64,000 nucleotides of DNA. Origin: Bacteroidaceae bacterium. Its GTDB lineage: Bacteria > Bacteroidota > Bacteroidia > Bacteroidales > Bacteroidaceae. The notes beneath the pieces were generated by a model. The model worked only from the letters and a program-made list of their open reading frames with translations, was not told where the DNA came from and ran no database searches. Within the stretch, counting starts at the first letter, position 1. Every line of letters begins with the position of its first letter. The stretch lies in assembly GCA_017965425.1 (NCBI GenBank), contig JAGCPY010000033.1:52484-116483 (forward strand). The letters are read 5' to 3'. Made by a program: the position numbers and the translations under genes. This document shows positions 1 through 64,000 of this stretch, one piece after another.

Positions 1-630
1 ACCGGATTGAGTGAACAAGGAATAGAGTTCATTCGTCTGGGGCACGTTGAAATCGCCTGTCAACACGGCCAACTTCTTGCCACCGTTGGTCATTTTGGTA
101 ATGCGCTCCATCACCAACTTGGCTGATTCACTGCGGGCCTTGACACCCACATGGTCCATGTGCAGATTCAGGAAATAGAATTCTTTCTTGGTTTTGCGGT
201 CGCGAAAATGTCCCCAAGTGCAGATGCGGATGCAGGCGGCATCCCAACCTAAAGCTGGACGGTCAGGGGTTTCGTTCAACCAGAAATTGCCTTGTTCCAA
301 CAGCTCCACACGGTCGGGCTTGTAGAAAATTGCGGAATATTCGCCTGCTTCTTTGCCATCATCGCGTCCAATGCCAATCCATCGGTAGCCGGAGAGAAGA
401 GCTTCCAAATCGACAAGTTGATGATGGAGGCATTCCTGAGTGCCAAAGATGTCAGGGCGTTCCCATTTAATCTGATTGGCAATGGCTTTGCTGCGAATCT
501 GCCAGACGTTGCCGTTGATGCTGTCGTTCCTATTCTTGTTGCGAATGTTATAGCTGCCCACGGTCAGTTCCTGAGCTGTTGATCCGAGGTAAAAGAGGAA
601 ACCAAGGAGGAAAAGAAGCGTCTTTTTCAT
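1..630 (-). CDS. Endonuclease/exonuclease/phosphatase family protein (partial, C-terminus outside window)
   Basis: The reading frame starts at an ATG on the minus strand at 630 and stays open to base 1, giving 210 residues of an incomplete protein. It begins with a signal peptide (MKKTLLFLLGFLFYLGSTAQ), so the product is probably exported. Motifs of the metal-dependent EEP/DNase I-like fold follow: SYNIRNKN near the N-terminus, the metal-binding Glu in GTQE, then LNLHMDH and TGDFN. Secreted EEP proteins of Bacteroidetes may act on nucleic acids, phosphoesters or lipids, and the substrate cannot be told from sequence. It lies 11 bp downstream of the SGNH hydrolase gene, so the two are probably cotranscribed. 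The family call is firm; the function is open. Confidence 0.85.
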   Translation of the reverse strand, partial: MKKTLLFLLGFLFYLGSTAQELTVGSYNIRNKNRNDSINGNVWQIRSKAIANQIKWERPDIFGTQECLHHQLVDLEALLSGYRWIGIGRDDGKEAGEYSAIFYKPDRVELLEQGNFWLNETPDRPALGWDAACIRICTWGHFRDRKTKKEFYFLNLHMDHVGVKARSESAKLVMERITKMTNGGKKLAVLTGDFNVPQTNELYSLFTQSG

Positions 631-641
631 AGTACTGATAT

Positions 642-1325
642 TTACTTGACAACCTTTTGTATGGCAGCTTTCACCAATGGTTCCATGATGAAATAGCCGT
701 CTGTATTGGGATGGCAACCTTCTTGAGAAATGCCCTTACGCATGGCTCCACGTTCGTCGGCCATTGCAGAGAAGTAATCCACGAACTGGCATTGGTTTTT
801 CTTGGCATAAGCGGCAATCTTGGCATTGAGACTTTTAATCTTGGCAATGACATCGGTCACGTCCGGACGCCAGTTGTAGTGGTCGCAGGGCGTGATGGTA
901 GAGAGAATGACCTTGATGTTGTTGGCCTTGGCCATTTCTGCCATCGTGATGATGTTCTGCAGGGTGCGTTCTTCCACATAGACATGATTGTTTAGTGCGA
1001 TGTCGTTTGTTCCAGCGTTGATGACAACAGCCTTCGGATGAAGCTTGACGACGTCTTCAAAGAAGCGCAAGACCATTTGGTAGGTGGTCTGCCCGCTGAT
1101 GCCACGTCCGATATATCCGTTCTCCTTGAAAAAGTTCGGACGCATACTGGCCCAATTGTCCGTGATGCTGTTTCCCATGAATACCACTTTCCGCTGGTTT
1201 TGTGGCAATGCCTTTACGGTTTGGTTGTCGCTCTCATAGCGGCTGAAGTTGGCAAAATCGTTCTGAGCTATTATGCCATTAGCGCTCAAGGCCATCAAGG
1301 CCAAACAAATCATTTTCTTTAACAT
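642..1325 (-). CDS. Exported SGNH/GDSL-family hydrolase
   Basis: A 227-residue protein with an N-terminal signal peptide ending near NGIIAQ. The SGNH blocks are visible: FMGNSITDNW with the nucleophile Ser at about residue 53, a central Gly in GYIGRGISGQT, the Asn block NAGTNDIAL, and the C-terminal acid/His block GCHPNTDGY. Such enzymes remove acyl or acetyl groups from glycans or lipids in the periplasm. It follows argC on the same strand after a 63-bp gap that holds a tandem 19-bp repeat, and precedes the EEP gene closely. The two form an exported-hydrolase pair at the end of the arginine cluster. The substrate is unknown. Confidence 0.85.
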   Translation of the reverse strand: MLKKMICLALMALSANGIIAQNDFANFSRYESDNQTVKALPQNQRKVVFMGNSITDNWASMRPNFFKENGYIGRGISGQTTYQMVLRFFEDVVKLHPKAVVINAGTNDIALNNHVYVEERTLQNIITMAEMAKANNIKVILSTITPCDHYNWRPDVTDVIAKIKSLNAKIAAYAKKNQCQFVDYFSAMADERGAMRKGISQEGCHPNTDGYFIMEPLVKAAIQKVVK

Positions 1326-1327
1326 AG

Positions 1328-1365
1328 TTCGTTACAGGTTAGTTAATTCGTTACAGGTTAGTTAA
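1328..1365. repeat. Two tandem copies of a 19-bp sequence
   Basis: TTCGTTACAGGTTAGTTAA occurs twice head to tail without a spacer, at 1328-1346 and 1347-1365. It lies in the gap between the end of argC and the start of the SGNH hydrolase gene. It looks like a recent slippage duplication in the leader of the downstream gene. No stem or start codon is created. Confidence 0.8.
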
Positions 1366-1388
1366 TAAGATGTTTTAATTTTGATTCT

Positions 1389-2363
1389 TCAGAATGCGCT
1401 GGGCTTGAGAAGCAAGCCAGCATGTTCATCGATGCCAAACATGAGGTTCATGTTTTGCACGGCCTGACCGCTGGCACCTTTGAGAAGGTTGTCGATGACG
1501 CTGGTGACAAGCAGTTTGTTTTCGTGCTTTTCAACGTGGACGAGTGCCTTGTTGGTATTCACGACTTGTTTGAGGTCGAGGTCGCAGTCAACGTAGTGTG
1601 TAAAGGCAGCCGTCTCATAGAACTGTCGATATAACTTCACGATGTCATCCTCTGGTAATTCGGCGTCAATGCGGATGACCTCGGTGCAAAAGATGCCACG
1701 TGCGAAGTCACCCCGGTACGGAATAAAATCTACAGCGGCGTTGAAGCCAGGTTGCAGCTGCGCCAACGACTGCCGAATCTCAGGCACGTGCTGGTGCTGA
1801 AAAGCTTTATAGATGCTCATATTTCCTGTCCGCCACGAGAAATGGGTCGTAGCGGATGGCTTGACACCTGCCCCAGTAGATCCTGTGATGGCGTTCACGC
1901 TGATGTCGTCATGCAACAACCAGTTGGCGGCCAGAGGCAAAAGACCGAGTTGGATGGCCGTGGCGAAGCAACCTGGGTTGGCAACGTGGCGTGCCGAACG
2001 GATTACCTCTCGGTTGAGTTCAGGCAGGCCATAGACATAGTCATGCTCTGGGCTTGAGAGGCGGAAATCCTGTGCTAAGTCAATGATGCGCACGTTTGCG
2101 GGTATGGCGTTTTCCGCAAGGAACTCCGCACTCTTTCCATGCCCCATGCACAGGAACAGCACATCGACGCTCTTCAGCGGCAGACGGTCGGTGAACTTCA
2201 TGTCTGTTTCGCCCAACAGTCCCTCATGTACGTCGGTCAACAGGTTCTTGGCGTTGCTGGTGCTGTGGACAAAAGCTAATTCCGCTTCGGGATGATGCAG
2301 CAGCAGGCGGATGAGTTCGCCTGCCGTGTAACCTGCACCGCCAATGATTCCAACTTTTATCAT
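1389..2363 (-). CDS. argC: N-acetyl-gamma-glutamyl-phosphate reductase
   Basis: This enzyme makes the NADPH-dependent reduction of N-acyl-glutamyl-5-phosphate to the semialdehyde in arginine synthesis. The start at 2363 gives 324 residues beginning MIKVGIIGGAGYTAGE, the Rossmann Gly motif. An upstream in-frame extension exists but has no family character. The catalytic Cys is in NPGCFAT (Cys132), and a family block GSTGAGVKPS follows. It sits in the argR-GNAT-argG-argC cluster. Some Bacteroidetes use N-succinyl rather than N-acetyl intermediates, so the natural acyl group is uncertain. Confidence 0.95.
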   Translation of the reverse strand: MIKVGIIGGAGYTAGELIRLLLHHPEAELAFVHSTSNAKNLLTDVHEGLLGETDMKFTDRLPLKSVDVLFLCMGHGKSAEFLAENAIPANVRIIDLAQDFRLSSPEHDYVYGLPELNREVIRSARHVANPGCFATAIQLGLLPLAANWLLHDDISVNAITGSTGAGVKPSATTHFSWRTGNMSIYKAFQHQHVPEIRQSLAQLQPGFNAAVDFIPYRGDFARGIFCTEVIRIDAELPEDDIVKLYRQFYETAAFTHYVDCDLDLKQVVNTNKALVHVEKHENKLLVTSVIDNLLKGASGQAVQNMNLMFGIDEHAGLLLKPSAF

Positions 2364-2367
2364 AGTG

Positions 2368-2562
2368 CTAAAATTTATAATCCTGTGGCATGATAAGCCA
2401 TAACACCAAGTACACGATACCGCCACAGAAGGCTGTGGATACGGTCATTAAGACCCAAATGAGTCGTAACAGATCTGGATTCCAACCGAAATAATCGGCG
2501 ATGCCGCCGCACACACCAGCAATCCACTTGTTGTTGCTCGAACGTAACAATCTCTTCTCCAT
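2368..2562 (-). CDS. Small PspC-domain membrane protein
   Basis: A 64-residue protein that is almost wholly a PspC domain: RSSNNKWIAGVCGGIADYFG, then a hydrophobic stretch (LIWVLMTVSTAFCGGIVYLVLWLIM) forming one or two membrane segments. PspC-type proteins are linked to envelope stress responses, but many stand-alone Bacteroidetes copies have no assigned role. It lies 15 bp after argG and 4 bp before argC, in the same operon. Its place inside an arginine cluster suggests hitch-hiking rather than a role in arginine synthesis. Confidence 0.85.
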   Translation of the reverse strand: MEKRLLRSSNNKWIAGVCGGIADYFGWNPDLLRLIWVLMTVSTAFCGGIVYLVLWLIMPQDYKF

Positions 2563-2577
2563 TGCTGTTTCGGGGGC

Positions 2578-3840
2578 TTATCTTTCTTCGTCTTTGTGAA
2601 TCCCGTAGTACACTCTGAGCGGTGTAGAGAGAACTTTGATGAAGCCCTTAGCCTCGTCGGCGGTCCACCCTGTCTGTGTTTCGCCATATTCTCCGAGTTT
2701 ACTCTTTGTCAGGTCGTTGTCGCTGTCAACACCTACGGTCTCGAAGCCAAAAGGTCGGAGCTTGAGGATGGCCGTGCCGGTGACGTTGCGCTGTGAAGAT
2801 GAAAGAAAAGCCTCAATGTCAGGCATGACAGGCTCCAAGTACTGGCTTTCATGGAGGAACATGCCATACCAGTTGGCCACTTGGTCCTTCCAGTACTGCT
2901 GCCATTTGGAAAGTGTGGATTTCTCCAGGAGTCTGTGAGCTTCGATGATGAGCTTCGGTGCGGCGGCCTCAAATCCTACGCGCCCCTTGATGCCAATGAT
3001 GGTGTCACCCACATTGGCATCGCGACCGATGGCATAGCTGGCACCAATTTCCTCGATTTTCTGAATGGCCTTCACGCGGTCGTCGAACCGCTCACCGTTG
3101 ACCCCCACAATCTCTCCCTTCTCAAACTGAATCTTCAAGAGCGTAGAAGGCTCAGTGGCAGTCACGTGCTTCAGGTAGGCTTCCTCGGGCAGTCCCTGTG
3201 TGGCATCGAGCAGTTCGCCGCCGCAGATGCTGGTGCCCCAAATGCCTACGTTGTAGCTGTACTTCAGCTTGGCGAAGTCTGCGCTGAAACCGTGGGCGTT
3301 GAGGTAGTCCACTTCCTCCTTGCGCGTCAATTTCTTGTCGCGTGTGAGGGTGATGATTTCCACTCCGGGAGCCATCACCAGGAAAGTCATGTCGAAGCGT
3401 ATCTGGTCGTTGCCGGCTCCGGTGCTGCCGTGGGCGATGGCATCGGCACCGATTTCGCGGGCATAGCGAGCGATGGCAATGGCCTGGAAGATGCGCTCGC
3501 TGGAGACGCTGATGGGGTAGCAGTTGTTGCGCAGGACGTTGCCGAAGATCATGTATTTCAGCGACTTCTCGTAGTACTCCTGCGTCACGTCGAGGGTGAC
3601 GTACTTCGTGGCGCCCAGCTTGTAGGCATTCTCCTCGTTGGTCTTCAGCTGATCGGCGCTGAAGCCGCCCGTGTTGGCGCAAGCCGCATGTACTTCGTAG
3701 CCCATTTCCTTGGCGAGGTACATCACGGTGTAAGAGGTATCAAGGCCGCCGCTAAAGGCGACGACGACTTTGCGGTTCAGCCCACCCCCAGCCCCTCCCT
3801 GGGGAGGGGTGTTCGTTACTGCTTGTTTGTTAGTTTCCAT
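2578..3840 (-). CDS. argG: Argininosuccinate synthase with repeat-derived N-terminal extension
   Basis: It joins citrulline and aspartate with ATP in arginine synthesis. The ATP-binding P-loop AFSGGLDTSY is at about residues 28-37, and family blocks such as GSTGAGNDQIRFD and SYNVGIWG follow. ArgG proteins usually begin only a few residues before the KVVVAFSGGLD strand. Here about 21 extra residues precede it ([10 protein letters not shown], then TPPQGGAGGGL). The second part is the translation of the G-rich repeat at 3781-3811. The ATG at 3840 lies inside the 3' end of the upstream DUF559 frame, so the two genes overlap by 25 bp. No other ATG exists before the P-loop; the only alternative is a CTG just before NRKVVV. 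The enzyme core appears intact. Confidence 0.95.
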   Translation of the reverse strand: METNKQAVTNTPPQGGAGGGLNRKVVVAFSGGLDTSYTVMYLAKEMGYEVHAACANTGGFSADQLKTNEENAYKLGATKYVTLDVTQEYYEKSLKYMIFGNVLRNNCYPISVSSERIFQAIAIARYAREIGADAIAHGSTGAGNDQIRFDMTFLVMAPGVEIITLTRDKKLTRKEEVDYLNAHGFSADFAKLKYSYNVGIWGTSICGGELLDATQGLPEEAYLKHVTATEPSTLLKIQFEKGEIVGVNGERFDDRVKAIQKIEEIGASYAIGRDANVGDTIIGIKGRVGFEAAAPKLIIEAHRLLEKSTLSKWQQYWKDQVANWYGMFLHESQYLEPVMPDIEAFLSSSQRNVTGTAILKLRPFGFETVGVDSDNDLTKSKLGEYGETQTGWTADEAKGFIKVLSTPLRVYYGIHKDEER

Positions 3841-4243
3841 ATTTCTTCTTTTATAGTTGTTATTACGTTGTCTGTGTCTGCTATGACTTGGTCGTTTGAA
3901 AAACGAAGAATAGTGAAGCCTTTAGCCTCTAAATAGGTTGTCCGTTCCTCGTCTATCACTTGTTGCTCGGGCAGACAGTGATACCCGCCGTCAACTTCGA
4001 TCAGTAGCTTGATAGTGGGCGCGGACAAGTCAGCAATGAAAGGGCCTATGATATGTTGTCTTCTGAAAGAGACGCCTAATAGTTTCCCTTTTAGGTTTTG
4101 CCAGAGTATTCGTTCTGCATCCGTAGGATTCTTCCTATTCTTTTCGGCTAACTCTTTAAGTTTTCCATAAACAGAACAATCTGCCTGCTGGTAAGTTTTC
4201 AGCCTCTCTGGTCCCCCCTCCCCGGGGAGGGGTTGGGGGTGGG
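3781..4243. mobile_element. Putative DUF559-nuclease element with 31-bp inverted G-rich ends
   Basis: Two G-rich 31-bp repeats lie in opposite orientation at 3781-3811 and 4213-4243 and match at 28 of 31 positions once one is reverse-complemented. Each has its own small hairpin (CCCCTCCC / GGGGAGGGG). Between them lies the DUF559 nuclease part of the upstream gene. The 463-bp unit sits exactly at the junction between the GNAT coding region and argG. Mobility is inferred from the terminal inverted repeats and from a second, shorter pair at 27519-27660. No target-site duplication was identified. Confidence 0.55.
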
Positions 4244-4889
4244 CTTTGTCCAACCTCCTGATCCGGTCCAGCACCTCCTGCGGAATCTTGGCGGGCAGGT
4301 GCTCCTCGGGGTCGAAGAGCATGGCGGTGCAGATGCAGAACTTGCGGTTTCTTTCGCGCAAGACGTTGATGTTCACACAGCCTTCACAACCCTTCCAGAA
4401 CGCCTCGTCGTCCGTCAGGTCATCGAAGGTCACGGGCAGGTAGCCCAGCTGCGTATTCATTTTCATGACGGCCTTGCCGCTGGTGAGCGAGAAGATTTTC
4501 GCGTGTGGCCAGCGGGTGCGGGCCAGCGAGAAAGTCATGTCCTTGATTTTCTTGGCAATGCCCAATCCGCGGTACTTGGGATTCACGATGAGACCCGAGG
4601 TCGTCACATACTGCTTGTTGCCCCACGTCTCGATGTAGCTGAAGCCTGCGAACTCGTCGCCGCAGAGAGCGATGACAGCCTTTGCTTCGCGCATCTTGGT
4701 GGCCACGTATTCATGTGTTCGTTTGGCGATGCCAGTGCCACGCACTTTTGCAGCATCTTCAATCGTCTTCAGGATGGTATCGACATAGCGCTCGTGGCTT
4801 TCGTCTGCCACCAGTATTTGTATGTTGTCAACCTTGACATTTGTTTCTTCCATTGTTCTGTCTTGTGTTCGTTGGTTTTTATTGAACAT
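3816..4889 (-). CDS. GNAT acetyltransferase fused to a DUF559 (Vsr/PD-(D/E)XK-like) nuclease domain
   Basis: A 357-residue fusion. Residues 20-200 are a GNAT acyltransferase with the acetyl-CoA loop [12 protein letters not shown] (about 104-115) and a Cys-rich tail (GCEGC, then FCIC). This type of GNAT commonly sits between argR and argG in Bacteroidetes and may supply the N-acyl-glutamate step (inference). Residues 216-228 ([13 protein letters not shown]) are the translated G-rich repeat. Residues 238-350 are a DUF559 nuclease with [14 protein letters not shown], the FRRQHIIG block, Asp287 in FIADLS and the E-x-D motif in IEVDGGYH (Glu298, Asp300). The active-site residues look intact. The first ATG overlaps the argR stop; an internal ATG at 4853 (MEETNVKV) is an alternative. 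The fusion probably arose by insertion of the element. Confidence 0.85.
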
Positions 4890-5364
4890 TTGTTTCGGGA
4901 ACCACTTCTGCCAGATGATTGAGCAAGGCTGGTCGGCTTGCCTCTTCCGTCATGACGATGAGTACGGTATCGTCTCCGGCAATGGTCCCCACCACTTCGG
5001 GAATCTTTGCCTTGTCAATATCGTAGGCAACATGTGCCGCATGTCCGGGAGGCGTGTGCAGGACGGCCAGGTTCTGGCTGAATTTCACGGACAAAGCCCC
5101 CAGGCGGTTCATGCGTTGGACGGTTATATGTGTGTCGCTCACGCGTTGGTATCGTCGTCGTTCGGGCAGCATATAGACACTCTCGCCCGCATCGTTCGGA
5201 GCCTTTGCGATTTTCAGCTCCCGCAAGTCGCGGCTCAAGGTGGCTTGTGTCGAAGGGAAACCAGCCTTTTCCAACTCACGCAGCAATCCGTCTTGCGTGC
5301 TGATTTCCTGACTTGAAACAATCATCTTGACGACTTCCAGCCTGGTTCTTTTATTGGCTATCAT
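4879..5364 (-). CDS. argR: Arginine repressor ArgR
   Basis: A 161-residue transcriptional regulator. The ATG at 5364 ([17 protein letters not shown]) gives the usual family length; the longer upstream frame lacks homologous sequence. The N-terminal winged helix carries the recognition segment [17 protein letters not shown]. The C-terminal oligomerisation/arginine-binding domain carries [13 protein letters not shown]. ArgR binds ARG boxes when arginine is present. The gene leads the minus-strand arg cluster and its stop overlaps the GNAT start (ATG inside the last codons), so the two are translationally coupled. A partial ARG-box-like site overlaps its promoter. Confidence 0.93.
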
Positions 5365-5399
5365 ATCAGCATGTATATGTGTGTGGTTGTAATTGTCTG

Positions 5400-5421
5400 C
5401 AAAGGTATGAATAATTTTCCA
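5400..5421 (-). promoter_or_regulatory. argR promoter -7 element with adjacent ARG-box-like site
   Basis: On the minus strand, TACCTTTG (5400-5407) matches the Bacteroidetes -7 consensus TAnnTTTG and lies 36 bp before the argR start. Directly upstream, TGAATAATTTTCCA (plus strand 5408-5421) matches the ARG half-palindrome TGAATWWWWATTCA at 12 of 14 positions, between the -7 and -33 regions. Autorepression by ArgR is inferred. No clear second box at the usual spacing was seen. Confidence 0.4.
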
Positions 5422-5573
5422 AATGCGATGCAAGTTAAGCCGGTTTTTTTGAAAAAAGTGTAGATATTGCATAAAATACCCCGTTTTTGTTGAATATACT
5501 TGAACTATAGATGCGCTTCTCGGAAGGGGTATGTGAACGTGGAAAATATGGAGCACGTTCGTAAGCGGTGGAA

Positions 5574-5607
5574 GGTGTACACGTTCCGGGAAGAAGGTGT
5601 GCACGTT
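5574..5607. repeat. Pair of GTGTACAC-type motifs preceding long hairpin A
   Basis: GGTGTACACGTTCC (5574-5587) is followed by AAGGTGTGCACGTTC (5593-5607). Related pairs precede the other two long hairpins, at 24507-24543 and 55684-55721. The motif contains the palindrome GTGTACAC. It may be a protein-binding site or part of a composite repeat. Confidence 0.6.
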
Positions 5608-5679
5608 CATGGAGGAAGATGCATATTTTTTCAATTATGCATTTTCACTCGTGCTACCCTATGTTTTTTCGCCAAAAAG

Positions 5680-6009
5680 TCTCAATCCCTCACCTTTCGG
5701 GATATCGCATTGTCTATGAGCGGTTTGCAGGTGAGGGATTGGTGAGGGATTGGTGAGGGGAGGTGAGGGATTGCTCTTTCAATCGTGGTCGGTGAGGGAA
5801 ATGGAAAAACGTGAGGCTTAGTGAATGGCTTAATGACAATTGAAAATCAGATGTTTGTGATGTTGATGATATAGCCCTTCATAAGGACCAAGTCTGATTT
5901 GGCTGCCATCCATAACCAATCCCTCACCTTCCCTCACCAATCCCTCACCAATCCCTCACCTGCAAACCGCTCATAGACAATGCGATGTCCCGAAAGGTGA
6001 GGGATTGAG
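5680..6009. repeat. Long hairpin element A (94-bp near-perfect inverted repeat)
   Basis: The left arm at 5680-5773 and right arm at 5916-6009 are reverse complements at 92 of 94 positions, separated by about 140 bp. Both contain tandem GGTGAGGGATTGG blocks and an outer TCAATCCCTCACC. The two mismatches would be G-U pairs in RNA read from the plus strand. The rest of the gene-free stretch 5365-6299 holds the GTGTACAC pair, a GC-alternating run near 6034-6050 and a promoter near 6202. No coding region is visible in it. Confidence 0.85.
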
Positions 6010-6201
6010 AATTTTTTAACAGAACAAGAGTGTGCGCGCGTGCGCGCGTTGAATTTTATTGTGATGAGTTCAGGGAGAATAGACTGTCGGAACAATTTTT
6101 TTTGTCTTTCCAGGTAGCTTGTCAAAGGGTGAAAAGAGTAGAACATGTATGGTTTAATAAATATTAACGTTTAAAAATACAATAAGGCATGAATAAATCT
6201 T

Positions 6202-6209
6202 TACCTTTG
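6202..6209 (+). promoter_or_regulatory. Promoter -7 element for the phospho-signalling operon
   Basis: TACCTTTG fits the Bacteroidetes -7 consensus TAnnTTTG and lies about 90 bp before the zinc-ribbon gene. The -33 region is AT-rich with no clear TTTG. The next obvious promoter on this strand is far downstream, so this may drive the whole kinase/FHA/PP2C set. Confidence 0.45.
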
Positions 6210-6299
6210 CACCCAAATAGAGCCAATTATCTGTACATCCCCATTTAATGGGGAGCGTGGGTTGGTTTCATGTGATAAAAGAAAAGATTTTGACGAAAC

Positions 6300-7046
6300 A
6301 TGAGATGTCAATATTGTGGCTGGGATAACCAGCCGGATGCCACGGCCTGTACGAAGTGTGGCCAACCGCTTCCTGTCGGCAGCGCAGCACCTGCTGCACC
6401 AGTAGCAGAGCCGCAAGTGGCGGCATCCTCCGCAGACAGGGCAACAGTGGTTTTCAGACGTGGTGAGATGCCTTCGTCCCAACAGAAGCAGGCGGTAGCA
6501 GCTCCGCGACAGTCTGCCTGTCCCGTTTGCGGCTATCCCGCCACAGGCGGCGACACGAATTGCCCCATGTGTGGCGCTTCCCTTGTGCAGGCGGCCCCTC
6601 CCGCTCCAGCTGTGGCCAAGCCTATTGTCCAACAGCCCTCGCTGAATGAAACTGTCGTTCAGTCTCCTCATGTCGAACAGCCGACAGTGCGTTTCAATCC
6701 CAACGCCATGCCATCCATGTCCGTTCCTGAACCGCAGCCTTCACAGCAGCAGCCTTATATGGAACAGCCGACAGTGCGCTTCAATCCAGATGCTGTTCCT
6801 GTTATGCCAGTTCCTGGCGTACAGCCTTCTCGACCCCAACCTGTGGCGAAGGGCGTTTTTTCGCCTCTTCCAGCCGAGTTCCAGTCTCAGCCGCCCGTGG
6901 TGGCATGCGAGGATGGACGCTGGTTCGTGGAAGCACAGAACAACGCAGCCGTACTGCTGCAGGTGACTCGCCGGATAGAAATCCAACCAGGTGACATCTT
7001 GCTGGTCGATGGTCGTCGCTTCCAGTTTGAAGTGACAGAGGCGTAG
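6300..7046 (+). CDS. Double zinc-ribbon protein with repeated PTVRFNP motifs (phospho-signalling adaptor candidate)
   Basis: A 248-residue soluble protein. Two zinc ribbons are clear: C3xxC6...C17xxC20 and C74xxC77...C88xxC91. Between and after them is a Pro/Gln-rich linker with three Thr motifs of the form T-V-x-F: ATVVF (Thr49), PTVRF (Thr129) and PTVRF (Thr158). The last two lie in an imperfect repeat of about 29 residues (QPTVRFNP...AMP/AVP). The C-terminal 45 residues are compact (GRWFVEAQNNAAVLLQ...GDILLVDGRRFQFEV) and resemble one half of an FHA-like or small beta domain. It is the first gene of a kinase/FHA/phosphatase operon. The Thr motifs resemble the FHA-recognised phosphosite of GarA (T-x-V-F). 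A role as kinase substrate or scaffold is inferred. Confidence 0.75.
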   Translation: MRCQYCGWDNQPDATACTKCGQPLPVGSAAPAAPVAEPQVAASSADRATVVFRRGEMPSSQQKQAVAAPRQSACPVCGYPATGGDTNCPMCGASLVQAAPPAPAVAKPIVQQPSLNETVVQSPHVEQPTVRFNPNAMPSMSVPEPQPSQQQPYMEQPTVRFNPDAVPVMPVPGVQPSRPQPVAKGVFSPLPAEFQSQPPVVACEDGRWFVEAQNNAAVLLQVTRRIEIQPGDILLVDGRRFQFEVTEA

Positions 7047-7068
7047 AATCTATAGTCAGCAGGAGGTG

Positions 7069-8370
7069 ATGGCCAATCAGATGGTAGAACGATGTGACTT
7101 CAATGTCGGTGACCGCATAGACGGGCGCTATATGGTCACGAAGGTCCTGGGCGAAGGTGCCTTCGGTAAAGTCTATAAAGTAACGGATGGTAACGGCTGC
7201 TTCCATGCCTTGAAACTGTTGCGTCTGTGGGAGATGACGCCCGATGTGCGGACACCAATGATGCAGCGTTTCGAGATGGAATTCCGCACGGGACAGATCG
7301 ATTGCGACAACCTGGTGCGTTCCGAAGAATACGGTTCTGTTTCAGGTAATCCGTACATTCTGATGGAATTCTGTGGAGGCGGCGACTTGACGCCCTTGTT
7401 GGGCAAGGCCGGCAACCGCGCAGCCACCCTCTGCCAACAGATCCTCTTTGGAATGAGGGCTTTACACTTGAACGGCAAAGTGCATCGCGATTTGAAGCCA
7501 GAGAATGTCCTGCTGAAAGACAATGGCGTAGCGGCGCTGACCGACTTCGGCATCTCGGGCGACCGCAATCATCGCATGACTTCGCGGAATATCTTCGGCA
7601 AGCCAGATCAGATCTTCGGCACATACGCTTACATGGCTCCAGAGCAGGCTAATCGTGCTCGCGGCAATGCCACGGTGTTGCCAACGACGGACATCTTCTC
7701 GTTTGGCGCGATGGCCTACCAGCTGTTGACGGGTCAGCTGCCCTTCGGGACGATGGAGGACTACAATGAACTGGCTGTATATCAGAAGAACAGCAAGAAC
7801 GGCGTCTGGAACCGTCTGGCCTTGCGTACCTTGCCAGAGGCTGATGCCTGGACGACCTTGATAGAAGGCTGTCTGGTGCCCGACTTCAAACGCCGCCTTC
7901 AAACCGTGGACGAGGTACTGGCCCTGCTGCCGAAGAACACCTTGCAGACGCCGTCGTCACCGTCAGTTCCAAAGGTGGCTCCGGCTCCTGTTGTGCAGCC
8001 TGTTGCCACACAGCAGCGTGGCACTTTCCTCCGTGTCATGCACGGCGAGGAATATGGCCGCCTCTACGACATCGGTGCCCTTACCTCCGGTTCACGCCGT
8101 ATCATCACCGTCGGACGTGTGGAGGGCAATGACCTCGTGGTCAAGGACGAGCAGAACGCATACGTCTCGCGTCGCCATTGCACATTGGAGCTGCACGACG
8201 GACGCTTCATGATTCGCGACGGGCAGTGGCAACCCGAACTGCGGCAATGGACGCTCTCTCAGAACGGCACCTACGTTGGCTCTTCGGAAGTGACCCAGAT
8301 GGGACTCTATCTGCGTCCGAACGATATCATTACCTTGGGTGATACAACCCTCAGATTTGAACAAGCATAG
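7069..8370 (+). CDS. Ser/Thr protein kinase with C-terminal FHA domain
   Basis: About 433 residues with no membrane segment. The kinase domain (about residues 20-285) has the Gly loop GEGAFGKVYKV, the ATP Lys in HALKLL, the catalytic loop HRDLKPENV, DFGISGD and the APE motif. All key residues are present, so it should be active. A Pro/Val-rich linker leads to a C-terminal FHA domain (about 330-433) with GRVEGNDLVV, SRRHC and NGTYVGS, the phosphothreonine-binding signature. The frame is also open from a GTG at 7066, but AGGAGG at 7061-7066 overlaps it. The ATG at 7069 is chosen and the ATG at 7081 is possible. With neighbours carrying TVxF motifs, FHA domains and a PP2C phosphatase, it forms a complete phospho-relay set. 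Confidence 0.93.
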   Translation: MANQMVERCDFNVGDRIDGRYMVTKVLGEGAFGKVYKVTDGNGCFHALKLLRLWEMTPDVRTPMMQRFEMEFRTGQIDCDNLVRSEEYGSVSGNPYILMEFCGGGDLTPLLGKAGNRAATLCQQILFGMRALHLNGKVHRDLKPENVLLKDNGVAALTDFGISGDRNHRMTSRNIFGKPDQIFGTYAYMAPEQANRARGNATVLPTTDIFSFGAMAYQLLTGQLPFGTMEDYNELAVYQKNSKNGVWNRLALRTLPEADAWTTLIEGCLVPDFKRRLQTVDEVLALLPKNTLQTPSSPSVPKVAPAPVVQPVATQQRGTFLRVMHGEEYGRLYDIGALTSGSRRIITVGRVEGNDLVVKDEQNAYVSRRHCTLELHDGRFMIRDGQWQPELRQWTLSQNGTYVGSSEVTQMGLYLRPNDIITLGDTTLRFEQA

Positions 8371-8409
8371 TTATTTAACCACATTTATTTTAACTCAAAA
8401 ACATTTTTT

Positions 8410-9810
8410 ATGGACACACAAAACTACAAACGCACCGTCGCTGGTTCCGTAGGTTCTGGCATGGGAGCCGTCTTCGGTTCTGGAAAGACCTATTACATCT
8501 TGGAGCACAAGACCAGCTCAAAATTCCATCAGGCTGGTGAAGCCCAGAAGATTATTGTTGATCAGATCGAGATGGGTCGCGATGCCAGTTGTCAGGTTCG
8601 TTTCGACGAATCCTTTGAAACTGTCAGCCGCAAACATGCCGCCATTAACCGCGACGGCGACAAGTGGCAGCTGGTGCATCTGTCTCAGTCGAACCCCACA
8701 TTGGTCAATGGGCAGGCCATCAATGGCACCTACACGCTGAAGTCTGGCGATGAGATCCAGCTCTCTGTCAATGGCCCCCGCATGGGATTCATCATTCCTC
8801 AAGGCGGCCAGGCTCTGACTTCCAGCATCGCCATGAGCGAACGTGTAAGTCTCTTCAGCAAGCAAGCCCTTCGTCCTTATCGCACCGCTCTCTGGATTAT
8901 CGCCCTGTTGCTTCTGGCAGTTATCGCCGGGGCTGTATATTGGGCAAACCAGATGAAAGAAGCCAACAGGGCTCTCCAGAGCGAACTGGAAATGAAGGCC
9001 GACATCGAAGCTCCCGAGGTCATCAACCCCTCTTCCAACCTGCATGACTACTACAGCCAGATCTATACGCTGAAGCCCCAGAAGATTACCATTGAATATG
9101 ACGGCATCAGCACCGACGCCGGCATCGCTGTATCCGACATTATCTGCGGTACAGGCTTCATGCTCGCCGACGGCACATTCGTCACCGCCCGACAGAACAT
9201 CGAACCTTGGATCTATGCTGGTATCGTGGAAGGAGCTTGGCGTGAACGTCTGGCAGAGTTCGTTGCTTACGGCTGCAAGGTGAACATCGAGTATCGTGCC
9301 TACAACCTCGAAGGCACCGCTCATCCTCTGACGTTCACCAACAAGGACTTCATCATCGACACCAAAGGTGTGAACGTAACCCGTAAGGTGGAGCTGAGCG
9401 ACGCTGTCAAGAAGTATCTTCAGGACAACGGCATTGAACTTCCCGATGAAACGGTTGAGATTGAAGACGTCATTTCCACAAAGTCTCACAGCTACGCCTA
9501 CATTCCCGGCAAGGGCACAAAGGGCCTTCCCTTCGACGTAGAGCGTTCCAAGACCATCACCGACTTCAAGGAAATCACGGTTCTTGGCTTCAAAGGTAAT
9601 CCCGATATACACCAGCTCGAAGAGTCCATCTCCTACTTCTCTGTCGGAGCCGTTGATTTCGACAAGAACGTCAACCTCGGATACCTTGGCTCCCCGGCCT
9701 TCTATCGCCAGCCCAATGGCATCTATACCGTTATTGGCATCATGACAGGCAATTACAATTTAGGCGAATATAAGAAAGAACCCATCGAGGCTCTTCACAC
9801 TTTTAAATAA
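8410..9810 (+). CDS. FHA domain protein with one membrane segment and a degenerate trypsin-like domain
   Basis: A 466-residue protein. A cytoplasmic FHA domain (about residues 40-135) carries EMGRDASCQV, SRKHAAI and NPTLVNG. A membrane helix follows (ALWIIALLLLAVIAGAVYW, about 160-178). The periplasmic part resembles a trypsin-like protease: GTGFMLADGTFVTARQNIEPW matches the first core strands, and GYLGSPAF followed by VIGIMTG matches the nucleophile loop. The catalytic His is replaced by Gln (TARQ for T-x-R-H) and the Ser by Leu (GYLGSP for GxSGxP), so it is probably not a protease. It may sense or bind a periplasmic peptide and pass a signal to the FHA side (inference). It sits between the kinase-FHA gene and the phosphatase gene. 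Confidence 0.85.
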   Translation: MDTQNYKRTVAGSVGSGMGAVFGSGKTYYILEHKTSSKFHQAGEAQKIIVDQIEMGRDASCQVRFDESFETVSRKHAAINRDGDKWQLVHLSQSNPTLVNGQAINGTYTLKSGDEIQLSVNGPRMGFIIPQGGQALTSSIAMSERVSLFSKQALRPYRTALWIIALLLLAVIAGAVYWANQMKEANRALQSELEMKADIEAPEVINPSSNLHDYYSQIYTLKPQKITIEYDGISTDAGIAVSDIICGTGFMLADGTFVTARQNIEPWIYAGIVEGAWRERLAEFVAYGCKVNIEYRAYNLEGTAHPLTFTNKDFIIDTKGVNVTRKVELSDAVKKYLQDNGIELPDETVEIEDVISTKSHSYAYIPGKGTKGLPFDVERSKTITDFKEITVLGFKGNPDIHQLEESISYFSVGAVDFDKNVNLGYLGSPAFYRQPNGIYTVIGIMTGNYNLGEYKKEPIEALHTFK

Positions 9811-9826
9811 TCCATAAAAACAAGTA

Positions 9827-10834
9827 ATGTCAGATATACGCATTAGAGTGGCCGCAGGCACCGACGTGGGCCTCGTCCGTACAAACAATGAGGATAACTT
9901 TGTCGTCTGCCCCGACCTGAACGTTTCTGACTGGACCATCCCCCAGGCCAACAAAGTCGTTGGCCTGGGGAGCTATGGCTCTCTTCTGGTCGTTGCCGAC
10001 GGGATGGGCGGTGCCAACGCTGGTGAGGTGGCTTCGGCCATTGCCGTCGAAAGCGTGCAGAAGAGATTTACCGAGGAGGCATTGGCCAGCGCCGTGGCTT
10101 CTGATGAGGCCATTCAGGACTTCCTTGTCAGCGTTGTCAAGGAGGCAGACCTCAATATCCTCAATGCCGCAAAGGAAAACGTCGAACATGCCGGCATGGG
10201 AACGACCATCGTCATGGCATGGATCATCGGTGCGAAAGCCTACATCTGCTGGTGCGGCGACAGTCGTTGCTATGTCTTTAATCCTAAACAGGGCTTGACT
10301 CAGCTAAGTAAAGATCACAGCTTCGTACAGGAACTCGTGGATCGTGGCGAGCTCGAACCCGAGAACATGCACGACCATCCTTATAGCAATGTCATCACCC
10401 GCTGTCTGAGCGATGGTGAGCAACGGGCCGTGCCAGAGGTGCGACTCTATAATCTTCAGGTGGGCGACCTCCTGCTACTGTGCAGCGATGGACTCTCGTC
10501 TGTAAGTACGGACGACCAGATATTGGAAGTCCTCAAGAACCGAGGTGAGAAAGAATTGATGCAGGTGAAGGAAGAACTCATCAAGGCGGCATTGGACGCA
10601 GGAGGCTACGACAATGTCACCGTGGCGCTCTGTGAGGTCCTGCCATCCGCAGATGAAAACACCGACGAGGCTGTGGAAGAACCTCAGCCGATGGTCAGCA
10701 CCGTAACGACGGCACCTGCCAAGTCCAAGGTTGGCTACTGGCTGCGTGTCTTGCTGTTCCTCGTGCTGACCGTCGCCGTCATTTTGTGGCTGGTTAATCC
10801 GGATTTGATGAAGACTTGGTTTCACCTTCAATAA
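9827..10834 (+). CDS. PP2C-family Ser/Thr phosphatase with C-terminal membrane anchor
   Basis: A 335-residue protein phosphatase of the metal-dependent PPM/PP2C family. The motifs are in order: GLVRTNNEDNF, VADGMGGANAG (metal-binding Asp), GMGTTIV, WCGDSRCYVF, DHSFVQELVDRGE, CSDGLSS and GGYDNVTVALCEV. A hydrophobic helix near the C-terminus (YWLRVLLFLVLTVAVILWLV) anchors it, with the catalytic part inside the cell. It should reverse the two kinases encoded on either side. It starts 16 bp after the FHA-TM gene. Confidence 0.95.
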   Translation: MSDIRIRVAAGTDVGLVRTNNEDNFVVCPDLNVSDWTIPQANKVVGLGSYGSLLVVADGMGGANAGEVASAIAVESVQKRFTEEALASAVASDEAIQDFLVSVVKEADLNILNAAKENVEHAGMGTTIVMAWIIGAKAYICWCGDSRCYVFNPKQGLTQLSKDHSFVQELVDRGELEPENMHDHPYSNVITRCLSDGEQRAVPEVRLYNLQVGDLLLLCSDGLSSVSTDDQILEVLKNRGEKELMQVKEELIKAALDAGGYDNVTVALCEVLPSADENTDEAVEEPQPMVSTVTTAPAKSKVGYWLRVLLFLVLTVAVILWLVNPDLMKTWFHLQ

Positions 10835-10849
10835 TACATAAATTGAAAT

Positions 10850-12409
10850 ATGGCTTTGTTCGATAACAGATATGAATTGGAACACCTGCTGGGACGTGGT
10901 GCCTTTGCCGAAGTCTGGCGTGCAAAGGACCAGCGTACGGGGGTTACCTTAGCGTTGAAAATCTATGCTCCATCTACAGGCTTGGACGACGATGGAATAG
11001 AAGGTATGACGCATGAGTTCTCATTGTTGGTGAATGCCAATCACCAGAACCTGTTGCGTCCCATGTATTTTGACATCTGCGATCGAAAGCCCTATCTGGT
11101 GCTTCCTTACTGTGCGCAGGGAAACATCAGCAACAAAGTGGGTAAGTTCACGGAACGCGAGACGTGGAAGTTGCTGCGTGACGTGGCGGCGGGATTGGCT
11201 TACCTGCATGCGATGAAACCGCCTGTGATACATCAGGACATCAAACCCGCTAACATCCTTGTGGCCGATGACGGCACTTACATGATTACTGACTTCGGTG
11301 TCAGCACCAGTGCCAAAAGCACTTTACAGATGGCGGCCAGTAAGGACATGGATGCGGGTGGAACCATTGCCTACATGGCTCCAGAACGTTTCTCAAAGGA
11401 CAACCGACCCATCATGGCCAACGACATCTTTTCTTTAGGCTGCATGGCATACGAAATGTTGGTGGGCGAACTCCCCTTCGGAAACCACGGAGGACTGCTC
11501 CCTCTCAATGGTGCAGAGGTTCCGGATATTCCCAACGATGTTTCACAAGGTTTGAAAGATATTATTGCTCAATGCCTGTCAAAAGAGCCTTGGGATCGCC
11601 CTCATGCAGGGCAGCTGGAGGAGATTGCCATCCAGGCTCTTGGCAATGCGCCAACGGTCTTTGTCCCAAAATCCGCTGAGGCGGCAGCCGTAGCGACAAC
11701 ACCTATTCAACCCACAGCAGAAACCACGGCTTCGCAAAAGCCGTTTAATGCAACTGTTGTTGCCAAGCCTGAACAGGCCAGCTTCGGACAGACGATGGCA
11801 ACTGGCACACAGATGCCGCCCTCTTCATATACGGAACCCATTCAGAAAAACAACTCTGGAAAGATGTGGATTGCTGTCTTGGCGGCTGTCCTCGTCATTG
11901 GTGGGGCGGTTTTCTTCTTCTTCCCTTCCAGCGAGGAATCTGTTCACGTGGCTGCATCGGTGACCAATGAACAGCCTGTCATGCAAGAAACTCCCCCATC
12001 GACTCCAGATGTTTCTTCCGTTGTGGCCCCTAAGCCAGAACCTCTCGAAGAGCCTCGTGATGAGCAGGCTGTCCAGCCTGAGCCTGCCAAAAGTGAAGAG
12101 GCGGCTCCGAAAACAGAATCGAACAAGACTTCCACAAAGGCCACGACCGCAGAAGCAGCTCCCAAAAAGCAAGCAGGACCTCTGGATCTCGGATATGCTA
12201 CGTGGAGCGGATCTGTCAAGAACGGGAAACCCGACGGAGAAGGAACACTCACCTTCAAGCAAAGTCATATCATTGAATCACGAGATCCAGACAAGAAAAA
12301 AGCTCAGGCGGGAGAGCGAGTTGAGGGAACGTTTAACAATGGACATCTTGAACATGGAACTTGGTATAAGAATGACGGAGAAAAAGAGTATCTTTTAATT
12401 GGCATGTAA
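10850..12409 (+). CDS. Membrane Ser/Thr kinase with C-terminal MORN-like domain (non-RD catalytic loop)
   Basis: A 519-residue protein. The kinase domain (residues 5-270) has the Gly loop GRGAFAEVWRA, Lys37 in LALKIY, the catalytic loop HQDIKPANI (128-136), TDFGVS (147-152) and MAPE. The Arg of the HRD motif is Gln, so it is a non-RD kinase, and activation-loop control may differ from that of the first kinase. A juxtamembrane region with further TV motifs (APTVFVP, NATVVAK) leads to a membrane helix (WIAVLAAVLVIGGAVFFF). A low-complexity periplasmic linker rich in Pro, Glu and Ala follows. The last 75 residues resemble MORN repeats (ATWSGSVKNGKPDGEGTLTF; EGTFNNGHLEHGTWY). It is linked to the phosphatase gene by a 15-bp gap. 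Confidence 0.9.
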   Translation: MALFDNRYELEHLLGRGAFAEVWRAKDQRTGVTLALKIYAPSTGLDDDGIEGMTHEFSLLVNANHQNLLRPMYFDICDRKPYLVLPYCAQGNISNKVGKFTERETWKLLRDVAAGLAYLHAMKPPVIHQDIKPANILVADDGTYMITDFGVSTSAKSTLQMAASKDMDAGGTIAYMAPERFSKDNRPIMANDIFSLGCMAYEMLVGELPFGNHGGLLPLNGAEVPDIPNDVSQGLKDIIAQCLSKEPWDRPHAGQLEEIAIQALGNAPTVFVPKSAEAAAVATTPIQPTAETTASQKPFNATVVAKPEQASFGQTMATGTQMPPSSYTEPIQKNNSGKMWIAVLAAVLVIGGAVFFFFPSSEESVHVAASVTNEQPVMQETPPSTPDVSSVVAPKPEPLEEPRDEQAVQPEPAKSEEAAPKTESNKTSTKATTAEAAPKKQAGPLDLGYATWSGSVKNGKPDGEGTLTFKQSHIIESRDPDKKKAQAGERVEGTFNNGHLEHGTWYKNDGEKEYLLIGM

Positions 12410-12415
12410 AGCAAC

Positions 12416-13360
12416 ATGAAAAGAAAACATATACAACTCCTGTTCGTTCTCCTGCTTTCTATAGCCATGCCGATGGACGCACAGCATTTCCGAACCGCCT
12501 TCCTTAAGAAAGCTTTCCAACAACTCAAGTTGGCGCAGCATTGGAAAACAAGTGACGCAGCGGCGAATGTACAGTACATCAACGTGGGAGACCGTCAAGT
12601 GCTTGTCCGCACGTCAGAGGATGGAACCATCGAGCATGTCGGCATACCGCTCTTCAGCCAAGAGATGCAACGACTCATGCCGTCGCCCGTTTATGATTGC
12701 ATCGAGCAGCTCTTGCTCGACCACGTCTATCACATTGCCGACAACACCCTGCCGCGTGAACAACTTGTCTTTGAGCAAGGTAGCTGGAACGACCTCTTAC
12801 GCGTGAAGTCAACGGATGAATGTCAGATAGAGAACCAAGAGGATAAGTTCTATTGTGTCGCATGGCTCCGACAGGGACAGCCCTGGCTCAGCCTCCGATG
12901 CCCGGTCAATTATGAGCTCCTCGCAGGAAGCACCAGGCGTGAGATGGAGCAGACCTTTGTCAAGGAACTGAAGAAATACAACCCTGCACCAGCAGCCACA
13001 GCGCAGATAGACCCGACTCTTCCGCTGTCAGAAATCCACCTCTCCCTCTCATTGTATGGAAACCACCTGGAAAACATCTCCATGAACCTTCTTCAGCTCA
13101 TCGCCTATTGTCAAGCCAAGGGTTGCAAGACACAGCTCGTCACCGATAAGCCAGAGGGTCAACCCGATGCCGCACTGCTTTATTTCCGCAATCCTGCTTC
13201 TGGTTATTCCCATCTTTTGCATCTCAAAGGAAAGAGACTAAAAGATCCGCAGAGCAAAGAAACTCTCGAAGGACGTCTCTTCCTCTTTATACCCATCAAT
13301 AACGTCGATGACCTCTTCGCCGCACCTCCGGCTGAAACGGACCGACCTAAACGCTTCTGA
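12416..13360 (+). CDS. Exported protein of unknown function
   Basis: A 314-residue protein not recognised beyond its signal peptide (MKRKHIQLLFVLLLSIAMPMDAQ). The mature part is mixed alpha/beta with no repeated motif, no Cys pairs and no other membrane segment. It starts 6 bp after the kinase-MORN gene and ends 2 bp before the next gene, so it is cotranscribed with the signalling genes. It could be an envelope partner or output of the pathway, but nothing in the sequence proves this. Confidence 0.75.
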   Translation: MKRKHIQLLFVLLLSIAMPMDAQHFRTAFLKKAFQQLKLAQHWKTSDAAANVQYINVGDRQVLVRTSEDGTIEHVGIPLFSQEMQRLMPSPVYDCIEQLLLDHVYHIADNTLPREQLVFEQGSWNDLLRVKSTDECQIENQEDKFYCVAWLRQGQPWLSLRCPVNYELLAGSTRREMEQTFVKELKKYNPAPAATAQIDPTLPLSEIHLSLSLYGNHLENISMNLLQLIAYCQAKGCKTQLVTDKPEGQPDAALLYFRNPASGYSHLLHLKGKRLKDPQSKETLEGRLFLFIPINNVDDLFAAPPAETDRPKRF

Positions 13361-13362
13361 AC

Positions 13363-13980
13363 ATGATTCGAAAACTCATTATTGCCATCTGTCTGCTCAC
13401 TGCCATGCCTCTTGTCGCGCAGGATGAAATGCAGAAAATCAATGAAATCAAAAAATCCCAGAACTATCTTTGGGAACAGTTCTCCGATGAGTCGGCTGAT
13501 ACTGCCATCACCAAGGCCAGTGAAATTCTCCTCAAACAACTCCAAGCCACCGATCCGGAGCTGACACTCGACGACCTCAAGGCTATCCTCAAGAAAATTG
13601 TCATCAAGCGGGAAACCATCACACGTACCTTCGTCTATCTTAATCCTGCCGAACTCAAGCAGGCGAAAGATATCTTGCCACAGCATAATTTCGCCGCCGA
13701 AATCATCAAATGCAAAGACTTCAAACAGGTCTTCGCCGAGCTTATGCCTGCTGCCAAGAAAGACGGACGTATTCTCGATTTCGGCCCAATGAAAGGGGCC
13801 GACGAAATAGGGAAACGCTATCTCGTCATCTTCGACAAAACCGACCAGCACTTACCCATTGCCGTCCTCTCGCCGGAACGAGACAATGAAGGTTTGCGGG
13901 GCAATCTTGTCTCACACGCCGAAGCACGCCTCAGTGACTACAAAGGACATCCCGCTATTTGGTTCACCATGAAAGAATAA
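13363..13980 (+). CDS. Exported protein of unknown function
   Basis: A 205-residue protein with a signal peptide (MIRKLIIAICLLTAMPLVAQ). The mature part starts with a helical, charged segment (EMQKINEIKKSQNYLWEQF) and ends in a compact alpha/beta region (FGPMKGADEIGKRYLVIFDK...). No family is recognised. Its start follows the previous stop by 2 bp, which implies translational coupling with it. Confidence 0.75.
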   Translation: MIRKLIIAICLLTAMPLVAQDEMQKINEIKKSQNYLWEQFSDESADTAITKASEILLKQLQATDPELTLDDLKAILKKIVIKRETITRTFVYLNPAELKQAKDILPQHNFAAEIIKCKDFKQVFAELMPAAKKDGRILDFGPMKGADEIGKRYLVIFDKTDQHLPIAVLSPERDNEGLRGNLVSHAEARLSDYKGHPAIWFTMKE

Positions 13981-14001
13981 TGAATCTAACAATCATAGAT
14001 A

Positions 14002-14979
14002 ATGAAACAGAACATCCTTTCCATACTCTTCCTCTTCGCCCTCTCAGTTACGATTCATGCAGCCGAGGTCACATTCCGATTCCATAGTGGGCTGCAGGCC
14101 GAAAACCTCAAGTCCAACATGGAAACACGCATATCACAACTGCTCACCGAAATCGACAATGCCGCCAAAGACAACCGAGCCCTTAAACTCGAGCCCCTCA
14201 GCATGACACCCAGTGCCCGCAATTCGCTGAATAGCTTCTGGAAAACATTCCACTTCGCAATCGATTTCTCCGAAAACATCGAGAAGTGCATCACGGACGT
14301 CAATGGCTTTGAAGTCCGCAATATCCCCGTCACCCTTAAACCCGTTGCCGAAGGCTACAAAGGTGAACTCAGTAAGGAACTGACCATCAGCTTTTCGCGC
14401 GACGGGGAGATTACGGGGGTTCACATGGCGCTGGCGAACAATGTTTATCATGACATCATCTCCAAAGGACGTGACTTCACCGATGTTCGTCGCCGTGCAG
14501 AGATTCTAAAGTTTGTCGAAGAATTCCGAAGCTATTACGACGAAAAGGACATCACTTCACTCAACAACATCTACAGCGAGGATGCACTCATCATTACAGG
14601 TAAGGTCGTCATGAAGAAAACTTCGGGAGACAGCCCACAGCTCAAGCCGGAGATTGTCTATACCAAGCAGAACAAGACGCAATATTTGACAAATCTCGAA
14701 CGCACGTTCAAAAACAATAAGTATATAAAGGTATCCTTCGACAACATACGCGTCATGCGTCATGGGGCCAAGCCTCAGTACTATGGCGTCACCTTGCACC
14801 AGCATTGGAAGTCCAGCAACTACGAAGACGACGGTTACGTTTTCCTCCTTTGGGAATTCCCCGAGGATGAAAACCAACCACCCACCATCCACGTCCGTAC
14901 ATGGCAACCCGACCAACTCGGAGGCGAAGCCCTCGACGAGAAGGAAATTATCAACATGAACGACTTCCTCATTCAATAG
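14002..14979 (+). CDS. Exported protein with NTF2-like C-terminal domain
   Basis: A 325-residue protein with a signal peptide (MKQNILSILFLFALSVTIHA). Residues 25-150 are unassigned and contain repeated charged helices. Residues 165-310 look like an NTF2/SnoaL-like fold: a helix (RRAEILKFVEEFRSYYDEKD), SLNNIYSEDALIITGKVV, a long-spaced strand set with YTKQNKTQYLTNLER, then VMRHGAKPQYYGVTLHQHW and YVFLLWEF. Such domains often bind ligands or serve in protein assembly. It lies in the same plus-strand run as the kinase genes. Confidence 0.75.
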   Translation: MKQNILSILFLFALSVTIHAAEVTFRFHSGLQAENLKSNMETRISQLLTEIDNAAKDNRALKLEPLSMTPSARNSLNSFWKTFHFAIDFSENIEKCITDVNGFEVRNIPVTLKPVAEGYKGELSKELTISFSRDGEITGVHMALANNVYHDIISKGRDFTDVRRRAEILKFVEEFRSYYDEKDITSLNNIYSEDALIITGKVVMKKTSGDSPQLKPEIVYTKQNKTQYLTNLERTFKNNKYIKVSFDNIRVMRHGAKPQYYGVTLHQHWKSSNYEDDGYVFLLWEFPEDENQPPTIHVRTWQPDQLGGEALDEKEIINMNDFLIQ

Positions 14980-15018
14980 TTTTGTCTGTTTCAAACCGAA
15001 GCAAAATATCCAAATAAT

Positions 15019-16149
15019 ATGAGAATTTCACATTATTTATTTCTGTCTGTCTTGCTCTTTTGCAGTTCATTGTCAGCATCGGGGCAAGAACTTACAGTGA
15101 AGTCTTTCGAGAGTTCCAATGATATTATCTCCATTGCCGACCAGCGTCGCGACTTCAACGATGATGCTTGTGCCCTTATCAAAGTGCGCATGATCAGTCC
15201 CTTGGAGCGTGTGGAAGGCAACGTCGTCGGTGACATAGTCACTCGTGGTACAGAAAAGTGGGTATATGTGACTGCCGGAACAAAAGAACTGCGACTCTTT
15301 CCCAAGGAGTATTTGCCGCTTTCTGTGGTTTTCCGCAATTATGGTATCACCGATGTCGAGGGAAAGCATGTTTATATCCTAACCTTGCAAGGCGAGATCA
15401 TCGCAACCGTCCCGGAGGTAGAGAAGGGATGTCTCACATTGAAGGTGACACCGAAGGACGCGGTCGTGATGATTGACGGCAAAATGCGTCAATTAAATCA
15501 GGCTGGCGAATGGCGTGACAGCCTTTTCTATGGTACCTATAACTATAGTGTCAACGCCGAAGGCTACGACACGCGTATCGATACTGTCACTGTGGGTGAG
15601 CAGCCTGTTTTCCGGGAAGTGCTGCTCGATAAGATTGTGCTGGCCAAGGAAGAACGTCGTATGAAGTTCGGAGTCAATGCAGGCATTAACTTGGCCAGTG
15701 CCAGCTTCAAGGAGGCTAAGGCCAGTATGGCCATCGGTTTTTATGCCGGCTTTGCAATGCGTTATGACTTTACACCTTCGATGGGCTTGGCTACTGGTCT
15801 CTATCTTACCCAAAAGGGTTTCAAGAGCGAGGGAGGCTCCAGCAGTTCAACGGCCAATCCCATGTTTATCCAGATTCCGATAGAATTCTCCTATCGTTTC
15901 TCCATGGTACGCATTCATGCTGGTCCTTACGTCGGTTTTGGCGTGAGCGGCAAACTGAAGACCACGTTCAATGAGTTCAACAAATCTACGTCAATAAACT
16001 TTTTCGACCGCTACAATCGCTTGGATGCAGGTGTGACAGCAGGCGTGGCGTTGGATTTCAACCACTTCAGCATTGGTGCCAACTACGAATTGGGCTGTAC
16101 GGGTTTTGCCAACCGCAATATTCAAATAGGACTTAGCTACCTCTTCTAA
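15019..16149 (+). CDS. Outer-membrane beta-barrel protein with PEGA-like periplasmic domain
   Basis: A 376-residue protein with a signal peptide ending near SASGQ. The middle carries a PEGA-like carbohydrate/cell-wall-type domain (GCLTLKVTPKDAVVMIDGK...GTYNYSVNAEGYD). The last 160 residues alternate hydrophobic and polar strands of an outer-membrane barrel (FGVNAGINLASASF, MGLATGLYLTQKGF, FIQIPIEFSYRF) and end in IGLSYLF, a typical terminal aromatic strand. It may link the periplasmic sensors of this operon to the outer membrane (inference). Confidence 0.82.
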   Translation: MRISHYLFLSVLLFCSSLSASGQELTVKSFESSNDIISIADQRRDFNDDACALIKVRMISPLERVEGNVVGDIVTRGTEKWVYVTAGTKELRLFPKEYLPLSVVFRNYGITDVEGKHVYILTLQGEIIATVPEVEKGCLTLKVTPKDAVVMIDGKMRQLNQAGEWRDSLFYGTYNYSVNAEGYDTRIDTVTVGEQPVFREVLLDKIVLAKEERRMKFGVNAGINLASASFKEAKASMAIGFYAGFAMRYDFTPSMGLATGLYLTQKGFKSEGGSSSSTANPMFIQIPIEFSYRFSMVRIHAGPYVGFGVSGKLKTTFNEFNKSTSINFFDRYNRLDAGVTAGVALDFNHFSIGANYELGCTGFANRNIQIGLSYLF

Positions 16150-16161
16150 AAACAGACTCTC

Positions 16162-19110
16162 ATGAAATATTACTTTACGTCTTTTCTGACATTGCTCCTG
16201 ATGCTGACGGTTGTCGGTTGCAGCAGTGACCTTTTGCCTTTCCTCCAATTTGAGGTTGAAAGCACGACGGGAAAAAGTGAAATCGCCTTGACGGTTGACG
16301 GAACGTGTGACAATGCTGCTCCTATTCGCATTAAAGCCTCCGATGAATTGGAGTGGACCGTCAAACCTTCTGTGGGCTGGCTGCATGTGAATCCCACTTC
16401 AGGTCATGGAACAACATCTATCGCTGTTTCTGCAGACCGTAGTCCTGATTTTGTTGAACGTTCGGCCAATATCACAGTCGATTGCGAAGGTATGCAGAAA
16501 CTGTTTGTTGTTCGTCAAGCTCCTGCCACTCAGATGCAATTGAGCTATGGCGAAAATCTAAACAAGTCCTCGTTGACGTTGACTCCGTTGTCTGCAGCTC
16601 AACAATACGAAGTGAAAGTCCATTCCAACGAGAGTTGGACAGCAGCCGTAAATGAAGGGCATGAATGGTGCAGTATCAGTCCTTCTGCTGGACAAAATGA
16701 CGGAACCTTGATGATTCAAGTGACCGAAAACAGAGATACAAAAGAGAGAAATGCTTCTATTGTGCTGACTGCTGGGGCTGTGAGTGCAACCATTTCGGTA
16801 GTGCAGGGGGCATACAATGCGAGCTTGGTCATTACGCCGATGGAATTAAAGTTCAAGGATAGAGACAAGGATCCGCAGAAAGTAACTGTTTCGTCGAGTG
16901 ATCCTGTAACTATTTCCTGTGACTCTTCTTCTTGGTGTATTGTTTCAACCGACAACTTAGAGGCTGGAGATGGCCGTGTGTTCTATGTCTCTGTGAAAGA
17001 GAATGCAACCCTCCAAGACCGTCCAGCTAAGATTACAGTAGAGAACAAGTATGATACACAGATAATTACTGTTATACAAGACAAGCATGAGCCCTATATT
17101 GAATTGTCAAATGAAAGATGGGATTTCGATGAGGGAAGTGATGCTCATGATTTTACCATTAAAACCGATGATGAATGGGAAGCCATTTCGGGTGCTTCTG
17201 ACTGGTGTCGGATTCAGAATCCTACAGGTGATGGAGATGGATTGTTAGCCGTGTTTGTCTTGAGGAACGAGACAGAGAGTGATCGTGAAACGGACGTCAC
17301 TGTCAAACTGAAGAAGTATGCCGTTACAAAGAAGATTCACATCACGCAGGCCAAGCATACTGCAACGTTGAAACTGACACCTGCGTCTCTTTCGGCTTAC
17401 AATTCTTCAGAGAACAATACTTCGGTCTCTATTGAAACAACGGATTACTGGGAAGCCGTCTCCGACGCGTCTTGGTGCACGGTGACGCCTCCTTCTGGTA
17501 CGGGCAACGGAACGATGCAGATAAAGGTGGGAGCAAATAGAACGACGTCCTCCCGCACAGCGACGATTACTGTGAAGACGTACGCTTCAGAGGAGAAGAA
17601 GGTGGTTTATAAAACGGCGACACTGAACGTGAAACAGGAAGCATTCACTGCAGAATTGTCGATAGCAGATGCGGACAAGAGTATTTCTGTGACGGAAGGA
17701 GGGACAAATAATCGCCCTGTGAATGTTTCCTCAACAATCTCTTGGACTACCAAGTCAAATGCAGGATGGTGCACGGTCACTCCGTCGAATGGTGAAGGTA
17801 ATGGTCAGATCACCATCAGCGTGGAGAAGAATATCGATACGAATGCACGTACTGCAGAGGTTACGCTTACTAACTCGGAGTATAAAAAGATGGTGTCCAT
17901 CTCAGTGACACAGGCGGGCCATGTGGCCAAGCTGACACTTTCACCCACTTCATTGCCCGATTTCAATTCGACACAAGGCAGTGTGCAAGTGTCGGTTACT
18001 ACCGACGATTACTGGGAGGCAATTTCCAGCCAGACCTGGTGCACGCTCTCGCCTCTGTCCGGAACAGGCAGTGGAACCCTCCAGATAAACGTGGATGCCA
18101 ATTCACAAACGAGTCAACGTACTGCCACAGTCACCGTGAAGACATACGCCTCCTCTGATAAGCAGACACCTTATGAGACCAAAACGATCACTGTGAAGCA
18201 GGAAGCCTTCAAAGCAGAACTGTCTGTTGAAAAAACAACCATGTCTTTTGAGGAAGACGGTGGCAGTTCACCCATAAACATATCGTCCACGGTCGATTGG
18301 AAGGCTGTGTCCGACCAAAGTTGGTGTTCGGTAGAACCGTCGAATGGTGAAGGCAATGGTCAGTTGGTCATCAAAGTCGAGAAGAATGCTTCCGTAAGTG
18401 AACGCACGGCCAAGGTCACGTTGAGGAATGTGGCATATAATTTAACAGCCATTATCACCGTGAAGCAGGCAGGCCATGATGCCATTTTGGAAGTGTCTGC
18501 CGATGCACTATCCTTTGACATGAAAGACACAAAGGCCGAAGTGGTGACTATAACGACGAATGGTGATGATAAATGGACGGCATCTGTATCGGAAGAATGG
18601 TGCAAGGTGGCGCCTGCTTACGGTAGCGGCAAAGGAGCCATTTCTGTGACCGTTGATGAAAACAAGACATCGAAGGATCGAACAGCCATCGTTACCGTGA
18701 CGTTAAATGACTATCCCGACAAGACGAAAGAGATTACCGTTACACAGAGTATGCATAAGACGACTCTGGAAATAGATCCTCAGTCTTTCACCGTAGAAGC
18801 AAATGGAGGTACGCAACGCATTACGGTCACTTGTTCCGATGATTGGGTGGTGACGACAGCCTCCTCCTGGTGTACTTTCAGCAAGAATGAAGGCAAGGCA
18901 GGCACAGATTTCTTTGATATCACAGTGGGTGAATATGCCAATGGTTTCCGTGAAAGGACAGCCAGCATCAAGATTCAGGCAAAATCTTCTGATGGCACCC
19001 TCCTGTCAGCCACTCGTTATGTGAACATTACTCAAAAAACGAAGGAGGCTCCAACCCCTCAGGAGGGCGACAACGGCTTTCCCGACTATGTCCGTCGCAG
19101 GAAGAAGTAA
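16162..19110 (+). CDS. Multi-BACON-domain lipoprotein
   Basis: A 982-residue lipoprotein. The lipobox is VVGC at about residue 20. About ten BACON-type Ig-like domains follow, each with a W-x-x-x-S/P motif, a WC (C-x-x-x-P-x-x-G-x-G) block, R-T/S-A-x-x-T/V, and an ending of the form V-x-Q (VVRQ, VVQG, VIQD, ITQA, VKQE, VTQA, VKQE, VKQA, VTQS, ITQK). Domains 4-5 and 6-7 form a duplicated two-domain unit: both share TDDYWEA/TTDYWEA, VKTYAS and VKQEAF. BACON domains are linked to carbohydrate or mucin binding in Bacteroidetes. The protein ends in a short basic tail (YVRRRKK). It lies just downstream of the barrel protein. Confidence 0.9.
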   Translation: MKYYFTSFLTLLLMLTVVGCSSDLLPFLQFEVESTTGKSEIALTVDGTCDNAAPIRIKASDELEWTVKPSVGWLHVNPTSGHGTTSIAVSADRSPDFVERSANITVDCEGMQKLFVVRQAPATQMQLSYGENLNKSSLTLTPLSAAQQYEVKVHSNESWTAAVNEGHEWCSISPSAGQNDGTLMIQVTENRDTKERNASIVLTAGAVSATISVVQGAYNASLVITPMELKFKDRDKDPQKVTVSSSDPVTISCDSSSWCIVSTDNLEAGDGRVFYVSVKENATLQDRPAKITVENKYDTQIITVIQDKHEPYIELSNERWDFDEGSDAHDFTIKTDDEWEAISGASDWCRIQNPTGDGDGLLAVFVLRNETESDRETDVTVKLKKYAVTKKIHITQAKHTATLKLTPASLSAYNSSENNTSVSIETTDYWEAVSDASWCTVTPPSGTGNGTMQIKVGANRTTSSRTATITVKTYASEEKKVVYKTATLNVKQEAFTAELSIADADKSISVTEGGTNNRPVNVSSTISWTTKSNAGWCTVTPSNGEGNGQITISVEKNIDTNARTAEVTLTNSEYKKMVSISVTQAGHVAKLTLSPTSLPDFNSTQGSVQVSVTTDDYWEAISSQTWCTLSPLSGTGSGTLQINVDANSQTSQRTATVTVKTYASSDKQTPYETKTITVKQEAFKAELSVEKTTMSFEEDGGSSPINISSTVDWKAVSDQSWCSVEPSNGEGNGQLVIKVEKNASVSERTAKVTLRNVAYNLTAIITVKQAGHDAILEVSADALSFDMKDTKAEVVTITTNGDDKWTASVSEEWCKVAPAYGSGKGAISVTVDENKTSKDRTAIVTVTLNDYPDKTKEITVTQSMHKTTLEIDPQSFTVEANGGTQRITVTCSDDWVVTTASSWCTFSKNEGKAGTDFFDITVGEYANGFRERTASIKIQAKSSDGTLLSATRYVNITQKTKEAPTPQEGDNGFPDYVRRRKK

Positions 19111-19163
19111 GTAAGGAGGCACAAGCATGAATGATGATATTATCTTTTAAAATCAATAGAATC

Positions 19164-22100
19164 ATGAAGTTCAAACATATTTTTTCTACGCTGTTAGGGA
19201 CTTGCTTATCCGCCACGTCTGCCTCGGCGCAGCAGTGGGTAGAGCCTCAGTATCCTTTTTTGTCAGATTACATTTCTCTCGTCACTGAAGTGGACTCTGG
19301 CCGTGACTATATGATAGAAAATGTTGGCGCAGGTCAGTTCTTGTCTGCCGGTAACAACTGGGCTACCCAGATCAGCTTGACAGCTGATGGGCTAAACGAC
19401 CATCATTGTGAAGCACTGATTTTGCATTTAGCGTATGACAACCAGGTGTTGCAAGGCCACGAAATCGAGGGATGGACTTTCCGCATGAATGGTACATTCA
19501 ATGCCTGGGGTACCACTAACCGCTTAGGGCATTTTGTGGTCGGTTCTGGTAATAATATGCTTTTCCGCGATTCCGAGTCTGGTGGTTTTGTAGATTACAA
19601 CCAGCAGGGGCGTGGAATTTTGTGGAGTCTCGACTTATGGGGCGATGGCACTTTTTCCATTCAAACGTCGTCCGAAGACCCCAATTTCCCCGATGCAGCC
19701 AACCAATATGCTGGATGGGATGACAGCGAGGGACCTATCGAGCTTCTATACGCGGATGAGAACTCATACGAAGTGAGTGGCAATACGGCTGTTCGCTTCG
19801 ACCTCACCGCTGAGACCATTAATGATCTATCCCAAATTCAATGGCGATTCTATGAGGTCAACTTCTCGGCCTATCATCAGGCTTTGGAGCTATATCCTTA
19901 TCAGATGTCGCTCTATCAGTTGCTTGAGACGAGCCGTCAGTACGAGGTGCATACAGCTGTTACAGACGCCGCAGCGACGGCACTGGCAAGAGCCACGACC
20001 GCAGAAGAACTAATCTCGGCAGAACAAACCCTGCGCAGGGCCATCATGGCATCTCAACTGGCAAATGCTTCTGAGGAATCGCCCGTTGATGTCACCTCAT
20101 TCTTGGTGAATCCCGCCTTCGAGGAAGGCAATACCCGTGGATGGGCTTGGGATATTACTGATGTGAGTAACATCGGTTTTCAGAGTGCGAGCTATACCAA
20201 TGAGTTGTCGGGAACCTCTATTGCTCGCTTTATAGAAGCTTGGAAAAGTGGTTCAGCGCTTGGCGATGGTCGGCTCTTTCAGGCTATCGAAACGCCGCTT
20301 CCCGCTGGAAAGTATGTGCTTGAGGCAGATGTCATTGCTGTGCGTCAGGGCCAAGATTCCCCAGTCACTGGGGCTTACTTATTTGTCGAAGATCGTTCAA
20401 ACGGCGCTGTGAGCCGAACCGCTGTAAGTACGGGGGATGGCATGCCTGAACATTTCTCTGTGATTTTCATCAAACCAAATGACAATGACGCTTTCACCAT
20501 CGGCTTGGAAACCGAGAACACAACTGCCAACTGGCTCGCCGGCGACAACTTCCGCCTTTTCTACTATGGCCGCAGCGACGACTCTCAGGAGCTGAACCAG
20601 CTGCGTCTGGCCATTTCCGAGGCGGAGCAGGTGAATACCGACGTGAAGACAGAGGCTTCCAAGCGTGCTGACTTCTATGCCGCCTTGAATGCAGCGCAGG
20701 GCGTGGAAGCGCTCGAGAGCAGTACTCCTAACGATTGTATGTTGGCCATGCAGAATCTTCAGGCGGCTCAAGCGGCATTCTTCGAATCAGCCCGCCTTTA
20801 TGTGACGCTGTCCGAAATACTCGCTGATGACAGTTACCTTTCTAAGATGATTCGTGAAGCACAGGCCAACGGCAACTGGGCTGAGCTCGCTGCGACGCTC
20901 TCCGCCTTTAAGAGCAATCTCCAAAATGGCTATGACCAGGAAACAGCTACACAGGATGAAATCGTCAATGCGAGCAGCCGGGCCTACGCACAAGTGGAAG
21001 ACTTCCTCTGCCTTGGCAAACATATTCTACCGGGAGACGACCTCACCATACTGATTCAGAATGCAGACTTCTCTGAGGGTGCCGGACAAAACGTCCCTGG
21101 ATGGAACATCGCTTCGGGGAACATCACTGAGCTTTCCGCGGCTTATCACAATGTCGAGGCCTTTCATCAGCCATTCAATTTCACCCATGTCATTCCCAAC
21201 CTACCTGCCGGCAACTATGTGCTGAAGGTTCAGGCCTTCACGCGCAACGATGGTGGGCGCAGCGCTTTCTTCTATGCGGGCGATGACCGGAAGCCTTTGA
21301 TGGGCATCGAAGATGAATATAGCGCAACGGCGCTCCTCAGCCCATATCAAGATGGAACATCCAATGGAAATCACCCCTACGATATGCCACGAACCGACGG
21401 ATTGGGCTACCAGCCCAATTCTATGCAAGGGGCAGAAGCCTACTTCAATACCACCAATCCACTAACGGGTAAACCTTTTTACGTCAACACTCTCTCCTTC
21501 AAACACAATGGAGGTAATCTCGCGATAGGCATTAGTGCAACAACTAACCAAGAATGGGTGCTCTGGGATAACTTCCAGTTGATACTTCAGAGCGAAATCG
21601 TCTATGTTCTGGATGAGAGCCGTCCGCTGATTGCAAGCCCCGACCAGTTCAGCAGTCCTTTTAGTCAGAACGATTTGGGTAGTAAGGACGGGGATGGCTT
21701 CGAAGCACTTCTCGATACAAATAAAACTACTTATTGGCACTCTTATTGGGGAGGGGGAACTGTTGAAGGCGGCACGCACTATTTCCAGGTGGAGATGACA
21801 GAAGACGTTGCCGATGAGCTCATCGCGTTCCGCTTCTCACGACGCAATGCACAAAATGACCATACGATTCTATGGCAGGTGAGGGGCACCAACGTCTTCG
21901 ATGCAAGCAAAGAGGATTGTGAATTGTTGTGCACCATTCAAACTCCTTTTGCATCTTCCGGCGAGACCATCGATGCCATGCCACCTTTCTCCACCAAGGG
22001 ATATCAGTTCCTACGCTTCTATTCAGAGGAACAACATCCTTCTACACGCGGCTACTTCCATCTGAGCGAATTCCAGCTCTATCCTGTTGTGGAAGAAGGA

Positions 22101-24476
22101 GAATGGAATACAGCATTCAGCAATCTGTTGGCGGTCTATAACGAATATAAGTCATTTGACTTTTCTAACATTGGCTCTTATCCCGGACAATATGACGTGG
22201 ACGCTGTGAGTGCTTTTGCTTCAGCATTGGCAGAAGCGGAATACTTCATCAACAACCCCGGTAGTGCCACTACAGAGAACATGGAGAGGGCTCGTCAAGA
22301 CATTCTAACTACCTATCAGGCAGCGAGAGATTCCCGCATTCCATTTGCTCTGTCCATTCCCGATGGCTACTACCGCATCCGTTCTGCCATGAAGTACGTC
22401 AACGATGGCATTGAAGTGGATAAATATATGTACAGCGAAGAGGAGGAGGGCACTATCTACGCTCGCTGGAACTCACGCGAAGACCTGTCCTCCGACTGTC
22501 CGTCGCTCTGGAAGGTCACCAATTTAGGCAATGGCCGTTTTGACATCGTCAACATGGCAACCAATGCGCGTTTCAACGAAGTGGAGAGAAGTGTTGCCCT
22601 GACCATGTCCACCGAGAGTAACGCGGAAATGGTGATTACGCCCGTCCGTTATCAGATGTATTCAGGCAAATACGATGTCAACATCAATGTCTATCCGCAA
22701 GATGTCAATGACTATTACTGCTTGCATCAGGGTGGACACCAAAGCGGCGAAGGTGTCGGCGGATCTATCGTTGGCTGGAACTCAACAATAGATGAAGAGG
22801 CTGGAACGGTAGGTCCGTCTGAATGGGTCTTTGATTCTGTTCCGGACGAGGAAGCACTGGCCATCATCGAAGGCAATCAATCCGATGTTGTTCTGGAACT
22901 TAACAAGGATTATGAACAGCCGAAACACGAGGATAGGTGGCAATCCTTTTCTGAGTATTCGTCTGAGATTTTTTCCGCGCTGCAAATTGGCTCTTGGGAA
23001 GAAGCTTCCTATGCAATCGTAGATCCATCGACGGGAGAGCGTCATCCTGTTCCTGTGCACACTAACGTGTGGGTCAATCGTAATGGCAATTATATGGAGT
23101 ATGGTCAGGGATATGTCATGCTCCTGATAGATACGGATGGATCATTCCTTGTTCAAAGTTCTGGTAATGTCGCCGCGGGCGATGAATTCAATGGACAATG
23201 GGCTATCAGTAAGAATGGTCGGACTGTCCTGCTCAGCTATCGCATCGTGTTTATAATGCAGACCATCGAAGAGAATGATATGACCTATGAAGTGGGCATA
23301 TACAACACGCTCACTTTTGTGGGTTCTCAACAGAACTCTGCTGAAATCACGATACCCGCGCAAGTGAACAATATGACGGTGACGGGAATCGGACCTTGGG
23401 CGTTTGCCAGTGCCACCAATGCTAAGGCAATCACCATCCCCTCAACAGTCAACCAGCTTGCCGACGATGCCTTCAACGGATGTCACGCCTTGGCCATTGT
23501 CTGGAAAAGCAACACCCCACTCCCGGAGTCCGCTTTCCAAAACTATGGCACAGACACCAGAAACCTATTGTTGTATGTGCCTTCTCGTGATCAGGCATAT
23601 CCGACGGGCGTGCATAATGTAGTGGTGAAGAATGGCGATGCCACGGGGGTGGCAGAAAGTATAGTGCTGACCGATCGTGCACCGTTCTACTGCCCCGAGA
23701 ACTTCCGGGCAACAGACATCAGCTACACGCGTAACTTCAAGATGCGGACGGGCTTGAATGGTGATGTGGCAGGCTGGGAAACCATCAATCTTCCCTTCCG
23801 CGTTGCCACGATTACTCATGCCACAAAGGGTGAACTGAAACCTTTTGGCGCAGTTGTCGAAAACACCCATCCTTTCTGGCTCTATGAGTTAGGCCCTAAT
23901 GGCTTTGACAGGTCAAGCAAGTCTCTGTTCATCAATGCCAACACTCCCTACATTATTGCCATGCCGAATCATCCAGAGTATCAGGTGGAATACAACGTCA
24001 GTGGCGATGTCACTTTTGCGGCTAAGAACGTGAATGTGATGAGCTCTCAAACAGGCAGCTTGCAAGATGCCACTGATGCCGACAACAAGACGTTCCATCC
24101 CAACTATGATATTTGTGAAGCAGATGCGACCCGCTACACCATCAATTCCGATACCCAGCTGGGTGGCGACAACTCCAATGGTATGACGCCGGGCAGCTGC
24201 TTCGTCGCCGGTGTGCGTGAAGCCTATCCCTTTGAAGCTTATATCGAGGTGGTGTCCAACAATGTGAAGGGGGCTGTCATCACGTTGTTCGACAAGGCAA
24301 CCGGCATGGATGCCGTTCCGCTCGATTCGTCCATGCTGGCACGTGATGGCGTGAACGTTTACAACCTGTCTGGTCAGCTCGTCCGCACGTCGTCTTCATC
24401 GGCGAATGTTCGTGAGATTCTTCGTGGTCTCCCCGCTGGCGTGTATGTCGTGAACGGTCAGAAGGTCGTTCACTGA
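19164..24476 (+). CDS. Giant secreted multidomain protein with type IX sorting tail
   Basis: A 1770-residue exported protein. The ATG at 19164 (MKFKHIFSTLLGTC) gives a proper signal peptide ending ASA-QQ; the upstream in-frame ATGs do not. By nucleotide position: helical FIVAR-like segments (about 19860-20070, 20580-20800 and 22090-22330); two jelly-roll/CBM-like domains starting NPAFEEG and NADFSEG (20095-20560 and 21050-21600); an F5/8 type C-like domain (21610-22090, DTNKTTYWHS...); a BspA-like leucine-rich patch (23340-23620, ITIPSTVNQLADDAFNGC); and a C-terminal type IX sorting domain (NVYNLSGQLVR...GLPAGVYVVNGQKV). It is probably surface-displayed and may bind glycans or host proteins. 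No catalytic domain was recognised. Confidence 0.85.
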   Translation: MKFKHIFSTLLGTCLSATSASAQQWVEPQYPFLSDYISLVTEVDSGRDYMIENVGAGQFLSAGNNWATQISLTADGLNDHHCEALILHLAYDNQVLQGHEIEGWTFRMNGTFNAWGTTNRLGHFVVGSGNNMLFRDSESGGFVDYNQQGRGILWSLDLWGDGTFSIQTSSEDPNFPDAANQYAGWDDSEGPIELLYADENSYEVSGNTAVRFDLTAETINDLSQIQWRFYEVNFSAYHQALELYPYQMSLYQLLETSRQYEVHTAVTDAAATALARATTAEELISAEQTLRRAIMASQLANASEESPVDVTSFLVNPAFEEGNTRGWAWDITDVSNIGFQSASYTNELSGTSIARFIEAWKSGSALGDGRLFQAIETPLPAGKYVLEADVIAVRQGQDSPVTGAYLFVEDRSNGAVSRTAVSTGDGMPEHFSVIFIKPNDNDAFTIGLETENTTANWLAGDNFRLFYYGRSDDSQELNQLRLAISEAEQVNTDVKTEASKRADFYAALNAAQGVEALESSTPNDCMLAMQNLQAAQAAFFESARLYVTLSEILADDSYLSKMIREAQANGNWAELAATLSAFKSNLQNGYDQETATQDEIVNASSRAYAQVEDFLCLGKHILPGDDLTILIQNADFSEGAGQNVPGWNIASGNITELSAAYHNVEAFHQPFNFTHVIPNLPAGNYVLKVQAFTRNDGGRSAFFYAGDDRKPLMGIEDEYSATALLSPYQDGTSNGNHPYDMPRTDGLGYQPNSMQGAEAYFNTTNPLTGKPFYVNTLSFKHNGGNLAIGISATTNQEWVLWDNFQLILQSEIVYVLDESRPLIASPDQFSSPFSQNDLGSKDGDGFEALLDTNKTTYWHSYWGGGTVEGGTHYFQVEMTEDVADELIAFRFSRRNAQNDHTILWQVRGTNVFDASKEDCELLCTIQTPFASSGETIDAMPPFSTKGYQFLRFYSEEQHPSTRGYFHLSEFQLYPVVEEGEWNTAFSNLLAVYNEYKSFDFSNIGSYPGQYDVDAVSAFASALAEAEYFINNPGSATTENMERARQDILTTYQAARDSRIPFALSIPDGYYRIRSAMKYVNDGIEVDKYMYSEEEEGTIYARWNSREDLSSDCPSLWKVTNLGNGRFDIVNMATNARFNEVERSVALTMSTESNAEMVITPVRYQMYSGKYDVNINVYPQDVNDYYCLHQGGHQSGEGVGGSIVGWNSTIDEEAGTVGPSEWVFDSVPDEEALAIIEGNQSDVVLELNKDYEQPKHEDRWQSFSEYSSEIFSALQIGSWEEASYAIVDPSTGERHPVPVHTNVWVNRNGNYMEYGQGYVMLLIDTDGSFLVQSSGNVAAGDEFNGQWAISKNGRTVLLSYRIVFIMQTIEENDMTYEVGIYNTLTFVGSQQNSAEITIPAQVNNMTVTGIGPWAFASATNAKAITIPSTVNQLADDAFNGCHALAIVWKSNTPLPESAFQNYGTDTRNLLLYVPSRDQAYPTGVHNVVVKNGDATGVAESIVLTDRAPFYCPENFRATDISYTRNFKMRTGLNGDVAGWETINLPFRVATITHATKGELKPFGAVVENTHPFWLYELGPNGFDRSSKSLFINANTPYIIAMPNHPEYQVEYNVSGDVTFAAKNVNVMSSQTGSLQDATDADNKTFHPNYDICEADATRYTINSDTQLGGDNSNGMTPGSCFVAGVREAYPFEAYIEVVSNNVKGAVITLFDKATGMDAVPLDSSMLARDGVNVYNLSGQLVRTSSSSANVREILRGLPAGVYVVNGQKVVH

Positions 24477-24506
24477 TTGCGACGTAGGTGTTGACGATTG
24501 CAGAAG

Positions 24507-24543
24507 AAGGTGTACACGTTCCTGCTGGAAGGTGTACACCTTC
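24507..24543. repeat. Pair of GTGTACAC motifs preceding hairpin B
   Basis: AAGGTGTACACGTTCC (24507-24522) and GGAAGGTGTACACCTTC (24527-24543) lie just after the giant secreted gene and about 50 bp before hairpin B. A GC-alternating run (ACGCGCACGCGCGCG, about 24553-24567) follows, as also occurs near hairpin A. Confidence 0.65.
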
Positions 24544-24591
24544 TTTATCCCTACGCGCACGCGCGCGTATGTACGCGAATTTGGCACGATA

Positions 24592-24790
24592 AATCCCTCA
24601 ATCCCTCACCTTTCTTGGTAAGATGTTGGAAGATAGGTGCTTATGGGTGAGGGATTGGTGAGGAATAGGTGAGGGATGGTGAGACTTTTGCAAATCTCTC
24701 ACCATCCCTCACCAATCCCTCACCGAAGTCTCACCTGTAAGCGGTTTGTTCTCAGCGCTATACGTAAAGCGGTGAGGGATTGAGGGATTG
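24592..24790. repeat. Long hairpin element B (GTGAGGGATTGG family)
   Basis: The outer arms 24592-24610 and 24771-24790 are inverted copies (AATCCCTCAATCCCTCACC). The inner arms around 24669-24725 contain GGTGAGGGATGGTGAGA and its complement. The element fills most of the 347-bp gap between the giant secreted protein and efp, which converge here. It is less regular than element A, but order and motifs are the same. Confidence 0.75.
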
Positions 24791-24823
24791 AAAGTAAAAA
24801 TCCTAGGTAATGGATTGTTCGGT

Positions 24824-25390
24824 TTAAGCCTTGACGCGGCCCAGGTAGCTTCCGTCGCGGGTATCGACCTCGACAATTTCACCTTCCTCGATGAAGAGGG
24901 GTACGCGGATTTCAGCACCCGTCTCGACCTTGGCCGGCTTGAGGGTGTTGGTGGCGGTGTCGCCTTTGAGGCCAGGTTCAGTCCATGTGATGGCCAGTTT
25001 CACCTTCACGGGTACGTCGGCATAGAGGACGGTTTCTGTAGAGGCGTCTGTGACGACTTCGACGTTCTCGCCTTCCTTCATGAAAGCAACGCCGTTGATG
25101 AGGTCCTTTGCAATGGGAATCTGTTCGAAGGTCTCGTTGTTCATGAAGATGTAGTCTTCACCTTCCATGTAGAGGAACTGGTAGCTGCGACGTTCGACGC
25201 GCACGTCTTCGAGTTTCTCGCCGATGTTGAAACGACGTTCGAGCACGTTTCCGCTGACCACGTCCTTGAGGGTGGTGCGCATGATGGTGTTGCCTTTTCC
25301 AGGCTTCACGTGCAGGAAGTCGATGCAGAAATAGAGCTTGCCGTCCATGCGGATGCAGGTGCCCTTTTTGATGTCTTGGGAGTTAATCAT
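24824..25390 (-). CDS. efp: Translation elongation factor P
   Basis: A 188-residue EF-P, which relieves ribosome stalling at polyproline stretches. The ATG at 25390 (MINSQDIKKGTCIRM) gives the family length; a longer upstream frame is spurious. The tip of domain I is KPGKGNTIMRT with Lys32 at the modification position. The C-terminal OB-fold part ends in VDTRDGSYLGRV. It is transcribed away from rpmH with its own promoter. Confidence 0.97.
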   Translation of the reverse strand: MINSQDIKKGTCIRMDGKLYFCIDFLHVKPGKGNTIMRTTLKDVVSGNVLERRFNIGEKLEDVRVERRSYQFLYMEGEDYIFMNNETFEQIPIAKDLINGVAFMKEGENVEVVTDASTETVLYADVPVKVKLAITWTEPGLKGDTATNTLKPAKVETGAEIRVPLFIEEGEIVEVDTRDGSYLGRVKA

Positions 25391-25447
25391 AGGGTTGAAA
25401 ATGTAAAATATGAAATGAAAATGTGGTTTATTGCTTGAAATCGGGGG

Positions 25448-25480
25448 CAAAGGTAGTGCAAATTAGCGAAAAAACGCAAA
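25448..25480 (-). promoter_or_regulatory. efp promoter
   Basis: On the minus strand, TTTG (25477-25480) and TACCTTTG (25448-25455), 21 bp apart, match the Bacteroidetes -33/-7 consensus. The -7 box lies 57 bp upstream of the efp ATG. Confidence 0.6.
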
Positions 25481-25494
25481 AGTTTGGACGAAAT

Positions 25495-25526
25495 CTTGCG
25501 TGAATGAAAAAAAGTATCTAATTTTG
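25495..25526 (+). promoter_or_regulatory. rpmH promoter
   Basis: A TTG -33 box (25496-25498) and TAATTTTG (25519-25526) with a spacing of about 20 bp match the Bacteroidetes promoter, 46 bp before the rpmH start. It lies back to back with the efp promoter. Confidence 0.6.
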
Positions 25527-25572
25527 CAGCCCGTTAGCCCACGTATGCCAACAAAACAAAAGAAATATAGCA

Positions 25573-25728
25573 ATGAAAAGAACATTCCAACCCCACAATC
25601 GCAGAAGAAAGAACAAGCACGGTTTCCGTGAACGTATGTTGACCGCCAATGGCCGTCGTGTGCTGGCCGCACGTCGCGCCAAGGGCCGCAAGAAACTCAC
25701 CGTCTCAGACGAGCGTCACGGCAAGTAA
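25573..25728 (+). CDS. rpmH: Ribosomal protein L34
   Basis: A 51-residue, very basic protein beginning [18 protein letters not shown], the classic L34 N-terminus, followed by [19 protein letters not shown]. It is part of the large ribosomal subunit. In many bacteria rpmH sits with rnpA and dnaA, but here it lies between efp and a PASTA protein, an arrangement seen in Bacteroidetes. A hairpin with a T-run follows it. Confidence 0.97.
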
Positions 25729-25749
25729 CCCCGCTGCTGATGAATCAAG

Positions 25750-25808
25750 AACGATGAACGATGGACTGCCGCGCAAAGCTATGTTCATCGTTCATCGTTT
25801 GTTTTTTC
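25750..25808 (+). terminator. Intrinsic terminator after rpmH
   Basis: AACGATGAACGATG (25750-25763) pairs with CATCGTTCATCGTT (25786-25799), followed by TTGTTTTTTCT. It separates rpmH from the PASTA gene, although some read-through would be needed if that gene has no promoter of its own. Confidence 0.7.
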
Positions 25809-25835
25809 TCCTTTTCACCTTAATCGTTGTTCCAC

Positions 25836-26465
25836 ATGGACTTCTTGAAGAAACTGCGTGCTCCCATCGTCTGGGGAAATCTGCTGGCAATGGTGCTGGT
25901 GGTGGCGGCGTTGGTGGTGGCCGTGCTGAAAGGCATGTCGGCCTATACCCACCACGGCGAGTATATCGAAGTGCCCAGTGTGGTCGGTGAAATGGAGGGC
26001 GATGCCCGCTATGCCCTGGAGGGGCTTGAGCTTCGTGCAGTGGTTGCCGATTCAGGCTATAATGCAAAGAAACCCGCAGGGTGCATCCTCGAACAGATGC
26101 CAGCGGCGGGCCGGAAGGTCAAGTCGGGACGCGAAATCTACTTGACGGTCAACACCGACCATTCGCCAACCTTGGCCGTGCCGGACATTGCCGACAACAG
26201 CTCGCTGCGTGAGGCGCAGGCGCGGTTGAAAGCTCTCGGTTTCAAGCTGGGTAGCGTGGAGTATGTGCCTGGCGACAAGGATTGGGTTTACGGTGTCAAA
26301 AGTCGCGGACGGAATGTCTATGCAGGAGATCGTGTGCCGGTTGATGTGCCGCTCGTCTTGCAGGTTGGCAACAGCAGCAGCGAGTATGACTACGACGAGC
26401 TGGATGACCTGGAAGAGGATTCAAGTGACATGCCGGCTGAAGGGCTGGATGAGGAGCAGGACTGA
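25836..26465 (+). CDS. Membrane-anchored PASTA-domain protein
   Basis: A 209-residue protein from the ATG at 25836 (MDFLKKLRAPIVWGNLLAM); a TTG three codons earlier is less likely. A membrane helix (LAMVLVVAALVVAVLKGM) is followed by two PASTA domains, one starting EYIEVPSVVGEMEGDARYAL with EQMPAAGRKVKSGREIYLTV and one starting LAVPDIADNSSLREAQARL, and by a remnant third part. PASTA domains bind peptidoglycan or beta-lactam-like ligands. The C-terminus is very acidic (EYDYDELDDLEEDSSD), which is unusual. Its stop overlaps the start of the pseudouridine synthase gene, and ddl follows, so a cell-wall context is likely. Confidence 0.9.
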   Translation: MDFLKKLRAPIVWGNLLAMVLVVAALVVAVLKGMSAYTHHGEYIEVPSVVGEMEGDARYALEGLELRAVVADSGYNAKKPAGCILEQMPAAGRKVKSGREIYLTVNTDHSPTLAVPDIADNSSLREAQARLKALGFKLGSVEYVPGDKDWVYGVKSRGRNVYAGDRVPVDVPLVLQVGNSSSEYDYDELDDLEEDSSDMPAEGLDEEQD

Positions 26466-27541
26466 TGGACACCGACGACCTTCTGCTGGACGACGATGCC
26501 CTGGAGCTGGACGACGAAGGGCTGGAAGCCGCTTCCGACGGCACACTCTATGAGCATCGCCGCGTCGTGGCAGACAAGGGGCAGACGCTCCTGCGCGTTG
26601 ACAAATTCTTGATGGAACACCTGCGCGACACTAGTCGTGCCCGCATACAGCGCGCTGCCGAGGCGGGCTGTATCTTTGTCAACGAACGTCCTGTCAAAAG
26701 CAACTATCGCGTGAAACCCCTCGACGTGGTCACGCTGATGCTCGACCATCCGCGGCAAGTCGTCGAGGTGGAACCCGAAGACATCCCTTTGGATGTCGTT
26801 TATGAAGACAACGACCTGTTGGTGGTGAACAAACCGGCGGGGCTGGTAGTGCATCCGGGAGTGGGAAACTATAGCGGCACGTTGGTCAACGCCTTGGCAT
26901 GGCATCTGCGTGACAACCCATCCTACAATCCCAACGACCCCAGCGTGGGACTCGTCCACCGTATCGATAAGGACACAAGCGGTCTTTTGGTCGTCGCAAA
27001 GACGCCCGAAGCAAAGACAGATCTCTGCCATCAGTTCTTCGTCAAATCCACACGCCGTCAGTATAATGCCCTTGTCTGGGGTGCCTTTGACAGCAAGGAG
27101 GGACGCATCGAAGGCAACATCGCCCGCGACCCACGTGACCGTCAGCGCATGACGGTCTTCCCACCAGAGAGCGAGGTGGGCAAACCAGCCGTGACACACT
27201 GGCGTGTGCTGGAGGCTTTCGGACCTGTCACATGGGTCGAATGCGTGTTGGAAACAGGCCGCACTCATCAGATTCGTGCCCACATGAAACACATCGGCCA
27301 TCCGCTGTTCGCCGACGAACGATATGGCGGCATGGAAATCCTTCGTGGCCAGCCTACGGCATCCTACAAGGCTTTCGTCCGCAATGCCTTCGACATCTGT
27401 CCACGGCAAGCCCTGCACGCCCGCACTCTTGGTTTCTGCCATCCGAGGACTAAGCAGGAGATGGACTTCGAGGCACCGTTACCGGAAGACATGAAACAGT
27501 TGATAGAGAAATGGCTGACCCACCCCCAGCCCTCCCTGTGA
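26465..27541 (+). CDS. rluD: RluD/RluA-family pseudouridine synthase
   Basis: A 358-residue enzyme that converts uridine to pseudouridine in 23S rRNA. An acidic N-terminal tail (DDLLLDDDALELDDEGLE) precedes an S4 RNA-binding domain (LLRVDKFLMEHLRDTSRARIQ). The catalytic motif HRIDKDTSGLLVVAK has Asp168. Later family blocks are ETGRTHQIRAHMKHIGHPL and GDERYG-like DERYGG. The gene overlaps the PASTA stop (TGATG). Its last codons (THPQPSL, stop) are written by the G-rich repeat at 27519-27549, so the natural C-terminus was replaced by the element. The specific rRNA target is not proven. Confidence 0.92.
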   Translation: MDTDDLLLDDDALELDDEGLEAASDGTLYEHRRVVADKGQTLLRVDKFLMEHLRDTSRARIQRAAEAGCIFVNERPVKSNYRVKPLDVVTLMLDHPRQVVEVEPEDIPLDVVYEDNDLLVVNKPAGLVVHPGVGNYSGTLVNALAWHLRDNPSYNPNDPSVGLVHRIDKDTSGLLVVAKTPEAKTDLCHQFFVKSTRRQYNALVWGAFDSKEGRIEGNIARDPRDRQRMTVFPPESEVGKPAVTHWRVLEAFGPVTWVECVLETGRTHQIRAHMKHIGHPLFADERYGGMEILRGQPTASYKAFVRNAFDICPRQALHARTLGFCHPRTKQEMDFEAPLPEDMKQLIEKWLTHPQPSL

Positions 27542-27660
27542 GGGAGAGGTTACCTTTCAAGAATGGAATACGTTTTTAATTATAAGAAGAAAAGAGAATG
27601 AAAGAGAAACAAATAGCAAAGGATACTACTCCCTCCCTCACAGGGAGGGCGGGGGGAGGG
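27519..27660. mobile_element. Miniature element: inverted pair of G-rich repeats between rluD and ddl
   Basis: The repeat at 27519-27549 and the one at 27631-27660 are inverted copies matching at 27 of 30 positions. They share the loop variant CCCTCCCTGTGAGGGAG, which the pair at 3781/4213 lacks. The two copies of each pair are thus closest to each other, as expected for the two ends of one inserted unit. The 81 bp between them hold no nuclease gene, but they do contain the ddl start codon. Whether it is mobile is inferred. Confidence 0.5.
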
Positions 27661-28662
27661 TCCCCAATTGTTGCCATCGTCTGTGGTGGCAACAGTTCGG
27701 AACACGACGTAAGCCTGCGTAGTGCTCAAGGCATCTATAGCTTCATTGACAAAGAGAAGTTCGAGGTGTTTATTGTCGAAATAACCGGTCTCACCTGGGA
27801 AGCACACCTCGAAGGTGACAAGCGCGTGCCTGTCAGTCGCGAAGACTTCTCGTTCAAGGTCGGACGCCGTACTGTCAGACCCGACTTCGCCTATATCACC
27901 ATCCACGGCACGCCAGGCGAGGACGGTGTGCTGCAAGGCTATTTTGACCTCATCCGTTTGCCCTACAGTACCAGTGGCGTGCTCATTGAAGCCATGACGT
28001 TCAATAAATTTACGCTTAACCAGTATTTGAAAGGCTTCGGCGTCAGTGTGTCAGAAAGCCTCGTCGTCCGTCGTGGCAGCGAGGACTTGGTGACCGATGA
28101 CGAAATAGTTCAACATATTGGCTTGCCTTGCTTTGTGAAACCAAACGCTGGCGGCAGCAGTTTCGGCGTGACGAAGGTGAAGACTTTGGAGGATTTGCGC
28201 CCCGCCATCTATAAGGCCATGAACGAGAGCGATGAGGTGATGGTGGAGGCTTTTATGCCCGGCACTGAACTCACCTGCGGTTGCTACAAGGTCACAGGCA
28301 AGGACGTGGTCTTTCCTGTCACGGAAGTGGTGACACACAACGAGTTCTTCGATTACGATGCCAAGTACAAGGGCGAGGTCGATGAGATAACTCCCGCCCG
28401 CATCCCCGATGACCTGCGCGACCGTGTGCAAGCCCTCACAAGTGCCATCTACGACATCCTCGGTTGTTCGGGAATCATCCGCATTGACTACATTGTGACG
28501 AAGGTGAAAGATGAGGACGGACGTGAGCGTGACCGTATCAATATGCTTGAAATCAACACGACGCCTGGCATGACGGCTACCAGCTTCATCCCCCAACAGG
28601 TGAGGGCTGCAGGGCTGGACATCAAAGATGTGCTGACGGAGATTATTGAAGATAAACTTTAA
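27598..28662 (+). CDS. ddl: D-alanine--D-alanine ligase
   Basis: A 354-residue ATP-grasp ligase that makes D-Ala-D-Ala for peptidoglycan. Blocks seen are VAIVCGGNSSEHDVSLRSA, HGTPGEDGVLQGYFD, KPNAGGSSFGVTKV, EAFMPGTELTCGC and the metal/ATP end LEINTTPGMTATSFIP. The first 22 residues are not family sequence: MKEKQIAKDT then TPSLTGRAGGGS, the latter being the translated G-rich repeat. As with argG, the start codon lies inside the inserted unit. The natural start was probably close to the PIVAIVCGG strand. Confidence 0.95.
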   Translation: MKEKQIAKDTTPSLTGRAGGGSPIVAIVCGGNSSEHDVSLRSAQGIYSFIDKEKFEVFIVEITGLTWEAHLEGDKRVPVSREDFSFKVGRRTVRPDFAYITIHGTPGEDGVLQGYFDLIRLPYSTSGVLIEAMTFNKFTLNQYLKGFGVSVSESLVVRRGSEDLVTDDEIVQHIGLPCFVKPNAGGSSFGVTKVKTLEDLRPAIYKAMNESDEVMVEAFMPGTELTCGCYKVTGKDVVFPVTEVVTHNEFFDYDAKYKGEVDEITPARIPDDLRDRVQALTSAIYDILGCSGIIRIDYIVTKVKDEDGRERDRINMLEINTTPGMTATSFIPQQVRAAGLDIKDVLTEIIEDKL

Positions 28663-28680
28663 AGTGAATAATAGATTGTT

Positions 28681-29856
28681 ATGCTAAGTTCTCAGATACC
28701 GGAAGAGTTCAAGGACATACGTCCATACGCTGACGACGAATTGCCGCAAGTCCTGGCCGAGCTGATGGCCGACGAGCAGTTTCTGCAGGTAGTGAAACAA
28801 GTAGCACCCGATATGGTCAAGAAACTGCCTGCCACGCTTTCCTCCCTTCAGGGTGGGGGTGGGGTAGTTGGCTCTCTTGCCATCCAGAAGGCTTTCTTCT
28901 ATCCTCTTGTACAGAAGATTGTAAAAGAATGCACGTCTGGTGTTGACCTTTCCCTTCCAGAAGGCTTCGACCGCACGTCGCCCCACACCTTTATTACCAA
29001 TCATCGTGATATCGTCCTTGACTCCGCCTTCCTCAGTGCTTTGCTCGTTGACAACGGCTTCCCCACGACCGTGGAGATTGCCATCGGCGACAATCTGCTC
29101 ATTTATCCGTGGATCAAGAAGCTGGTGCGTATCAATAAGTCGTTCATCGTACAACGTTCTCTCTCCATGCGCGAGATGCTACGTTCCAGTCAGATGATGA
29201 GCCGATACATGCACTTCGCCATTGCCGAGAAACACGAAAATATCTGGATTGCCCAGCGTGAAGGTCGTGCCAAGGATTCCGACGATCGCACGCAGGATTC
29301 GTTGCTCAAAATGATGGCGATGGGTGGAGATGGCTCCATCATCGACCGACTGAAGCAGCTGCACCTTGTGCCGATGGCACTCAGCTATGAGTTCGACCCG
29401 TGTGATTTCCTCAAGGCCAAGGAGTTTCAGCAGAAACGCGATGTAGAAGGCTTCAAGAAAAGCCGTGAGGACGACCTCGTCAACATGAAGACTGGCATCT
29501 TCGGGAAGAAAGGGCGTGTTCACTTCCAAGCGGCTCCATGCATAGACTCATGGCTTGATTCCCTCGACCCTGATATGCCGAAGACCGAGTTGTTCCCCCT
29601 TATTGCTCAGCACATTGACCGCGAAATACATCGTTCCTATTGCCTCTATCCCTGCAACTATATTGCAGCTGATGTCCTTCTTGGCGAGAATGTTCATAGT
29701 GACTATTATACACGCGATGAATTTCTCTCTTTCGACGATTATGTCTTCAAGCGTGTTGCACTTGTGGATGTTCCTGAGCCCGACGAGGCCTTCCTGCGCG
29801 AACGCATCCTCACCATGTATGCTAATCCTGTGTTTAATCAAGAGAAAGCCAAATAA
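28681..29856 (+). CDS. 1-acyl-sn-glycerol-3-phosphate acyltransferase-like protein, with in-frame repeat insert
   Basis: A 391-residue protein with the acyltransferase motif FITNHRDIVLDSAFLS and a second block IAQREGRAKDSDDRTQ. It probably acylates a glycerol phosphate or another lipid head group. Residues 58-66 (SLQGGGGVV) are the translation of a lone G-rich repeat (28841-28864), placed in frame between two helices of the N-terminal part. It starts 18 bp after ddl. It is larger than PlsC (about 240 residues), so it belongs to a longer Bacteroidetes subfamily. Confidence 0.82.
   Translation: MLSSQIPEEFKDIRPYADDELPQVLAELMADEQFLQVVKQVAPDMVKKLPATLSSLQGGGGVVGSLAIQKAFFYPLVQKIVKECTSGVDLSLPEGFDRTSPHTFITNHRDIVLDSAFLSALLVDNGFPTTVEIAIGDNLLIYPWIKKLVRINKSFIVQRSLSMREMLRSSQMMSRYMHFAIAEKHENIWIAQREGRAKDSDDRTQDSLLKMMAMGGDGSIIDRLKQLHLVPMALSYEFDPCDFLKAKEFQQKRDVEGFKKSREDDLVNMKTGIFGKKGRVHFQAAPCIDSWLDSLDPDMPKTELFPLIAQHIDREIHRSYCLYPCNYIAADVLLGENVHSDYYTRDEFLSFDDYVFKRVALVDVPEPDEAFLRERILTMYANPVFNQEKAK
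28841..28864. repeat. Lone G-rich repeat copy inside a coding region
   Basis: CCTCCCTTCAGGGTGGGGGTGGGG is a shorter, diverged copy of the repeats at 3781, 4213, 27519 and 27631, in the orientation of the 4213 and 27631 copies. It is translated in frame as part of the acyltransferase. Confidence 0.6.
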
Positions 29857-29866
29857 TTAGTTGCGA

Positions 29867-30520
29867 ATGGCCACGAACAGACTGCTGCAAATAGGCGAGA
29901 GCATCCTCTTCTTATTAGTGCCGATTCTCTTTTATGCTTGTTCTTCAGACGAAGACAGTAAGCCCTATCCCCCTCTTGTCACAGAGTTGGCGATGGCACA
30001 GGCTGATGACCAAGGGCAAATGGCATCTTTCTTCACGGACAGTGGCAAGAGCTATCTTGTTTCCAATGAAATCAAAGGTATGGATGCCAATGCGCTCATG
30101 CGATGTCTGATAGGCTTTGTCGAAGAAGAAAAGGGTCACGCTAAAGTTTATACGGCTCAGGTCGTTCCCGTCCTTTCAGATGCGACTAACACCAAAACGA
30201 AAAAACGTGACCCGACAGGCGTTGCCAGTGTGTGGCTTGGCGGAGGCTTTGTCAACCTTCATCTTACGCCCAAGACACAGGGTGGCAAACAGGCATGGGG
30301 CTTTTTGCGTGACACCTTGACCCAAAACATACTTGGTGGAAGAACTTATTATATATCCCTTTATCATGATTTGCGTGATGATGCTCCGGCATTCACCACC
30401 GACCTTTACGCCAGCATCTCTCTCGACTCCATCGCCTCTCCTTGTTCTTCAAACGATTCAATCTGTTTGATCATCCCGACATTTGAGGGTGTGGCTACGT
30501 GGCTGCTTGGAGGCTTTTGA
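29867..30520 (+). CDS. NigD-like lipoprotein
   Basis: A 217-residue lipoprotein from the ATG at 29867 (MATNRLLQIGE); a TTG two codons earlier opens the frame but is less likely. The signal peptide ends in the lipobox FYACSSDED. The C-terminal half (VASVWLGGGFVNLHLTPKTQGGKQ, then YYISLYHDLRDDAPAF) resembles the beta-rich NigD-like domain common in Bacteroidales. The function of that family is unknown. It follows the acyltransferase with almost no gap. Confidence 0.7.
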   Translation: MATNRLLQIGESILFLLVPILFYACSSDEDSKPYPPLVTELAMAQADDQGQMASFFTDSGKSYLVSNEIKGMDANALMRCLIGFVEEEKGHAKVYTAQVVPVLSDATNTKTKKRDPTGVASVWLGGGFVNLHLTPKTQGGKQAWGFLRDTLTQNILGGRTYYISLYHDLRDDAPAFTTDLYASISLDSIASPCSSNDSICLIIPTFEGVATWLLGGF

Positions 30521-30614
30521 ACTCACGCATTGAGCCATGCCTGTAAAGATAAATTAGACAATACTGTCTTGCCAAACAAGTCATGCCTATTCCTTATAAG
30601 AACAGATAAATGAG

Positions 30615-30622
30615 TAACTTTG
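30615..30622 (+). promoter_or_regulatory. Promoter -7 element for the lipid A/core operon
   Basis: TAACTTTG at 30615-30622 fits TAnnTTTG and lies 40 bp before waaA, in the 142-bp gap after the NigD-like gene. The -33 region is not clear. The genes after it up to 48368 are packed with overlaps or gaps of a few bases, apart from a 26-bp gap before 38410. Confidence 0.5.
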
Positions 30623-30662
30623 CTGCGCATAATGCCGATATAGGCCAACATGCACAACTGCC

Positions 30663-31928
30663 ATGCGCATCATATACGATTTAGTCCTTCATATAGCACA
30701 ATTCATTCTATGTCGGGTCGTGTCCCGCTTCGCCTCTCCCAATAGCAAGTTGGGGAAGTTTATCATTGGGCAGAAAGGACTTTGGACGGATGTAGAAGCT
30801 TCATTTTCAGGACCAAGAGATGATGTGCGACCGATCTTGTGGATTCACGCTTCTTCCTATGGAGAGTACAATATAGCCCGTCCCCTCATCCAACTCCTTC
30901 GTGCACGAGGTGGTTATTCCTTTGTCCTGACCTTTTTTTCTCCGACAGGTATTGAACAACTGCAGAACCATCATGAGGAGGTGGATTATTTGTTCCCGAT
31001 GGCTTTGGATACCCGATCAAACGCTCGTCGGTTCTTAAATGCCATTCATCCAGAGAAGGCAATCTTCATGGTTTCGGAATACTGGCCCAACCATCTTTTG
31101 GAATTGAAGCAGCAGCAGATCCCCACCTTTCTGGTTTCTGCTCATATCACTGGGCACGAGCCTTTTTTCCATAAGTATGGTGGCTTGTTCAGAAAAGCTT
31201 TGAAGGCATTCACTCATATCTTCGTCCTTGATTCAGCTTCACGTGAACATTTGGCATCCATCGGGATGGAGAATGTGACGGTTACGGGCGATCCTCTTTT
31301 TGATCATGTCATGGCACGTTCTGCGACTGATTATTACAATGCCACCGTTGAACATTTCGTCGCACAGGGTGATGTGTTCATTGCGGGTAGTATTCATAAT
31401 GACCAAGATTTAGAACTTGTAGCCGCGCTTGCCAATCGTCATCCTGATACACATTTCCTTATCGTGCCTCATGAAATTAACGCAGGTATATTATCAGCGA
31501 TTAAGGAAAAGTTTGCGGGAAAAACCTGCTGCTACTCAGAATGTACGGCGCAGACCGATTTCTCGAATGTCCAGAATCTTATGATTGATTTCATAGGTGA
31601 ACTGACCTATTTATATAGATATGCACGATGGGCATACATAGGAGGTGGATTCACTCCATATCTGCACAGCGTGATTGAGGCAACTGCTTATGGTCTGCCG
31701 GTAGCATTTGGCCCACGTATTGAAAGAAAACCTGTGGCACAGGACTTGATGGTTAGTGGCTTAGGACGTTCAGTGAGCTCTGTTCAGGAATTGGATGATT
31801 GGTTCAAAGGCCTACAACACAATGAGTCACTGCTGGGGCAGCTGAAGAGTCAGGCTATTTCTTTTATGCAACGGCGTCAGGATAGTACGGATATGATTGT
31901 TAAAATGATTCTGGAAAATGAAGGATAA
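30663..31928 (+). CDS. waaA: 3-deoxy-D-manno-octulosonic acid (Kdo) transferase
   Basis: A 421-residue GT30 enzyme that adds Kdo from CMP-Kdo to lipid A precursor at the inner membrane. Family blocks seen are IWIHASSYGEYN-like (LWIHASSYGEYNIARPLI), FFSPTGIEQL, the GSIHNDQDLELV block and the C-terminal GGGFTPYLHSVIEATAYGLPVAFGP. Length agrees with E. coli WaaA. It opens the envelope operon and overlaps the acyltransferase gene by 11 bp. Confidence 0.93.
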   Translation: MRIIYDLVLHIAQFILCRVVSRFASPNSKLGKFIIGQKGLWTDVEASFSGPRDDVRPILWIHASSYGEYNIARPLIQLLRARGGYSFVLTFFSPTGIEQLQNHHEEVDYLFPMALDTRSNARRFLNAIHPEKAIFMVSEYWPNHLLELKQQQIPTFLVSAHITGHEPFFHKYGGLFRKALKAFTHIFVLDSASREHLASIGMENVTVTGDPLFDHVMARSATDYYNATVEHFVAQGDVFIAGSIHNDQDLELVAALANRHPDTHFLIVPHEINAGILSAIKEKFAGKTCCYSECTAQTDFSNVQNLMIDFIGELTYLYRYARWAYIGGGFTPYLHSVIEATAYGLPVAFGPRIERKPVAQDLMVSGLGRSVSSVQELDDWFKGLQHNESLLGQLKSQAISFMQRRQDSTDMIVKMILENEG

Positions 31929-32844
31929 ATTGCTCTATCATATTTATATTTTCCTGTTCGGGTCTTTGGCTCGTCTCCCCTTGGGCGTGCTATATGCTTT
32001 CAGTTCCTTTGTTTACTTTTTGATGTTTCATGTCCTTCGCTATCGGAAGAAAGTTGTATTGAATAATATCAAGACTGTATTTCCCTCTTGGACAACTGAC
32101 GAACAAGAAGCTCTTGTCCGCAAATTCTATCATTATCTCAGCGAACTTATCGTGGAAATCATCAAGGTGCTTCATATATCGGAAGAAGAGATGAACAAGC
32201 GAGTGGAAGCTTATGGCACGGATATTGTGGAGCAATATGCTCATGAAGGCCATCCTGTGTTTGTGTTGATGGGGCATTTCGGGAACTGGGAATGGGCTCA
32301 GCAGATGTATCGTCATGTAGATAATCCTGCCGTGAAGTGCCAAATCTATCGTCCTTCACGCAGCGAGGCATTTGACAACGTGATGCTACGATTGCGTTCA
32401 CGGTTCAATAGTACATGTATCAAACAGATGCAAGCCTATCGTTCTATCCTGAAGATGAAACAGGATGGAACTCCATTCCTTGTCACTTTTCTGACAGACC
32501 AGCATCCCAACAGTGCCATCATGAAGTATTGGACATCTTTCCTTGGACAAGATTCGGCTTACATTGTCGGGCAGGAAGAACTTGGGCGAAAAGTAGATGC
32601 CAGGTATGTTTATCTGGACATTGAAAGGCCTTCGCGTGGACATTATCGCATGACAGTTCGTCCACTGGAACCTGCAGAAAACGAGGAATATCCATATACG
32701 ATTTCATACCTTAAAATGATGGAAGCGTCCATCCTGCGTCAACCGGAGATATGGCTTTGGTCGCATCGCCGGTGGTTCATCACTCATCAGGAGTATAATC
32801 GATGGAGAGAAACACTCCGAACATCAAAACCGCATACAATATGA
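31918..32844 (+). CDS. Lipid A acyltransferase (LpxL/HtrB-type)
   Basis: A 308-residue late acyltransferase. An N-terminal membrane anchor is followed by the HX4E motif in MGHFGNWEWAQQM. Later blocks IYRPSRSEAFDNVMLRLR and TFLTDQHPNSAIMKYWTSFLG match the family. It adds a secondary acyl chain to Kdo-lipid A. The gene overlaps both waaA and the kdsB-like gene. Confidence 0.92.
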   Translation: MKDKLLYHIYIFLFGSLARLPLGVLYAFSSFVYFLMFHVLRYRKKVVLNNIKTVFPSWTTDEQEALVRKFYHYLSELIVEIIKVLHISEEEMNKRVEAYGTDIVEQYAHEGHPVFVLMGHFGNWEWAQQMYRHVDNPAVKCQIYRPSRSEAFDNVMLRLRSRFNSTCIKQMQAYRSILKMKQDGTPFLVTFLTDQHPNSAIMKYWTSFLGQDSAYIVGQEELGRKVDARYVYLDIERPSRGHYRMTVRPLEPAENEEYPYTISYLKMMEASILRQPEIWLWSHRRWFITHQEYNRWRETLRTSKPHTI

Positions 32845-33575
32845 ATATTATTTGTGTAATCCCAGCCCGTGGAGGTAGTAGTCGCTTCTTTGAGAAGCCA
32901 CTTGCAAAGATTCTTGGAAAGCCCATGATACAGTGGGTCTATGAACACTGTAAAACCGTCCCGGAATTTGCGGAGGTCTATGTGGCTACAGACAGCAACC
33001 GCATCCGTGAGGCAGCTGAAGCCTTTGGCGCCAGCGTTGTCATGACCCGTTCTGATCACGATACCGCCACCGAGCGTCTCTATGAGGTATCTACTCGTAT
33101 TCCTGCAGATCTCTATGTGATGGTCAACGGCGACGAACCTCTTCTCACGCGCGAAGCAATTATCCAATGCATTCCTGATAAAATAGGGGAGGATGAGCTG
33201 TATGTCTCTAACCTCATGACAGACTTTGAGAATCCCGTGGAAGTCGTTGATGCCACTAACCTGAAAATCGTCACGGCCAAGGATGACCGCTGTCTTTTCA
33301 TTTCACGTTCTCCCATCCCATACCCTAAAGGTGCGATGGACTACGTCTTTCATAAGTTTGTTGGTGTGGGTGCATTCAATCGTAAAGCACTCGATTTCTA
33401 TCACAATACGCCTCGGGGGCCAATTGAAAAGATTGAGGAAAACGACAGCTTCCGCTTCCTCGAGAACCACGTCCCTATTTACTACTATAATGCACATTGC
33501 AAATCGCTCAGTGTTGATACACCAAAGGATATCGCAGGCGTGGAATCATATTTGAGAGCAAAGAATGAAGGGTGA
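32841..33575 (+). CDS. CMP-Kdo synthetase-family cytidylyltransferase (KdsB-like)
   Basis: A 244-residue nucleotidyltransferase from the ATG at 32841 (MNIICVIPARGGSSRFFEKP), overlapping the previous stop (ATGA). The nucleotide loop PARGGSSR differs from the PARYASTR form usual in KdsB, and Glu replaces Gly in the EKPL position. YVATDSNRI, VNGDEPL and PIPYPKGA follow, which fit KdsB or a close relative that activates another Kdo-like sugar. Next to waaA, CMP-Kdo is the most likely product, but a related sugar acid (for example 8-amino-Kdo) cannot be excluded. Confidence 0.8.
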   Translation: MNIICVIPARGGSSRFFEKPLAKILGKPMIQWVYEHCKTVPEFAEVYVATDSNRIREAAEAFGASVVMTRSDHDTATERLYEVSTRIPADLYVMVNGDEPLLTREAIIQCIPDKIGEDELYVSNLMTDFENPVEVVDATNLKIVTAKDDRCLFISRSPIPYPKGAMDYVFHKFVGVGAFNRKALDFYHNTPRGPIEKIEENDSFRFLENHVPIYYYNAHCKSLSVDTPKDIAGVESYLRAKNEG

Positions 33576-33578
33576 GGA

Positions 33579-34640
33579 ATGAGGGTCGGATTTGATGCAA
33601 AGAAAGCCGTTCGCAACTGCACGGGTATTGGTAATTATAGTCGGCGGTGCATCCGTGCTGTAGAGCAAGAAGGGATTGACGTCCGCCTCTTCTATGGTCG
33701 CCAGCCGATATGGGGTGAGGTGTGGCGGAACTTGTTGCAGTGGTGGTCGGTGCGTCGTAGCCATGTGGATGTTTACCATGGACTGAGCAACGAGCTTCCT
33801 TTCGGCATCCAATGGTCGGGCGTTAAAAGCGTAGTAACTATCCACGACCTCATCTTTCTACGTTTTCCAGAAACTTATGGCTGGCTTCAGCGTCAAATAT
33901 TGAAACTGAAAACTCGCTATGCTTGTCGTGTTGCAGACCGTATTGTGGCTGTTAGCGAGATGACCCGTCAGGACATCATCCGTTTCTACGAAGTAAACCC
34001 GGCACGCATCGAAGTTATTTATCAGAGTATAGACGATATTTTTCGTCAATCGTTGTCTGTGGACGAATTGAATGTTGTCAGGCAACGATACGGGTTGCCC
34101 AACTGCTTTGTTCTTTGTGTCGGTACCATTCAGACCCGCAAGAATCAGCATACTTTAGTAAAGGCACTGCCTTTGTTACCTGACGACATTCATCTGGTGC
34201 TTGTGGGACGGGAAGAGTCTTACGCCACGTTGGTTCGTCAGACAGCTGATATTCTTGGAGTCTCTTCGCGCGTACACATTTATAACGATGTCCCTACTGA
34301 AGACCTGCCTGCTTTCTACCAACTGGCATTTGTCTTTGCCTGCCTTTCTCATTTCGAAGGGTTTGGCATCCCTATAGCAGAGGCATTGGCCAGTGGAACG
34401 CCCGTCATTGGAGCCACAGGATCCTGCCTTGAAGAGGCTGGAGGTTCGGATTCTATTTACATCTGTCCAGATGATTATCAAGAATTGGCTCATGTTGTTG
34501 CGGAACTTTTAAACTCACCAGAACGAGTGCGTCAGATGGCAAAATTTGGACGGCGTTATGCAGCTCGTTTCACTGACCAGCAACTTGGAAAGCATCTTCT
34601 AAGCACATATCACGAACTCTTAAACCATTCTTTAGGATGA
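33579..34640 (+). CDS. GT4-family glycosyltransferase
   Basis: A 353-residue glycosyltransferase of the GT-B fold. N-terminal acceptor part: GIGNYSRRCIRAV and VDVYHGLSNELPFG. C-terminal donor-binding part: FVLCVGTIQTRKNQHTLVKAL and the E-x7-E block SHFEGFGIPIAEALASGTPVIG. Probably retaining, acting on the lipid A core or O-glycan. The sugar is unknown. It starts 3 bp after the kdsB-like gene and overlaps the next one. Confidence 0.9.
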   Translation: MRVGFDAKKAVRNCTGIGNYSRRCIRAVEQEGIDVRLFYGRQPIWGEVWRNLLQWWSVRRSHVDVYHGLSNELPFGIQWSGVKSVVTIHDLIFLRFPETYGWLQRQILKLKTRYACRVADRIVAVSEMTRQDIIRFYEVNPARIEVIYQSIDDIFRQSLSVDELNVVRQRYGLPNCFVLCVGTIQTRKNQHTLVKALPLLPDDIHLVLVGREESYATLVRQTADILGVSSRVHIYNDVPTEDLPAFYQLAFVFACLSHFEGFGIPIAEALASGTPVIGATGSCLEEAGGSDSIYICPDDYQELAHVVAELLNSPERVRQMAKFGRRYAARFTDQQLGKHLLSTYHELLNHSLG

Positions 34641-35593
34641 ACGAAGCATTCCTACGCGCCATGCGTACCATCAATAGTTATCTTGACTGTTTCCTCGTTC
34701 CAAGATGCTTTCATCGTGCCCGACGTCAGTCCGTCCTCGATTCCATCAATTGCCAGCAACGTGAAGCGATGTTGGCGAGAGTGAATTATTATAATAAGCT
34801 TGAACAACAGACGGCCATCCACCAGGCAGCAGATGTCAAATCTTTTGTATTTCCTCTCTTCCGACGTCCACGCTTTTCCACTTATTTCCTTGACCTTTAC
34901 GAGGTTTTGCGTTACTTCCCAACTCAGGAGCATTTCCGCTACTTGTTTGGGGATGTTATTCATGTACCCGAAGAACCGACTTTCGTCAAGAGCCGTCCGA
35001 TTGGAGAAGACAATATAAATTCTGTTGTTATGAAGTTAGACAAGCGACGCCATTTCCGCTTCGTGAAGGATCGGTTGTCTTTCAGCCAAAAGAAGGATAT
35101 GCTGGTGAGCCGAACAACATGGGCCAAGGCTTCTCTCCAGAGGACGTTGCTCAATCGCATGTTTCTCAACCATCCCATGTTCAATGTAGGCAAAACCCGC
35201 ATGGAAGAAGATGAGGACTTCCCTGAGAGTGTGCGTGGCTTTCTCACGGTGAAGCAACAACTTGAATACAAGTTTATTGCCTGCATTGAAGGGAATGATG
35301 TTGCTTCGAACCTTAAGTGGGTGATGTCTAGTAACTCTATTGCCGTCATGCCTCGTCCATGTTATGAAACTTGGTTTATGGAGGGAACGTTAAAGCCCGA
35401 TTATCATTATATCGAGGTGAAGCCAGACTTTTCCGATCTAGTTGAGAAATTGGAATATTACATGGCTCATCCTGATGAGTCGCAGGCTATCATTGATCAT
35501 GCCCATGAGTATGTCGCCCAGTTTCGGGATGAGAGGATGGAACGGGCTATTCAGATGATGGTGGCACAGAAGTACTTCGAACTGACCAAGTAA
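34637..35593 (+). CDS. GT90-family (CAP10-like) LPS glycosyltransferase
   Basis: A 318-residue protein. It carries KSRPIGEDNINSVVMKLDKRRHFRFVKD, a C-terminal block EYKFIACIEGNDVASNLKWVMSSNSIAVM and PDYHYIEVKPDFSDLVEKLEYY. These agree with the Lipopolysaccharide-modifying/CAP10 family (GT90). It may add xylose, glucose or a related sugar to the core. It overlaps both neighbouring genes by a few bases. Confidence 0.85.
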   Translation: MNEAFLRAMRTINSYLDCFLVPRCFHRARRQSVLDSINCQQREAMLARVNYYNKLEQQTAIHQAADVKSFVFPLFRRPRFSTYFLDLYEVLRYFPTQEHFRYLFGDVIHVPEEPTFVKSRPIGEDNINSVVMKLDKRRHFRFVKDRLSFSQKKDMLVSRTTWAKASLQRTLLNRMFLNHPMFNVGKTRMEEDEDFPESVRGFLTVKQQLEYKFIACIEGNDVASNLKWVMSSNSIAVMPRPCYETWFMEGTLKPDYHYIEVKPDFSDLVEKLEYYMAHPDESQAIIDHAHEYVAQFRDERMERAIQMMVAQKYFELTK

Positions 35594-36594
35594 TGATCAT
35601 GAATATCCTCATACTCCGTCTCTCAGCCCTTGGTGATGTTGCCATGACGATTCCTGCCATTTACAGCGTTGCATGTACCTACCCGCAGCATCGTTTTATG
35701 GTGGCGACGACGGCTTTCGCATCCCGCCTCTTCATAGAACCTCCCTCAAATGTTGAAGTGTTGGCGTTGTCGAAAGAAGAGAGCAAGGGAATAGCCGGTA
35801 CATGGCGTTTACTGAAACGATTGAGAACGTTGCATGTTGATGCCGTTGCCGACCTGCACAACGTATTAAGGTCATGGGTAATCGATGTCTTTTTCCGATT
35901 GAGCGGAAAGTCGGTGGTGATGCTCGATAAGCATCGTCGTGAGCGTCGGGCTATTTTGCATGAGCATGGTCGAATGTCGCGCTCTTTTGTGGAATGCTAT
36001 TTCGATGTATTTGCCCATTTGGGATTGTCTGCTCTGCCTCAATTCACTTCCTTGTTTTCCAAACACCTTCCCCCATTGCCCTCTGGTTTCCAGTTTAAGG
36101 ATGGTGAGCGTTGTGTGGGAATAGCTCCTTTTGCCCGTTTTCGGACGAAAATTTATGACCTTGCAAAGATGCAGGAGGTTGTCCGTTTGTTGGCAGATTC
36201 AGGAGTCAGAGTGTTCCTTTTCGGCGCTCGAGGGTCTGAGGAAAAACAACTTAGAGAGTGGGCACGAGGAAAAGAGAATGTAGATGTTGTCGCTGGACGC
36301 TTATCGATTGAAGAAGAATTAGCTTTGATGGCTCATTTAGATGTAATGCTGACGATGGATTCGGCTAACATGCATTTAGCCAGCCTCGTCGGTACTCGTG
36401 TTGTCAGCCTATGGGGTGGTACTACTCCCGCTTGCGGTTTCCTCGGCTATGGACAGCACGAAGAAGATGCCCTTGTTGCAGGTCTTATGTGCCAGCCATG
36501 TAGCATTGCTGGTGGTGATAGTTGTCGTAGAGGTTCGTTCGACTGTATTCAATGTATTTCACCTTCGATAATTGTTGAGAAATTGATATGTTGA
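35593..36594 (+). CDS. GT9-family heptosyltransferase-like protein
   Basis: A 333-residue ADP-heptose:LPS heptosyltransferase-family protein. The N-terminus NILILRLSALGDVAMTIPAI is characteristic. The C-terminal half has CVGIAPFARFRTKIYDL, RVFLFGARGSEEKQL and LTMDSANMHLASLVGTRVVSLWGGTTP. A second GT9 protein is encoded at 49371-50306 on the minus strand. It overlaps the next gene by 7 bp. Confidence 0.92.
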   Translation: MIMNILILRLSALGDVAMTIPAIYSVACTYPQHRFMVATTAFASRLFIEPPSNVEVLALSKEESKGIAGTWRLLKRLRTLHVDAVADLHNVLRSWVIDVFFRLSGKSVVMLDKHRRERRAILHEHGRMSRSFVECYFDVFAHLGLSALPQFTSLFSKHLPPLPSGFQFKDGERCVGIAPFARFRTKIYDLAKMQEVVRLLADSGVRVFLFGARGSEEKQLREWARGKENVDVVAGRLSIEEELALMAHLDVMLTMDSANMHLASLVGTRVVSLWGGTTPACGFLGYGQHEEDALVAGLMCQPCSIAGGDSCRRGSFDCIQCISPSIIVEKLIC

Positions 36595-37580
36595 ACATCA
36601 CTATCATAGTTCCAGGAACAGTGCCAGCCACACATTATGGCGGAACACAACGTGTCGCATGGGATTTGGGGCGAGCTCTTTCTCGCATGGGACATCGCGT
36701 TTGGTTCCTCGCTGACAAGGTGGACGGAACGTGTGACTTTGCTGAATTGCGGAAGCGTAATCCAGCCCTCAGCTTGGTCAAGCAACTGCCTGAAAAGATA
36801 GATATTGTTCACTTTAACGACCAGACCAGTGATGTTCAAGACCTGAAAGTCCCTCACGTAGTGACGATCAACGGTAATACCCCCCCATTCCCCTTAGACC
36901 GTAATGCCATCTTCGTATCGCGAAACCATGCTTGGCGTCATGGCAGTGAAAGCTATGTCTATAACGGCCTTGATTGGGATTTCCTTCCTCCTGTGGATCT
37001 CACATTGCATCGACGAGGCTACCATTTCTTGGGCAAGGCCGCATGGAGTGTAAAGAACGTACGTGGTGCTATTGACGTAGTATGTCACATACCCGATGGT
37101 CGGCTAACAGTACTTGGAGGATATCGTCTGAATCTGAAGATGGGCTTCAGGTTGACCCTCTCGCCACGTGTACGTTTCCGTGGCATGGTGGTCGATGCCA
37201 CAAAGTATGCTGTCATGCAGCAGTCACAAGGACTTATATTCCCCGTTACATGGCATGAGCCTTTCGGATTGGCTGTCATAGAGAGCCTCTATGCAGGCTG
37301 TCCTGTTTTTGCCACGCCCTATGGTGATATGCCAGAATTGGTTTCCGATGCACGTTTAGGTTTCCTTACGGATTCCGCTAGCGAGCTAGTGGAACATCTT
37401 TCCAATATTCCAGCTTACAATCCGCAATGCTGCCATGAATATGCGCGTGACACATTCTCTGCTGATGTCATGGCACGTGCCTACCTAGCCAAATACGAGA
37501 TGGTGCTTAACGGCCAAGTTCTCAATCCAGTCTTTGGGACTGTTCATCCTCAATACAGAAACCTCTCATGGAAAAAATGA
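36588..37580 (+). CDS. GT4-type glycosyltransferase
   Basis: A 330-residue GT-B protein starting NITIIVPGTVPATHYGGTQRVAWDLG, typical of GT4 acceptor domains. The donor part has FRGMVVDATKYAVMQQSQGLIFPVTWHEPFGLAVIESLYAGCPVFATPYG, with the E-x7-E motif. It is one of several core or O-unit transferases in this operon. The sugar is unknown. Confidence 0.88.
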   Translation: MLNITIIVPGTVPATHYGGTQRVAWDLGRALSRMGHRVWFLADKVDGTCDFAELRKRNPALSLVKQLPEKIDIVHFNDQTSDVQDLKVPHVVTINGNTPPFPLDRNAIFVSRNHAWRHGSESYVYNGLDWDFLPPVDLTLHRRGYHFLGKAAWSVKNVRGAIDVVCHIPDGRLTVLGGYRLNLKMGFRLTLSPRVRFRGMVVDATKYAVMQQSQGLIFPVTWHEPFGLAVIESLYAGCPVFATPYGDMPELVSDARLGFLTDSASELVEHLSNIPAYNPQCCHEYARDTFSADVMARAYLAKYEMVLNGQVLNPVFGTVHPQYRNLSWKK

Positions 37581-38383
37581 AGATAAGTCTCGTCCCCTTT
37601 GCAGGGCTTGGTAATCGCCTGAACGCTATTTCCAGCGCTATTGCTTTACAGCATGCCATTCACTGTGAGGTATCTGTCTATTGGGCTTCATCTGCGGATT
37701 GTTGCTGCCAGTGGGACGACCTTTTTATGCCTATTGAAGGCATTTCCATTCGTCCTTTGGAGCAGTTCTGCTTAATCCGCCGCGGGTGGAAATATTTAGG
37801 GCTGCCGATGTTGTTGCGCCGTTTCCTCTTTGACGGTTGCTTCAAGGCGCGCAAGATTTGTGATTCTGACTTCCTGCTTAGTCCCGACTGTCCGTATCGG
37901 AATATTTATATTGATGCCAACAAGCGATTCTGTCCGTTGATGGAGACGCAGATGTTATCTCGTTACTATCGACCCACCGCAGAGTTGGAAGAACGCATTT
38001 CGCGGGTGACTTCTCAATTTGGAGTTTTCACCATTGGTGTGCATATTCGTCGTACGGACCATCGTGCCGTCATCGCCTCCAATCCTCTTGAAGGCTTTGT
38101 GAATCTTATGAAGAAACAAGAGTGTCAACATCCTGGATGTACGTTCTACTTAGCTTCGGACGACGTTGAGGTCAAACAGTACATGAATCAGATATTTCCC
38201 AATCGTATCATTACAAAGTCTGATGTTGTTCTCCAACGTGACAGTGTGGAAGGCATGAAAGATGCTCTGGTTGAACTCTTCCTCTTGGCTCGTACAAATC
38301 TCATCATCGGTTCGCGTGGTAGCACCTTCACCGATGTGGCGTCGCAACTCTATGATACACCCTTGGTGTTTCATGGGAAATGA
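37568..38383 (+). CDS. Fucosyltransferase-like glycosyltransferase
   Basis: A 271-residue protein starting MKISLVPFAGLGNRLNAISS, a pattern of the GDP-fucose GT-B transferases (G-x-G-N-R-L). The donor-binding block is VFTIGVHIRRTDHRAVI, which contains the HIRRTD (H-x-R-R-x-D) motif. A later block LFLLARTNLIIGSRGSTFTDVAS matches the same fold. GT11, GT23 or an unclassified relative cannot be separated by eye. It overlaps the preceding gene by 13 bp. Confidence 0.75.
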   Translation: MEKMKISLVPFAGLGNRLNAISSAIALQHAIHCEVSVYWASSADCCCQWDDLFMPIEGISIRPLEQFCLIRRGWKYLGLPMLLRRFLFDGCFKARKICDSDFLLSPDCPYRNIYIDANKRFCPLMETQMLSRYYRPTAELEERISRVTSQFGVFTIGVHIRRTDHRAVIASNPLEGFVNLMKKQECQHPGCTFYLASDDVEVKQYMNQIFPNRIITKSDVVLQRDSVEGMKDALVELFLLARTNLIIGSRGSTFTDVASQLYDTPLVFHGK

Positions 38384-38409
38384 ATGTCATGACGTAAATA
38401 ACTTGTAAT

Positions 38410-39609
38410 ATGACGTGGAGAGATTCTTTAAAAGAAGTGGCCAAGGGATTCAGGGCAATGGGACGATGGATGCGCCGGGTAATAGGCGGAGCCGTGAAAA
38501 TGTACGGGCCGACGCGTGTCATCTACAACCTGAACTATAATCCCGCTCATCCCCAAAAGCGGGTCGCCCTAGTATATCTGAGCCGTTTCCACGATAAGTA
38601 TGTTCAGGAAGTGGCGACCAACCATCCAAGTACAGAGCAACATCTATTGATGCTGCACGAATTGTTAAGTTTGGATTATGTAGTAGATATTTATCAGTGC
38701 ATGGGTGACCGCCCTTATAATTTCCCCACAGTCGCGTCATACGACATCATTCTCGGTTTCGGCGGCTATTATGTACAACTCTGCCGTCTAAATCCCGCAG
38801 CACGAAAGATACTTTTTATTACGGAGAATGCACCTTGGGTGGTTCGTGAGAAGTTCGCTCAGAGAATGAAGTACTATAAGGAACGCCATCATCGCGAAGT
38901 TTATACGATTTGTCGCGACGATTTTTATACAGACGAGATGTTTGCCCTTTCAGACGTAGGTATTGCCATGAGTGGAAGTTTCAATATTAAGGGAATGAAA
39001 TCTACACTTTCTCTAATATATCAAATTCCAGTTAATGCAATTAAGAATCTTCCTTATGAAGTGGGACGGAAGGATATGGAGTGGGCGCGACGGCGCTTTG
39101 TTTGGTTTGGCTCTCGCGGGCTGATTCATAAAGGTCTGGACATCCTTATAGATGCTTTTCGCGATCTTCCTGATTGCCAGTTGGACATCTACGGTGCTCC
39201 ACACTCAGAAATCAGCTGTTGGACGCTGCCACCTAATGTCACCAATCATGGTTCAATTTGTGTTCAAAGTGATGAATATGTAAGGGAGGTTGTAGGGCAA
39301 CATGCCTTTGTAATATCTCTCTCCTGCTCAGAAGGCATGCAGTCAGGCATCGCCACATGTATGATGTCAGGGCTGATACCGCTTGTTACCCCTGAAACAG
39401 GTTATGACGATTGCCCTCATGCCCTCTTTTTTGACGATTGGCATCTGGAGTCTGTTCGAGATCGCATTCGTCTTTGTTCCGAAATGCAGCCTTGTCGTTT
39501 ATTCGAGTTGGAAACTGCCGTTCAAAAATATGCAGAGGAACACTATACTGCGGACGCGTATCAATGCATGTTTAATAAAATTATGATAATGGTCGATGGA
39601 AGCAAATAA
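38410..39609 (+). CDS. Glycosyltransferase (GT4-like)
   Basis: A 399-residue protein. The N-terminal 40 residues are basic and amphipathic (RWMRRVIGGAVKMYG), which could bind membrane. The C-terminal half has FVWFGSRGLIHKGLDILIDAF and FVISLSCSEGMQSGIATCMMSGLIPLVTPETG, the donor-binding elements of a GT4-like fold with a diverged E-x7-E motif. Substrate unknown. It overlaps the GNAT gene by 14 bp. Confidence 0.8.
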   Translation: MTWRDSLKEVAKGFRAMGRWMRRVIGGAVKMYGPTRVIYNLNYNPAHPQKRVALVYLSRFHDKYVQEVATNHPSTEQHLLMLHELLSLDYVVDIYQCMGDRPYNFPTVASYDIILGFGGYYVQLCRLNPAARKILFITENAPWVVREKFAQRMKYYKERHHREVYTICRDDFYTDEMFALSDVGIAMSGSFNIKGMKSTLSLIYQIPVNAIKNLPYEVGRKDMEWARRRFVWFGSRGLIHKGLDILIDAFRDLPDCQLDIYGAPHSEISCWTLPPNVTNHGSICVQSDEYVREVVGQHAFVISLSCSEGMQSGIATCMMSGLIPLVTPETGYDDCPHALFFDDWHLESVRDRIRLCSEMQPCRLFELETAVQKYAEEHYTADAYQCMFNKIMIMVDGSK

Positions 39610-39610
39610 T

Positions 39611-40336
39611 ATGATAATGACAGATTGTCCTTGGGAATTGGAAAACTTGGGATGCAGGACTACCGAAATAAGGCTGAATGGGGCCAATGTGAATTTGGAT
39701 GAGTTGAAACAAGTTGAACAAAGATCTAATTATGTAGTGGTGAAAGTGCCTGCCGCATACGCCAGAGAAGGAAGAGTCTTGCAAGAAAATGGGTATTTTT
39801 TTGCAGAGACTCAATTGAAAATAGAAAGAGATCTTTCTTCATTCAATTGTGCCATACCAGAGGATTTGACGCTGGACTATATTACTAGTGAGGATGGGCT
39901 CCAAGAGGTTTTGGAGTCAATAACCCCTCAGACGTTTGTGACAGATCGCATAGCGCTGGATCCATCTTTTGGACTGGACGTGTCTTTACGTCGTTACCGA
40001 AATTGGATGAAAACAGAATTTGCATGTGGAAACCCTTTGATCCGTCTTGTTTGGGAGAATAAAGGAGTTGGCTTCATGATGGTTAAGCTCGTCGATTCGA
40101 ATATGGACGTACTGCTTCATGCAATCTTTCCTCCCTTCCAAGGTCGTGGATTAGGTCACTTGCTCGCGTTGGCTCCATTTGTGCTTCGCAATAAATTCCG
40201 TCAACTAAAAAGTTATTCCACTCGTGTCTCAGCTAATAATCCTGCTATTATATATATTCTAACGACTCATGGCTATACAATCACAGATGCTTGTAGCGTC
40301 TTCGTTAAACATTTAAATAATACCGAAGTTCAATGA
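39611..40336 (+). CDS. GNAT acetyltransferase, WecD-like
   Basis: A 241-residue protein from the ATG at 39611; another ATG at 39596 lies inside the previous gene. The C-terminal GNAT core has DVLLHAIFPPFQGRGLGHLLAL with the acetyl-CoA motif Q-G-R-G-L-G, then STRVSANNPAIIYILTTHGY. The N-terminal domain is typical of WecD, which acetylates TDP-4-amino-4,6-dideoxygalactose. The WecE-type aminotransferase gene directly downstream, with a 4-bp overlap, strongly supports this substrate class. Confidence 0.8.
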   Translation: MIMTDCPWELENLGCRTTEIRLNGANVNLDELKQVEQRSNYVVVKVPAAYAREGRVLQENGYFFAETQLKIERDLSSFNCAIPEDLTLDYITSEDGLQEVLESITPQTFVTDRIALDPSFGLDVSLRRYRNWMKTEFACGNPLIRLVWENKGVGFMMVKLVDSNMDVLLHAIFPPFQGRGLGHLLALAPFVLRNKFRQLKSYSTRVSANNPAIIYILTTHGYTITDACSVFVKHLNNTEVQ

Positions 40337-41496
40337 TTCCATTCAACAAACCCTGTCTCACGGGCAAGGAATTACGTTATATGCAGGAGGCTGTTGCCTC
40401 AGGGAAACTGTCGGGCAATGGGGAGTTTACTCATCGCTGTCAGACTTTTATGGAAACACGCTATGGCTTCCGTAAGTGTTTGCTCACAACTTCAGGTACG
40501 GATGCTTTGGAAATGGCTGCCATGCTTTGTGATTTGCAACCTGGTGATGAGGTCATCGTGCCGTCCTATACGTTTGTTTCTACTGCGTTGGCTTTTATTC
40601 GTGAAGGCGCCAACATCGTTTTTGTGGATAGCTCATGGCAGAATCCTAATATGGATGCAACTCAGCTCGAAGGCCTCATAACTGAACATACCAAGGTTAT
40701 CGTACCTGTTCACTATGCAGGTGTGGCTTGTGATATGGATGCCATCATGGCTTTGGCGGAGCGGTATAATTTACTGGTAGTAGAAGATGCAGCACAGGCC
40801 ATAGATTCTACTTACAGAGGTAAGCCATTAGGGAGCATTGGACATCTTGGTTGCTTCTCCTTCCATGAGACGAAGAATATCACAGCAGGTGGTGAAGGAG
40901 GAATGCTGACTATCAATGATGAGCGTTTCCTTCAACGTGCAGAGATTATATGGGAGAAAGGAACTAACCGAGCTGAGTTCTTTCGTGGAATGGTTAATAA
41001 ATACGGTTGGGTGGATAAAGGATCTTCGTTCTTGCCAGCCGAAATCAATTCAGCATATCTGTGGGCACAGTTGGAAAACTTGGAAAAGATTCAGCAACGG
41101 CGTATCAGACTTTGGGAAACCTATGATAAAGAGTTATCTCCTTTGACTGAACGGGGATTGTTCCGAAAGCCGGATATTCCAGACTTTGCAACAAACAATG
41201 CTCACATGTTCTACCTTGTATGCCGCTCTTTGGAAGAAAGAAGCAGACTGATTGCATACTTGCGTAGCCGTGATATACTGGCTGTATTTCATTACTTGAG
41301 CCTACATAAGAGTGATTATTATCAGGCACACTCGTCTCTTAGGCCTCAACTTGATGCCTGCGATAATTACGCAGATTGTCTCCTGCGTCTTCCGCTTTAT
41401 TATGATTTAGAAAAACAGACCGTCCATCAAATCTGTAGCTATATTAAGGAGTTTTACAATGAGTTTATTGAAGATTCTCTTCTTGGGGGTAGATGA
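40333..41496 (+). CDS. wecE: TDP-4-keto-6-deoxyhexose 4-aminotransferase (WecE/RffA-type)
   Basis: A 387-residue DegT/DnrJ/EryC1 aminotransferase. It starts MIPFNKPCLTGKELRYMQ and has SGTDALEM, VPSYTFVSTALAF, VEDAAQAIDSTYRGKPLG and the PLP-Lys in FSFHETKNITAGGEGG. The sequence follows E. coli WecE along its length, so the product is probably TDP-4-amino-4,6-dideoxy-galactose, which the preceding GNAT would acetylate to TDP-Fuc4NAc. The rmlA/rmlB genes that make the precursor are not in this window. Confidence 0.9.
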   Translation: MIPFNKPCLTGKELRYMQEAVASGKLSGNGEFTHRCQTFMETRYGFRKCLLTTSGTDALEMAAMLCDLQPGDEVIVPSYTFVSTALAFIREGANIVFVDSSWQNPNMDATQLEGLITEHTKVIVPVHYAGVACDMDAIMALAERYNLLVVEDAAQAIDSTYRGKPLGSIGHLGCFSFHETKNITAGGEGGMLTINDERFLQRAEIIWEKGTNRAEFFRGMVNKYGWVDKGSSFLPAEINSAYLWAQLENLEKIQQRRIRLWETYDKELSPLTERGLFRKPDIPDFATNNAHMFYLVCRSLEERSRLIAYLRSRDILAVFHYLSLHKSDYYQAHSSLRPQLDACDNYADCLLRLPLYYDLEKQTVHQICSYIKEFYNEFIEDSLLGGR

Positions 41497-42730
41497 TAAT
41501 CGGCGTCCTGGTCATCCTGGTTATGATATACAGCACCTTCCACTAGGAGTCGAAGGCCGCATGGTCGTTCTTCGATCCTGCTATGGCGACAGAAATGTTT
41601 GTTTGGCTTCATCCCGATTCCTAAGCGGATATCAGACATTCGTTCGTCGCAATATCTCCACTTGGCTATCCCGAATAAAGTATGGCTTCTTTCCCAAAAT
41701 AGATGCTGTTGCCAGTTATGCTTATAAAGGAAACGAATTTGTAAATTATAGAGCAGCGGATGTCATAGAGCGTTGTCCAAAGGATTTTCGACCGGATGTC
41801 ATTGCGGTGTATTGGTCTTCGGGTTTCGTCACGGCCCGTATGCTTCGTGACCTTCATCGTCTTACAGGGGCTTTAATCGTTTACGTGTTTGTCGATGAGG
41901 CTCCGATGACAGGCGGGTGTCATTATCCGAGGGATTGCCGTGGTTTTCTTACTGATTGCTCAGATTGTCCGGCATTGCATAGTGCAAAACGGCTTTCTGC
42001 AATTCATCTGGCTGAAAAAAAGAAGTATTTGAAGGGGTTGCCTCTTTATATTGCAGGCGTACCTTATGATTTGCATTTGGCCGCCCAGACAGAACTCTTT
42101 AAGGATGCGATACCTCTGCCATGTGTCACAAAACCTGATGTTTGCCCGGTTCCTCGTCACGTGGCACGTCCACGTTGGGGGGTGGCGGAGGAAGCTTTTG
42201 TTATATTACTTGGGGCGGCAGACCTTGCAGAAGAACGCAAGGGAATCCTCTATGCCATCAGGGCATTGCAAATAGTCGCGCCCAAATTACCAAGGCTCGA
42301 AGTCATTGTTGCAGGGGCAGATAATATGATGATTCGTCAGGAATTGAAGTCTGTCACTTGTCACTATGTGGGAATGTTGGATTCGCAAGACCTGCATAGC
42401 GCTTTTTGTGCCTCGGATGTTTTCCTGAGTCCTACGGTTGCTGATAGTGGTCCGATGATGGTCAATATAGCTGCTGCGTTGGGGGTTCCGACAGTCGCAT
42501 TCCCTGTTGGCATTGCTACGACGCTTGTGCGACACATGGAAACTGGTTATCTTGCCCGGATGAAGGATATGGAAGACTTGGCGGTTGGTTTGGAATACAT
42601 GGCTTCACTGACAGGTGATGCTCGGAAGGCTATGAGCACTCGTGTACGGCAACTCCTTGATGAAGAAGCTTCTGTCGGAACATGGTACGAACAGTTACTG
42701 AAAAAGTTAAAATCTACGAAATCAAGATGA
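41459..42730 (+). CDS. GT4-type glycosyltransferase
   Basis: A 423-residue protein overlapping the end of the wecE-like gene by 38 bp. It starts MSLLKILFLGVDDNRRPGHPGYDIQ. A Cys-rich patch is notable: CHYPRDCRGFLTDCSDCPALH, a motif known from some polysaccharide glycosyltransferases. The donor-binding part has FVILLGAADLAEERKGILYAIRAL and DVFLSPTVADSGPMMVNIAAALGVPTVAF. It may transfer the Fuc4NAc residue made by the two genes before it (inference from order only). Confidence 0.85.
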   Translation: MSLLKILFLGVDDNRRPGHPGYDIQHLPLGVEGRMVVLRSCYGDRNVCLASSRFLSGYQTFVRRNISTWLSRIKYGFFPKIDAVASYAYKGNEFVNYRAADVIERCPKDFRPDVIAVYWSSGFVTARMLRDLHRLTGALIVYVFVDEAPMTGGCHYPRDCRGFLTDCSDCPALHSAKRLSAIHLAEKKKYLKGLPLYIAGVPYDLHLAAQTELFKDAIPLPCVTKPDVCPVPRHVARPRWGVAEEAFVILLGAADLAEERKGILYAIRALQIVAPKLPRLEVIVAGADNMMIRQELKSVTCHYVGMLDSQDLHSAFCASDVFLSPTVADSGPMMVNIAAALGVPTVAFPVGIATTLVRHMETGYLARMKDMEDLAVGLEYMASLTGDARKAMSTRVRQLLDEEASVGTWYEQLLKKLKSTKSR

Positions 42731-44571
42731 AAAAGGATATTAAATATACGGCATGGCTTTTTATTGCCTTTTTGTTGTTTTTCCTCTGCTTGCAGAAGCC
42801 TCTGTTCATGCTTTACAACAGAGGATTTGGTGGAACCTCGATGAGTCTCGATGACTTAGTGGACATTTATTATCATGGTCTTGCAATTGATTTGGCCACT
42901 GTTGGCTATCTTTTGGTCGTTCCCCTGCTGATAATGGGAATTCACTGGTGCTTTCCGCGTTGGAATGCTCGGCCTTGCCTCTTGGGTTATTGTGGTATTA
43001 TGTCCTTGGCACTCTCATTGGCTGCTTTGGCCGATGCTTCGCTTTACGAATTCTGGGAGTTCAAGCTTGACCGTATGGCTTTTTTCTATCTTGGTGATCC
43101 AAAGGATGCTTTTGCTAGTGTCAGTGTCGGTTACTTGCTCGTTCGTTTTATAGCTTGGATGGCATTGTCAGCTCTCACGTTTATTCTGTTGATTTGGCCT
43201 TTGAAGAATGTGAGTTTCGACAAGAAAGTCAGAGGTCATCCCATTGTCCGTCTTTTAGTGTTTTTGTTGATTGGTGGAAGCTGTTTTGCCATTATCCGTG
43301 GTTGGCGTATTTGGCCTAACACTCCAGGCCGGGTGTTCTATTCTAAAACCACTTATTACAACCATGCGGCACTGAATCCCTTATTCAATCTCTTCTATAC
43401 GTTGACGAAGAAGGAAGATGACTACCGTCAATACGACTTTTTCACAGAGGAAGAACGTGCCCAAATCATGGAAGGTGTTTTCCCTATTGTATCTGACTCA
43501 ACTGAAATGCTGCTGACTAATCAGCGGCCGAATGTCTTGGTGATTGTGTTGGAAGGTTTTGGTTCTTGCTTTGTTCCAGAACTGGGTGGCGATGTGAAAG
43601 ACGTGGGTGTAAACATAGGTCGATTACAGGCAGATGCCGTGAGCTTCACCAATTGCTATTGCGGCAGTTTCCGTACAGATCGTGGCATTGTATGTGCTAT
43701 TAGCGGCTATTTAGGCCAGCCGACGACCAGTATTATGCGCTTTACACACAAGATTAGGAACCTGCCAGGTCTGCCGAAGACGCTTAAACAGTATGGTTAT
43801 CAGACGCAGGGTGTTTATGGGGGTGACATTACATTTTTCAATATGAGCGAGTATTTCATCACTTCTGGTCACGATCGTCTTGTTACTCAAGATGATTTTC
43901 CTGAATCAGAGCGAACTACCAAATGGGGTGTACCTGACCACAAAGTCTTCCAGTGGTTGTTTGATGACATTCAACAGAAACATGCTGAAGGAACTCAACC
44001 TTGGTACACTACGCTCCTGACCATCAGCAGTCACAACCCCTTCGACGTTCCTTTCCACAAGTTCGATGGTCCAACGGCCACGCAGGATGAAATCATGTTC
44101 AATGCCTTTGCTTATACCGACAGCTGTTATGGCGACTTCATCGACCGCTTGAAACAAACGCCTGCTTGGGAGAAATTGCTGATTGTGACAATGGCCGACC
44201 ACGGCTTCAACTGGCGCACGATAGCTTCACCTGATTTCCCATTGATACCTTTCTTTATGTCGGGTGGAGCCATCAAGGAGCCACGTCGCATAGATCTACC
44301 CATGAGTCAGACCGACTTGCCAGCAACTGTGCTGGGACAAATGGGGCTTCCACACGAGGATTATGTCTTCAGTCGTGACGTGATGGGCAACACTTATCGG
44401 CAACCGTTTGGCTATAATACGTTCACCAATGGGTTCAACCTCCGTGACTCTACAGGATGCACCGTTTATGACAACGATGCCAAGGCGGCAATATACGGGG
44501 CTGATACTTACAGGGAAAATCTTGGAAAGGCAATCTTGCAGACTCTTTATCACGATATGTCAGAACGATAA
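42727..44571 (+). CDS. LtaS-family phosphoglycerol/phosphoethanolamine transferase (copy 1)
   Basis: A 614-residue membrane enzyme from the ATG at 42727 (MKKDIKYTAWLFIAF), overlapping the preceding stop (ATGA). About five membrane helices form the N-terminal part. The periplasmic alkaline-phosphatase-like domain has the metal Glu in VIVLEGFG, the likely nucleophile Thr in FRTDRGIVCAISGY, and the later metal sites SSHNPFDVPFH and VTMADHGFNW. In a Gram-negative without lipoteichoic acid it probably decorates LPS or another glycan. It is 30-40% like the next gene by eye. Confidence 0.9.
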   Translation: MKKDIKYTAWLFIAFLLFFLCLQKPLFMLYNRGFGGTSMSLDDLVDIYYHGLAIDLATVGYLLVVPLLIMGIHWCFPRWNARPCLLGYCGIMSLALSLAALADASLYEFWEFKLDRMAFFYLGDPKDAFASVSVGYLLVRFIAWMALSALTFILLIWPLKNVSFDKKVRGHPIVRLLVFLLIGGSCFAIIRGWRIWPNTPGRVFYSKTTYYNHAALNPLFNLFYTLTKKEDDYRQYDFFTEEERAQIMEGVFPIVSDSTEMLLTNQRPNVLVIVLEGFGSCFVPELGGDVKDVGVNIGRLQADAVSFTNCYCGSFRTDRGIVCAISGYLGQPTTSIMRFTHKIRNLPGLPKTLKQYGYQTQGVYGGDITFFNMSEYFITSGHDRLVTQDDFPESERTTKWGVPDHKVFQWLFDDIQQKHAEGTQPWYTTLLTISSHNPFDVPFHKFDGPTATQDEIMFNAFAYTDSCYGDFIDRLKQTPAWEKLLIVTMADHGFNWRTIASPDFPLIPFFMSGGAIKEPRRIDLPMSQTDLPATVLGQMGLPHEDYVFSRDVMGNTYRQPFGYNTFTNGFNLRDSTGCTVYDNDAKAAIYGADTYRENLGKAILQTLYHDMSER

Positions 44572-44574
44572 GAT

Positions 44575-46404
44575 ATGAAAAAAATACTGTTCTTCTTGTT
44601 TGCACACTATGTGTTGTGCCTCTTCTGCTTTCTATTTTTTCAGAAGCCATTGTTCCTTATCTATAATTGGGGCTATCAAGATATTTCCATTACGTTCAAG
44701 GATGTAGCAGAAATCTATTGGCATGGCTTATCCTTGGACGCCGCAACTGCTGCCTACATGTCTATCGTGCCAATCCTCATGGCATGGGTATATGCAGTGA
44801 AACCAGTTTTCAACATGAAGGGTTGGATGCGAGCGTATGATTTGTTGATGGCCATACTCATATCACTTGCAGCCGTTGTTGACGCATCTCTCTATGCGTT
44901 TTGGGGCTTTAAGTTGGACAAGGTGATTTTCTATTTTATTGATGATCCCAAGAATGCATTTGCTAGTGTCTCTACTGGATATGTTGTGATTAGGCTTTTG
45001 CTGATTGCCTTCTTGGTTGTAGTCATTTGGTACATCATCTGTTTGGCTACTCGTTTTTTGTCAAAAATTGGGAGGTACAAGTATTCTGCTTTGAGGTTGG
45101 TAGCTGTTTCTGCTTTTATGATTCTGTTGAGTGGGGCGATGTTTGTGGTGATACGTGGTACAAATACGAGACCAAAGACTCCGGCTAATGCCTATTATTC
45201 ATCTACGTATTTTTTTAATCATGCAGCTCTGAATCCACTCTTCAATTTGTTTTATACCTCTTTCAAGAAAGATGACTTTGACAAGCAATTCCGTTATATG
45301 AGTGAAGAAAAGCGTCAAGAAACCGTAGATGGCTTGTTCCCAGTTTTGTCAGATTCTACTGAATTGATTATAAAGAATCAGCGTCCTAATATTCTTCTTA
45401 TAGTGATGGAGGGAATGGGAGCATGTTTTGTGGAGTCGTTGGGTGGAATACGTCCTGTGGCTGTGAATATCAACGACATCATGCAGCATCAATCATATTG
45501 GTTCTCAAATGCCTACGCAGGTAGCTTCCAGACGGATAGGGGTGTCATCTGTGCCATGAGTGGCTTCTTGGGACTACCCACGGTAAGTATTATGTGCTAT
45601 TCGAGGAAGATTCGCTCCTTTCCTGGGCTTGCGAAGTCATTGAAACAGGAAGGCTATGAGACGCAGATGTTGTATGCTGGTGACATGACCTACCTTAATT
45701 TTGCAGACTATTTCCTGGCAACAGGGCATGACAAGTTGATGAGTGAGAATGAATTTGCTAAGGAAGAACGTACGTCCAAATGGGGCATTCCAGATCATGT
45801 GTCGTTCCAATGGCTGTTCGATGATATCCAAGAACGAGAGAAAAAAGGAAAACCTTGGTATGTGGGTTTCTTGACACTCAGTTCTCACCATCCTTTCGAC
45901 GTCCCTTATCATCAATATGAGGAACCTATGGACAATGGCTTTGCCTATACGGATAGTTGTTTCGGTGACTTTATCCATAAACTGGAGCAGACGCCCGTTT
46001 GGGATAACCTTTTGATTGCTTGTGTGGCAGATCACGGCTACAAATATTCAACTCTGGAAGATCCTTTATATCCTCATATTCCCTTGTTCTTCACGGGAGG
46101 AGCTTTGGCTCGTTTAGGCCGTGATGACAAGATTGTCTGCCAGACCGATATTCCGGCCACAATACTTGGACAATTAGGACTGCCACACGATGACTTCGCC
46201 TATAGCAGGGATGTCTTTAGCCAGACTTATCAGTATCCTTTTGCCATGATGTCCTATCCTACAGGATTTCAATATAGGGATTCCACAGGGGTAACGGTCT
46301 ATGATATAGTCACAGACAGGGCTATCAGCGGTTCCGATGAACAACGGGAACATAAGGCGAAGGCCATTTTGCAAACTTTGTATAATGATATTAGTAAAAG
46401 ATAG
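44575..46404 (+). CDS. LtaS-family phosphotransferase (copy 2)
   Basis: A 609-residue paralogue of the preceding gene, with the same layout: membrane helices at the N-terminus (FFLFAHYVLCLFCFLFFQKPLF), LIVMEGMG, FQTDRGVICAMSGFLG, SSHHPFDVPYH and ACVADHGYKY. FKLDKVIFYFIDDPKNAFASVS is nearly identical to a segment in copy 1, so the two arose by local duplication. It begins 3 bp after copy 1. Confidence 0.9.
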   Translation: MKKILFFLFAHYVLCLFCFLFFQKPLFLIYNWGYQDISITFKDVAEIYWHGLSLDAATAAYMSIVPILMAWVYAVKPVFNMKGWMRAYDLLMAILISLAAVVDASLYAFWGFKLDKVIFYFIDDPKNAFASVSTGYVVIRLLLIAFLVVVIWYIICLATRFLSKIGRYKYSALRLVAVSAFMILLSGAMFVVIRGTNTRPKTPANAYYSSTYFFNHAALNPLFNLFYTSFKKDDFDKQFRYMSEEKRQETVDGLFPVLSDSTELIIKNQRPNILLIVMEGMGACFVESLGGIRPVAVNINDIMQHQSYWFSNAYAGSFQTDRGVICAMSGFLGLPTVSIMCYSRKIRSFPGLAKSLKQEGYETQMLYAGDMTYLNFADYFLATGHDKLMSENEFAKEERTSKWGIPDHVSFQWLFDDIQEREKKGKPWYVGFLTLSSHHPFDVPYHQYEEPMDNGFAYTDSCFGDFIHKLEQTPVWDNLLIACVADHGYKYSTLEDPLYPHIPLFFTGGALARLGRDDKIVCQTDIPATILGQLGLPHDDFAYSRDVFSQTYQYPFAMMSYPTGFQYRDSTGVTVYDIVTDRAISGSDEQREHKAKAILQTLYNDISKR

Positions 46405-46409
46405 AGGTT

Positions 46410-48368
46410 ATGAATATTTTCAAAAAGGGTTTATCCAATATTATAGTCAACCTTTTGTTGGTCTATGTATGTTACAGCATTTGCAGACTTGAATTTTTGC
46501 TGGAGAATTGGGAGATATTTCGTCCTTCTATGACATGGGCGGCTGCACTCGATTGTTTCGTAGGCGGACTCGTTTTTGATTCTTCTGCCATCGCTTACAC
46601 CAATGCCTTGTATCTCCTTTTGGCAATTCTGCCCTTCCCGTGGGCTGCTCGAAGGGGCTGGCAACAGATGTTGAAGTGGCTCTTCGTGGTGATCAATGCT
46701 GTAGCCATCGTCGTGAATCTTAGCGACTCTGTTTATTTCCCCTTCACACAACAGCGCACGACAGCCCTCGTCTTTGATGAGTTTAGTGGAGAGAACAATC
46801 TACTGACTATTTTGGGTATAGAACTGGTTCGGCATTGGTATCTGGTGCTTTTGGCAGCCCTTCTAACCTACGGGTTGGCTCGTCTTCATCGTCCGGCAAC
46901 ATCTCCAGAGTGGCGTCCAACAATCGTAGGCGTTTGTGGACGTATATTGTTTTTCTTGGTCATGACTTTTTTCACGGTTTGTGGAATGCGCGGCCATCTG
47001 AGCATCGCAGAAGGTACTCGTCCCATATCTGTGAATAACGCCCATGCATACGCTGCCACTCCATTACAAACTGCTATTGTGCTCAACACGCCTTTTGCCA
47101 TTTTCAGAACCCTTGACAACCGTCCGCCACAGATACCTATATATTTCACGAATCAGGAAGAGTTGGACAGCTTATATTCTCCCCTTTATCTGCCAGACAA
47201 AGCCGCCGTTCAGCGAAGGAAGAATGTAGTCATCCTAATTGTTGAGAGTTTTGCTCAGGAATTTGTCGGAGCTTTGAACCGTCATCTGGATGGTGGCACT
47301 TATCGTGGTTACACGCCCTTTGCCGATTCTTTGCTTACTCAGAGCCTCACATGGCAGGAGACCATCAGCAATAGTGGCTTCAGCATTGATGCCATGCCTG
47401 CCGTGTTGGCCTCTATTCCTCGCATGGGGCGTCCCTTCGTACTAACGCCCTTCTCGCTGAACAAATTGAATAGTATAGCTACGGAACTGGGACGTTGGGG
47501 CTATGAGAGTGCTTTCTTTCATGGTGCTCCTAATGGCTCAATGGGTTTTCAGGCTTTCTCACACTCTATCGGATTCCAACGTTATTACGGGATGGATGAA
47601 TACCTTGCAGATTCCCGCTTTGGCGGAAAGCAAGACTTTGATGGTACGTGGGCTATTTGGGACGAACCTTTCTTGCAATTCTATTGTCAGAAGATGACAG
47701 AGATGCATGAACCCTTTGTCACGACGGTTTTTACGGCTTCTTCTCATCATCCGTTTCATATACCTGAAGAGTATAGGGATACCTTTCCAGATGAAGGCAA
47801 GTTCCCTCTTCATAAATGCATTCGCTACACGGATCATTCTCTGCGTCGCTTCTTCGAATCGGCCAAACAACAGGCGTGGTACAAGAACACTCTTTTCGTC
47901 CTTACAGCAGATCATGCCAGTAGCCGTATCACCCATGACGAATACATGACAGAAGTGGGCCTTTTCCGCATCCCCATTCTTTTCTTCGATCCTTCAGGAG
48001 AGATGCCTCGTGGCCTTCATCCAGGCATTGCACAGCAAATAGACGTCATGCCTACCTTGTTGAACTATCTCGGTTACGACCACCCATATATCGCTTTTGG
48101 TAAAGACTTGCTGAAAACGTCTCCAGAAGATACTTGGGCGATGACGTGGGATCATATTCCTCAATACATGAAAGGTGAATACGCCTTGCACCTCGATGGT
48201 AAGGATCTTGAGAGTGTTTCTGCTATTTTTAACTACCGCACAGATTCACTCTTCCGTCAGAATCTCAGAGGCCGAACGACTGTTGAACGTCAGTTAGAGC
48301 GCGAGTTCAAGGCACGCATCCAAAGTTTCGTCGGGCGTATGAAGGAAAACCAAGTTACAGCAGAATGA
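46410..48368 (+). CDS. LtaS-family phosphotransferase (copy 3, divergent)
   Basis: A 652-residue third member. The membrane part differs from copies 1-2. The catalytic domain has VVILIVESFAQEF, SGFSIDAMPAVLASIPRMG, FTASSHHPFHIP and LTADHASSRI. The region aligned with the Thr nucleophile reads SID, with Ser in place of Thr, as in other Gram-negative LtaS-like branches. It ends convergently with the PAP2 gene, with which it overlaps by 14 bp. Confidence 0.9.
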   Translation: MNIFKKGLSNIIVNLLLVYVCYSICRLEFLLENWEIFRPSMTWAAALDCFVGGLVFDSSAIAYTNALYLLLAILPFPWAARRGWQQMLKWLFVVINAVAIVVNLSDSVYFPFTQQRTTALVFDEFSGENNLLTILGIELVRHWYLVLLAALLTYGLARLHRPATSPEWRPTIVGVCGRILFFLVMTFFTVCGMRGHLSIAEGTRPISVNNAHAYAATPLQTAIVLNTPFAIFRTLDNRPPQIPIYFTNQEELDSLYSPLYLPDKAAVQRRKNVVILIVESFAQEFVGALNRHLDGGTYRGYTPFADSLLTQSLTWQETISNSGFSIDAMPAVLASIPRMGRPFVLTPFSLNKLNSIATELGRWGYESAFFHGAPNGSMGFQAFSHSIGFQRYYGMDEYLADSRFGGKQDFDGTWAIWDEPFLQFYCQKMTEMHEPFVTTVFTASSHHPFHIPEEYRDTFPDEGKFPLHKCIRYTDHSLRRFFESAKQQAWYKNTLFVLTADHASSRITHDEYMTEVGLFRIPILFFDPSGEMPRGLHPGIAQQIDVMPTLLNYLGYDHPYIAFGKDLLKTSPEDTWAMTWDHIPQYMKGEYALHLDGKDLESVSAIFNYRTDSLFRQNLRGRTTVERQLEREFKARIQSFVGRMKENQVTAE

Positions 48369-49107
48369 CGACGTTCGCGCCAAGGGACCTGGTATCAGTT
48401 TGATAAAAAGGTAGAGCAGCAATCTGTGTCCCGTTGGTCATGGGCATTTTGAACCATTTCTGATAGACGGGTAGCATCCAATAGCCGATGCGGGCAGAAA
48501 GGATTCCGATGCCGGCACCGAACAAGACATCACCAACCCAGTGGCGTTCGTTATAGAGGCGGAGGAAAGCCACTCCTGAGGCGATGCCATAAGCGGCGAT
48601 ACCGATTCCAAGGCCATATTCTTCACGGACAAGTTCGGCCCCAGTGAATGCCGTGGCTGTGTGGCCAGAGGGAAAGGAGTTGCGGGATGCTGAATCTGGA
48701 CGGCGTTCGCGGATACTGTATTTAAGACCGTTGGTCAGTCCTGTCATGACCAGATAAGCAGTCGCACCGACAAGCAAACGTTCCTTGATGTTGTGTTTGC
48801 AGGGAACTCCGCATAATCCCAATGCTGCGTATGCCGTGACAGGGGCGTATTGCAGATAATCGTCGGCGTGGAAATAGTGTGAGCCACGCAGCTCGTTCAT
48901 GTCGTTTCGGACCTCTTTCTGGAAGCGTTGTCCCAAATTGGTGCCAGCGACAAGAGCACCCGATGTCATCAATACGCCTGGGGCTATTAACTGACGGGCA
49001 TTAAAACGTTCGTTGCTGCCATGGGAGGAGGTGTAAAGGGTGTCGGTTTCTTCTTGTGCCAGACAGCATGTGGAGACCATGAGAAAAAAGAAGAGGAGGG
49101 AACGCAT
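48355..49107 (-). CDS. PAP2-superfamily phosphatase with signal peptide
   Basis: A 250-residue protein from the ATG at 49107 (MRSLLFFFLMVSTCCLAQ). The acid phosphatase/PAP2 motifs are KYSIRERRPD, SFPSGHTATAF and RLYNERHWVGDVLFG. It has several hydrophobic stretches and probably sits in the envelope. It may dephosphorylate lipid A, undecaprenyl-diphosphate or a related lipid. It is the last gene of a minus-strand operon with GT9 and DUF4254. The reading frame extends upstream of the ATG, but the sequence there overlaps the HTH gene. Confidence 0.9.
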   Translation of the reverse strand: MRSLLFFFLMVSTCCLAQEETDTLYTSSHGSNERFNARQLIAPGVLMTSGALVAGTNLGQRFQKEVRNDMNELRGSHYFHADDYLQYAPVTAYAALGLCGVPCKHNIKERLLVGATAYLVMTGLTNGLKYSIRERRPDSASRNSFPSGHTATAFTGAELVREEYGLGIGIAAYGIASGVAFLRLYNERHWVGDVLFGAGIGILSARIGYWMLPVYQKWFKMPMTNGTQIAALPFYQTDTRSLGANVVILL

Positions 49108-49111
49108 GGTC

Positions 49112-49348
49112 TTACGGGAGTTTTTCAGATGTTCCTCCAAGGGCTTGTTGGTATTGCGTGGTGTACTCTTCAAAGAAGTTACGTTCCAGCACCAATGAAA
49201 TACGCAACAACAGTTCTGCATCAATGTTGGTTCGTTTGAAAATATCATAGACATTCTGGCGGTTGCAGCACAATTTGCGGGCAAACCAACAGACGGTGCG
49301 CTCCTGGCGACGTAGCTCTTCTTTGATTTGTTGTCCGATATGTAGCAT
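49112..49348 (-). CDS. Small helix-turn-helix (XRE-like) protein
   Basis: A 78-residue protein from the ATG at 49348 (MLHIGQQIKEELRRQERTV), the typical N-terminus of small Cro/C1-like proteins of Bacteroidetes. The helix-turn-helix is WFARKLCCNRQNVYDIFKR, then ELLLRISLVLERNFFEEY. It lies between the GT9 and PAP2 genes and could be an autoregulator of this operon. A TTG 14 codons earlier is a less likely start. Confidence 0.75.
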   Translation of the reverse strand: MLHIGQQIKEELRRQERTVCWFARKLCCNRQNVYDIFKRTNIDAELLLRISLVLERNFFEEYTTQYQQALGGTSEKLP

Positions 49349-49370
49349 GAGGGTATGAAAAAGATGGGGC

Positions 49371-50306
49371 CTAATGTAAGTATTGATCAATTCTTGTCAT
49401 GATTTCTTTAGGCTGGAGAATACTGAAGCTTTGGCTTCCGTCAGTCAGATGTGTGTCTTTCCTGATGCAGATGACGGGCACGGCAACGAGGGAAGCCAGA
49501 TGTATGTCCGTAGGATCCACGCAGACCATAACGCTGCAGTGGGAAATGAGGGCTGCTTTTTCTATAAGTCCATGTAGTTGATCGCTCATGACTTCCACGC
49601 ATGGGTAGCGCTCAGCCCAAGCTGCCAAAGTGCTGCTTTCCTTTTGCCCTCCAAGGAGGAATATGTTCACGTCAGTGCGTGCAGAAAGCTGGCCGATGAA
49701 CTCTTCCATGAGCCCAAGTGAAAAAATCTGTTCATCATGGTTGGCAAAAGGTGCCACGGCCACCCAGTTCCGTTTTTGATAGAGCGAAGCGTCGAATTTG
49801 GGTAGGATGGTGGCGAGATTTGCACCGCCCACAGAGAAGATACTTTTGAAATGGGGATGGAAATCCTTATAGCCCAGCCGGCGGAAGACATCGGCATATT
49901 TCTCTATAAAACACGTCTGGGTTGCCTTCGTGTCCATTTGCAGAAGGCGTTTGCGTGTATGGCGCTCTTTTCTGATTTTTTTAACGTTTTGTCCAGCCAG
50001 CGCAAATCGCATTCGCAGGTATTTGGTTTTCAATGAGTCATGAAGGTCTGCGATGTGTGTGGGCTGCAAGGCAAGGAGGCGTCGCCCGAGCAGATTCATT
50101 CCCTTCCAACCATGATGCTCGCCATTGAGGTCGGCAATGACAAAGCTAACGTTGGCTGGCAAGAGCGCAAAGACGGGTTTTGCCCCTGCCCGGCTGACGA
50201 CGGTGAGGCGCACGTCTGGGTGTTGCTGGGCGAAGGAATCAATGACGGGTATCGTCATGAGGATATCGCCCATGTTGGAAAAGTTGAGAACGAGGATGTG
50301 GCTCAT
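49371..50306 (-). CDS. GT9-family heptosyltransferase-like protein
   Basis: A 311-residue GT9 protein starting MSHILVLNFSNMGDILMTIPVID, with WVAVAPFANHDEQIFSLGLME, FLLGGQKESSTLAAW and VMVCVDPTDIHLASLVAVPVICI. The block before the end has D-P-T-D in place of the D-S-A-N of the plus-strand GT9 protein. It is probably an LPS core transferase. Its start overlaps the DUF4254 stop (ATGA). Confidence 0.9.
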   Translation of the reverse strand: MSHILVLNFSNMGDILMTIPVIDSFAQQHPDVRLTVVSRAGAKPVFALLPANVSFVIADLNGEHHGWKGMNLLGRRLLALQPTHIADLHDSLKTKYLRMRFALAGQNVKKIRKERHTRKRLLQMDTKATQTCFIEKYADVFRRLGYKDFHPHFKSIFSVGGANLATILPKFDASLYQKRNWVAVAPFANHDEQIFSLGLMEEFIGQLSARTDVNIFLLGGQKESSTLAAWAERYPCVEVMSDQLHGLIEKAALISHCSVMVCVDPTDIHLASLVAVPVICIRKDTHLTDGSQSFSILQPKEIMTRIDQYLH

Positions 50307-50911
50307 TGTTTCTTTCCGTAAAGCACGGGGTTTGTCGTCGGGTCGTTATACATCTTCATTTGCTTGTACACTTTCATCCATTTACGTCCAGCTTCGATGT
50401 CGGCCAGTAATTGGTCAATGGCGGTGCTGAGGTCTTTTTGTTGTTCCAGGAGCACATCAAGTTTTTTCTGACAAGTGGCGCGGTGTTCTGCGGAGGCGTC
50501 TGTGCGTTCCACCTGTTCTCTCATGTGCCAGATTTTCAACGCGAGGATGCTCAGTCGGTCAATCGCCCATGCAGGGCTCTCGGTGTTGATGGTGGCATCC
50601 GGATGTGGCTGAATGTTGCGAAAACGTGTATAGAAATAGCTGTCAATGGTCTCGACGAGGTCCGTGCGATCTTGGTTGCTCTTGTCGATACGACGCTTCA
50701 GCACAAGAGCCTCAGCGGGGTCAATCTGCGGGTCGCGTATGATGTCCTCGAAGTGCCACTGCACCGTGTCTATCCAACACTTCTGATAGAGGTCGGCTTC
50801 GATGGTTCCGGCGGGGTAGGGTTGAGGTCTCGGTGTGTCAACGTGGTCGGTGACATGGTAATCTGCGATGGCCCTTTCAAAGATAGGGCGGGCGAGTTCT
50901 GTGAATGTCAT
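50303..50911 (-). CDS. DUF4254 protein
   Basis: A 202-residue soluble, mostly helical protein. Family features seen are WHFEDIIRDPQIDPAEALVLKRRIDKSNQDRTDLVETID, then SPAWAIDRLSILALKIWHM and a Gln/Lys-rich helical tail. The function of this family is unknown; it is often next to GT9 genes in Bacteroidetes, as here. It leads a four-gene minus-strand operon and has its own promoter. Confidence 0.8.
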   Translation of the reverse strand: MTFTELARPIFERAIADYHVTDHVDTPRPQPYPAGTIEADLYQKCWIDTVQWHFEDIIRDPQIDPAEALVLKRRIDKSNQDRTDLVETIDSYFYTRFRNIQPHPDATINTESPAWAIDRLSILALKIWHMREQVERTDASAEHRATCQKKLDVLLEQQKDLSTAIDQLLADIEAGRKWMKVYKQMKMYNDPTTNPVLYGKKQ

Positions 50912-50940
50912 TCCTGCATTTATTTGAAGATTGCGCCGAC

Positions 50941-50971
50941 AAAGGTAAGGCTTTCTGCGGAAAAGGACAAA
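50941..50971 (-). promoter_or_regulatory. Promoter of the DUF4254-GT9 operon
   Basis: On the minus strand, TTTG (50968-50971) and TACCTTTG (50941-50948), 19 bp apart, match the Bacteroidetes consensus 30 bp before the DUF4254 start. It lies back to back with the promoter of the PL11 gene. Confidence 0.6.
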
Positions 50972-51021
50972 AAAATAGGTTAAAAAACAAATAACATAGC
51001 TTTTCCTTTAAGAAAAAGCAG

Positions 51022-51029
51022 TACCTTTG
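51022..51029 (+). promoter_or_regulatory. Promoter -7 element of the PL11 gene
   Basis: TACCTTTG at 51022-51029 matches TAnnTTTG and lies 31 bp before the ATG at 51060. The -33 region (near TTTTCC) is weak. No regulatory gene is next to it, so pectin-dependent control is not shown. Confidence 0.5.
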
Positions 51030-51059
51030 TCTCGAAAAACTTAAATATTCACTTATATA

Positions 51060-54000
51060 ATGATGAAAAGAGTATTTTTATTCATGTTGCTGGCGATGTT
51101 GTCCCTTTCTAACTTCGCCCAGCGTAGGACCGACCGTCTCGACCGTGGCCTCGTGGCCACCGTGGCCATGAGCGGTTCGGGCAACTTCATTTCGTGGCGC
51201 ATACTGCCCGAAGAGTATTTCGACGTCACCTACAATCTCTATTGCAATGGCAAGCTGTTGAAGGGTGACCTCAGTGTGAGCAGCTATGTTCACGCCGCTG
51301 GCAGTGCCACCAGTCAGTATCAGGTGGCACCTGTCGTGCGTGGTGTCGAAGGCGAGAAGTGTGCTGTCGTCAAGAGGTGGACGGGTATCTCCAACCTCAC
51401 CAATGGCGTCGGCGACAATCCTCACACTGGTTATCTCGACATCAATTGTCAGCCAGCTGTGGATCGTGCAGGGCAAACATGTACTGCCCAGTATGAGTTC
51501 AACGACTGCGTGGCTGCCGACGTGGATGGCGACGGACAGGTGGAACTCATCTGCAAACGCAACTACACGGGCGGTGTCAACGATGCCGCCAACAAGACAC
51601 GTTTCCATCGTATTGAGATTATGAAGCTTGACGGTACACGCCTCTGGTGGATAGACCTCGGACCTAACATGATGGCAGGACCCGATGAGCAATGGGATGC
51701 CGTGGCCTTCGACTGGGACATGGACGGCAAGGCAGAGGTGCTCCTGCGGGGTGCCGACAACATGATTATCCACACCGCCACAGGTGCCGACATCAAGGTA
51801 GGCAATATGAATTATTATGCTCCGCGTGACCAATATACGTGTGTGGGCAACGAATATCTGCTCTACTTGAATGGCGAAAGCGGCGTTCCTTACGCTTCAT
51901 GGAACGAATCTTTAAACACGTTCACTCCGCCTGCATACCCCCTGAAACGTTATGAAAACGGCGAACAGCAAAGTCTCGCCGTTTGGGGTAAGGACGGCGA
52001 CGGTGGACACCGTTCCACCAAGCACTATTTTGGTGCACCCTATCTCGACGGTCAGCATCCGAGCATCTTCCTCGGACGTGGCTGTTACACGCGTCACAAG
52101 TTCGTAGCCCTCGATGTCAACCCTTCCACTCACGAGTTGACACAGCGTTGGTATTGGAGCAATAACCAAGGCTGGGGCAGTCCTTGGTTTGGCAATGGCT
52201 ACCACAACTTCGGCATCCAAGATGTCGATATGGACGGTCGCGATGAAATCGTCTTTGGTTCCATGATCATCGACGACAATGGCAAGGGGCTCTCCACGTC
52301 GGGGCTTGGACACGGTGATGCTCAACACTGCTCTGACCTCGACCCATACCGTTGGGGATTGGAGTTCTTTGCCTGCAACGAAGACGAACCTGCCATGAAC
52401 TACCGCAACGCCACCACCTCGCAGATGTACTATCGTATGCAGAGCACAGGCGACGACGGTCGTGCTCTGGCCGGAAACTTCACCAACAGATACCCTGGTT
52501 GCGTGGGACAGTCTTCACAGACAGGTGTGCTCAGCCTCACTGCCGATAAAGTCATCACGGGACAGGGCGGCTATGCACTCAATTTCCGCATCTACTGGGA
52601 TGGCGACCTTTGTTCCGAAATCCTTGACAGCCCTGGAACGGCCAAGGCTGCCAAGATCGAGAAACTCGATGGTGGGCGTATCTTCAACTCAGAAGGCCAT
52701 TTGAACAACGACTCCAAGAACAATGCCTGTCTCACTGGCGACATCTTGGGCGACTGGCGAGAGGAACTGCTGGTGGCCAACGGAACGGGTATGCGTCTCT
52801 ACACCACCAGCCGTCCCACCACCTTCCGCATTCCTTCCCTCTGGTACGACCACGGCTATCGGAACGGTATGGTATGGGAAACAATCGGTTACAACCAGCC
52901 TCCGCATACCAGCTATTTTCTCGGTGAACTGGAAGGCATCACCGTTGCACCGCCTTGTCTCACTACCGCAGGACGCGAACTCATACCCGCAGGCGGTTCC
53001 ATTGGTGCCGACATGAACGGCAAGCAGGTTCTCGTCTTCCAGAATGCCGACAACGACGTGACCATCGCCGACGGAGCTCAACCTTGGGTGGCCATCTTCA
53101 ACGTTCCTGGATGGGTGAGTGGCAACAACCCTTCAGAGACAAGTTCCAACGTGGCCCCGACCTTCACCTACTACACTTGCACTGTCAAGGGCGGAGGTCT
53201 GTCCGGAACGGCACGCCTTGTCAAACAGGGCGAGGGCGAACTCATCTTGCCGTCCGTGGCCATGACACACACGGGCAACACCGATGTCTGGAACGGCACG
53301 CTGACCTTCGACGGCTCGATGCAGCAATCATCGCTTTGGCTCAACCGCCACACGGCTCTCAACAGCAATGGAGGCACCTTCCGTCGCATCCGTGCCGACT
53401 ACAATGCCACCATACGTCCTGGCGGTGCCAATCGTCGAGGCAACATCACGACGGACTCTCTCATGCTCGGATTCGGCTCTCGTTTGCAACTGGATATCTA
53501 TGCCGACGGCTTACAGGCCGACTGCATCAAGACTACATTGCTGAACATTGAGACCAAGCTGACGGGGACGTGGGCCACCTATGGACCCAAGTACTTGCAG
53601 CCGGTATTCGAGATCGTCAACCACGGCAACGACATCGCCGAGGGCGAATACCTTATCCTCGACGGCGTGGAGACGTTGAAGGGCAAACTCGCTGACATTG
53701 TCATCGAGGGCTTGGGAACCAGCAAGAAGAGCACGCTGCGTCAGGACGGAGACAAGGTCTATCTCGTCATCAGCGGTATGCGCAGTGCCAGCGATGTCGT
53801 ATGGACGGGGGCCGAGAGTGCCGACTGGCAGTTTGGCGGCGATGACAACTTTGTCCTCACGGCACAGCCGGAAGGTGAGGCACAGTGCTTTGTCAGTGGC
53901 GACATCGTCCGTTTCGACAACAGTTCCACGAAGCTCTCCGTGAATGTCAAGGGCAACATCGAGGCAGACAGCATCATCGTCGATGCCACCAAAAACTATA

Positions 54001-55646
54001 CCTTCAAGGGCAACGGAGCGTTCATCGGAGGCACCACACTCGTCAAGCGAGGCACGGGCAACCTCACCATACAAACCGACAATACCTACACGGGTGGCAC
54101 GCGCATCAGCGGTGGAAAGGTGACCATCACGTCGCTCAGCAACGAGAATGTGGCCTATGGAAACCTCGGTGCTGTCACCAGTAGTTCTGCCAAATTCATC
54201 ATCGAAAACGCTGCCGAGCTCGTCACCAGCGGAGTCATCACACAAGGCTCACCCATGCAGATGGTAGGTGAAGAGGGAGGTGTCATCAACAACGACGGTG
54301 ACTTCGTCGTCAACAAGGCTATCAGCGGCACTGTCTTGACGAAGACTGGTCGAGGATGGATGAAGATGAACGTGCCCAGCACACTGCAGCGATTCGTCGT
54401 GGCTGCTGGAACCGTACAGTGTATCAATGCCAACAAGGTCGCCAACATACTGGAGTTCCAAGGTGGCACCTACCTCGAGAACACCGGCAGCAACTTCACC
54501 ATTTACGTAGCCAAAGGCAAGACAGGTACTTGGAACACTGCCAACCGTACTTCCTACACCAATAAGATTACGGGCGACGGCACGTTGACCATCTATTGTG
54601 AGGAAGAGAAAGGAACCTCTTGGTTTGCCACTCGCACCGAACTGGGCATGGATTTCCGCAACTTCGAGGGAACCATCAATGCCGTCGGCCGTAGCGACGA
54701 CAGCGGACCACGTTGGACACTCAACACCTCCAGCGGAATGCCGAAGGGTACCCTGAATATCGCAGCCGGATTGGAAGTGCAGAACACGGGCAAGACCTTT
54801 GCCATCGGCAAGCTCGCCGGCACGGGCAAGCTCGGAGGCTACGCCAGCTTCAGCAACAATGGAGGCAGTGGCAGCAACACGTGGCAGGTCGGAAACGACG
54901 ACGACTGGGCGTGGGGCGGCATCGTGACGGCCAACTCCAGCTTTGTCAAAGTAGGAAGTGGCAAGGTCACGCTCAGCGGAAAGAGCGACCACACTGGCAC
55001 GACGAACGTCAAGGCTGGAGAGCTCTCCATCAAGGCGGGTGCCACTCTTGGAACAGGCACGTTGACCGTGTCTGCCGGAGCTGTGTTCTCTGGCACGACC
55101 AACGCGACGACCCTCAGCAACGCAACAGTCAACGTCAACAAGGGCGGAACCATTCTGGTAGGCACCAGCGCTACGGCCACGACGGGTGTCATGAACTTCG
55201 GAGGCAAGAATGTCAACTTTATCTCTGGCTCGCAACTACAGTTGGGCATCGCACGTGCCGCAACCAGCACAGCCACTGGCGGCTCGTCCATACAGAACAT
55301 CAACCGCCTCACCATGAACGCCACCATCCAACTCCACTACTCTTCTGGCATTGCTGACAACCTCGCCGTCGGCGACAGCGTTGTCCTCTGGCGCAACGTC
55401 ACCACCGTCACGGGCACGCCCAAGCTCGGAAACTATGTCATTGATGCAGCAAAGGGACTCTATTGGGACGACACGGACATTGCAAAGGGCATTCTCCGTG
55501 TGACAGACGCCGTGCCGGTGGCCATCCGTTCACTCCGTGGCGAAGACAAGAAGGCCGATGCCTATACGCTTGACGGTCGTCGTGTCAGCACACCACGCCG
55601 AGGACAAGTCTATGTCATTGGCGGACGAAAAGTGCTTCTGCGCTGA
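51060..55646 (+). CDS. PL11 rhamnogalacturonan lyase with autotransporter-like repeats and type IX tail
   Basis: A 1528-residue secreted protein (signal peptide ending NFAQ). The first 620 residues match PL11 rhamnogalacturonan lyases: RGLVATVAMSGSGNFISWR, VAADVDGDGQVELICK, LDGTRLWWIDLGPNMMAGP, FDWDMDGKAEVLLRG and DGRDEIVFGSMIIDD, with Ca-binding DxDxD-type loops of the beta-propeller. PL11 enzymes cleave the Rha-GalA backbone of pectin RG-I by elimination. The next 850 residues are beta-rich with PATR-type repeats (LVKRGTGNLTIQTDNTYTGGT; FVKVGSGKVTLSGKSDHTGTT). The end is a type IX sorting tail (AYTLDGRRVSTPRRGQVYVIGGRKVLLR). Most PL11 enzymes stop after the catalytic part. Confidence 0.9.
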   Translation: MMKRVFLFMLLAMLSLSNFAQRRTDRLDRGLVATVAMSGSGNFISWRILPEEYFDVTYNLYCNGKLLKGDLSVSSYVHAAGSATSQYQVAPVVRGVEGEKCAVVKRWTGISNLTNGVGDNPHTGYLDINCQPAVDRAGQTCTAQYEFNDCVAADVDGDGQVELICKRNYTGGVNDAANKTRFHRIEIMKLDGTRLWWIDLGPNMMAGPDEQWDAVAFDWDMDGKAEVLLRGADNMIIHTATGADIKVGNMNYYAPRDQYTCVGNEYLLYLNGESGVPYASWNESLNTFTPPAYPLKRYENGEQQSLAVWGKDGDGGHRSTKHYFGAPYLDGQHPSIFLGRGCYTRHKFVALDVNPSTHELTQRWYWSNNQGWGSPWFGNGYHNFGIQDVDMDGRDEIVFGSMIIDDNGKGLSTSGLGHGDAQHCSDLDPYRWGLEFFACNEDEPAMNYRNATTSQMYYRMQSTGDDGRALAGNFTNRYPGCVGQSSQTGVLSLTADKVITGQGGYALNFRIYWDGDLCSEILDSPGTAKAAKIEKLDGGRIFNSEGHLNNDSKNNACLTGDILGDWREELLVANGTGMRLYTTSRPTTFRIPSLWYDHGYRNGMVWETIGYNQPPHTSYFLGELEGITVAPPCLTTAGRELIPAGGSIGADMNGKQVLVFQNADNDVTIADGAQPWVAIFNVPGWVSGNNPSETSSNVAPTFTYYTCTVKGGGLSGTARLVKQGEGELILPSVAMTHTGNTDVWNGTLTFDGSMQQSSLWLNRHTALNSNGGTFRRIRADYNATIRPGGANRRGNITTDSLMLGFGSRLQLDIYADGLQADCIKTTLLNIETKLTGTWATYGPKYLQPVFEIVNHGNDIAEGEYLILDGVETLKGKLADIVIEGLGTSKKSTLRQDGDKVYLVISGMRSASDVVWTGAESADWQFGGDDNFVLTAQPEGEAQCFVSGDIVRFDNSSTKLSVNVKGNIEADSIIVDATKNYTFKGNGAFIGGTTLVKRGTGNLTIQTDNTYTGGTRISGGKVTITSLSNENVAYGNLGAVTSSSAKFIIENAAELVTSGVITQGSPMQMVGEEGGVINNDGDFVVNKAISGTVLTKTGRGWMKMNVPSTLQRFVVAAGTVQCINANKVANILEFQGGTYLENTGSNFTIYVAKGKTGTWNTANRTSYTNKITGDGTLTIYCEEEKGTSWFATRTELGMDFRNFEGTINAVGRSDDSGPRWTLNTSSGMPKGTLNIAAGLEVQNTGKTFAIGKLAGTGKLGGYASFSNNGGSGSNTWQVGNDDDWAWGGIVTANSSFVKVGSGKVTLSGKSDHTGTTNVKAGELSIKAGATLGTGTLTVSAGAVFSGTTNATTLSNATVNVNKGGTILVGTSATATTGVMNFGGKNVNFISGSQLQLGIARAATSTATGGSSIQNINRLTMNATIQLHYSSGIADNLAVGDSVVLWRNVTTVTGTPKLGNYVIDAAKGLYWDDTDIAKGILRVTDAVPVAIRSLRGEDKKADAYTLDGRRVSTPRRGQVYVIGGRKVLLR

Positions 55647-55683
55647 TGGTCAAGTGGTGAACATATCCACAAGATTTGCCTGC

Positions 55684-55721
55684 AACGTGTACACCTTCCA
55701 CCCATAAGGTGTACACGTTCC
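55684..55721. repeat. Pair of GTGTACAC motifs preceding hairpin C
   Basis: AACGTGTACACCTTCCA (55684-55700) and AAGGTGTACACGTTCC (55706-55721) lie just after the PL11 gene. The second is identical to the first motif of the pair before hairpin B. Confidence 0.65.
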
Positions 55722-55781
55722 AAGCGGATGGTCAACACACAGCCTCCTCCACCCACTGTACATAGATTTTTACGCCAAAAA

Positions 55782-55967
55782 GCCTCAATCTCTCACCGTA
55801 TGAGGCACTTAGCTGACATTCAGTGATTTACGGGTGAGATTTCGGTGAGGGATAGGTGAGGGATGGTGAGGAATTCCTCACCATCCCTCACCTATCCCTC
55901 ACCATTTCCTCACCTGCAAGTTCTTCGTTTTCATCCTATTATCAAGCATGGTGAGGGAATGAGGGAT
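55782..55967. repeat. Long hairpin element C with a 60-bp perfect palindrome
   Basis: Positions 55844-55903 form a perfect 60-bp palindrome centred on GAATTC, built of GGTGAGGGAT and GGTGAGG blocks. It is framed by diverged outer arms (TCAATCTCTCACC near 55785; GGTGAGGGAATGAGGGA near 55950). A flank, ACGCCAAAAAGCCTCAATC, resembles the one left of hairpin A. The 830-bp gap between the PL11 and glnN genes otherwise holds the motif pair and the possible hsdR remnant. Confidence 0.85.
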
Positions 55968-56196
55968 TTTTTTATGGAATCAAGTGGAAGTGCGAATACG
56001 TAGCAACGAAGCGCCCCAAAGGGGCAGCAAGCAGTCAGCCCAGGGCAGCGCCTTGGGTATGCTTTGGATTGCTCTCAAACTATTTTTCGAGCAGACTTAC
56101 CTTTAAGCTGCCGGGCTGGCAAACCTCTCCGCTTTTTACATCATTTATTGCCTGTGATGCTTGGGGTGACTCAACCGCATCCAGGCAGAGGCAGGC

Positions 56197-56487
56197 GTGG
56201 AGGGCTTCAACTACGCCGACCCCAGCGACGAGGAGGCAGAAGCAACGCGCGACAAGAAGAAGCTCATCATGGACTTCATCGACAGGATGGCGCCATCATC
56301 GGACAACGCACATGGCGAAGTCACGGAAGAGTGGAACGCCTTTGTGGTGCGGCAGCGCGAGGCAGAACTCAACGTCATCATCGAGGAGGAACATCTTTGC
56401 CAAACCACCGCCCAGCCTGTATTCAGACTGGGCGGTGACATGTTTGAACTGCTTTTGAAGAGATGTGGGTTCAAGGTTATCGGATGA
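56197..56487 (+). pseudogene. Possible remnant of a type I restriction (HsdR) C-terminus
   Basis: A short plus-strand frame encodes KKKLIMDFIDRM...EEWNAFVVRQREAELNVIIEEEHL. This resembles the helical C-terminal region of HsdR subunits (the E-W-x-x-F-V-x-x-x-x-E-x-x-L-x-x-I-I-x-E-E pattern). The match ends at a stem-loop (56406-56437), after which the frame is unrelated. No HsdS or HsdM is in the window, and no N-terminal HsdR part is upstream. A chance frame cannot be ruled out; it overlaps the end of glnN on the other strand by a few bases. Confidence 0.35.
56406..56437. terminator. Strong stem-loop between the hsdR-like remnant and glnN
   Basis: CACCGCCCAG (56406-56415) pairs with CTGGGCGGTG (56428-56437) across a 12-base loop. 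It lies 40 bp downstream of the glnN stop on the minus strand. There is no clear T-run on either side, so a terminator role is likely by position only. Confidence 0.45.
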
Positions 56488-58696
56488 ACAACAGCTCGCG
56501 GTATTTGGGCAGTGGCCAGAGGGCATCGTCGACGATGAGTTCGAGTTTGTCGATCTGACGACGTATGACGTCGAACATCGGGGCGATGGTGTCGTGATAG
56601 GCGATGGCCTTAGCGTGCTCGTCCTCTATCTTGTTGGCTACCTTACGTGCAGCCACGAGTTCCTCGACCTTTGTCTCGATGGTGGCTGTGCGCTTGGCAA
56701 TCTCCTCGATGAGCTTGATGTTGCGAGCGGATAGCTCGTCGGCTTTCTGGGCGGGGAATACGGAACGCATGCGTTCCACATTCTTCAGGAGTTGCGCCTG
56801 ATAGTTGGTAGCCACGGGGATGATATGGTTCATGGAGAGGTCGCCGAGCACGCGGGCCTCGATCTGAATCTTCTTGGTGTAGGTCTCCCATTTCACCTCG
56901 TTGCGGGCTTCCAGCTCCTTCTTGGTCATCACGCCGAGGCTCTCGAAGAGCTGGATGCTGGCGGGGTCGAGGTAGCGCTCAAAGATGACGGGGCATGAGG
57001 TCTCCACGTCGAGTCCGCGCTTGGCGGCTTCTGCCTTCCACTCGTCGCTGTAGCCGTTGCCGTCGAAGCGGATGGGCTTGCAGGTCTTGATGTCCTCGCG
57101 CAGCACGTCGATGATGGCGTGGAACGTGGCGCTATGTCCGGTGCCGGCGAGCTTCTTCTCAAACTCGGGGATGCGGGCATCCACGCGCTTCTTGAAGTCC
57201 ACCAGCGCCTCGGCCACGGCGGCGTTGAGCGTGAGCATGGCGCTGGCGCAGTTGGCCTCGCTGCCCACGGCGCGGAACTCAAAGCGGTTGCCGGTGAAGG
57301 CGAAGGGGCTGGTGCGGTTGCGGTCGGTGTTGTCGATGAGCAGTTCGGGAATCTCGGGGATGTCCATCTTCATGCCCTGCTTGCCGGCCATCGAGAGGAT
57401 GTCATCCTTGTCGGCCTTCTCGATGTGGTCGAGCAGCTCGCTCACCTGGCGGCCGAGGAACGAGGAGATGATGGCGGGTGGTGCCTCGTTGGCCCCGAGG
57501 CGGTGGGCATTGGTGGCCGACATGATGCTGGCCTTCAGCAGCCCGTTGTGGCGATACACGCCCATGAGTGTCTCCACGATGAACACGGCGAAGCGCAGGT
57601 TCTGCTCTGCTGTCTTGCCCGGAGCATGAAGCAGTACGCCGGTGTCGGTGGAGAGGCTCCAGTTGTTGTGCTTACCGGAGCCGTTGATGCCGGCAAAGGG
57701 TTTCTCGTGGAGCAGCACGCGGAAGCCATGCTTGCGGGCCACGCGCTTCATCACGGACATCAGCAGCATGTTGTGGTCCACGGCGAGGTTCGTCTCCTCA
57801 AAGATGGGTGCCAGCTCAAACTGGTTCGGAGCCACCTCGTTGTGGCGCGTCTTCACGGGGATGCCCAGCTCCAGCGCCGTGATCTCCAGCTCGCGCATGA
57901 ACGCCGCCACACGCTCGGGGATGGCGCCGAAATAGTGGTCGTCCATCTGCTGGTTCTTGGCCGAATCGTGGCCCATCAGTGTGCGACCAGTCAGCAGCAG
58001 GTCGGGGCGCGCGGCGTACAGACCCTCGTCCACGAGGAAGTACTCCTGCTCCCAACCAAGGTTGCTGGTGACTTTCTTCACCGCCGGGTCGAAGTAGTGG
58101 CACACCTCCGTGGCAGCCACGTTCACGGCCTTCAGTGCGCGCAGCAGCGGAGCCTTGTAGTCCAGCGACTCGCCGCTATACGATATAAATACGGTGGGGA
58201 TGATCAGCGTGTCGTCGATGATGAACACGGGGCTCGTCGGGTCCCATGCCGAGTAGCCGCGCGCCTCGAATGTCGAGCGGATACCGCCGCTGGGGAACGA
58301 GCTCGCGTCCGGCTCCTGCTGCACCAGCAGCTTGCCCGAGAACTCCTCGATCATGCCGCCCTTGCCGTCGTGCTCGATGAAGCTGTCATGCTTCTCGGCC
58401 GTGCCTTCCGTCAGCGGCTGGAACCAGTGCGTGTAGTGCGTCACGCCGTTCTCCTTGGCCCACTGCATCATGCCTGCAGCCACCGCGTCGGCCACCGTGC
58501 GGTCCAGCTGAGCGCCGTTGTCCATCACGTCCTTCATCTTCTCGTAGATGTCCTTCGGCAGGTACTTGTACATCTTCTCGCGGTTGAACACATGCTTGCC
58601 GAAATATTCGCAAGGTCTTTCCGCTGGTGCTTTTACGTCCAGAGGCTTCTTCTTGAACGCCTCGCCGACAACCTGAAATCTCAATTCGTTTGCCAT
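56477..58696 (-). CDS. glnN: Glutamine synthetase type III
   Basis: A 739-residue GSIII, the large form common in Bacteroidetes, which makes glutamine from glutamate and ammonia. The ATG at 58696 (MANELRFQVVGEAFKKKPL) is the proper start; a longer frame is present upstream. Blocks seen are FSGKLLVQQEPDASSFPSGG, WEQEYFLVD, TRHNEVAPNQFELAP, GSGKHNNWS, GANEAPPAIISSFLG and NRTSPFAFTGNRFEFRAVGS. It is monocistronic with a strong promoter. Confidence 0.97.
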   Translation of the reverse strand: MANELRFQVVGEAFKKKPLDVKAPAERPCEYFGKHVFNREKMYKYLPKDIYEKMKDVMDNGAQLDRTVADAVAAGMMQWAKENGVTHYTHWFQPLTEGTAEKHDSFIEHDGKGGMIEEFSGKLLVQQEPDASSFPSGGIRSTFEARGYSAWDPTSPVFIIDDTLIIPTVFISYSGESLDYKAPLLRALKAVNVAATEVCHYFDPAVKKVTSNLGWEQEYFLVDEGLYAARPDLLLTGRTLMGHDSAKNQQMDDHYFGAIPERVAAFMRELEITALELGIPVKTRHNEVAPNQFELAPIFEETNLAVDHNMLLMSVMKRVARKHGFRVLLHEKPFAGINGSGKHNNWSLSTDTGVLLHAPGKTAEQNLRFAVFIVETLMGVYRHNGLLKASIMSATNAHRLGANEAPPAIISSFLGRQVSELLDHIEKADKDDILSMAGKQGMKMDIPEIPELLIDNTDRNRTSPFAFTGNRFEFRAVGSEANCASAMLTLNAAVAEALVDFKKRVDARIPEFEKKLAGTGHSATFHAIIDVLREDIKTCKPIRFDGNGYSDEWKAEAAKRGLDVETSCPVIFERYLDPASIQLFESLGVMTKKELEARNEVKWETYTKKIQIEARVLGDLSMNHIIPVATNYQAQLLKNVERMRSVFPAQKADELSARNIKLIEEIAKRTATIETKVEELVAARKVANKIEDEHAKAIAYHDTIAPMFDVIRRQIDKLELIVDDALWPLPKYRELLFIR

Positions 58697-58786
58697 AATT
58701 GTGTTTGTTATTGGGTTAATACTCGTTTTACTTTCATTTTGTTTACTTTTCGCATCATTTCCTGTCATTATTTCCTAACAACGCTG

Positions 58787-58818
58787 CAAAAGTAGTACAT
58801 TCTGATATAAAAACAAAG
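58787..58818 (-). promoter_or_regulatory. glnN promoter
   Basis: On the minus strand, TTTG (58814-58817) and TACTTTTG (58787-58794), about 19 bp apart, match the Bacteroidetes consensus 90 bp before the glnN ATG. The leader between them and the ATG holds no obvious riboswitch. Confidence 0.6.
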
Positions 58819-58907
58819 AAATTAGAATCATTTTGCATAAAAACATCTCCATTTTCTTGATTTATGTCACCTCCACGCCCCATTTCCCTTGCAAAATGCT
58901 CGCTCAA

Positions 58908-58956
58908 CACCCCAAAAACAATCCGGGCCGGCAACCCGCATCGTTGCCAGCCCGGA
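58908..58956 (-). terminator. Intrinsic terminator after the DUF6261-like gene
   Basis: TCCGGGCCGGCAAC (58922-58935) pairs with GTTGCCAGCCCGGA (58943-58956) with one mismatch. Read on the minus strand, it is followed by TTGTTTTTGG (plus strand 58910-58921). It separates this gene from the glnN promoter. Confidence 0.7.
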
Positions 58957-58990
58957 CAGCCGTTCGTTATATCATTGTGCGCCGTGGCGG

Positions 58991-59761
58991 TCACTCCACC
59001 TCCCCGGCATCCACCGTCTCCGGCTTCCCAGCCTCCGGCTCCACGTCCTCGCCGCCCTGCTTCTTGCGGCTCGCTGCCAGCTGAGCCTCCAAGAGGCGGA
59101 TGTCCGAGTTCAGCACCTTCTCCAGCTGCAGCAGCTCCTCCGTGGGGCTCACCAGCAGCAGGGCGTTCAGGTACTCGATGAGCTTCGTGTAAGCCTCGTC
59201 CACCGCCAGGCGCGCCTCGCGCAGCTCGCCCACGATGTAGTCCGCCTGCTCCGACGAGCGCTCCGCCATCAGCTGCCGCAGCTGCGCATTCTTCGTCTTC
59301 AGCGTCTCCACCAGCGCCGTCAGCCCCATCAGCTGCAGCGCCGCCACGTGCTCCGTGCCGTCCAGCACCTGGAACATATTCAGCAGCTTGGCCGTCTCGG
59401 CGATGCGCGCCTCCGTGGCGCGGAACTGGAAGTCCTTATACACCTGCGCCACCAGCTTCCCCGCCGCCGAGCGCGTCGCGTCGGGCAGCTTCGCCCACTC
59501 CTCGGCCACCCGCCGGATGCAGTCTGCGTAGGCATCCCGCTCGTCGTCCAGCTGCTTGATCTCGTCCGTCTTGAAGCTCTTCAGCGACTGACGGTAGGCC
59601 GTGTCCTCGCGCTGGAACTTCGCCTGAAGGTCCTCAAACAGCGGGCGCACGCCCACATTCTCCTGCGCCACGCTCGTGGCCCCTATGCGCTCCAGCGTCT
59701 TCATCACCGTCTCGAAGTGGAAGGCGTTGGGCAGCGAATGTAAATTCTTTACGGTAATCAT
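58991..59761 (-). CDS. DUF6261-like protein
   Basis: A 256-residue, almost wholly helical soluble protein that begins MITVKNLHSLPNAFHFETV. It has heptad-like helices with many Ala, Glu and Leu (KTKNAQLRQLMAERSSEQADYIVGELREARLAVDEAY). It resembles the DUF6261 family of Bacteroidales, whose function is unknown. Its start codon is 50 bp from an array of five palindromes with a 41-bp period, which lies in its 5' leader or promoter region. The gene has a higher GC content than its neighbours, which may point to transfer. Confidence 0.65.
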   Translation of the reverse strand: MITVKNLHSLPNAFHFETVMKTLERIGATSVAQENVGVRPLFEDLQAKFQREDTAYRQSLKSFKTDEIKQLDDERDAYADCIRRVAEEWAKLPDATRSAAGKLVAQVYKDFQFRATEARIAETAKLLNMFQVLDGTEHVAALQLMGLTALVETLKTKNAQLRQLMAERSSEQADYIVGELREARLAVDEAYTKLIEYLNALLLVSPTEELLQLEKVLNSDIRLLEAQLAASRKKQGGEDVEPEAGKPETVDAGEVE

Positions 59762-59810
59762 AATCGTACGTTTTTAAGGGTTAAACAATCCGTTTTCTGT
59801 CTCCGTGGAC

Positions 59811-59993
59811 TTTGCCCGCCTCGGGCAAACCCGTTTTCGGTTCTCAAGAGCCTTGCCCGCCGTGGGCAAACGCCATTTCGTTTTCGTAAGCCCTTGCCCG
59901 CCTCGGGCAAGCCCGTTTTCATTTCAAAATACCCTTGCCCGCGCTGGGCAAGCCATTTATTATTTCATTTCGCCTTTGCCCGCCGCGGGCAAG
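59811..59993. repeat. Five-unit palindrome array with an exact 41-bp period
   Basis: TTGCCCGCCTCGGGCAA-type palindromes start at 59812, 59853, 59894, 59935 and 59976, each 41 bp after the last. The inner three bases vary. The 22-bp stretches between them share CCGTTTTC-like sequence, so this is a decayed 41-bp tandem repeat, not unrelated spacers. It lies upstream of the DUF6261-like gene. Confidence 0.85.
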
Positions 59994-60040
59994 CAAGTTA
60001 TTTCTGGAAAAGAGGCGCGAAGCACTCTTGATAAACAACT

Positions 60041-60169
60041 CTATTCCATCAGGGTTACCACACCCTAGCGTGATATTGCCGAATACCGCCAATGCCCACG
60101 CCTCTGATGGTGTGAGCGGCAGCCTTCGTTTATCACGCTAATTTTGTTTGTGGTAATTTGATGGAATAG
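60041..60169. repeat. Miniature inverted-repeat element
   Basis: The left end CTATTCCATCAGGGTTACCA... (60041-60074) and right end (60132-60169) are imperfect inverted copies sharing CTATTCCATCA, TTACCACA and TAGCGTGAT, with about 57 bp between. It has no reading frame. This is part of the 835-bp gene-free stretch 59762-60596. Confidence 0.65.
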
Positions 60170-60380
60170 CGAAAAACCGTTGGCCCTTTTCCAAAAAGAA
60201 AGATTTTCTGACTGCAAAAGTAGTAAAAATATGGCTTTTTGAACCCCTAAATGGATTTTTTCGACTAAAACAGCCCCTTTTTAAGGCTTTTTAATCCCAT
60301 CATGGCTGATTTCTACGCGAAAATCCGTATTTTCGCAGCGGATTTGAGGCCAAAGTGCCCTTTTCCAAGACATATTGCTC

Positions 60381-60510
60381 AACTTTCTCTCTCGAATCAC
60401 CACCTCGGAAAAGAAAACGAGCAAAAATCCAAAAACGCAGAGGTCGCGCATCGTAGCGCAGACTTCTCCATAGCGTTTTTGGGGCTTGTGGTGAGCCTGA
60501 GAGAGAATAT
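60381..60510. repeat. Hairpin element upstream of the secreted protein gene
   Basis: The outer arms TTTCTCTCTCGAATCACCAC (about 60384-60403) and its imperfect complement (about 60487-60508) enclose inner arms CCAAAAACGC (60429-60438) and GCGTTTTTGG (60473-60482). The structure lies 90-215 bp before the next start codon. It may be a leader structure or a small mobile repeat. Confidence 0.5.
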
Positions 60511-60596
60511 GGCGGAGCTGCGCTATTTCTGTGTTTCTGAAATTAGTGACCACGCCCTTAAATTGAAATAATGAAATCATAAAAACGAAGATAAAC

Positions 60597-62042
60597 ATGA
60601 AAAAAGGATTAGTTATTATTTGCTTGCTGATGACACAAGCAGTAAGCGTCTTTGCTCAAATCAAGATTGCAGACGATGCCTACAAACAGGACATGACTGC
60701 GACAAAGTATTTAACAGAGCCATTGGCCATTAGTAACGTTCTGTCTGAATATGATGGTACTTATTTGCGAGATTATTTTAATAAGAACATTGTTGGCGAT
60801 ACGCTTTATACTAATGGACATTGGGCGAAATGTTTGGTCGTAAATAAGAAAGACAAGACCATTGAACTTAAATTTGGCGATGTCAATGAGGGTGTAACAA
60901 TTCCTAAAGGGTATTATCGTGTGACGAGTCTATTCTTTGGCAAAAGCGGACGAAATGAAATCATAAGTGAAATCGCTTCGTTGGTTGAGCAAGGCTATGA
61001 CAAGGATCCTCTTAAAAAGAAGTGGGCATGTACTCTGTGCGAAAGGGGACAGGAGGACTGGAATGTTCATTGGAAAACTGATATTGAAAAGCAGATTTAT
61101 TGTGGCGACAAGAGCATAGAAGAACTGAACGTCCAACTTCAAAGATATAATCAACAGGGCAAGACCTGTGACATTTCCGATTTAGGAGGTTGTGGATATT
61201 GCCTTGAATCTACGGACGGCTCAATGGTTTATTATACTTATAAAATCGGGGAAGGTACTTCCATTTTCTTTTTCCCCTTACGGTATTACAACTTTCTAAA
61301 TGATGAACTGAAAGGAAAAGATGTCCTTTTAACACACGGCAATCCCATTACATCGTCAGGTATATGTTCCTATTCCAAGTCAAGAGAGACAAAAGATGCG
61401 CTCACTGGAAAAACGATATTCCTCAAAGATACTTTATCCCGATGTGTTGATGTGGTTCTCGGTGAAAAGCTGGAACCTTGCTGCGTATTAGAGGGTGAAA
61501 AGACAGGGAAATTTGCAGTTGCAGTGTATCGATTGATTGAAACAGAAAAGAAGGATGAATGTTTGCATTATTATCCTACTCCATCTGGCGGTATGACCAT
61601 TTGGCAATCAGAATATGGACAGAAATTCAAGGGACGCTTGTCCTCTGACCGTCATTTTTCGGTTGGTAGCATAAACTATGATGATCCATTTACGGGGAGC
61701 TGGCTTATAAAGGTTGACGACTTAAACCGTATCTTTGAAGAGACAAAGAAATATGAATCCAATGTTGCAGAACGAGAAAAGCAAATGGCACAACGTTATA
61801 AATCATGGCAAGAGAAACGCAAGAAAGAGTTATGCGCTAAATTTGGAGCTGAGTTTGGAGAGCATATTGCAAATCATAAAGTGGCACTGAACATGACCCC
61901 GGAAATGTGCAAGGAAGCTTGGGGAATGCCGACAAGGATTTACAACATGGTCGACGGAACTGGAACATACACCGTTTGGAGATATAACTTCAGCACATTT
62001 ATCTTTTTCATGGATGGAAAGGTTGCCATGATTCAGAATTAG
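60597..62042 (+). CDS. Exported protein with BamE/SmpA-like C-terminal motif
   Basis: A 481-residue protein with a signal peptide (MKKGLVIICLLMTQAVSVFAQ). Most of it is not recognised. A Cys-containing part (CTLCERGQEDWN, DLGGCGYCLES) and an amphipathic charged helix (KQMAQRYKSWQEKRKKELC) precede the end. The last 40 residues (MTPEMCKEAWGMPTRIYNMVDGTGTYTVWRYN...FFMDGKV) match the small BamE/SmpA fold, in which a helix with M-T-x-x-x-V/C-x-x-x-x-G-x-P is followed by beta strands. It is monocistronic and followed by a clear terminator. Confidence 0.75.
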   Translation: MKKGLVIICLLMTQAVSVFAQIKIADDAYKQDMTATKYLTEPLAISNVLSEYDGTYLRDYFNKNIVGDTLYTNGHWAKCLVVNKKDKTIELKFGDVNEGVTIPKGYYRVTSLFFGKSGRNEIISEIASLVEQGYDKDPLKKKWACTLCERGQEDWNVHWKTDIEKQIYCGDKSIEELNVQLQRYNQQGKTCDISDLGGCGYCLESTDGSMVYYTYKIGEGTSIFFFPLRYYNFLNDELKGKDVLLTHGNPITSSGICSYSKSRETKDALTGKTIFLKDTLSRCVDVVLGEKLEPCCVLEGEKTGKFAVAVYRLIETEKKDECLHYYPTPSGGMTIWQSEYGQKFKGRLSSDRHFSVGSINYDDPFTGSWLIKVDDLNRIFEETKKYESNVAEREKQMAQRYKSWQEKRKKELCAKFGAEFGEHIANHKVALNMTPEMCKEAWGMPTRIYNMVDGTGTYTVWRYNFSTFIFFMDGKVAMIQN

Positions 62043-62062
62043 ATTACAATGCATCTAAAGAC

Positions 62063-62110
62063 TTCGGGAGGACGCCGCTGAATCGTCAGCGCATCCTCCC
62101 GAATCTTTTT
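62063..62110 (+). terminator. Intrinsic terminator after the BamE-like gene
   Basis: TTCGGGAGGACGC (from 62063) pairs with GCGCATCCTCCCGAA (to 62103), followed by TCTTTTT (62104-62110). It ends the plus-strand transcript 20 bp after the stop. Confidence 0.75.
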
Positions 62111-62136
62111 CCGTCTGTTTATGTTGTAAAAGAGAA

Positions 62137-62172
62137 ATCGGATGCCGAGGGCGAAAATATGAAACTAGTTTC
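62137..62172. repeat. Direct repeat (copy 1) downstream of the first Crp/Fnr gene
   Basis: A block of about 36 bp, GAAATCGGATGCCGAGGGC followed by GAAAATATGAAACTAGTTT, is repeated at 63571-63606 in the same orientation. Each copy lies just downstream of a Crp/Fnr gene on the minus strand. Confidence 0.7.
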
Positions 62173-62181
62173 AGAGTTTTT

Positions 62182-62792
62182 CTACTGCTGGGCGTCGAAA
62201 GTGATGCCTTTGCGGATTTTGGAGAGCATCTGCAGGGTGATGCTAAGGAACGAGGAGATGGCGTTGAGCGACAAGTGGTCAACGATTCCGGGACAACGGC
62301 GCAACAACAGCTCGTAACGCTCGCGGGCCGTGGCACGGTGCAGTTCCAAGTAGCTTCGGCGTGCCTGACAGAGCAAGTGCTCGGCGATGATGCTGCGCAA
62401 TTCCATCGTCTCCATATTCTGGCGGAACAACTGCATCAACTGATTGCCCGTGACCCTGAGCACGCGACTGGGCATCATCGCCACGATGGAAGTCTGCGCC
62501 GGGCGTCCGTCGAGACAACTGGGGTAGTCGCCCACGTATTCACCCTCGAATGAGAACCAAGTGATGTGCTCCCTGTCGCTGCCAATTTCATGCGTCACGT
62601 ACTTGAAGCAGCCCTCCGTCACGAAACCGAACCACCGCGACGGGATTCCCGAGCAAGCTCGCCTACCCGTAGCCTTTCGCCCTCTCGCTCCATCTGATCG
62701 CCCTTGCGGTAAAAGACAGCCTCCCCCTCCCGCTCGCAAAACTCCCGCAGCGTCTGAAGGTCTAAACTATTATTGCTGAACTTCTGTTCCAT
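62182..62792 (-). pseudogene. Crp/Fnr-family regulator interrupted by a 32-bp palindromic insert
   Basis: The N-terminal part starts at an ATG at 62792 (MEQKFSNNSLDLQTLREF...RKGDQMEREGE) and ends in frame at a stop after 57 codons. The rest continues in another frame: RWFGFVTEGCFKYV, FSFEGEYVGDYP, PSRVLRVTG and the C-terminal RYELLLRRCPGIVDHLSLNAISSFLSITLQMLSKIRK. Between the two parts are about 32 bp (62644-62675) made of small palindromes (GGGATTCCC, GAGCAAGCTC, CTACCCGTAG). Removing them restores one frame with the usual cNMP-binding plus HTH layout. The gene is therefore a probable null allele. Confidence 0.8.
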
Positions 62793-62911
62793 AAGTCGGT
62801 CTTTGATTGAGAAAGCGGATAGTGCCGAATGCCGGTCTATCCACTTATGTGGTTACAGGATTATAATCCAAAGCCGGAATTACCAAAATCGCATATACAC
62901 GTGAGCGGGGG

Positions 62912-63187
62912 CTACTTGTCGTTGTAGTGTTCCTCTGCCTGGATAATCAGCACGGATATACGGTCATCATAGATGTCATAAATGATGCGGTCTTCAGCAG
63001 TGATATGGCGTGAGTAAGTCACGTCCTTACCGCCAACCAGAGGCTCGGGATGACCAAGCCCCGTGCGTGGATGCTGCATGATATCCATGAGGATAGCCGT
63101 TGCCTTCTTGAACAGGCGGGGATTGGACTTCTTCCACTTCTTCAGCGTCTTGTCTGCCGCCTTGGAATATTCAATGCTGTAGATCAT
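62912..63187 (-). CDS. yoeB: YoeB-type RNase toxin
   Basis: A 91-residue toxin from the ATG at 63187 (MIYSIEYSKAADKTLKKWKKSN). Family features are the basic helix KKWKKSNPRLFKKA, the block GLGHPEPLVG, the active-site region HITAEDRIIYDI and the C-terminal EEHYNDK with the catalytic His-Tyr. It cleaves mRNA at the ribosome when not bound by the antitoxin. The gene overlaps the antitoxin stop (ATGA). Confidence 0.9.
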   Translation of the reverse strand: MIYSIEYSKAADKTLKKWKKSNPRLFKKATAILMDIMQHPRTGLGHPEPLVGGKDVTYSRHITAEDRIIYDIYDDRISVLIIQAEEHYNDK

Positions 63188-63444
63188 AAGCTGTCGAAGT
63201 ACTTTTGCATCTCCTCGGGAGTCTTGCACACAATGGTTTCGCCACGTGCCGATTCCTCGCGGGCTTTTGCAATACTTCGGCGCATGGCGGGAGTGATGCT
63301 GCGGTCGTCGCCGATGTTGGCCATGCGCACGGAGGCGATGCCGCGAATGAGCTTCAGGGCTTTGCGGATTTCAGCCACCATAGCATTGTCCTCCAGCGTC
63401 ACAATCATCTGGGTTGGCTGTGGTATGAGGGTTGTCGTTGCCAT
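63184..63444 (-). CDS. Antitoxin of the YoeB-type module
   Basis: An 86-residue protein immediately before the toxin gene. It has a short N-terminal region, then LEDNAMVAEIRKALKLIRGIASVRM and a C-terminal charged tail (KAREESARGETIVCKTPEEMQKYF), which probably wraps the toxin. It is not a clear YefM but fits antitoxins paired with YoeB/Txe in Bacteroidetes. Its promoter (minus strand TATCTTTG, 63473-63480) lies 29 bp upstream. Confidence 0.82.
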   Translation of the reverse strand: MATTTLIPQPTQMIVTLEDNAMVAEIRKALKLIRGIASVRMANIGDDRSITPAMRRSIAKAREESARGETIVCKTPEEMQKYFDSL

Positions 63445-63472
63445 TTCTCTACATTTTTCTTGTTTGCGAGTG

Positions 63473-63480
63473 CAAAGATA
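63473..63480 (-). promoter_or_regulatory. Promoter -7 element of the toxin-antitoxin operon
   Basis: On the minus strand TATCTTTG matches TAnnTTTG, 29 bp before the antitoxin ATG. No clear -33 TTTG was found, which would fit a repressed or weak promoter. Confidence 0.5.
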
Positions 63481-63570
63481 CGACTTTTCCCTGAATCCCC
63501 GTTGCTTTGCCCCACATTTTTAATATATATTAGGCGAAACTGCATGAAAAAACCCTCAGCGAAATCCGGA

Positions 63571-63606
63571 AATCGGATGCCGAGGGCGAAAATATGAAAC
63601 TAGTTT
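63571..63606. repeat. Direct repeat (copy 2) downstream of the second Crp/Fnr gene
   Basis: The same block as at 62137-62172. It is part of a stem-loop here (CCCTCAGCG from about 63551 with CGCCCTCGG-type complement), and sits 12 bp after the stop of the second Crp/Fnr gene. Confidence 0.65.
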
Positions 63607-63618
63607 TATAAATTCGGG

Positions 63619-64000
63619 CTATTTTTCTTTGCCAAACGTGATTTCCTTGCGAATCTTGCTTAGATAAACAGGAGTGACGTTCTTCGACGAGCGAAGCGAC
63701 CAGAGGTCGAGCGGAGAAACGAGGCGATGTCCTTCAGCGAGAGCATCTGCACCACCTGCGGACAGCGGTCGATGAGCCGACGGTAGCGGCTGCGGGCGGT
63801 GTAGCGGTAGTGGTCGAGGTCGCGGGCATAGACCATCTTGAACAGGTTCTTCAGAATTTTCACATCCATCTTTGCCATCTTCGGGTCGTTGTCGAACAGC
63901 GCCTGCAGCTCCTGTCCGCTGATGACGCGCACCTCGCACGGCATGTCCGCCTCGATGCTCACCTCCGACACGTCGCCGTCGAGGCAATACGGGAAGTCGG
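63619..64000 (-). pseudogene. Second Crp/Fnr-family regulator, broken by a 32-bp palindromic insert (N-terminus outside window)
   Basis: The gene runs off the right edge of the window. The visible part has DFPYCLDGD, CEVRVISGQELQALF and RYRRLIDRCPQVVQMLSLKDIASFL, as in the first Crp/Fnr gene. After SFL the frame enters 32 bp (63682-63713) with CGACGAGCGAAGCGACCAG and GGTCG palindromes, then stops. Past the insert, NVTPVYLSKIRKEITFGKEK continues in another frame, which aligns with SITLQMLSKIRKGITF of the first copy. Removing the 32 bp gives the same length as the first copy. Confidence 0.82.

Follow-up and report, generated by a model that had tools for sequence, protein, structure and literature searches.

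Dispersed palindromes are common in bacteria, and for most of those outside RAYT systems we know of no established means of spread. As far as the cited sections of its description go, the REP/REPIN-RAYT (TnpA-REP) system combines one small nuclease gene flanked by palindromes, scattered short inverted pairs, enzyme subclasses with their own repeat types and reported in-frame insertion into genes, and in-frame palindromes are described for the RAYTs that are common in Bacteroidetes and Cyanobacteria (PMC6006769). The DUF559 element described here, found in a window of 64,000 nucleotides from a Bacteroidaceae bacterium (positions 52,484 to 116,483 of contig JAGCPY010000033.1, assembly GCA_017965425.1; the window denotes this whole stretch), is alike in all of these respects. 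Unlike the REP/REPIN-RAYT system, its enzyme belongs to the PD-(D/E)XK group and not to the HUH Y1 group, its two window repeats (these two only) lack the GT[AG]G foot and carry CCAG or CCAA directly before the palindrome, the Y1 loci of the same genus have other repeats, and the element lends a start codon to the next gene. Membership of the RAYT/REPIN group was considered and rejected, because the gene between the repeats is PF04480 and not HUH Y1.

The Rickettsia palindromic elements, in the sections cited, are inserts of about 150 bp lying in frame inside unrelated genes, with no mobility enzyme named there (PMC10969869). Palindromic inserts are similarly kept in frame in protein genes here (13 of 23 short elements; fmt, which has uninvaded homologues), but the DUF559 element has in addition a nuclease-encoding long form; this comparison is by description and not by sequence. 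Vsr-like homing endonucleases of mobile introns are related through a profile match to PDB entry 3r3p (E 1.4e-7) and through the reuse of sites across relatives, whereas the DUF559 element is bounded by palindromic terminal repeats and no intron was found; unlike mobile introns, it would be left in mRNA and protein, as far as the frames tell. Inteins, too, are nuclease-bearing inserts kept in frame within housekeeping proteins (here LeuRS and RecG, for example), but no splicing domain appeared among the Pfam matches of 19 fused frames of the DUF559 element, which also has repeats at its edges. MITEs and insertion sequences share the terminal inverted repeats and the full and internally deleted forms; unlike them, the DUF559 element has no known transposase, and no target-site duplication was seen. 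The best overall reading is a new class of mobile element, similar to REPIN/RAYT in layout but with an unrelated nuclease. No description of a DUF559-repeat association was found in the open-access literature (subscription papers and bioRxiv being outside this scope), and no title or abstract opening among the open-access papers mentioning DUF559 concerned such repeats.

Layout of the element at the GNAT-argG joint

The initial annotation described inverted 31-bp repeats at 3781-4243 that enclose only a DUF559 nuclease. The measured arm edges agree with these bounds within 2 bp, and the features of the locus are as follows.

3779..4245, minus strand: whole element from repeat edge to repeat edge, 467 bp, absent at most orthologous joints examined
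4215..4245, minus strand: terminal inverted repeat on the GNAT side, translated in frame within the GNAT-DUF559 fusion
3779..3809, minus strand: terminal inverted repeat on the argG side, translated in frame as TPPQGGAGGGL within the ArgG N-terminus
3840..4160, minus strand: DUF559 (PF04480) Vsr-like PD-(D/E)XK nuclease domain, E 2.5e-28, with conserved E, D, ExD and H
3816..4853, minus strand: GNAT-DUF559 fusion gene, GNAT ATG at 4851-4853 and DUF559 stop at 3816-3818
3838..3840, minus strand: argG start codon supplied by the element, the argG and DUF559 frames overlapping by 25 bases
2578..3840, minus strand: argG (argininosuccinate synthase) with an element-derived N-terminus

The DUF559, GNAT and argG genes all lie on the minus strand of the window. 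The two arms, 31 nt each, are 94% complementary and 405 nt apart, with an inverted-repeat score of 25 (scored as for the named loci below, with slightly wider flanks), and each consists of the near-palindrome CCCCTCCCNGGGGAGGGG followed outward by the G-rich tail GGGGGTGGGCT. DUF559 is the sole domain between them (Pfam PF04480, E 2.5e-28; 98.5 bits against a cut-off of 20.6) and occupies residues 244-350 of the minus-strand frame 3816-4889. The GNAT frame continues through the translated first arm into DUF559 with no stop between and ends at 3816, which bears out the in-frame fusion originally proposed. The argG frame opens at the ATG 3838-3840 inside the end of DUF559 and then passes through the second arm into ArgG; the argG-side repeat is therefore also translated, as the ArgG N-terminus, a point absent from the initial annotation. 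Since frames cross both arms, one repeat belongs to the GNAT-nuclease fusion and the other to ArgG. At the empty sites of relatives, argG starts near KVVVAFSGG.

Shuffled sequences of equal composition folded as well as the two window 31-mers did as single strands (z of the 31-mers -0.18 and -0.34), a result that counts against a hairpin-specific claim. A defence system search returned weak PADLOC matches only. A second and unrelated inverted repeat lies upstream of argR at window 5674-6016; its arms, of 100 nt, are 97% complementary, 143 nt apart and built on GGTGAGGGATTGGTGAGGG, and it is possibly another palindromic mobile element.

The DUF559 nuclease

Residues E16, D44, E55, D57 and H61 of DUF559 are invariant in 24 aligned relatives, and the corresponding columns are invariant in 77 of 77 bracketed copies, so the catalytic D...ExD residues (D44, E55, D57) are kept, as had been noted from the window alone. 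Ten pairs were compared for selection. Six were saturated, and three unsaturated pairs gave dN/dS values of 0.138, 0.089 and 0.138, which indicate that the DUF559 gene is under purifying selection; the pair L039/L040 has 3 nonsynonymous and 0 synonymous changes, and this counts against the explanation preferred here. In a sequence search of solved structures the DUF559 profile matched PDB entries 3hrl ('Endonuclease-Like Protein', 3e-31) and 3r3p ('Mobile intron protein', E 1.4e-7), the latter of which we take to be I-Bth0305I, a Vsr-like homing enzyme. The Vsr model gave a weak match in one of three paralogues scanned (E 0.0011). The nearest DUF559 relatives share repeats. Across all 77 elements the correlation of enzyme divergence with repeat divergence is weak (Mantel r 0.086, with 28 of 1000 permutations as high), which also counts against the preferred explanation.

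Repeats often bracket DUF559 genes in several phyla

In the bracket test the 350 bases on either side of each gene were aligned against each other with no motif assumed. The named set consisted of the 80 best-ranking named loci from a single scan, almost all of them Bacteroidota as judged by title, of which 79 had enough flank (L107, too near a contig end, was left out here but kept in the 105-locus set), and 395 random segments from the same 79 loci with equal flank windows served as controls. A score of at least 16 was reached in 51 of the 79 DUF559 loci versus none of the 395 controls, and a score of at least 14 in 55 versus 2. DUF559 is present in 100 of 139 genomes of the genus. The set from the source genome and the genus comprised 25 of 33 loci (four own, and L036-L064); seven loci cut off by a contig end were omitted, as was the broken C17 copy, although L004, L041 and L043 among these eight showed clear repeats. 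Under a looser flank limit, a score of at least 14 was obtained in 77 of 105 loci (56/80 named, 21/25 from the source genome and genus). The named set was picked by similarity to A1 and its members are mostly bracketed; therefore the rate across all DUF559 proteins may be lower. Within the 77 elements the median arm similarity is 0.86, versus 0.40 between elements, and the partner arm of the same element is the best match in 53. The expectation that DUF559 genes elsewhere are also bracketed was thus upheld, the brackets being inverted G/C-rich palindromes. The repeat varies in sequence between elements, each of which has its own matched pair.

The test was extended to plasmid loci outside Bacteroidota, using 20 of 40 listed loci (47 found) picked for spread over genera before their flanks were seen. 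A score of at least 16 was reached in 12 of these versus 0 of 100 controls, two of which attained 14. The bracketed loci come from Pseudanabaena (two), Picosynechococcus (one), Deinococcus (four), Azospirillum lipoferum, Sphingomonas (two), Novosphingobium (one) and Sphingobium (one); the unbracketed ones come from a second Picosynechococcus, two Synechocystis, Sinorhizobium, E. coli, Parageobacillus, Azospirillum brasilense and Photobacterium. A clear repeat pair was absent in 28 of the 79 named and 8 of the 20 plasmid DUF559 loci, which counts against the preferred explanation. On viral contigs (IMG/VR), 4 of the 13 best-ranked loci tested, out of 32 found, scored at least 16.

The bracketed viral copies are L175, L178, L180 and L182. 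In one Pseudanabaena plasmid (L271) the DUF559 gene lies between copies of TGCCCCCTAAATCCCCCAATTCTGGGGGACTT, presumably a repeat common in cyanobacteria. A hydroxyphenylacetate (hpa) gene cluster is common to three Deinococcus plasmids (L305, L306, L307) and contains a DUF559 gene at a different position in each.

Unit edges, empty sites and filled sites

The C89 element of the source genome aligns at 70-77% identity with units in five other genomes, and the alignments start at base 1387-1399 and end at 1890-1891, which are the arm edges. Three of the five relatives (G007, G031, G128) occupy one common site, so that the unit is found at four sites in all, three besides that of C89; the flanks of the four sites have no match to each other. 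Many close element pairs lie at the same orthologous site, a sign of old vertical inheritance that counts against the preferred explanation. No near-identical recent copy pairs were found and no recent movement was seen.

The GNAT-argG joint was surveyed in the 30 best matches in 129 genomes, giving 29 readable loci including the window (L068 ends before argG and was not counted). The element is present in four (source genome, G129, G030, G034) and absent from 25, which confirms the empty site anticipated in relatives; in the GNAT tail of G121, one of the 25, a C-rich stretch is possibly a remnant. Another eight loci were chosen for long frames, nearby DUF559 or other hints. G131 carries the A type, G022 the type shared by G034 and G129, G031 a short form supplying the argG ATG and G073 a possible element remnant, while in G085, G044 and G012 it is the next joint, argG-argC, that contains an element. 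The two joints of the GNAT-argG-argC row have been hit repeatedly, by several element types (L372-L377 and the window). At filled GNAT-argG sites the tail of GNAT, the spacer and the opening codons of argG are missing, which indicates that the element replaced the joint. The original wording, that the nuclease was inserted between GNAT and argG, is accordingly right in that relatives lack the element and inexact in that the joint sequence was replaced and not simply interrupted.

Of the 32 orthologous clc-fmt loci, 6 carry the full element, in two types, and 3 a short or one-ended form (short in G132 and G114); 13 have at most 74 bp between aligned flanks (two of them 5 bp), 5 a long AT-rich spacer and 5 another spacer. 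The AT-rich spacers (L234, L236, L237, L238, L256) measure 480-770 bp with runs such as ATAAAATATAAAATAT, and in three of the five a remnant of a repeat survives at the left edge, which would fit the replacement of one insertion by another. In G018 and G088 the native fmt ATG is still present after the element. At the other filled loci its position reads CTC, CTT, CTA, TTG or ATA, as would be expected after takeover by the ATG of the element. No target-site duplication is visible at clc-fmt or GNAT-argG, where the target bases look replaced. Terminal inverted repeats and empty sites, by which insertion sequences and MITEs are recognised, are both present.

Other copies and short forms in the source genome

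The source genome has four DUF559 loci by PF04480, all four bracketed by outward-pointing repeat copies; the C17 copy is split into two frames. Three repeat types occur, each DUF559 copy having a single type at both ends: A in the window, B in C89 and C17, and C in C25. A loose repeat pattern gave 70 matches versus 43 for the reversed pattern and, given those 43, single pattern matches are no proof. Many matches are paired, 40-200 bases apart in the same outward orientation, and 23 such pairs in 55 stretches, some overlapping, represent short elements without DUF559. Paired inverted palindromes are thus dispersed across the source genome, as in RAYT/REPIN systems. The inner flank of a short A element, ACAAACAAGCAGAAGGGAACACCCC, is nearly identical to that of the window element, ACAAACAAGCAGTAACGAACACCCC, so the short forms look like internally deleted relatives of the full element.

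Of the 23 short elements, 13 lie in frame, with the frame open for at least 40 codons on both sides. A short C-type element sits in frame inside fmt of the source genome, at a linker that is short and native in relatives (FFAEKDVPAEPGNP in G088) and that in G011 and G111 contains other inserts, with a translated repeat of similar kind. In another gene, two linkers hold different element types in different species. Only one of nine short pairs was in an open frame in G090 and G132 (30 stretches from these two repeat-rich genomes), and this counts against the preferred explanation. The alignments show a unit whose edges are its repeats: orthologous sites may have it or lack it, unrelated sites carry it between the same edges, and short versions without DUF559 accompany it.

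Frame keeping and insertion inside genes

A frame of at least 100 codons reads outward from the right end in 74 of 77 elements. In 56 of these 74 an ATG within the element is in the frame of the downstream gene, versus 23.0 expected for a random frame; at the mirrored left end an in-frame ATG was found in 3 of 35, versus 4.3 expected. Both flanking genes are co-directional with DUF559 in 62 of the 74 elements with enough flank. The DUF559 frame stays open for at least 50 codons past the left arm in 18 of 77 elements, past the right arm in 25 and past both in 14. Pfam was run on 19 fused frames picked by length (E<=1e-5), and these place DUF559 inside CinA, a class I tRNA synthetase resembling IleRS, three LeuRS proteins at different places (one of these hosts being Ilyomonas limi), an ABC-F-like protein, an aminotransferase, a helicase and, from Pfam on the fused frame alone, a radical-SAM methylthiotransferase-like protein. 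DUF559 is C-terminal on IspG/GcpE (twice) and phosphoglycerate mutase (twice) and N-terminal on aconitase. It also lies inside RecG of Flavobacterium difficile, where the weakness of the repeat pair (score 12) counts against the preferred explanation. In each of three genomes, no gene but the invaded LeuRS matches the LeuRS editing domain strongly, the other matches being partial and weak. The invaded gene therefore looks like the sole LeuRS of these genomes, and the cells appear to live with the inserted protein.

No splicing or intein domain appeared among the Pfam matches (E<=1e-5) of the 19 fused frames, and no Rfam family of structured RNA matched window 2000-6500. With the frame open throughout, an intron or intein was rejected as the nature of the element. 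Read from the frames, the elements settle at gene-gene joints and inside genes, often keeping frames open, and their right end gives the next gene a start codon.

Repeat load follows DUF559 rather than RAYT genes

Exact palindromes of the form CCCCTCCC-N(0-8)-GGGAGGGG number 0 to 210 per genome of the genus, versus 0-2 for the reversed pattern. The median is 7.5 in genomes with DUF559 (n=100) versus 1 in those without (n=39; p 3e-8, kinship ignored). Zero palindromes were found in 10 of the 100 genomes with DUF559 and in 17 of the 39 without (the genomes being incomplete), and eight genomes without a found DUF559 hold 7-97 (again in incomplete genomes); the former ten and the latter eight count against the preferred explanation. 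One genome that lacks a DUF559 match has 97 palindromes and, in the stretch L371 (G023:C96:3800-5987), an A-type repeat pair 453 bp apart; the DUF559 motif was not found in this stretch, which is maybe a decayed DUF559 copy.

Y1_Tnp was detected in 27 of the 139 genomes at E<=2e-10 and in 62 at E<=0.001. Palindrome load is similar with strong Y1 and in the rest (median 6 versus 5, p 0.44). An inverted pair of their own, scoring at least 16, flanks 21 of the 25 genus Y1 loci tested (L345, too near a contig end, was left out), and the CCCCTCCC/GGGAGGGG palindrome is near one of the 25. Because the same test recovers the RAYT-REP link as a separate system, the Y1 loci act as a positive control. 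The RAYT-type (Y1) loci L341-L366 of the genus, with their own inverted repeats such as AGCCCAGGGCAACGCCCTGGGTA, constitute a separate REP system. A RAYT as the mobiliser of the DUF559-type repeats is disfavoured, since the Y1 repeats differ and the load follows DUF559 and not Y1.

Discussion

The GNAT-argG unit is probably one copy of a compact mobile element consisting of two matched palindromic G-rich terminal repeats and one DUF559 nuclease gene. The initial annotation had suggested a selfish element that spreads small repeats, and the association of DUF559 with repeats and the empty sites in relatives support this suggestion; that DUF559 drives the mobility is what we infer. The DUF559 protein would recognise terminal repeats of its own type and would cut or nick DNA at the repeats or at the target, the element would be copied into the break by host repair, and the short versions would be moved in trans. 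Filled sites have lost target bases and show no visible duplication, and different types have used the same joints; this pattern points to break repair more than to a classical transposase, although insertions of this age cannot decide the matter. Frame keeping is probably in part design, through the right-end ATG, and in part selection, since only insertions sparing operon and protein function would survive.

Other explanations differ mainly in what they ask of the nuclease. Homing-type drive, in which DUF559 would cut the empty allele of one site and homologous recombination would copy the element there only, new sites being rare and accidental, appears unlikely. It would account for the GNAT-argG joint carrying type A in G000, G030 and G131 and another type in G034, G129 and G022, for the two full types at clc-fmt and, with weak support, for a GNAT tree that pairs G000 with an empty genome and places G030 elsewhere; a mobile intron protein is also among the closest solved relatives. 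Homing alone does not, however, give a C89-type unit at four unrelated sites or short versions genome-wide, and the hits of many types on the same linkers are expected if few sites tolerate insertion. We regard it as distinctly improbable that DUF559 is a passenger and that another enzyme acting in trans, for example a RAYT (Y1 HUH) transposase, moves the repeats. RAYT-type genes do occur in the genus at the frequencies given above, and the cited sections of PMC6006769 describe in-frame palindromes for the RAYTs common in these groups, but the genus Y1 loci have their own, different repeats, DUF559-type palindromes are near one of 25 such loci, and palindrome load follows DUF559 and not strong Y1; these points weigh against a RAYT in particular and less against an enzyme of another kind.

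Two further explanations are very improbable. If DUF559 were a Vsr-like mismatch-repair nuclease with no mobility role, in neighbourhoods repeat-rich by chance, then the weak Vsr-model match of one paralogue would be expected, and a Caulobacter DUF559 protein, VsrA, is proposed in the cited part of PMC12907096 to act on T:G mismatch repair; the matched repeat pairs, unit edges, empty sites and in-gene copies would nevertheless be left unexplained. Were the units instead domesticated expression devices that couple translation of neighbouring genes, the right-end ATG in the frame of the next gene (56/74) and the long persistence at some sites would follow, whereas patchy presence, type changes at one site and in-gene insertions fit an invader better.

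Beyond this locus, we lean towards a previously undescribed class of mobile element in at least four phyla (Bacteroidota, Cyanobacteriota, Deinococcota and Pseudomonadota). Such elements would carry only a Vsr-like DUF559 nuclease between self-matched palindromic ends, would be the autonomous partner of many G-rich palindromic repeats and would live by frame-preserving insertion, joining operon genes, lending start codons downstream, sitting in essential proteins such as LeuRS without splicing and leaving new linkers in the proteome.

The same layout recurs in several bacterial phyla, and DUF559 is thereby a candidate mobility enzyme for a large set of dispersed bacterial palindromes; these results suggest a role for a domain without settled function that is present in many phyla. 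With frames kept and start codons donated, insertion of this kind would offer DNA a route into densely packed operons and essential genes that leaves them intact in function, and it would be a source of new protein linkers.
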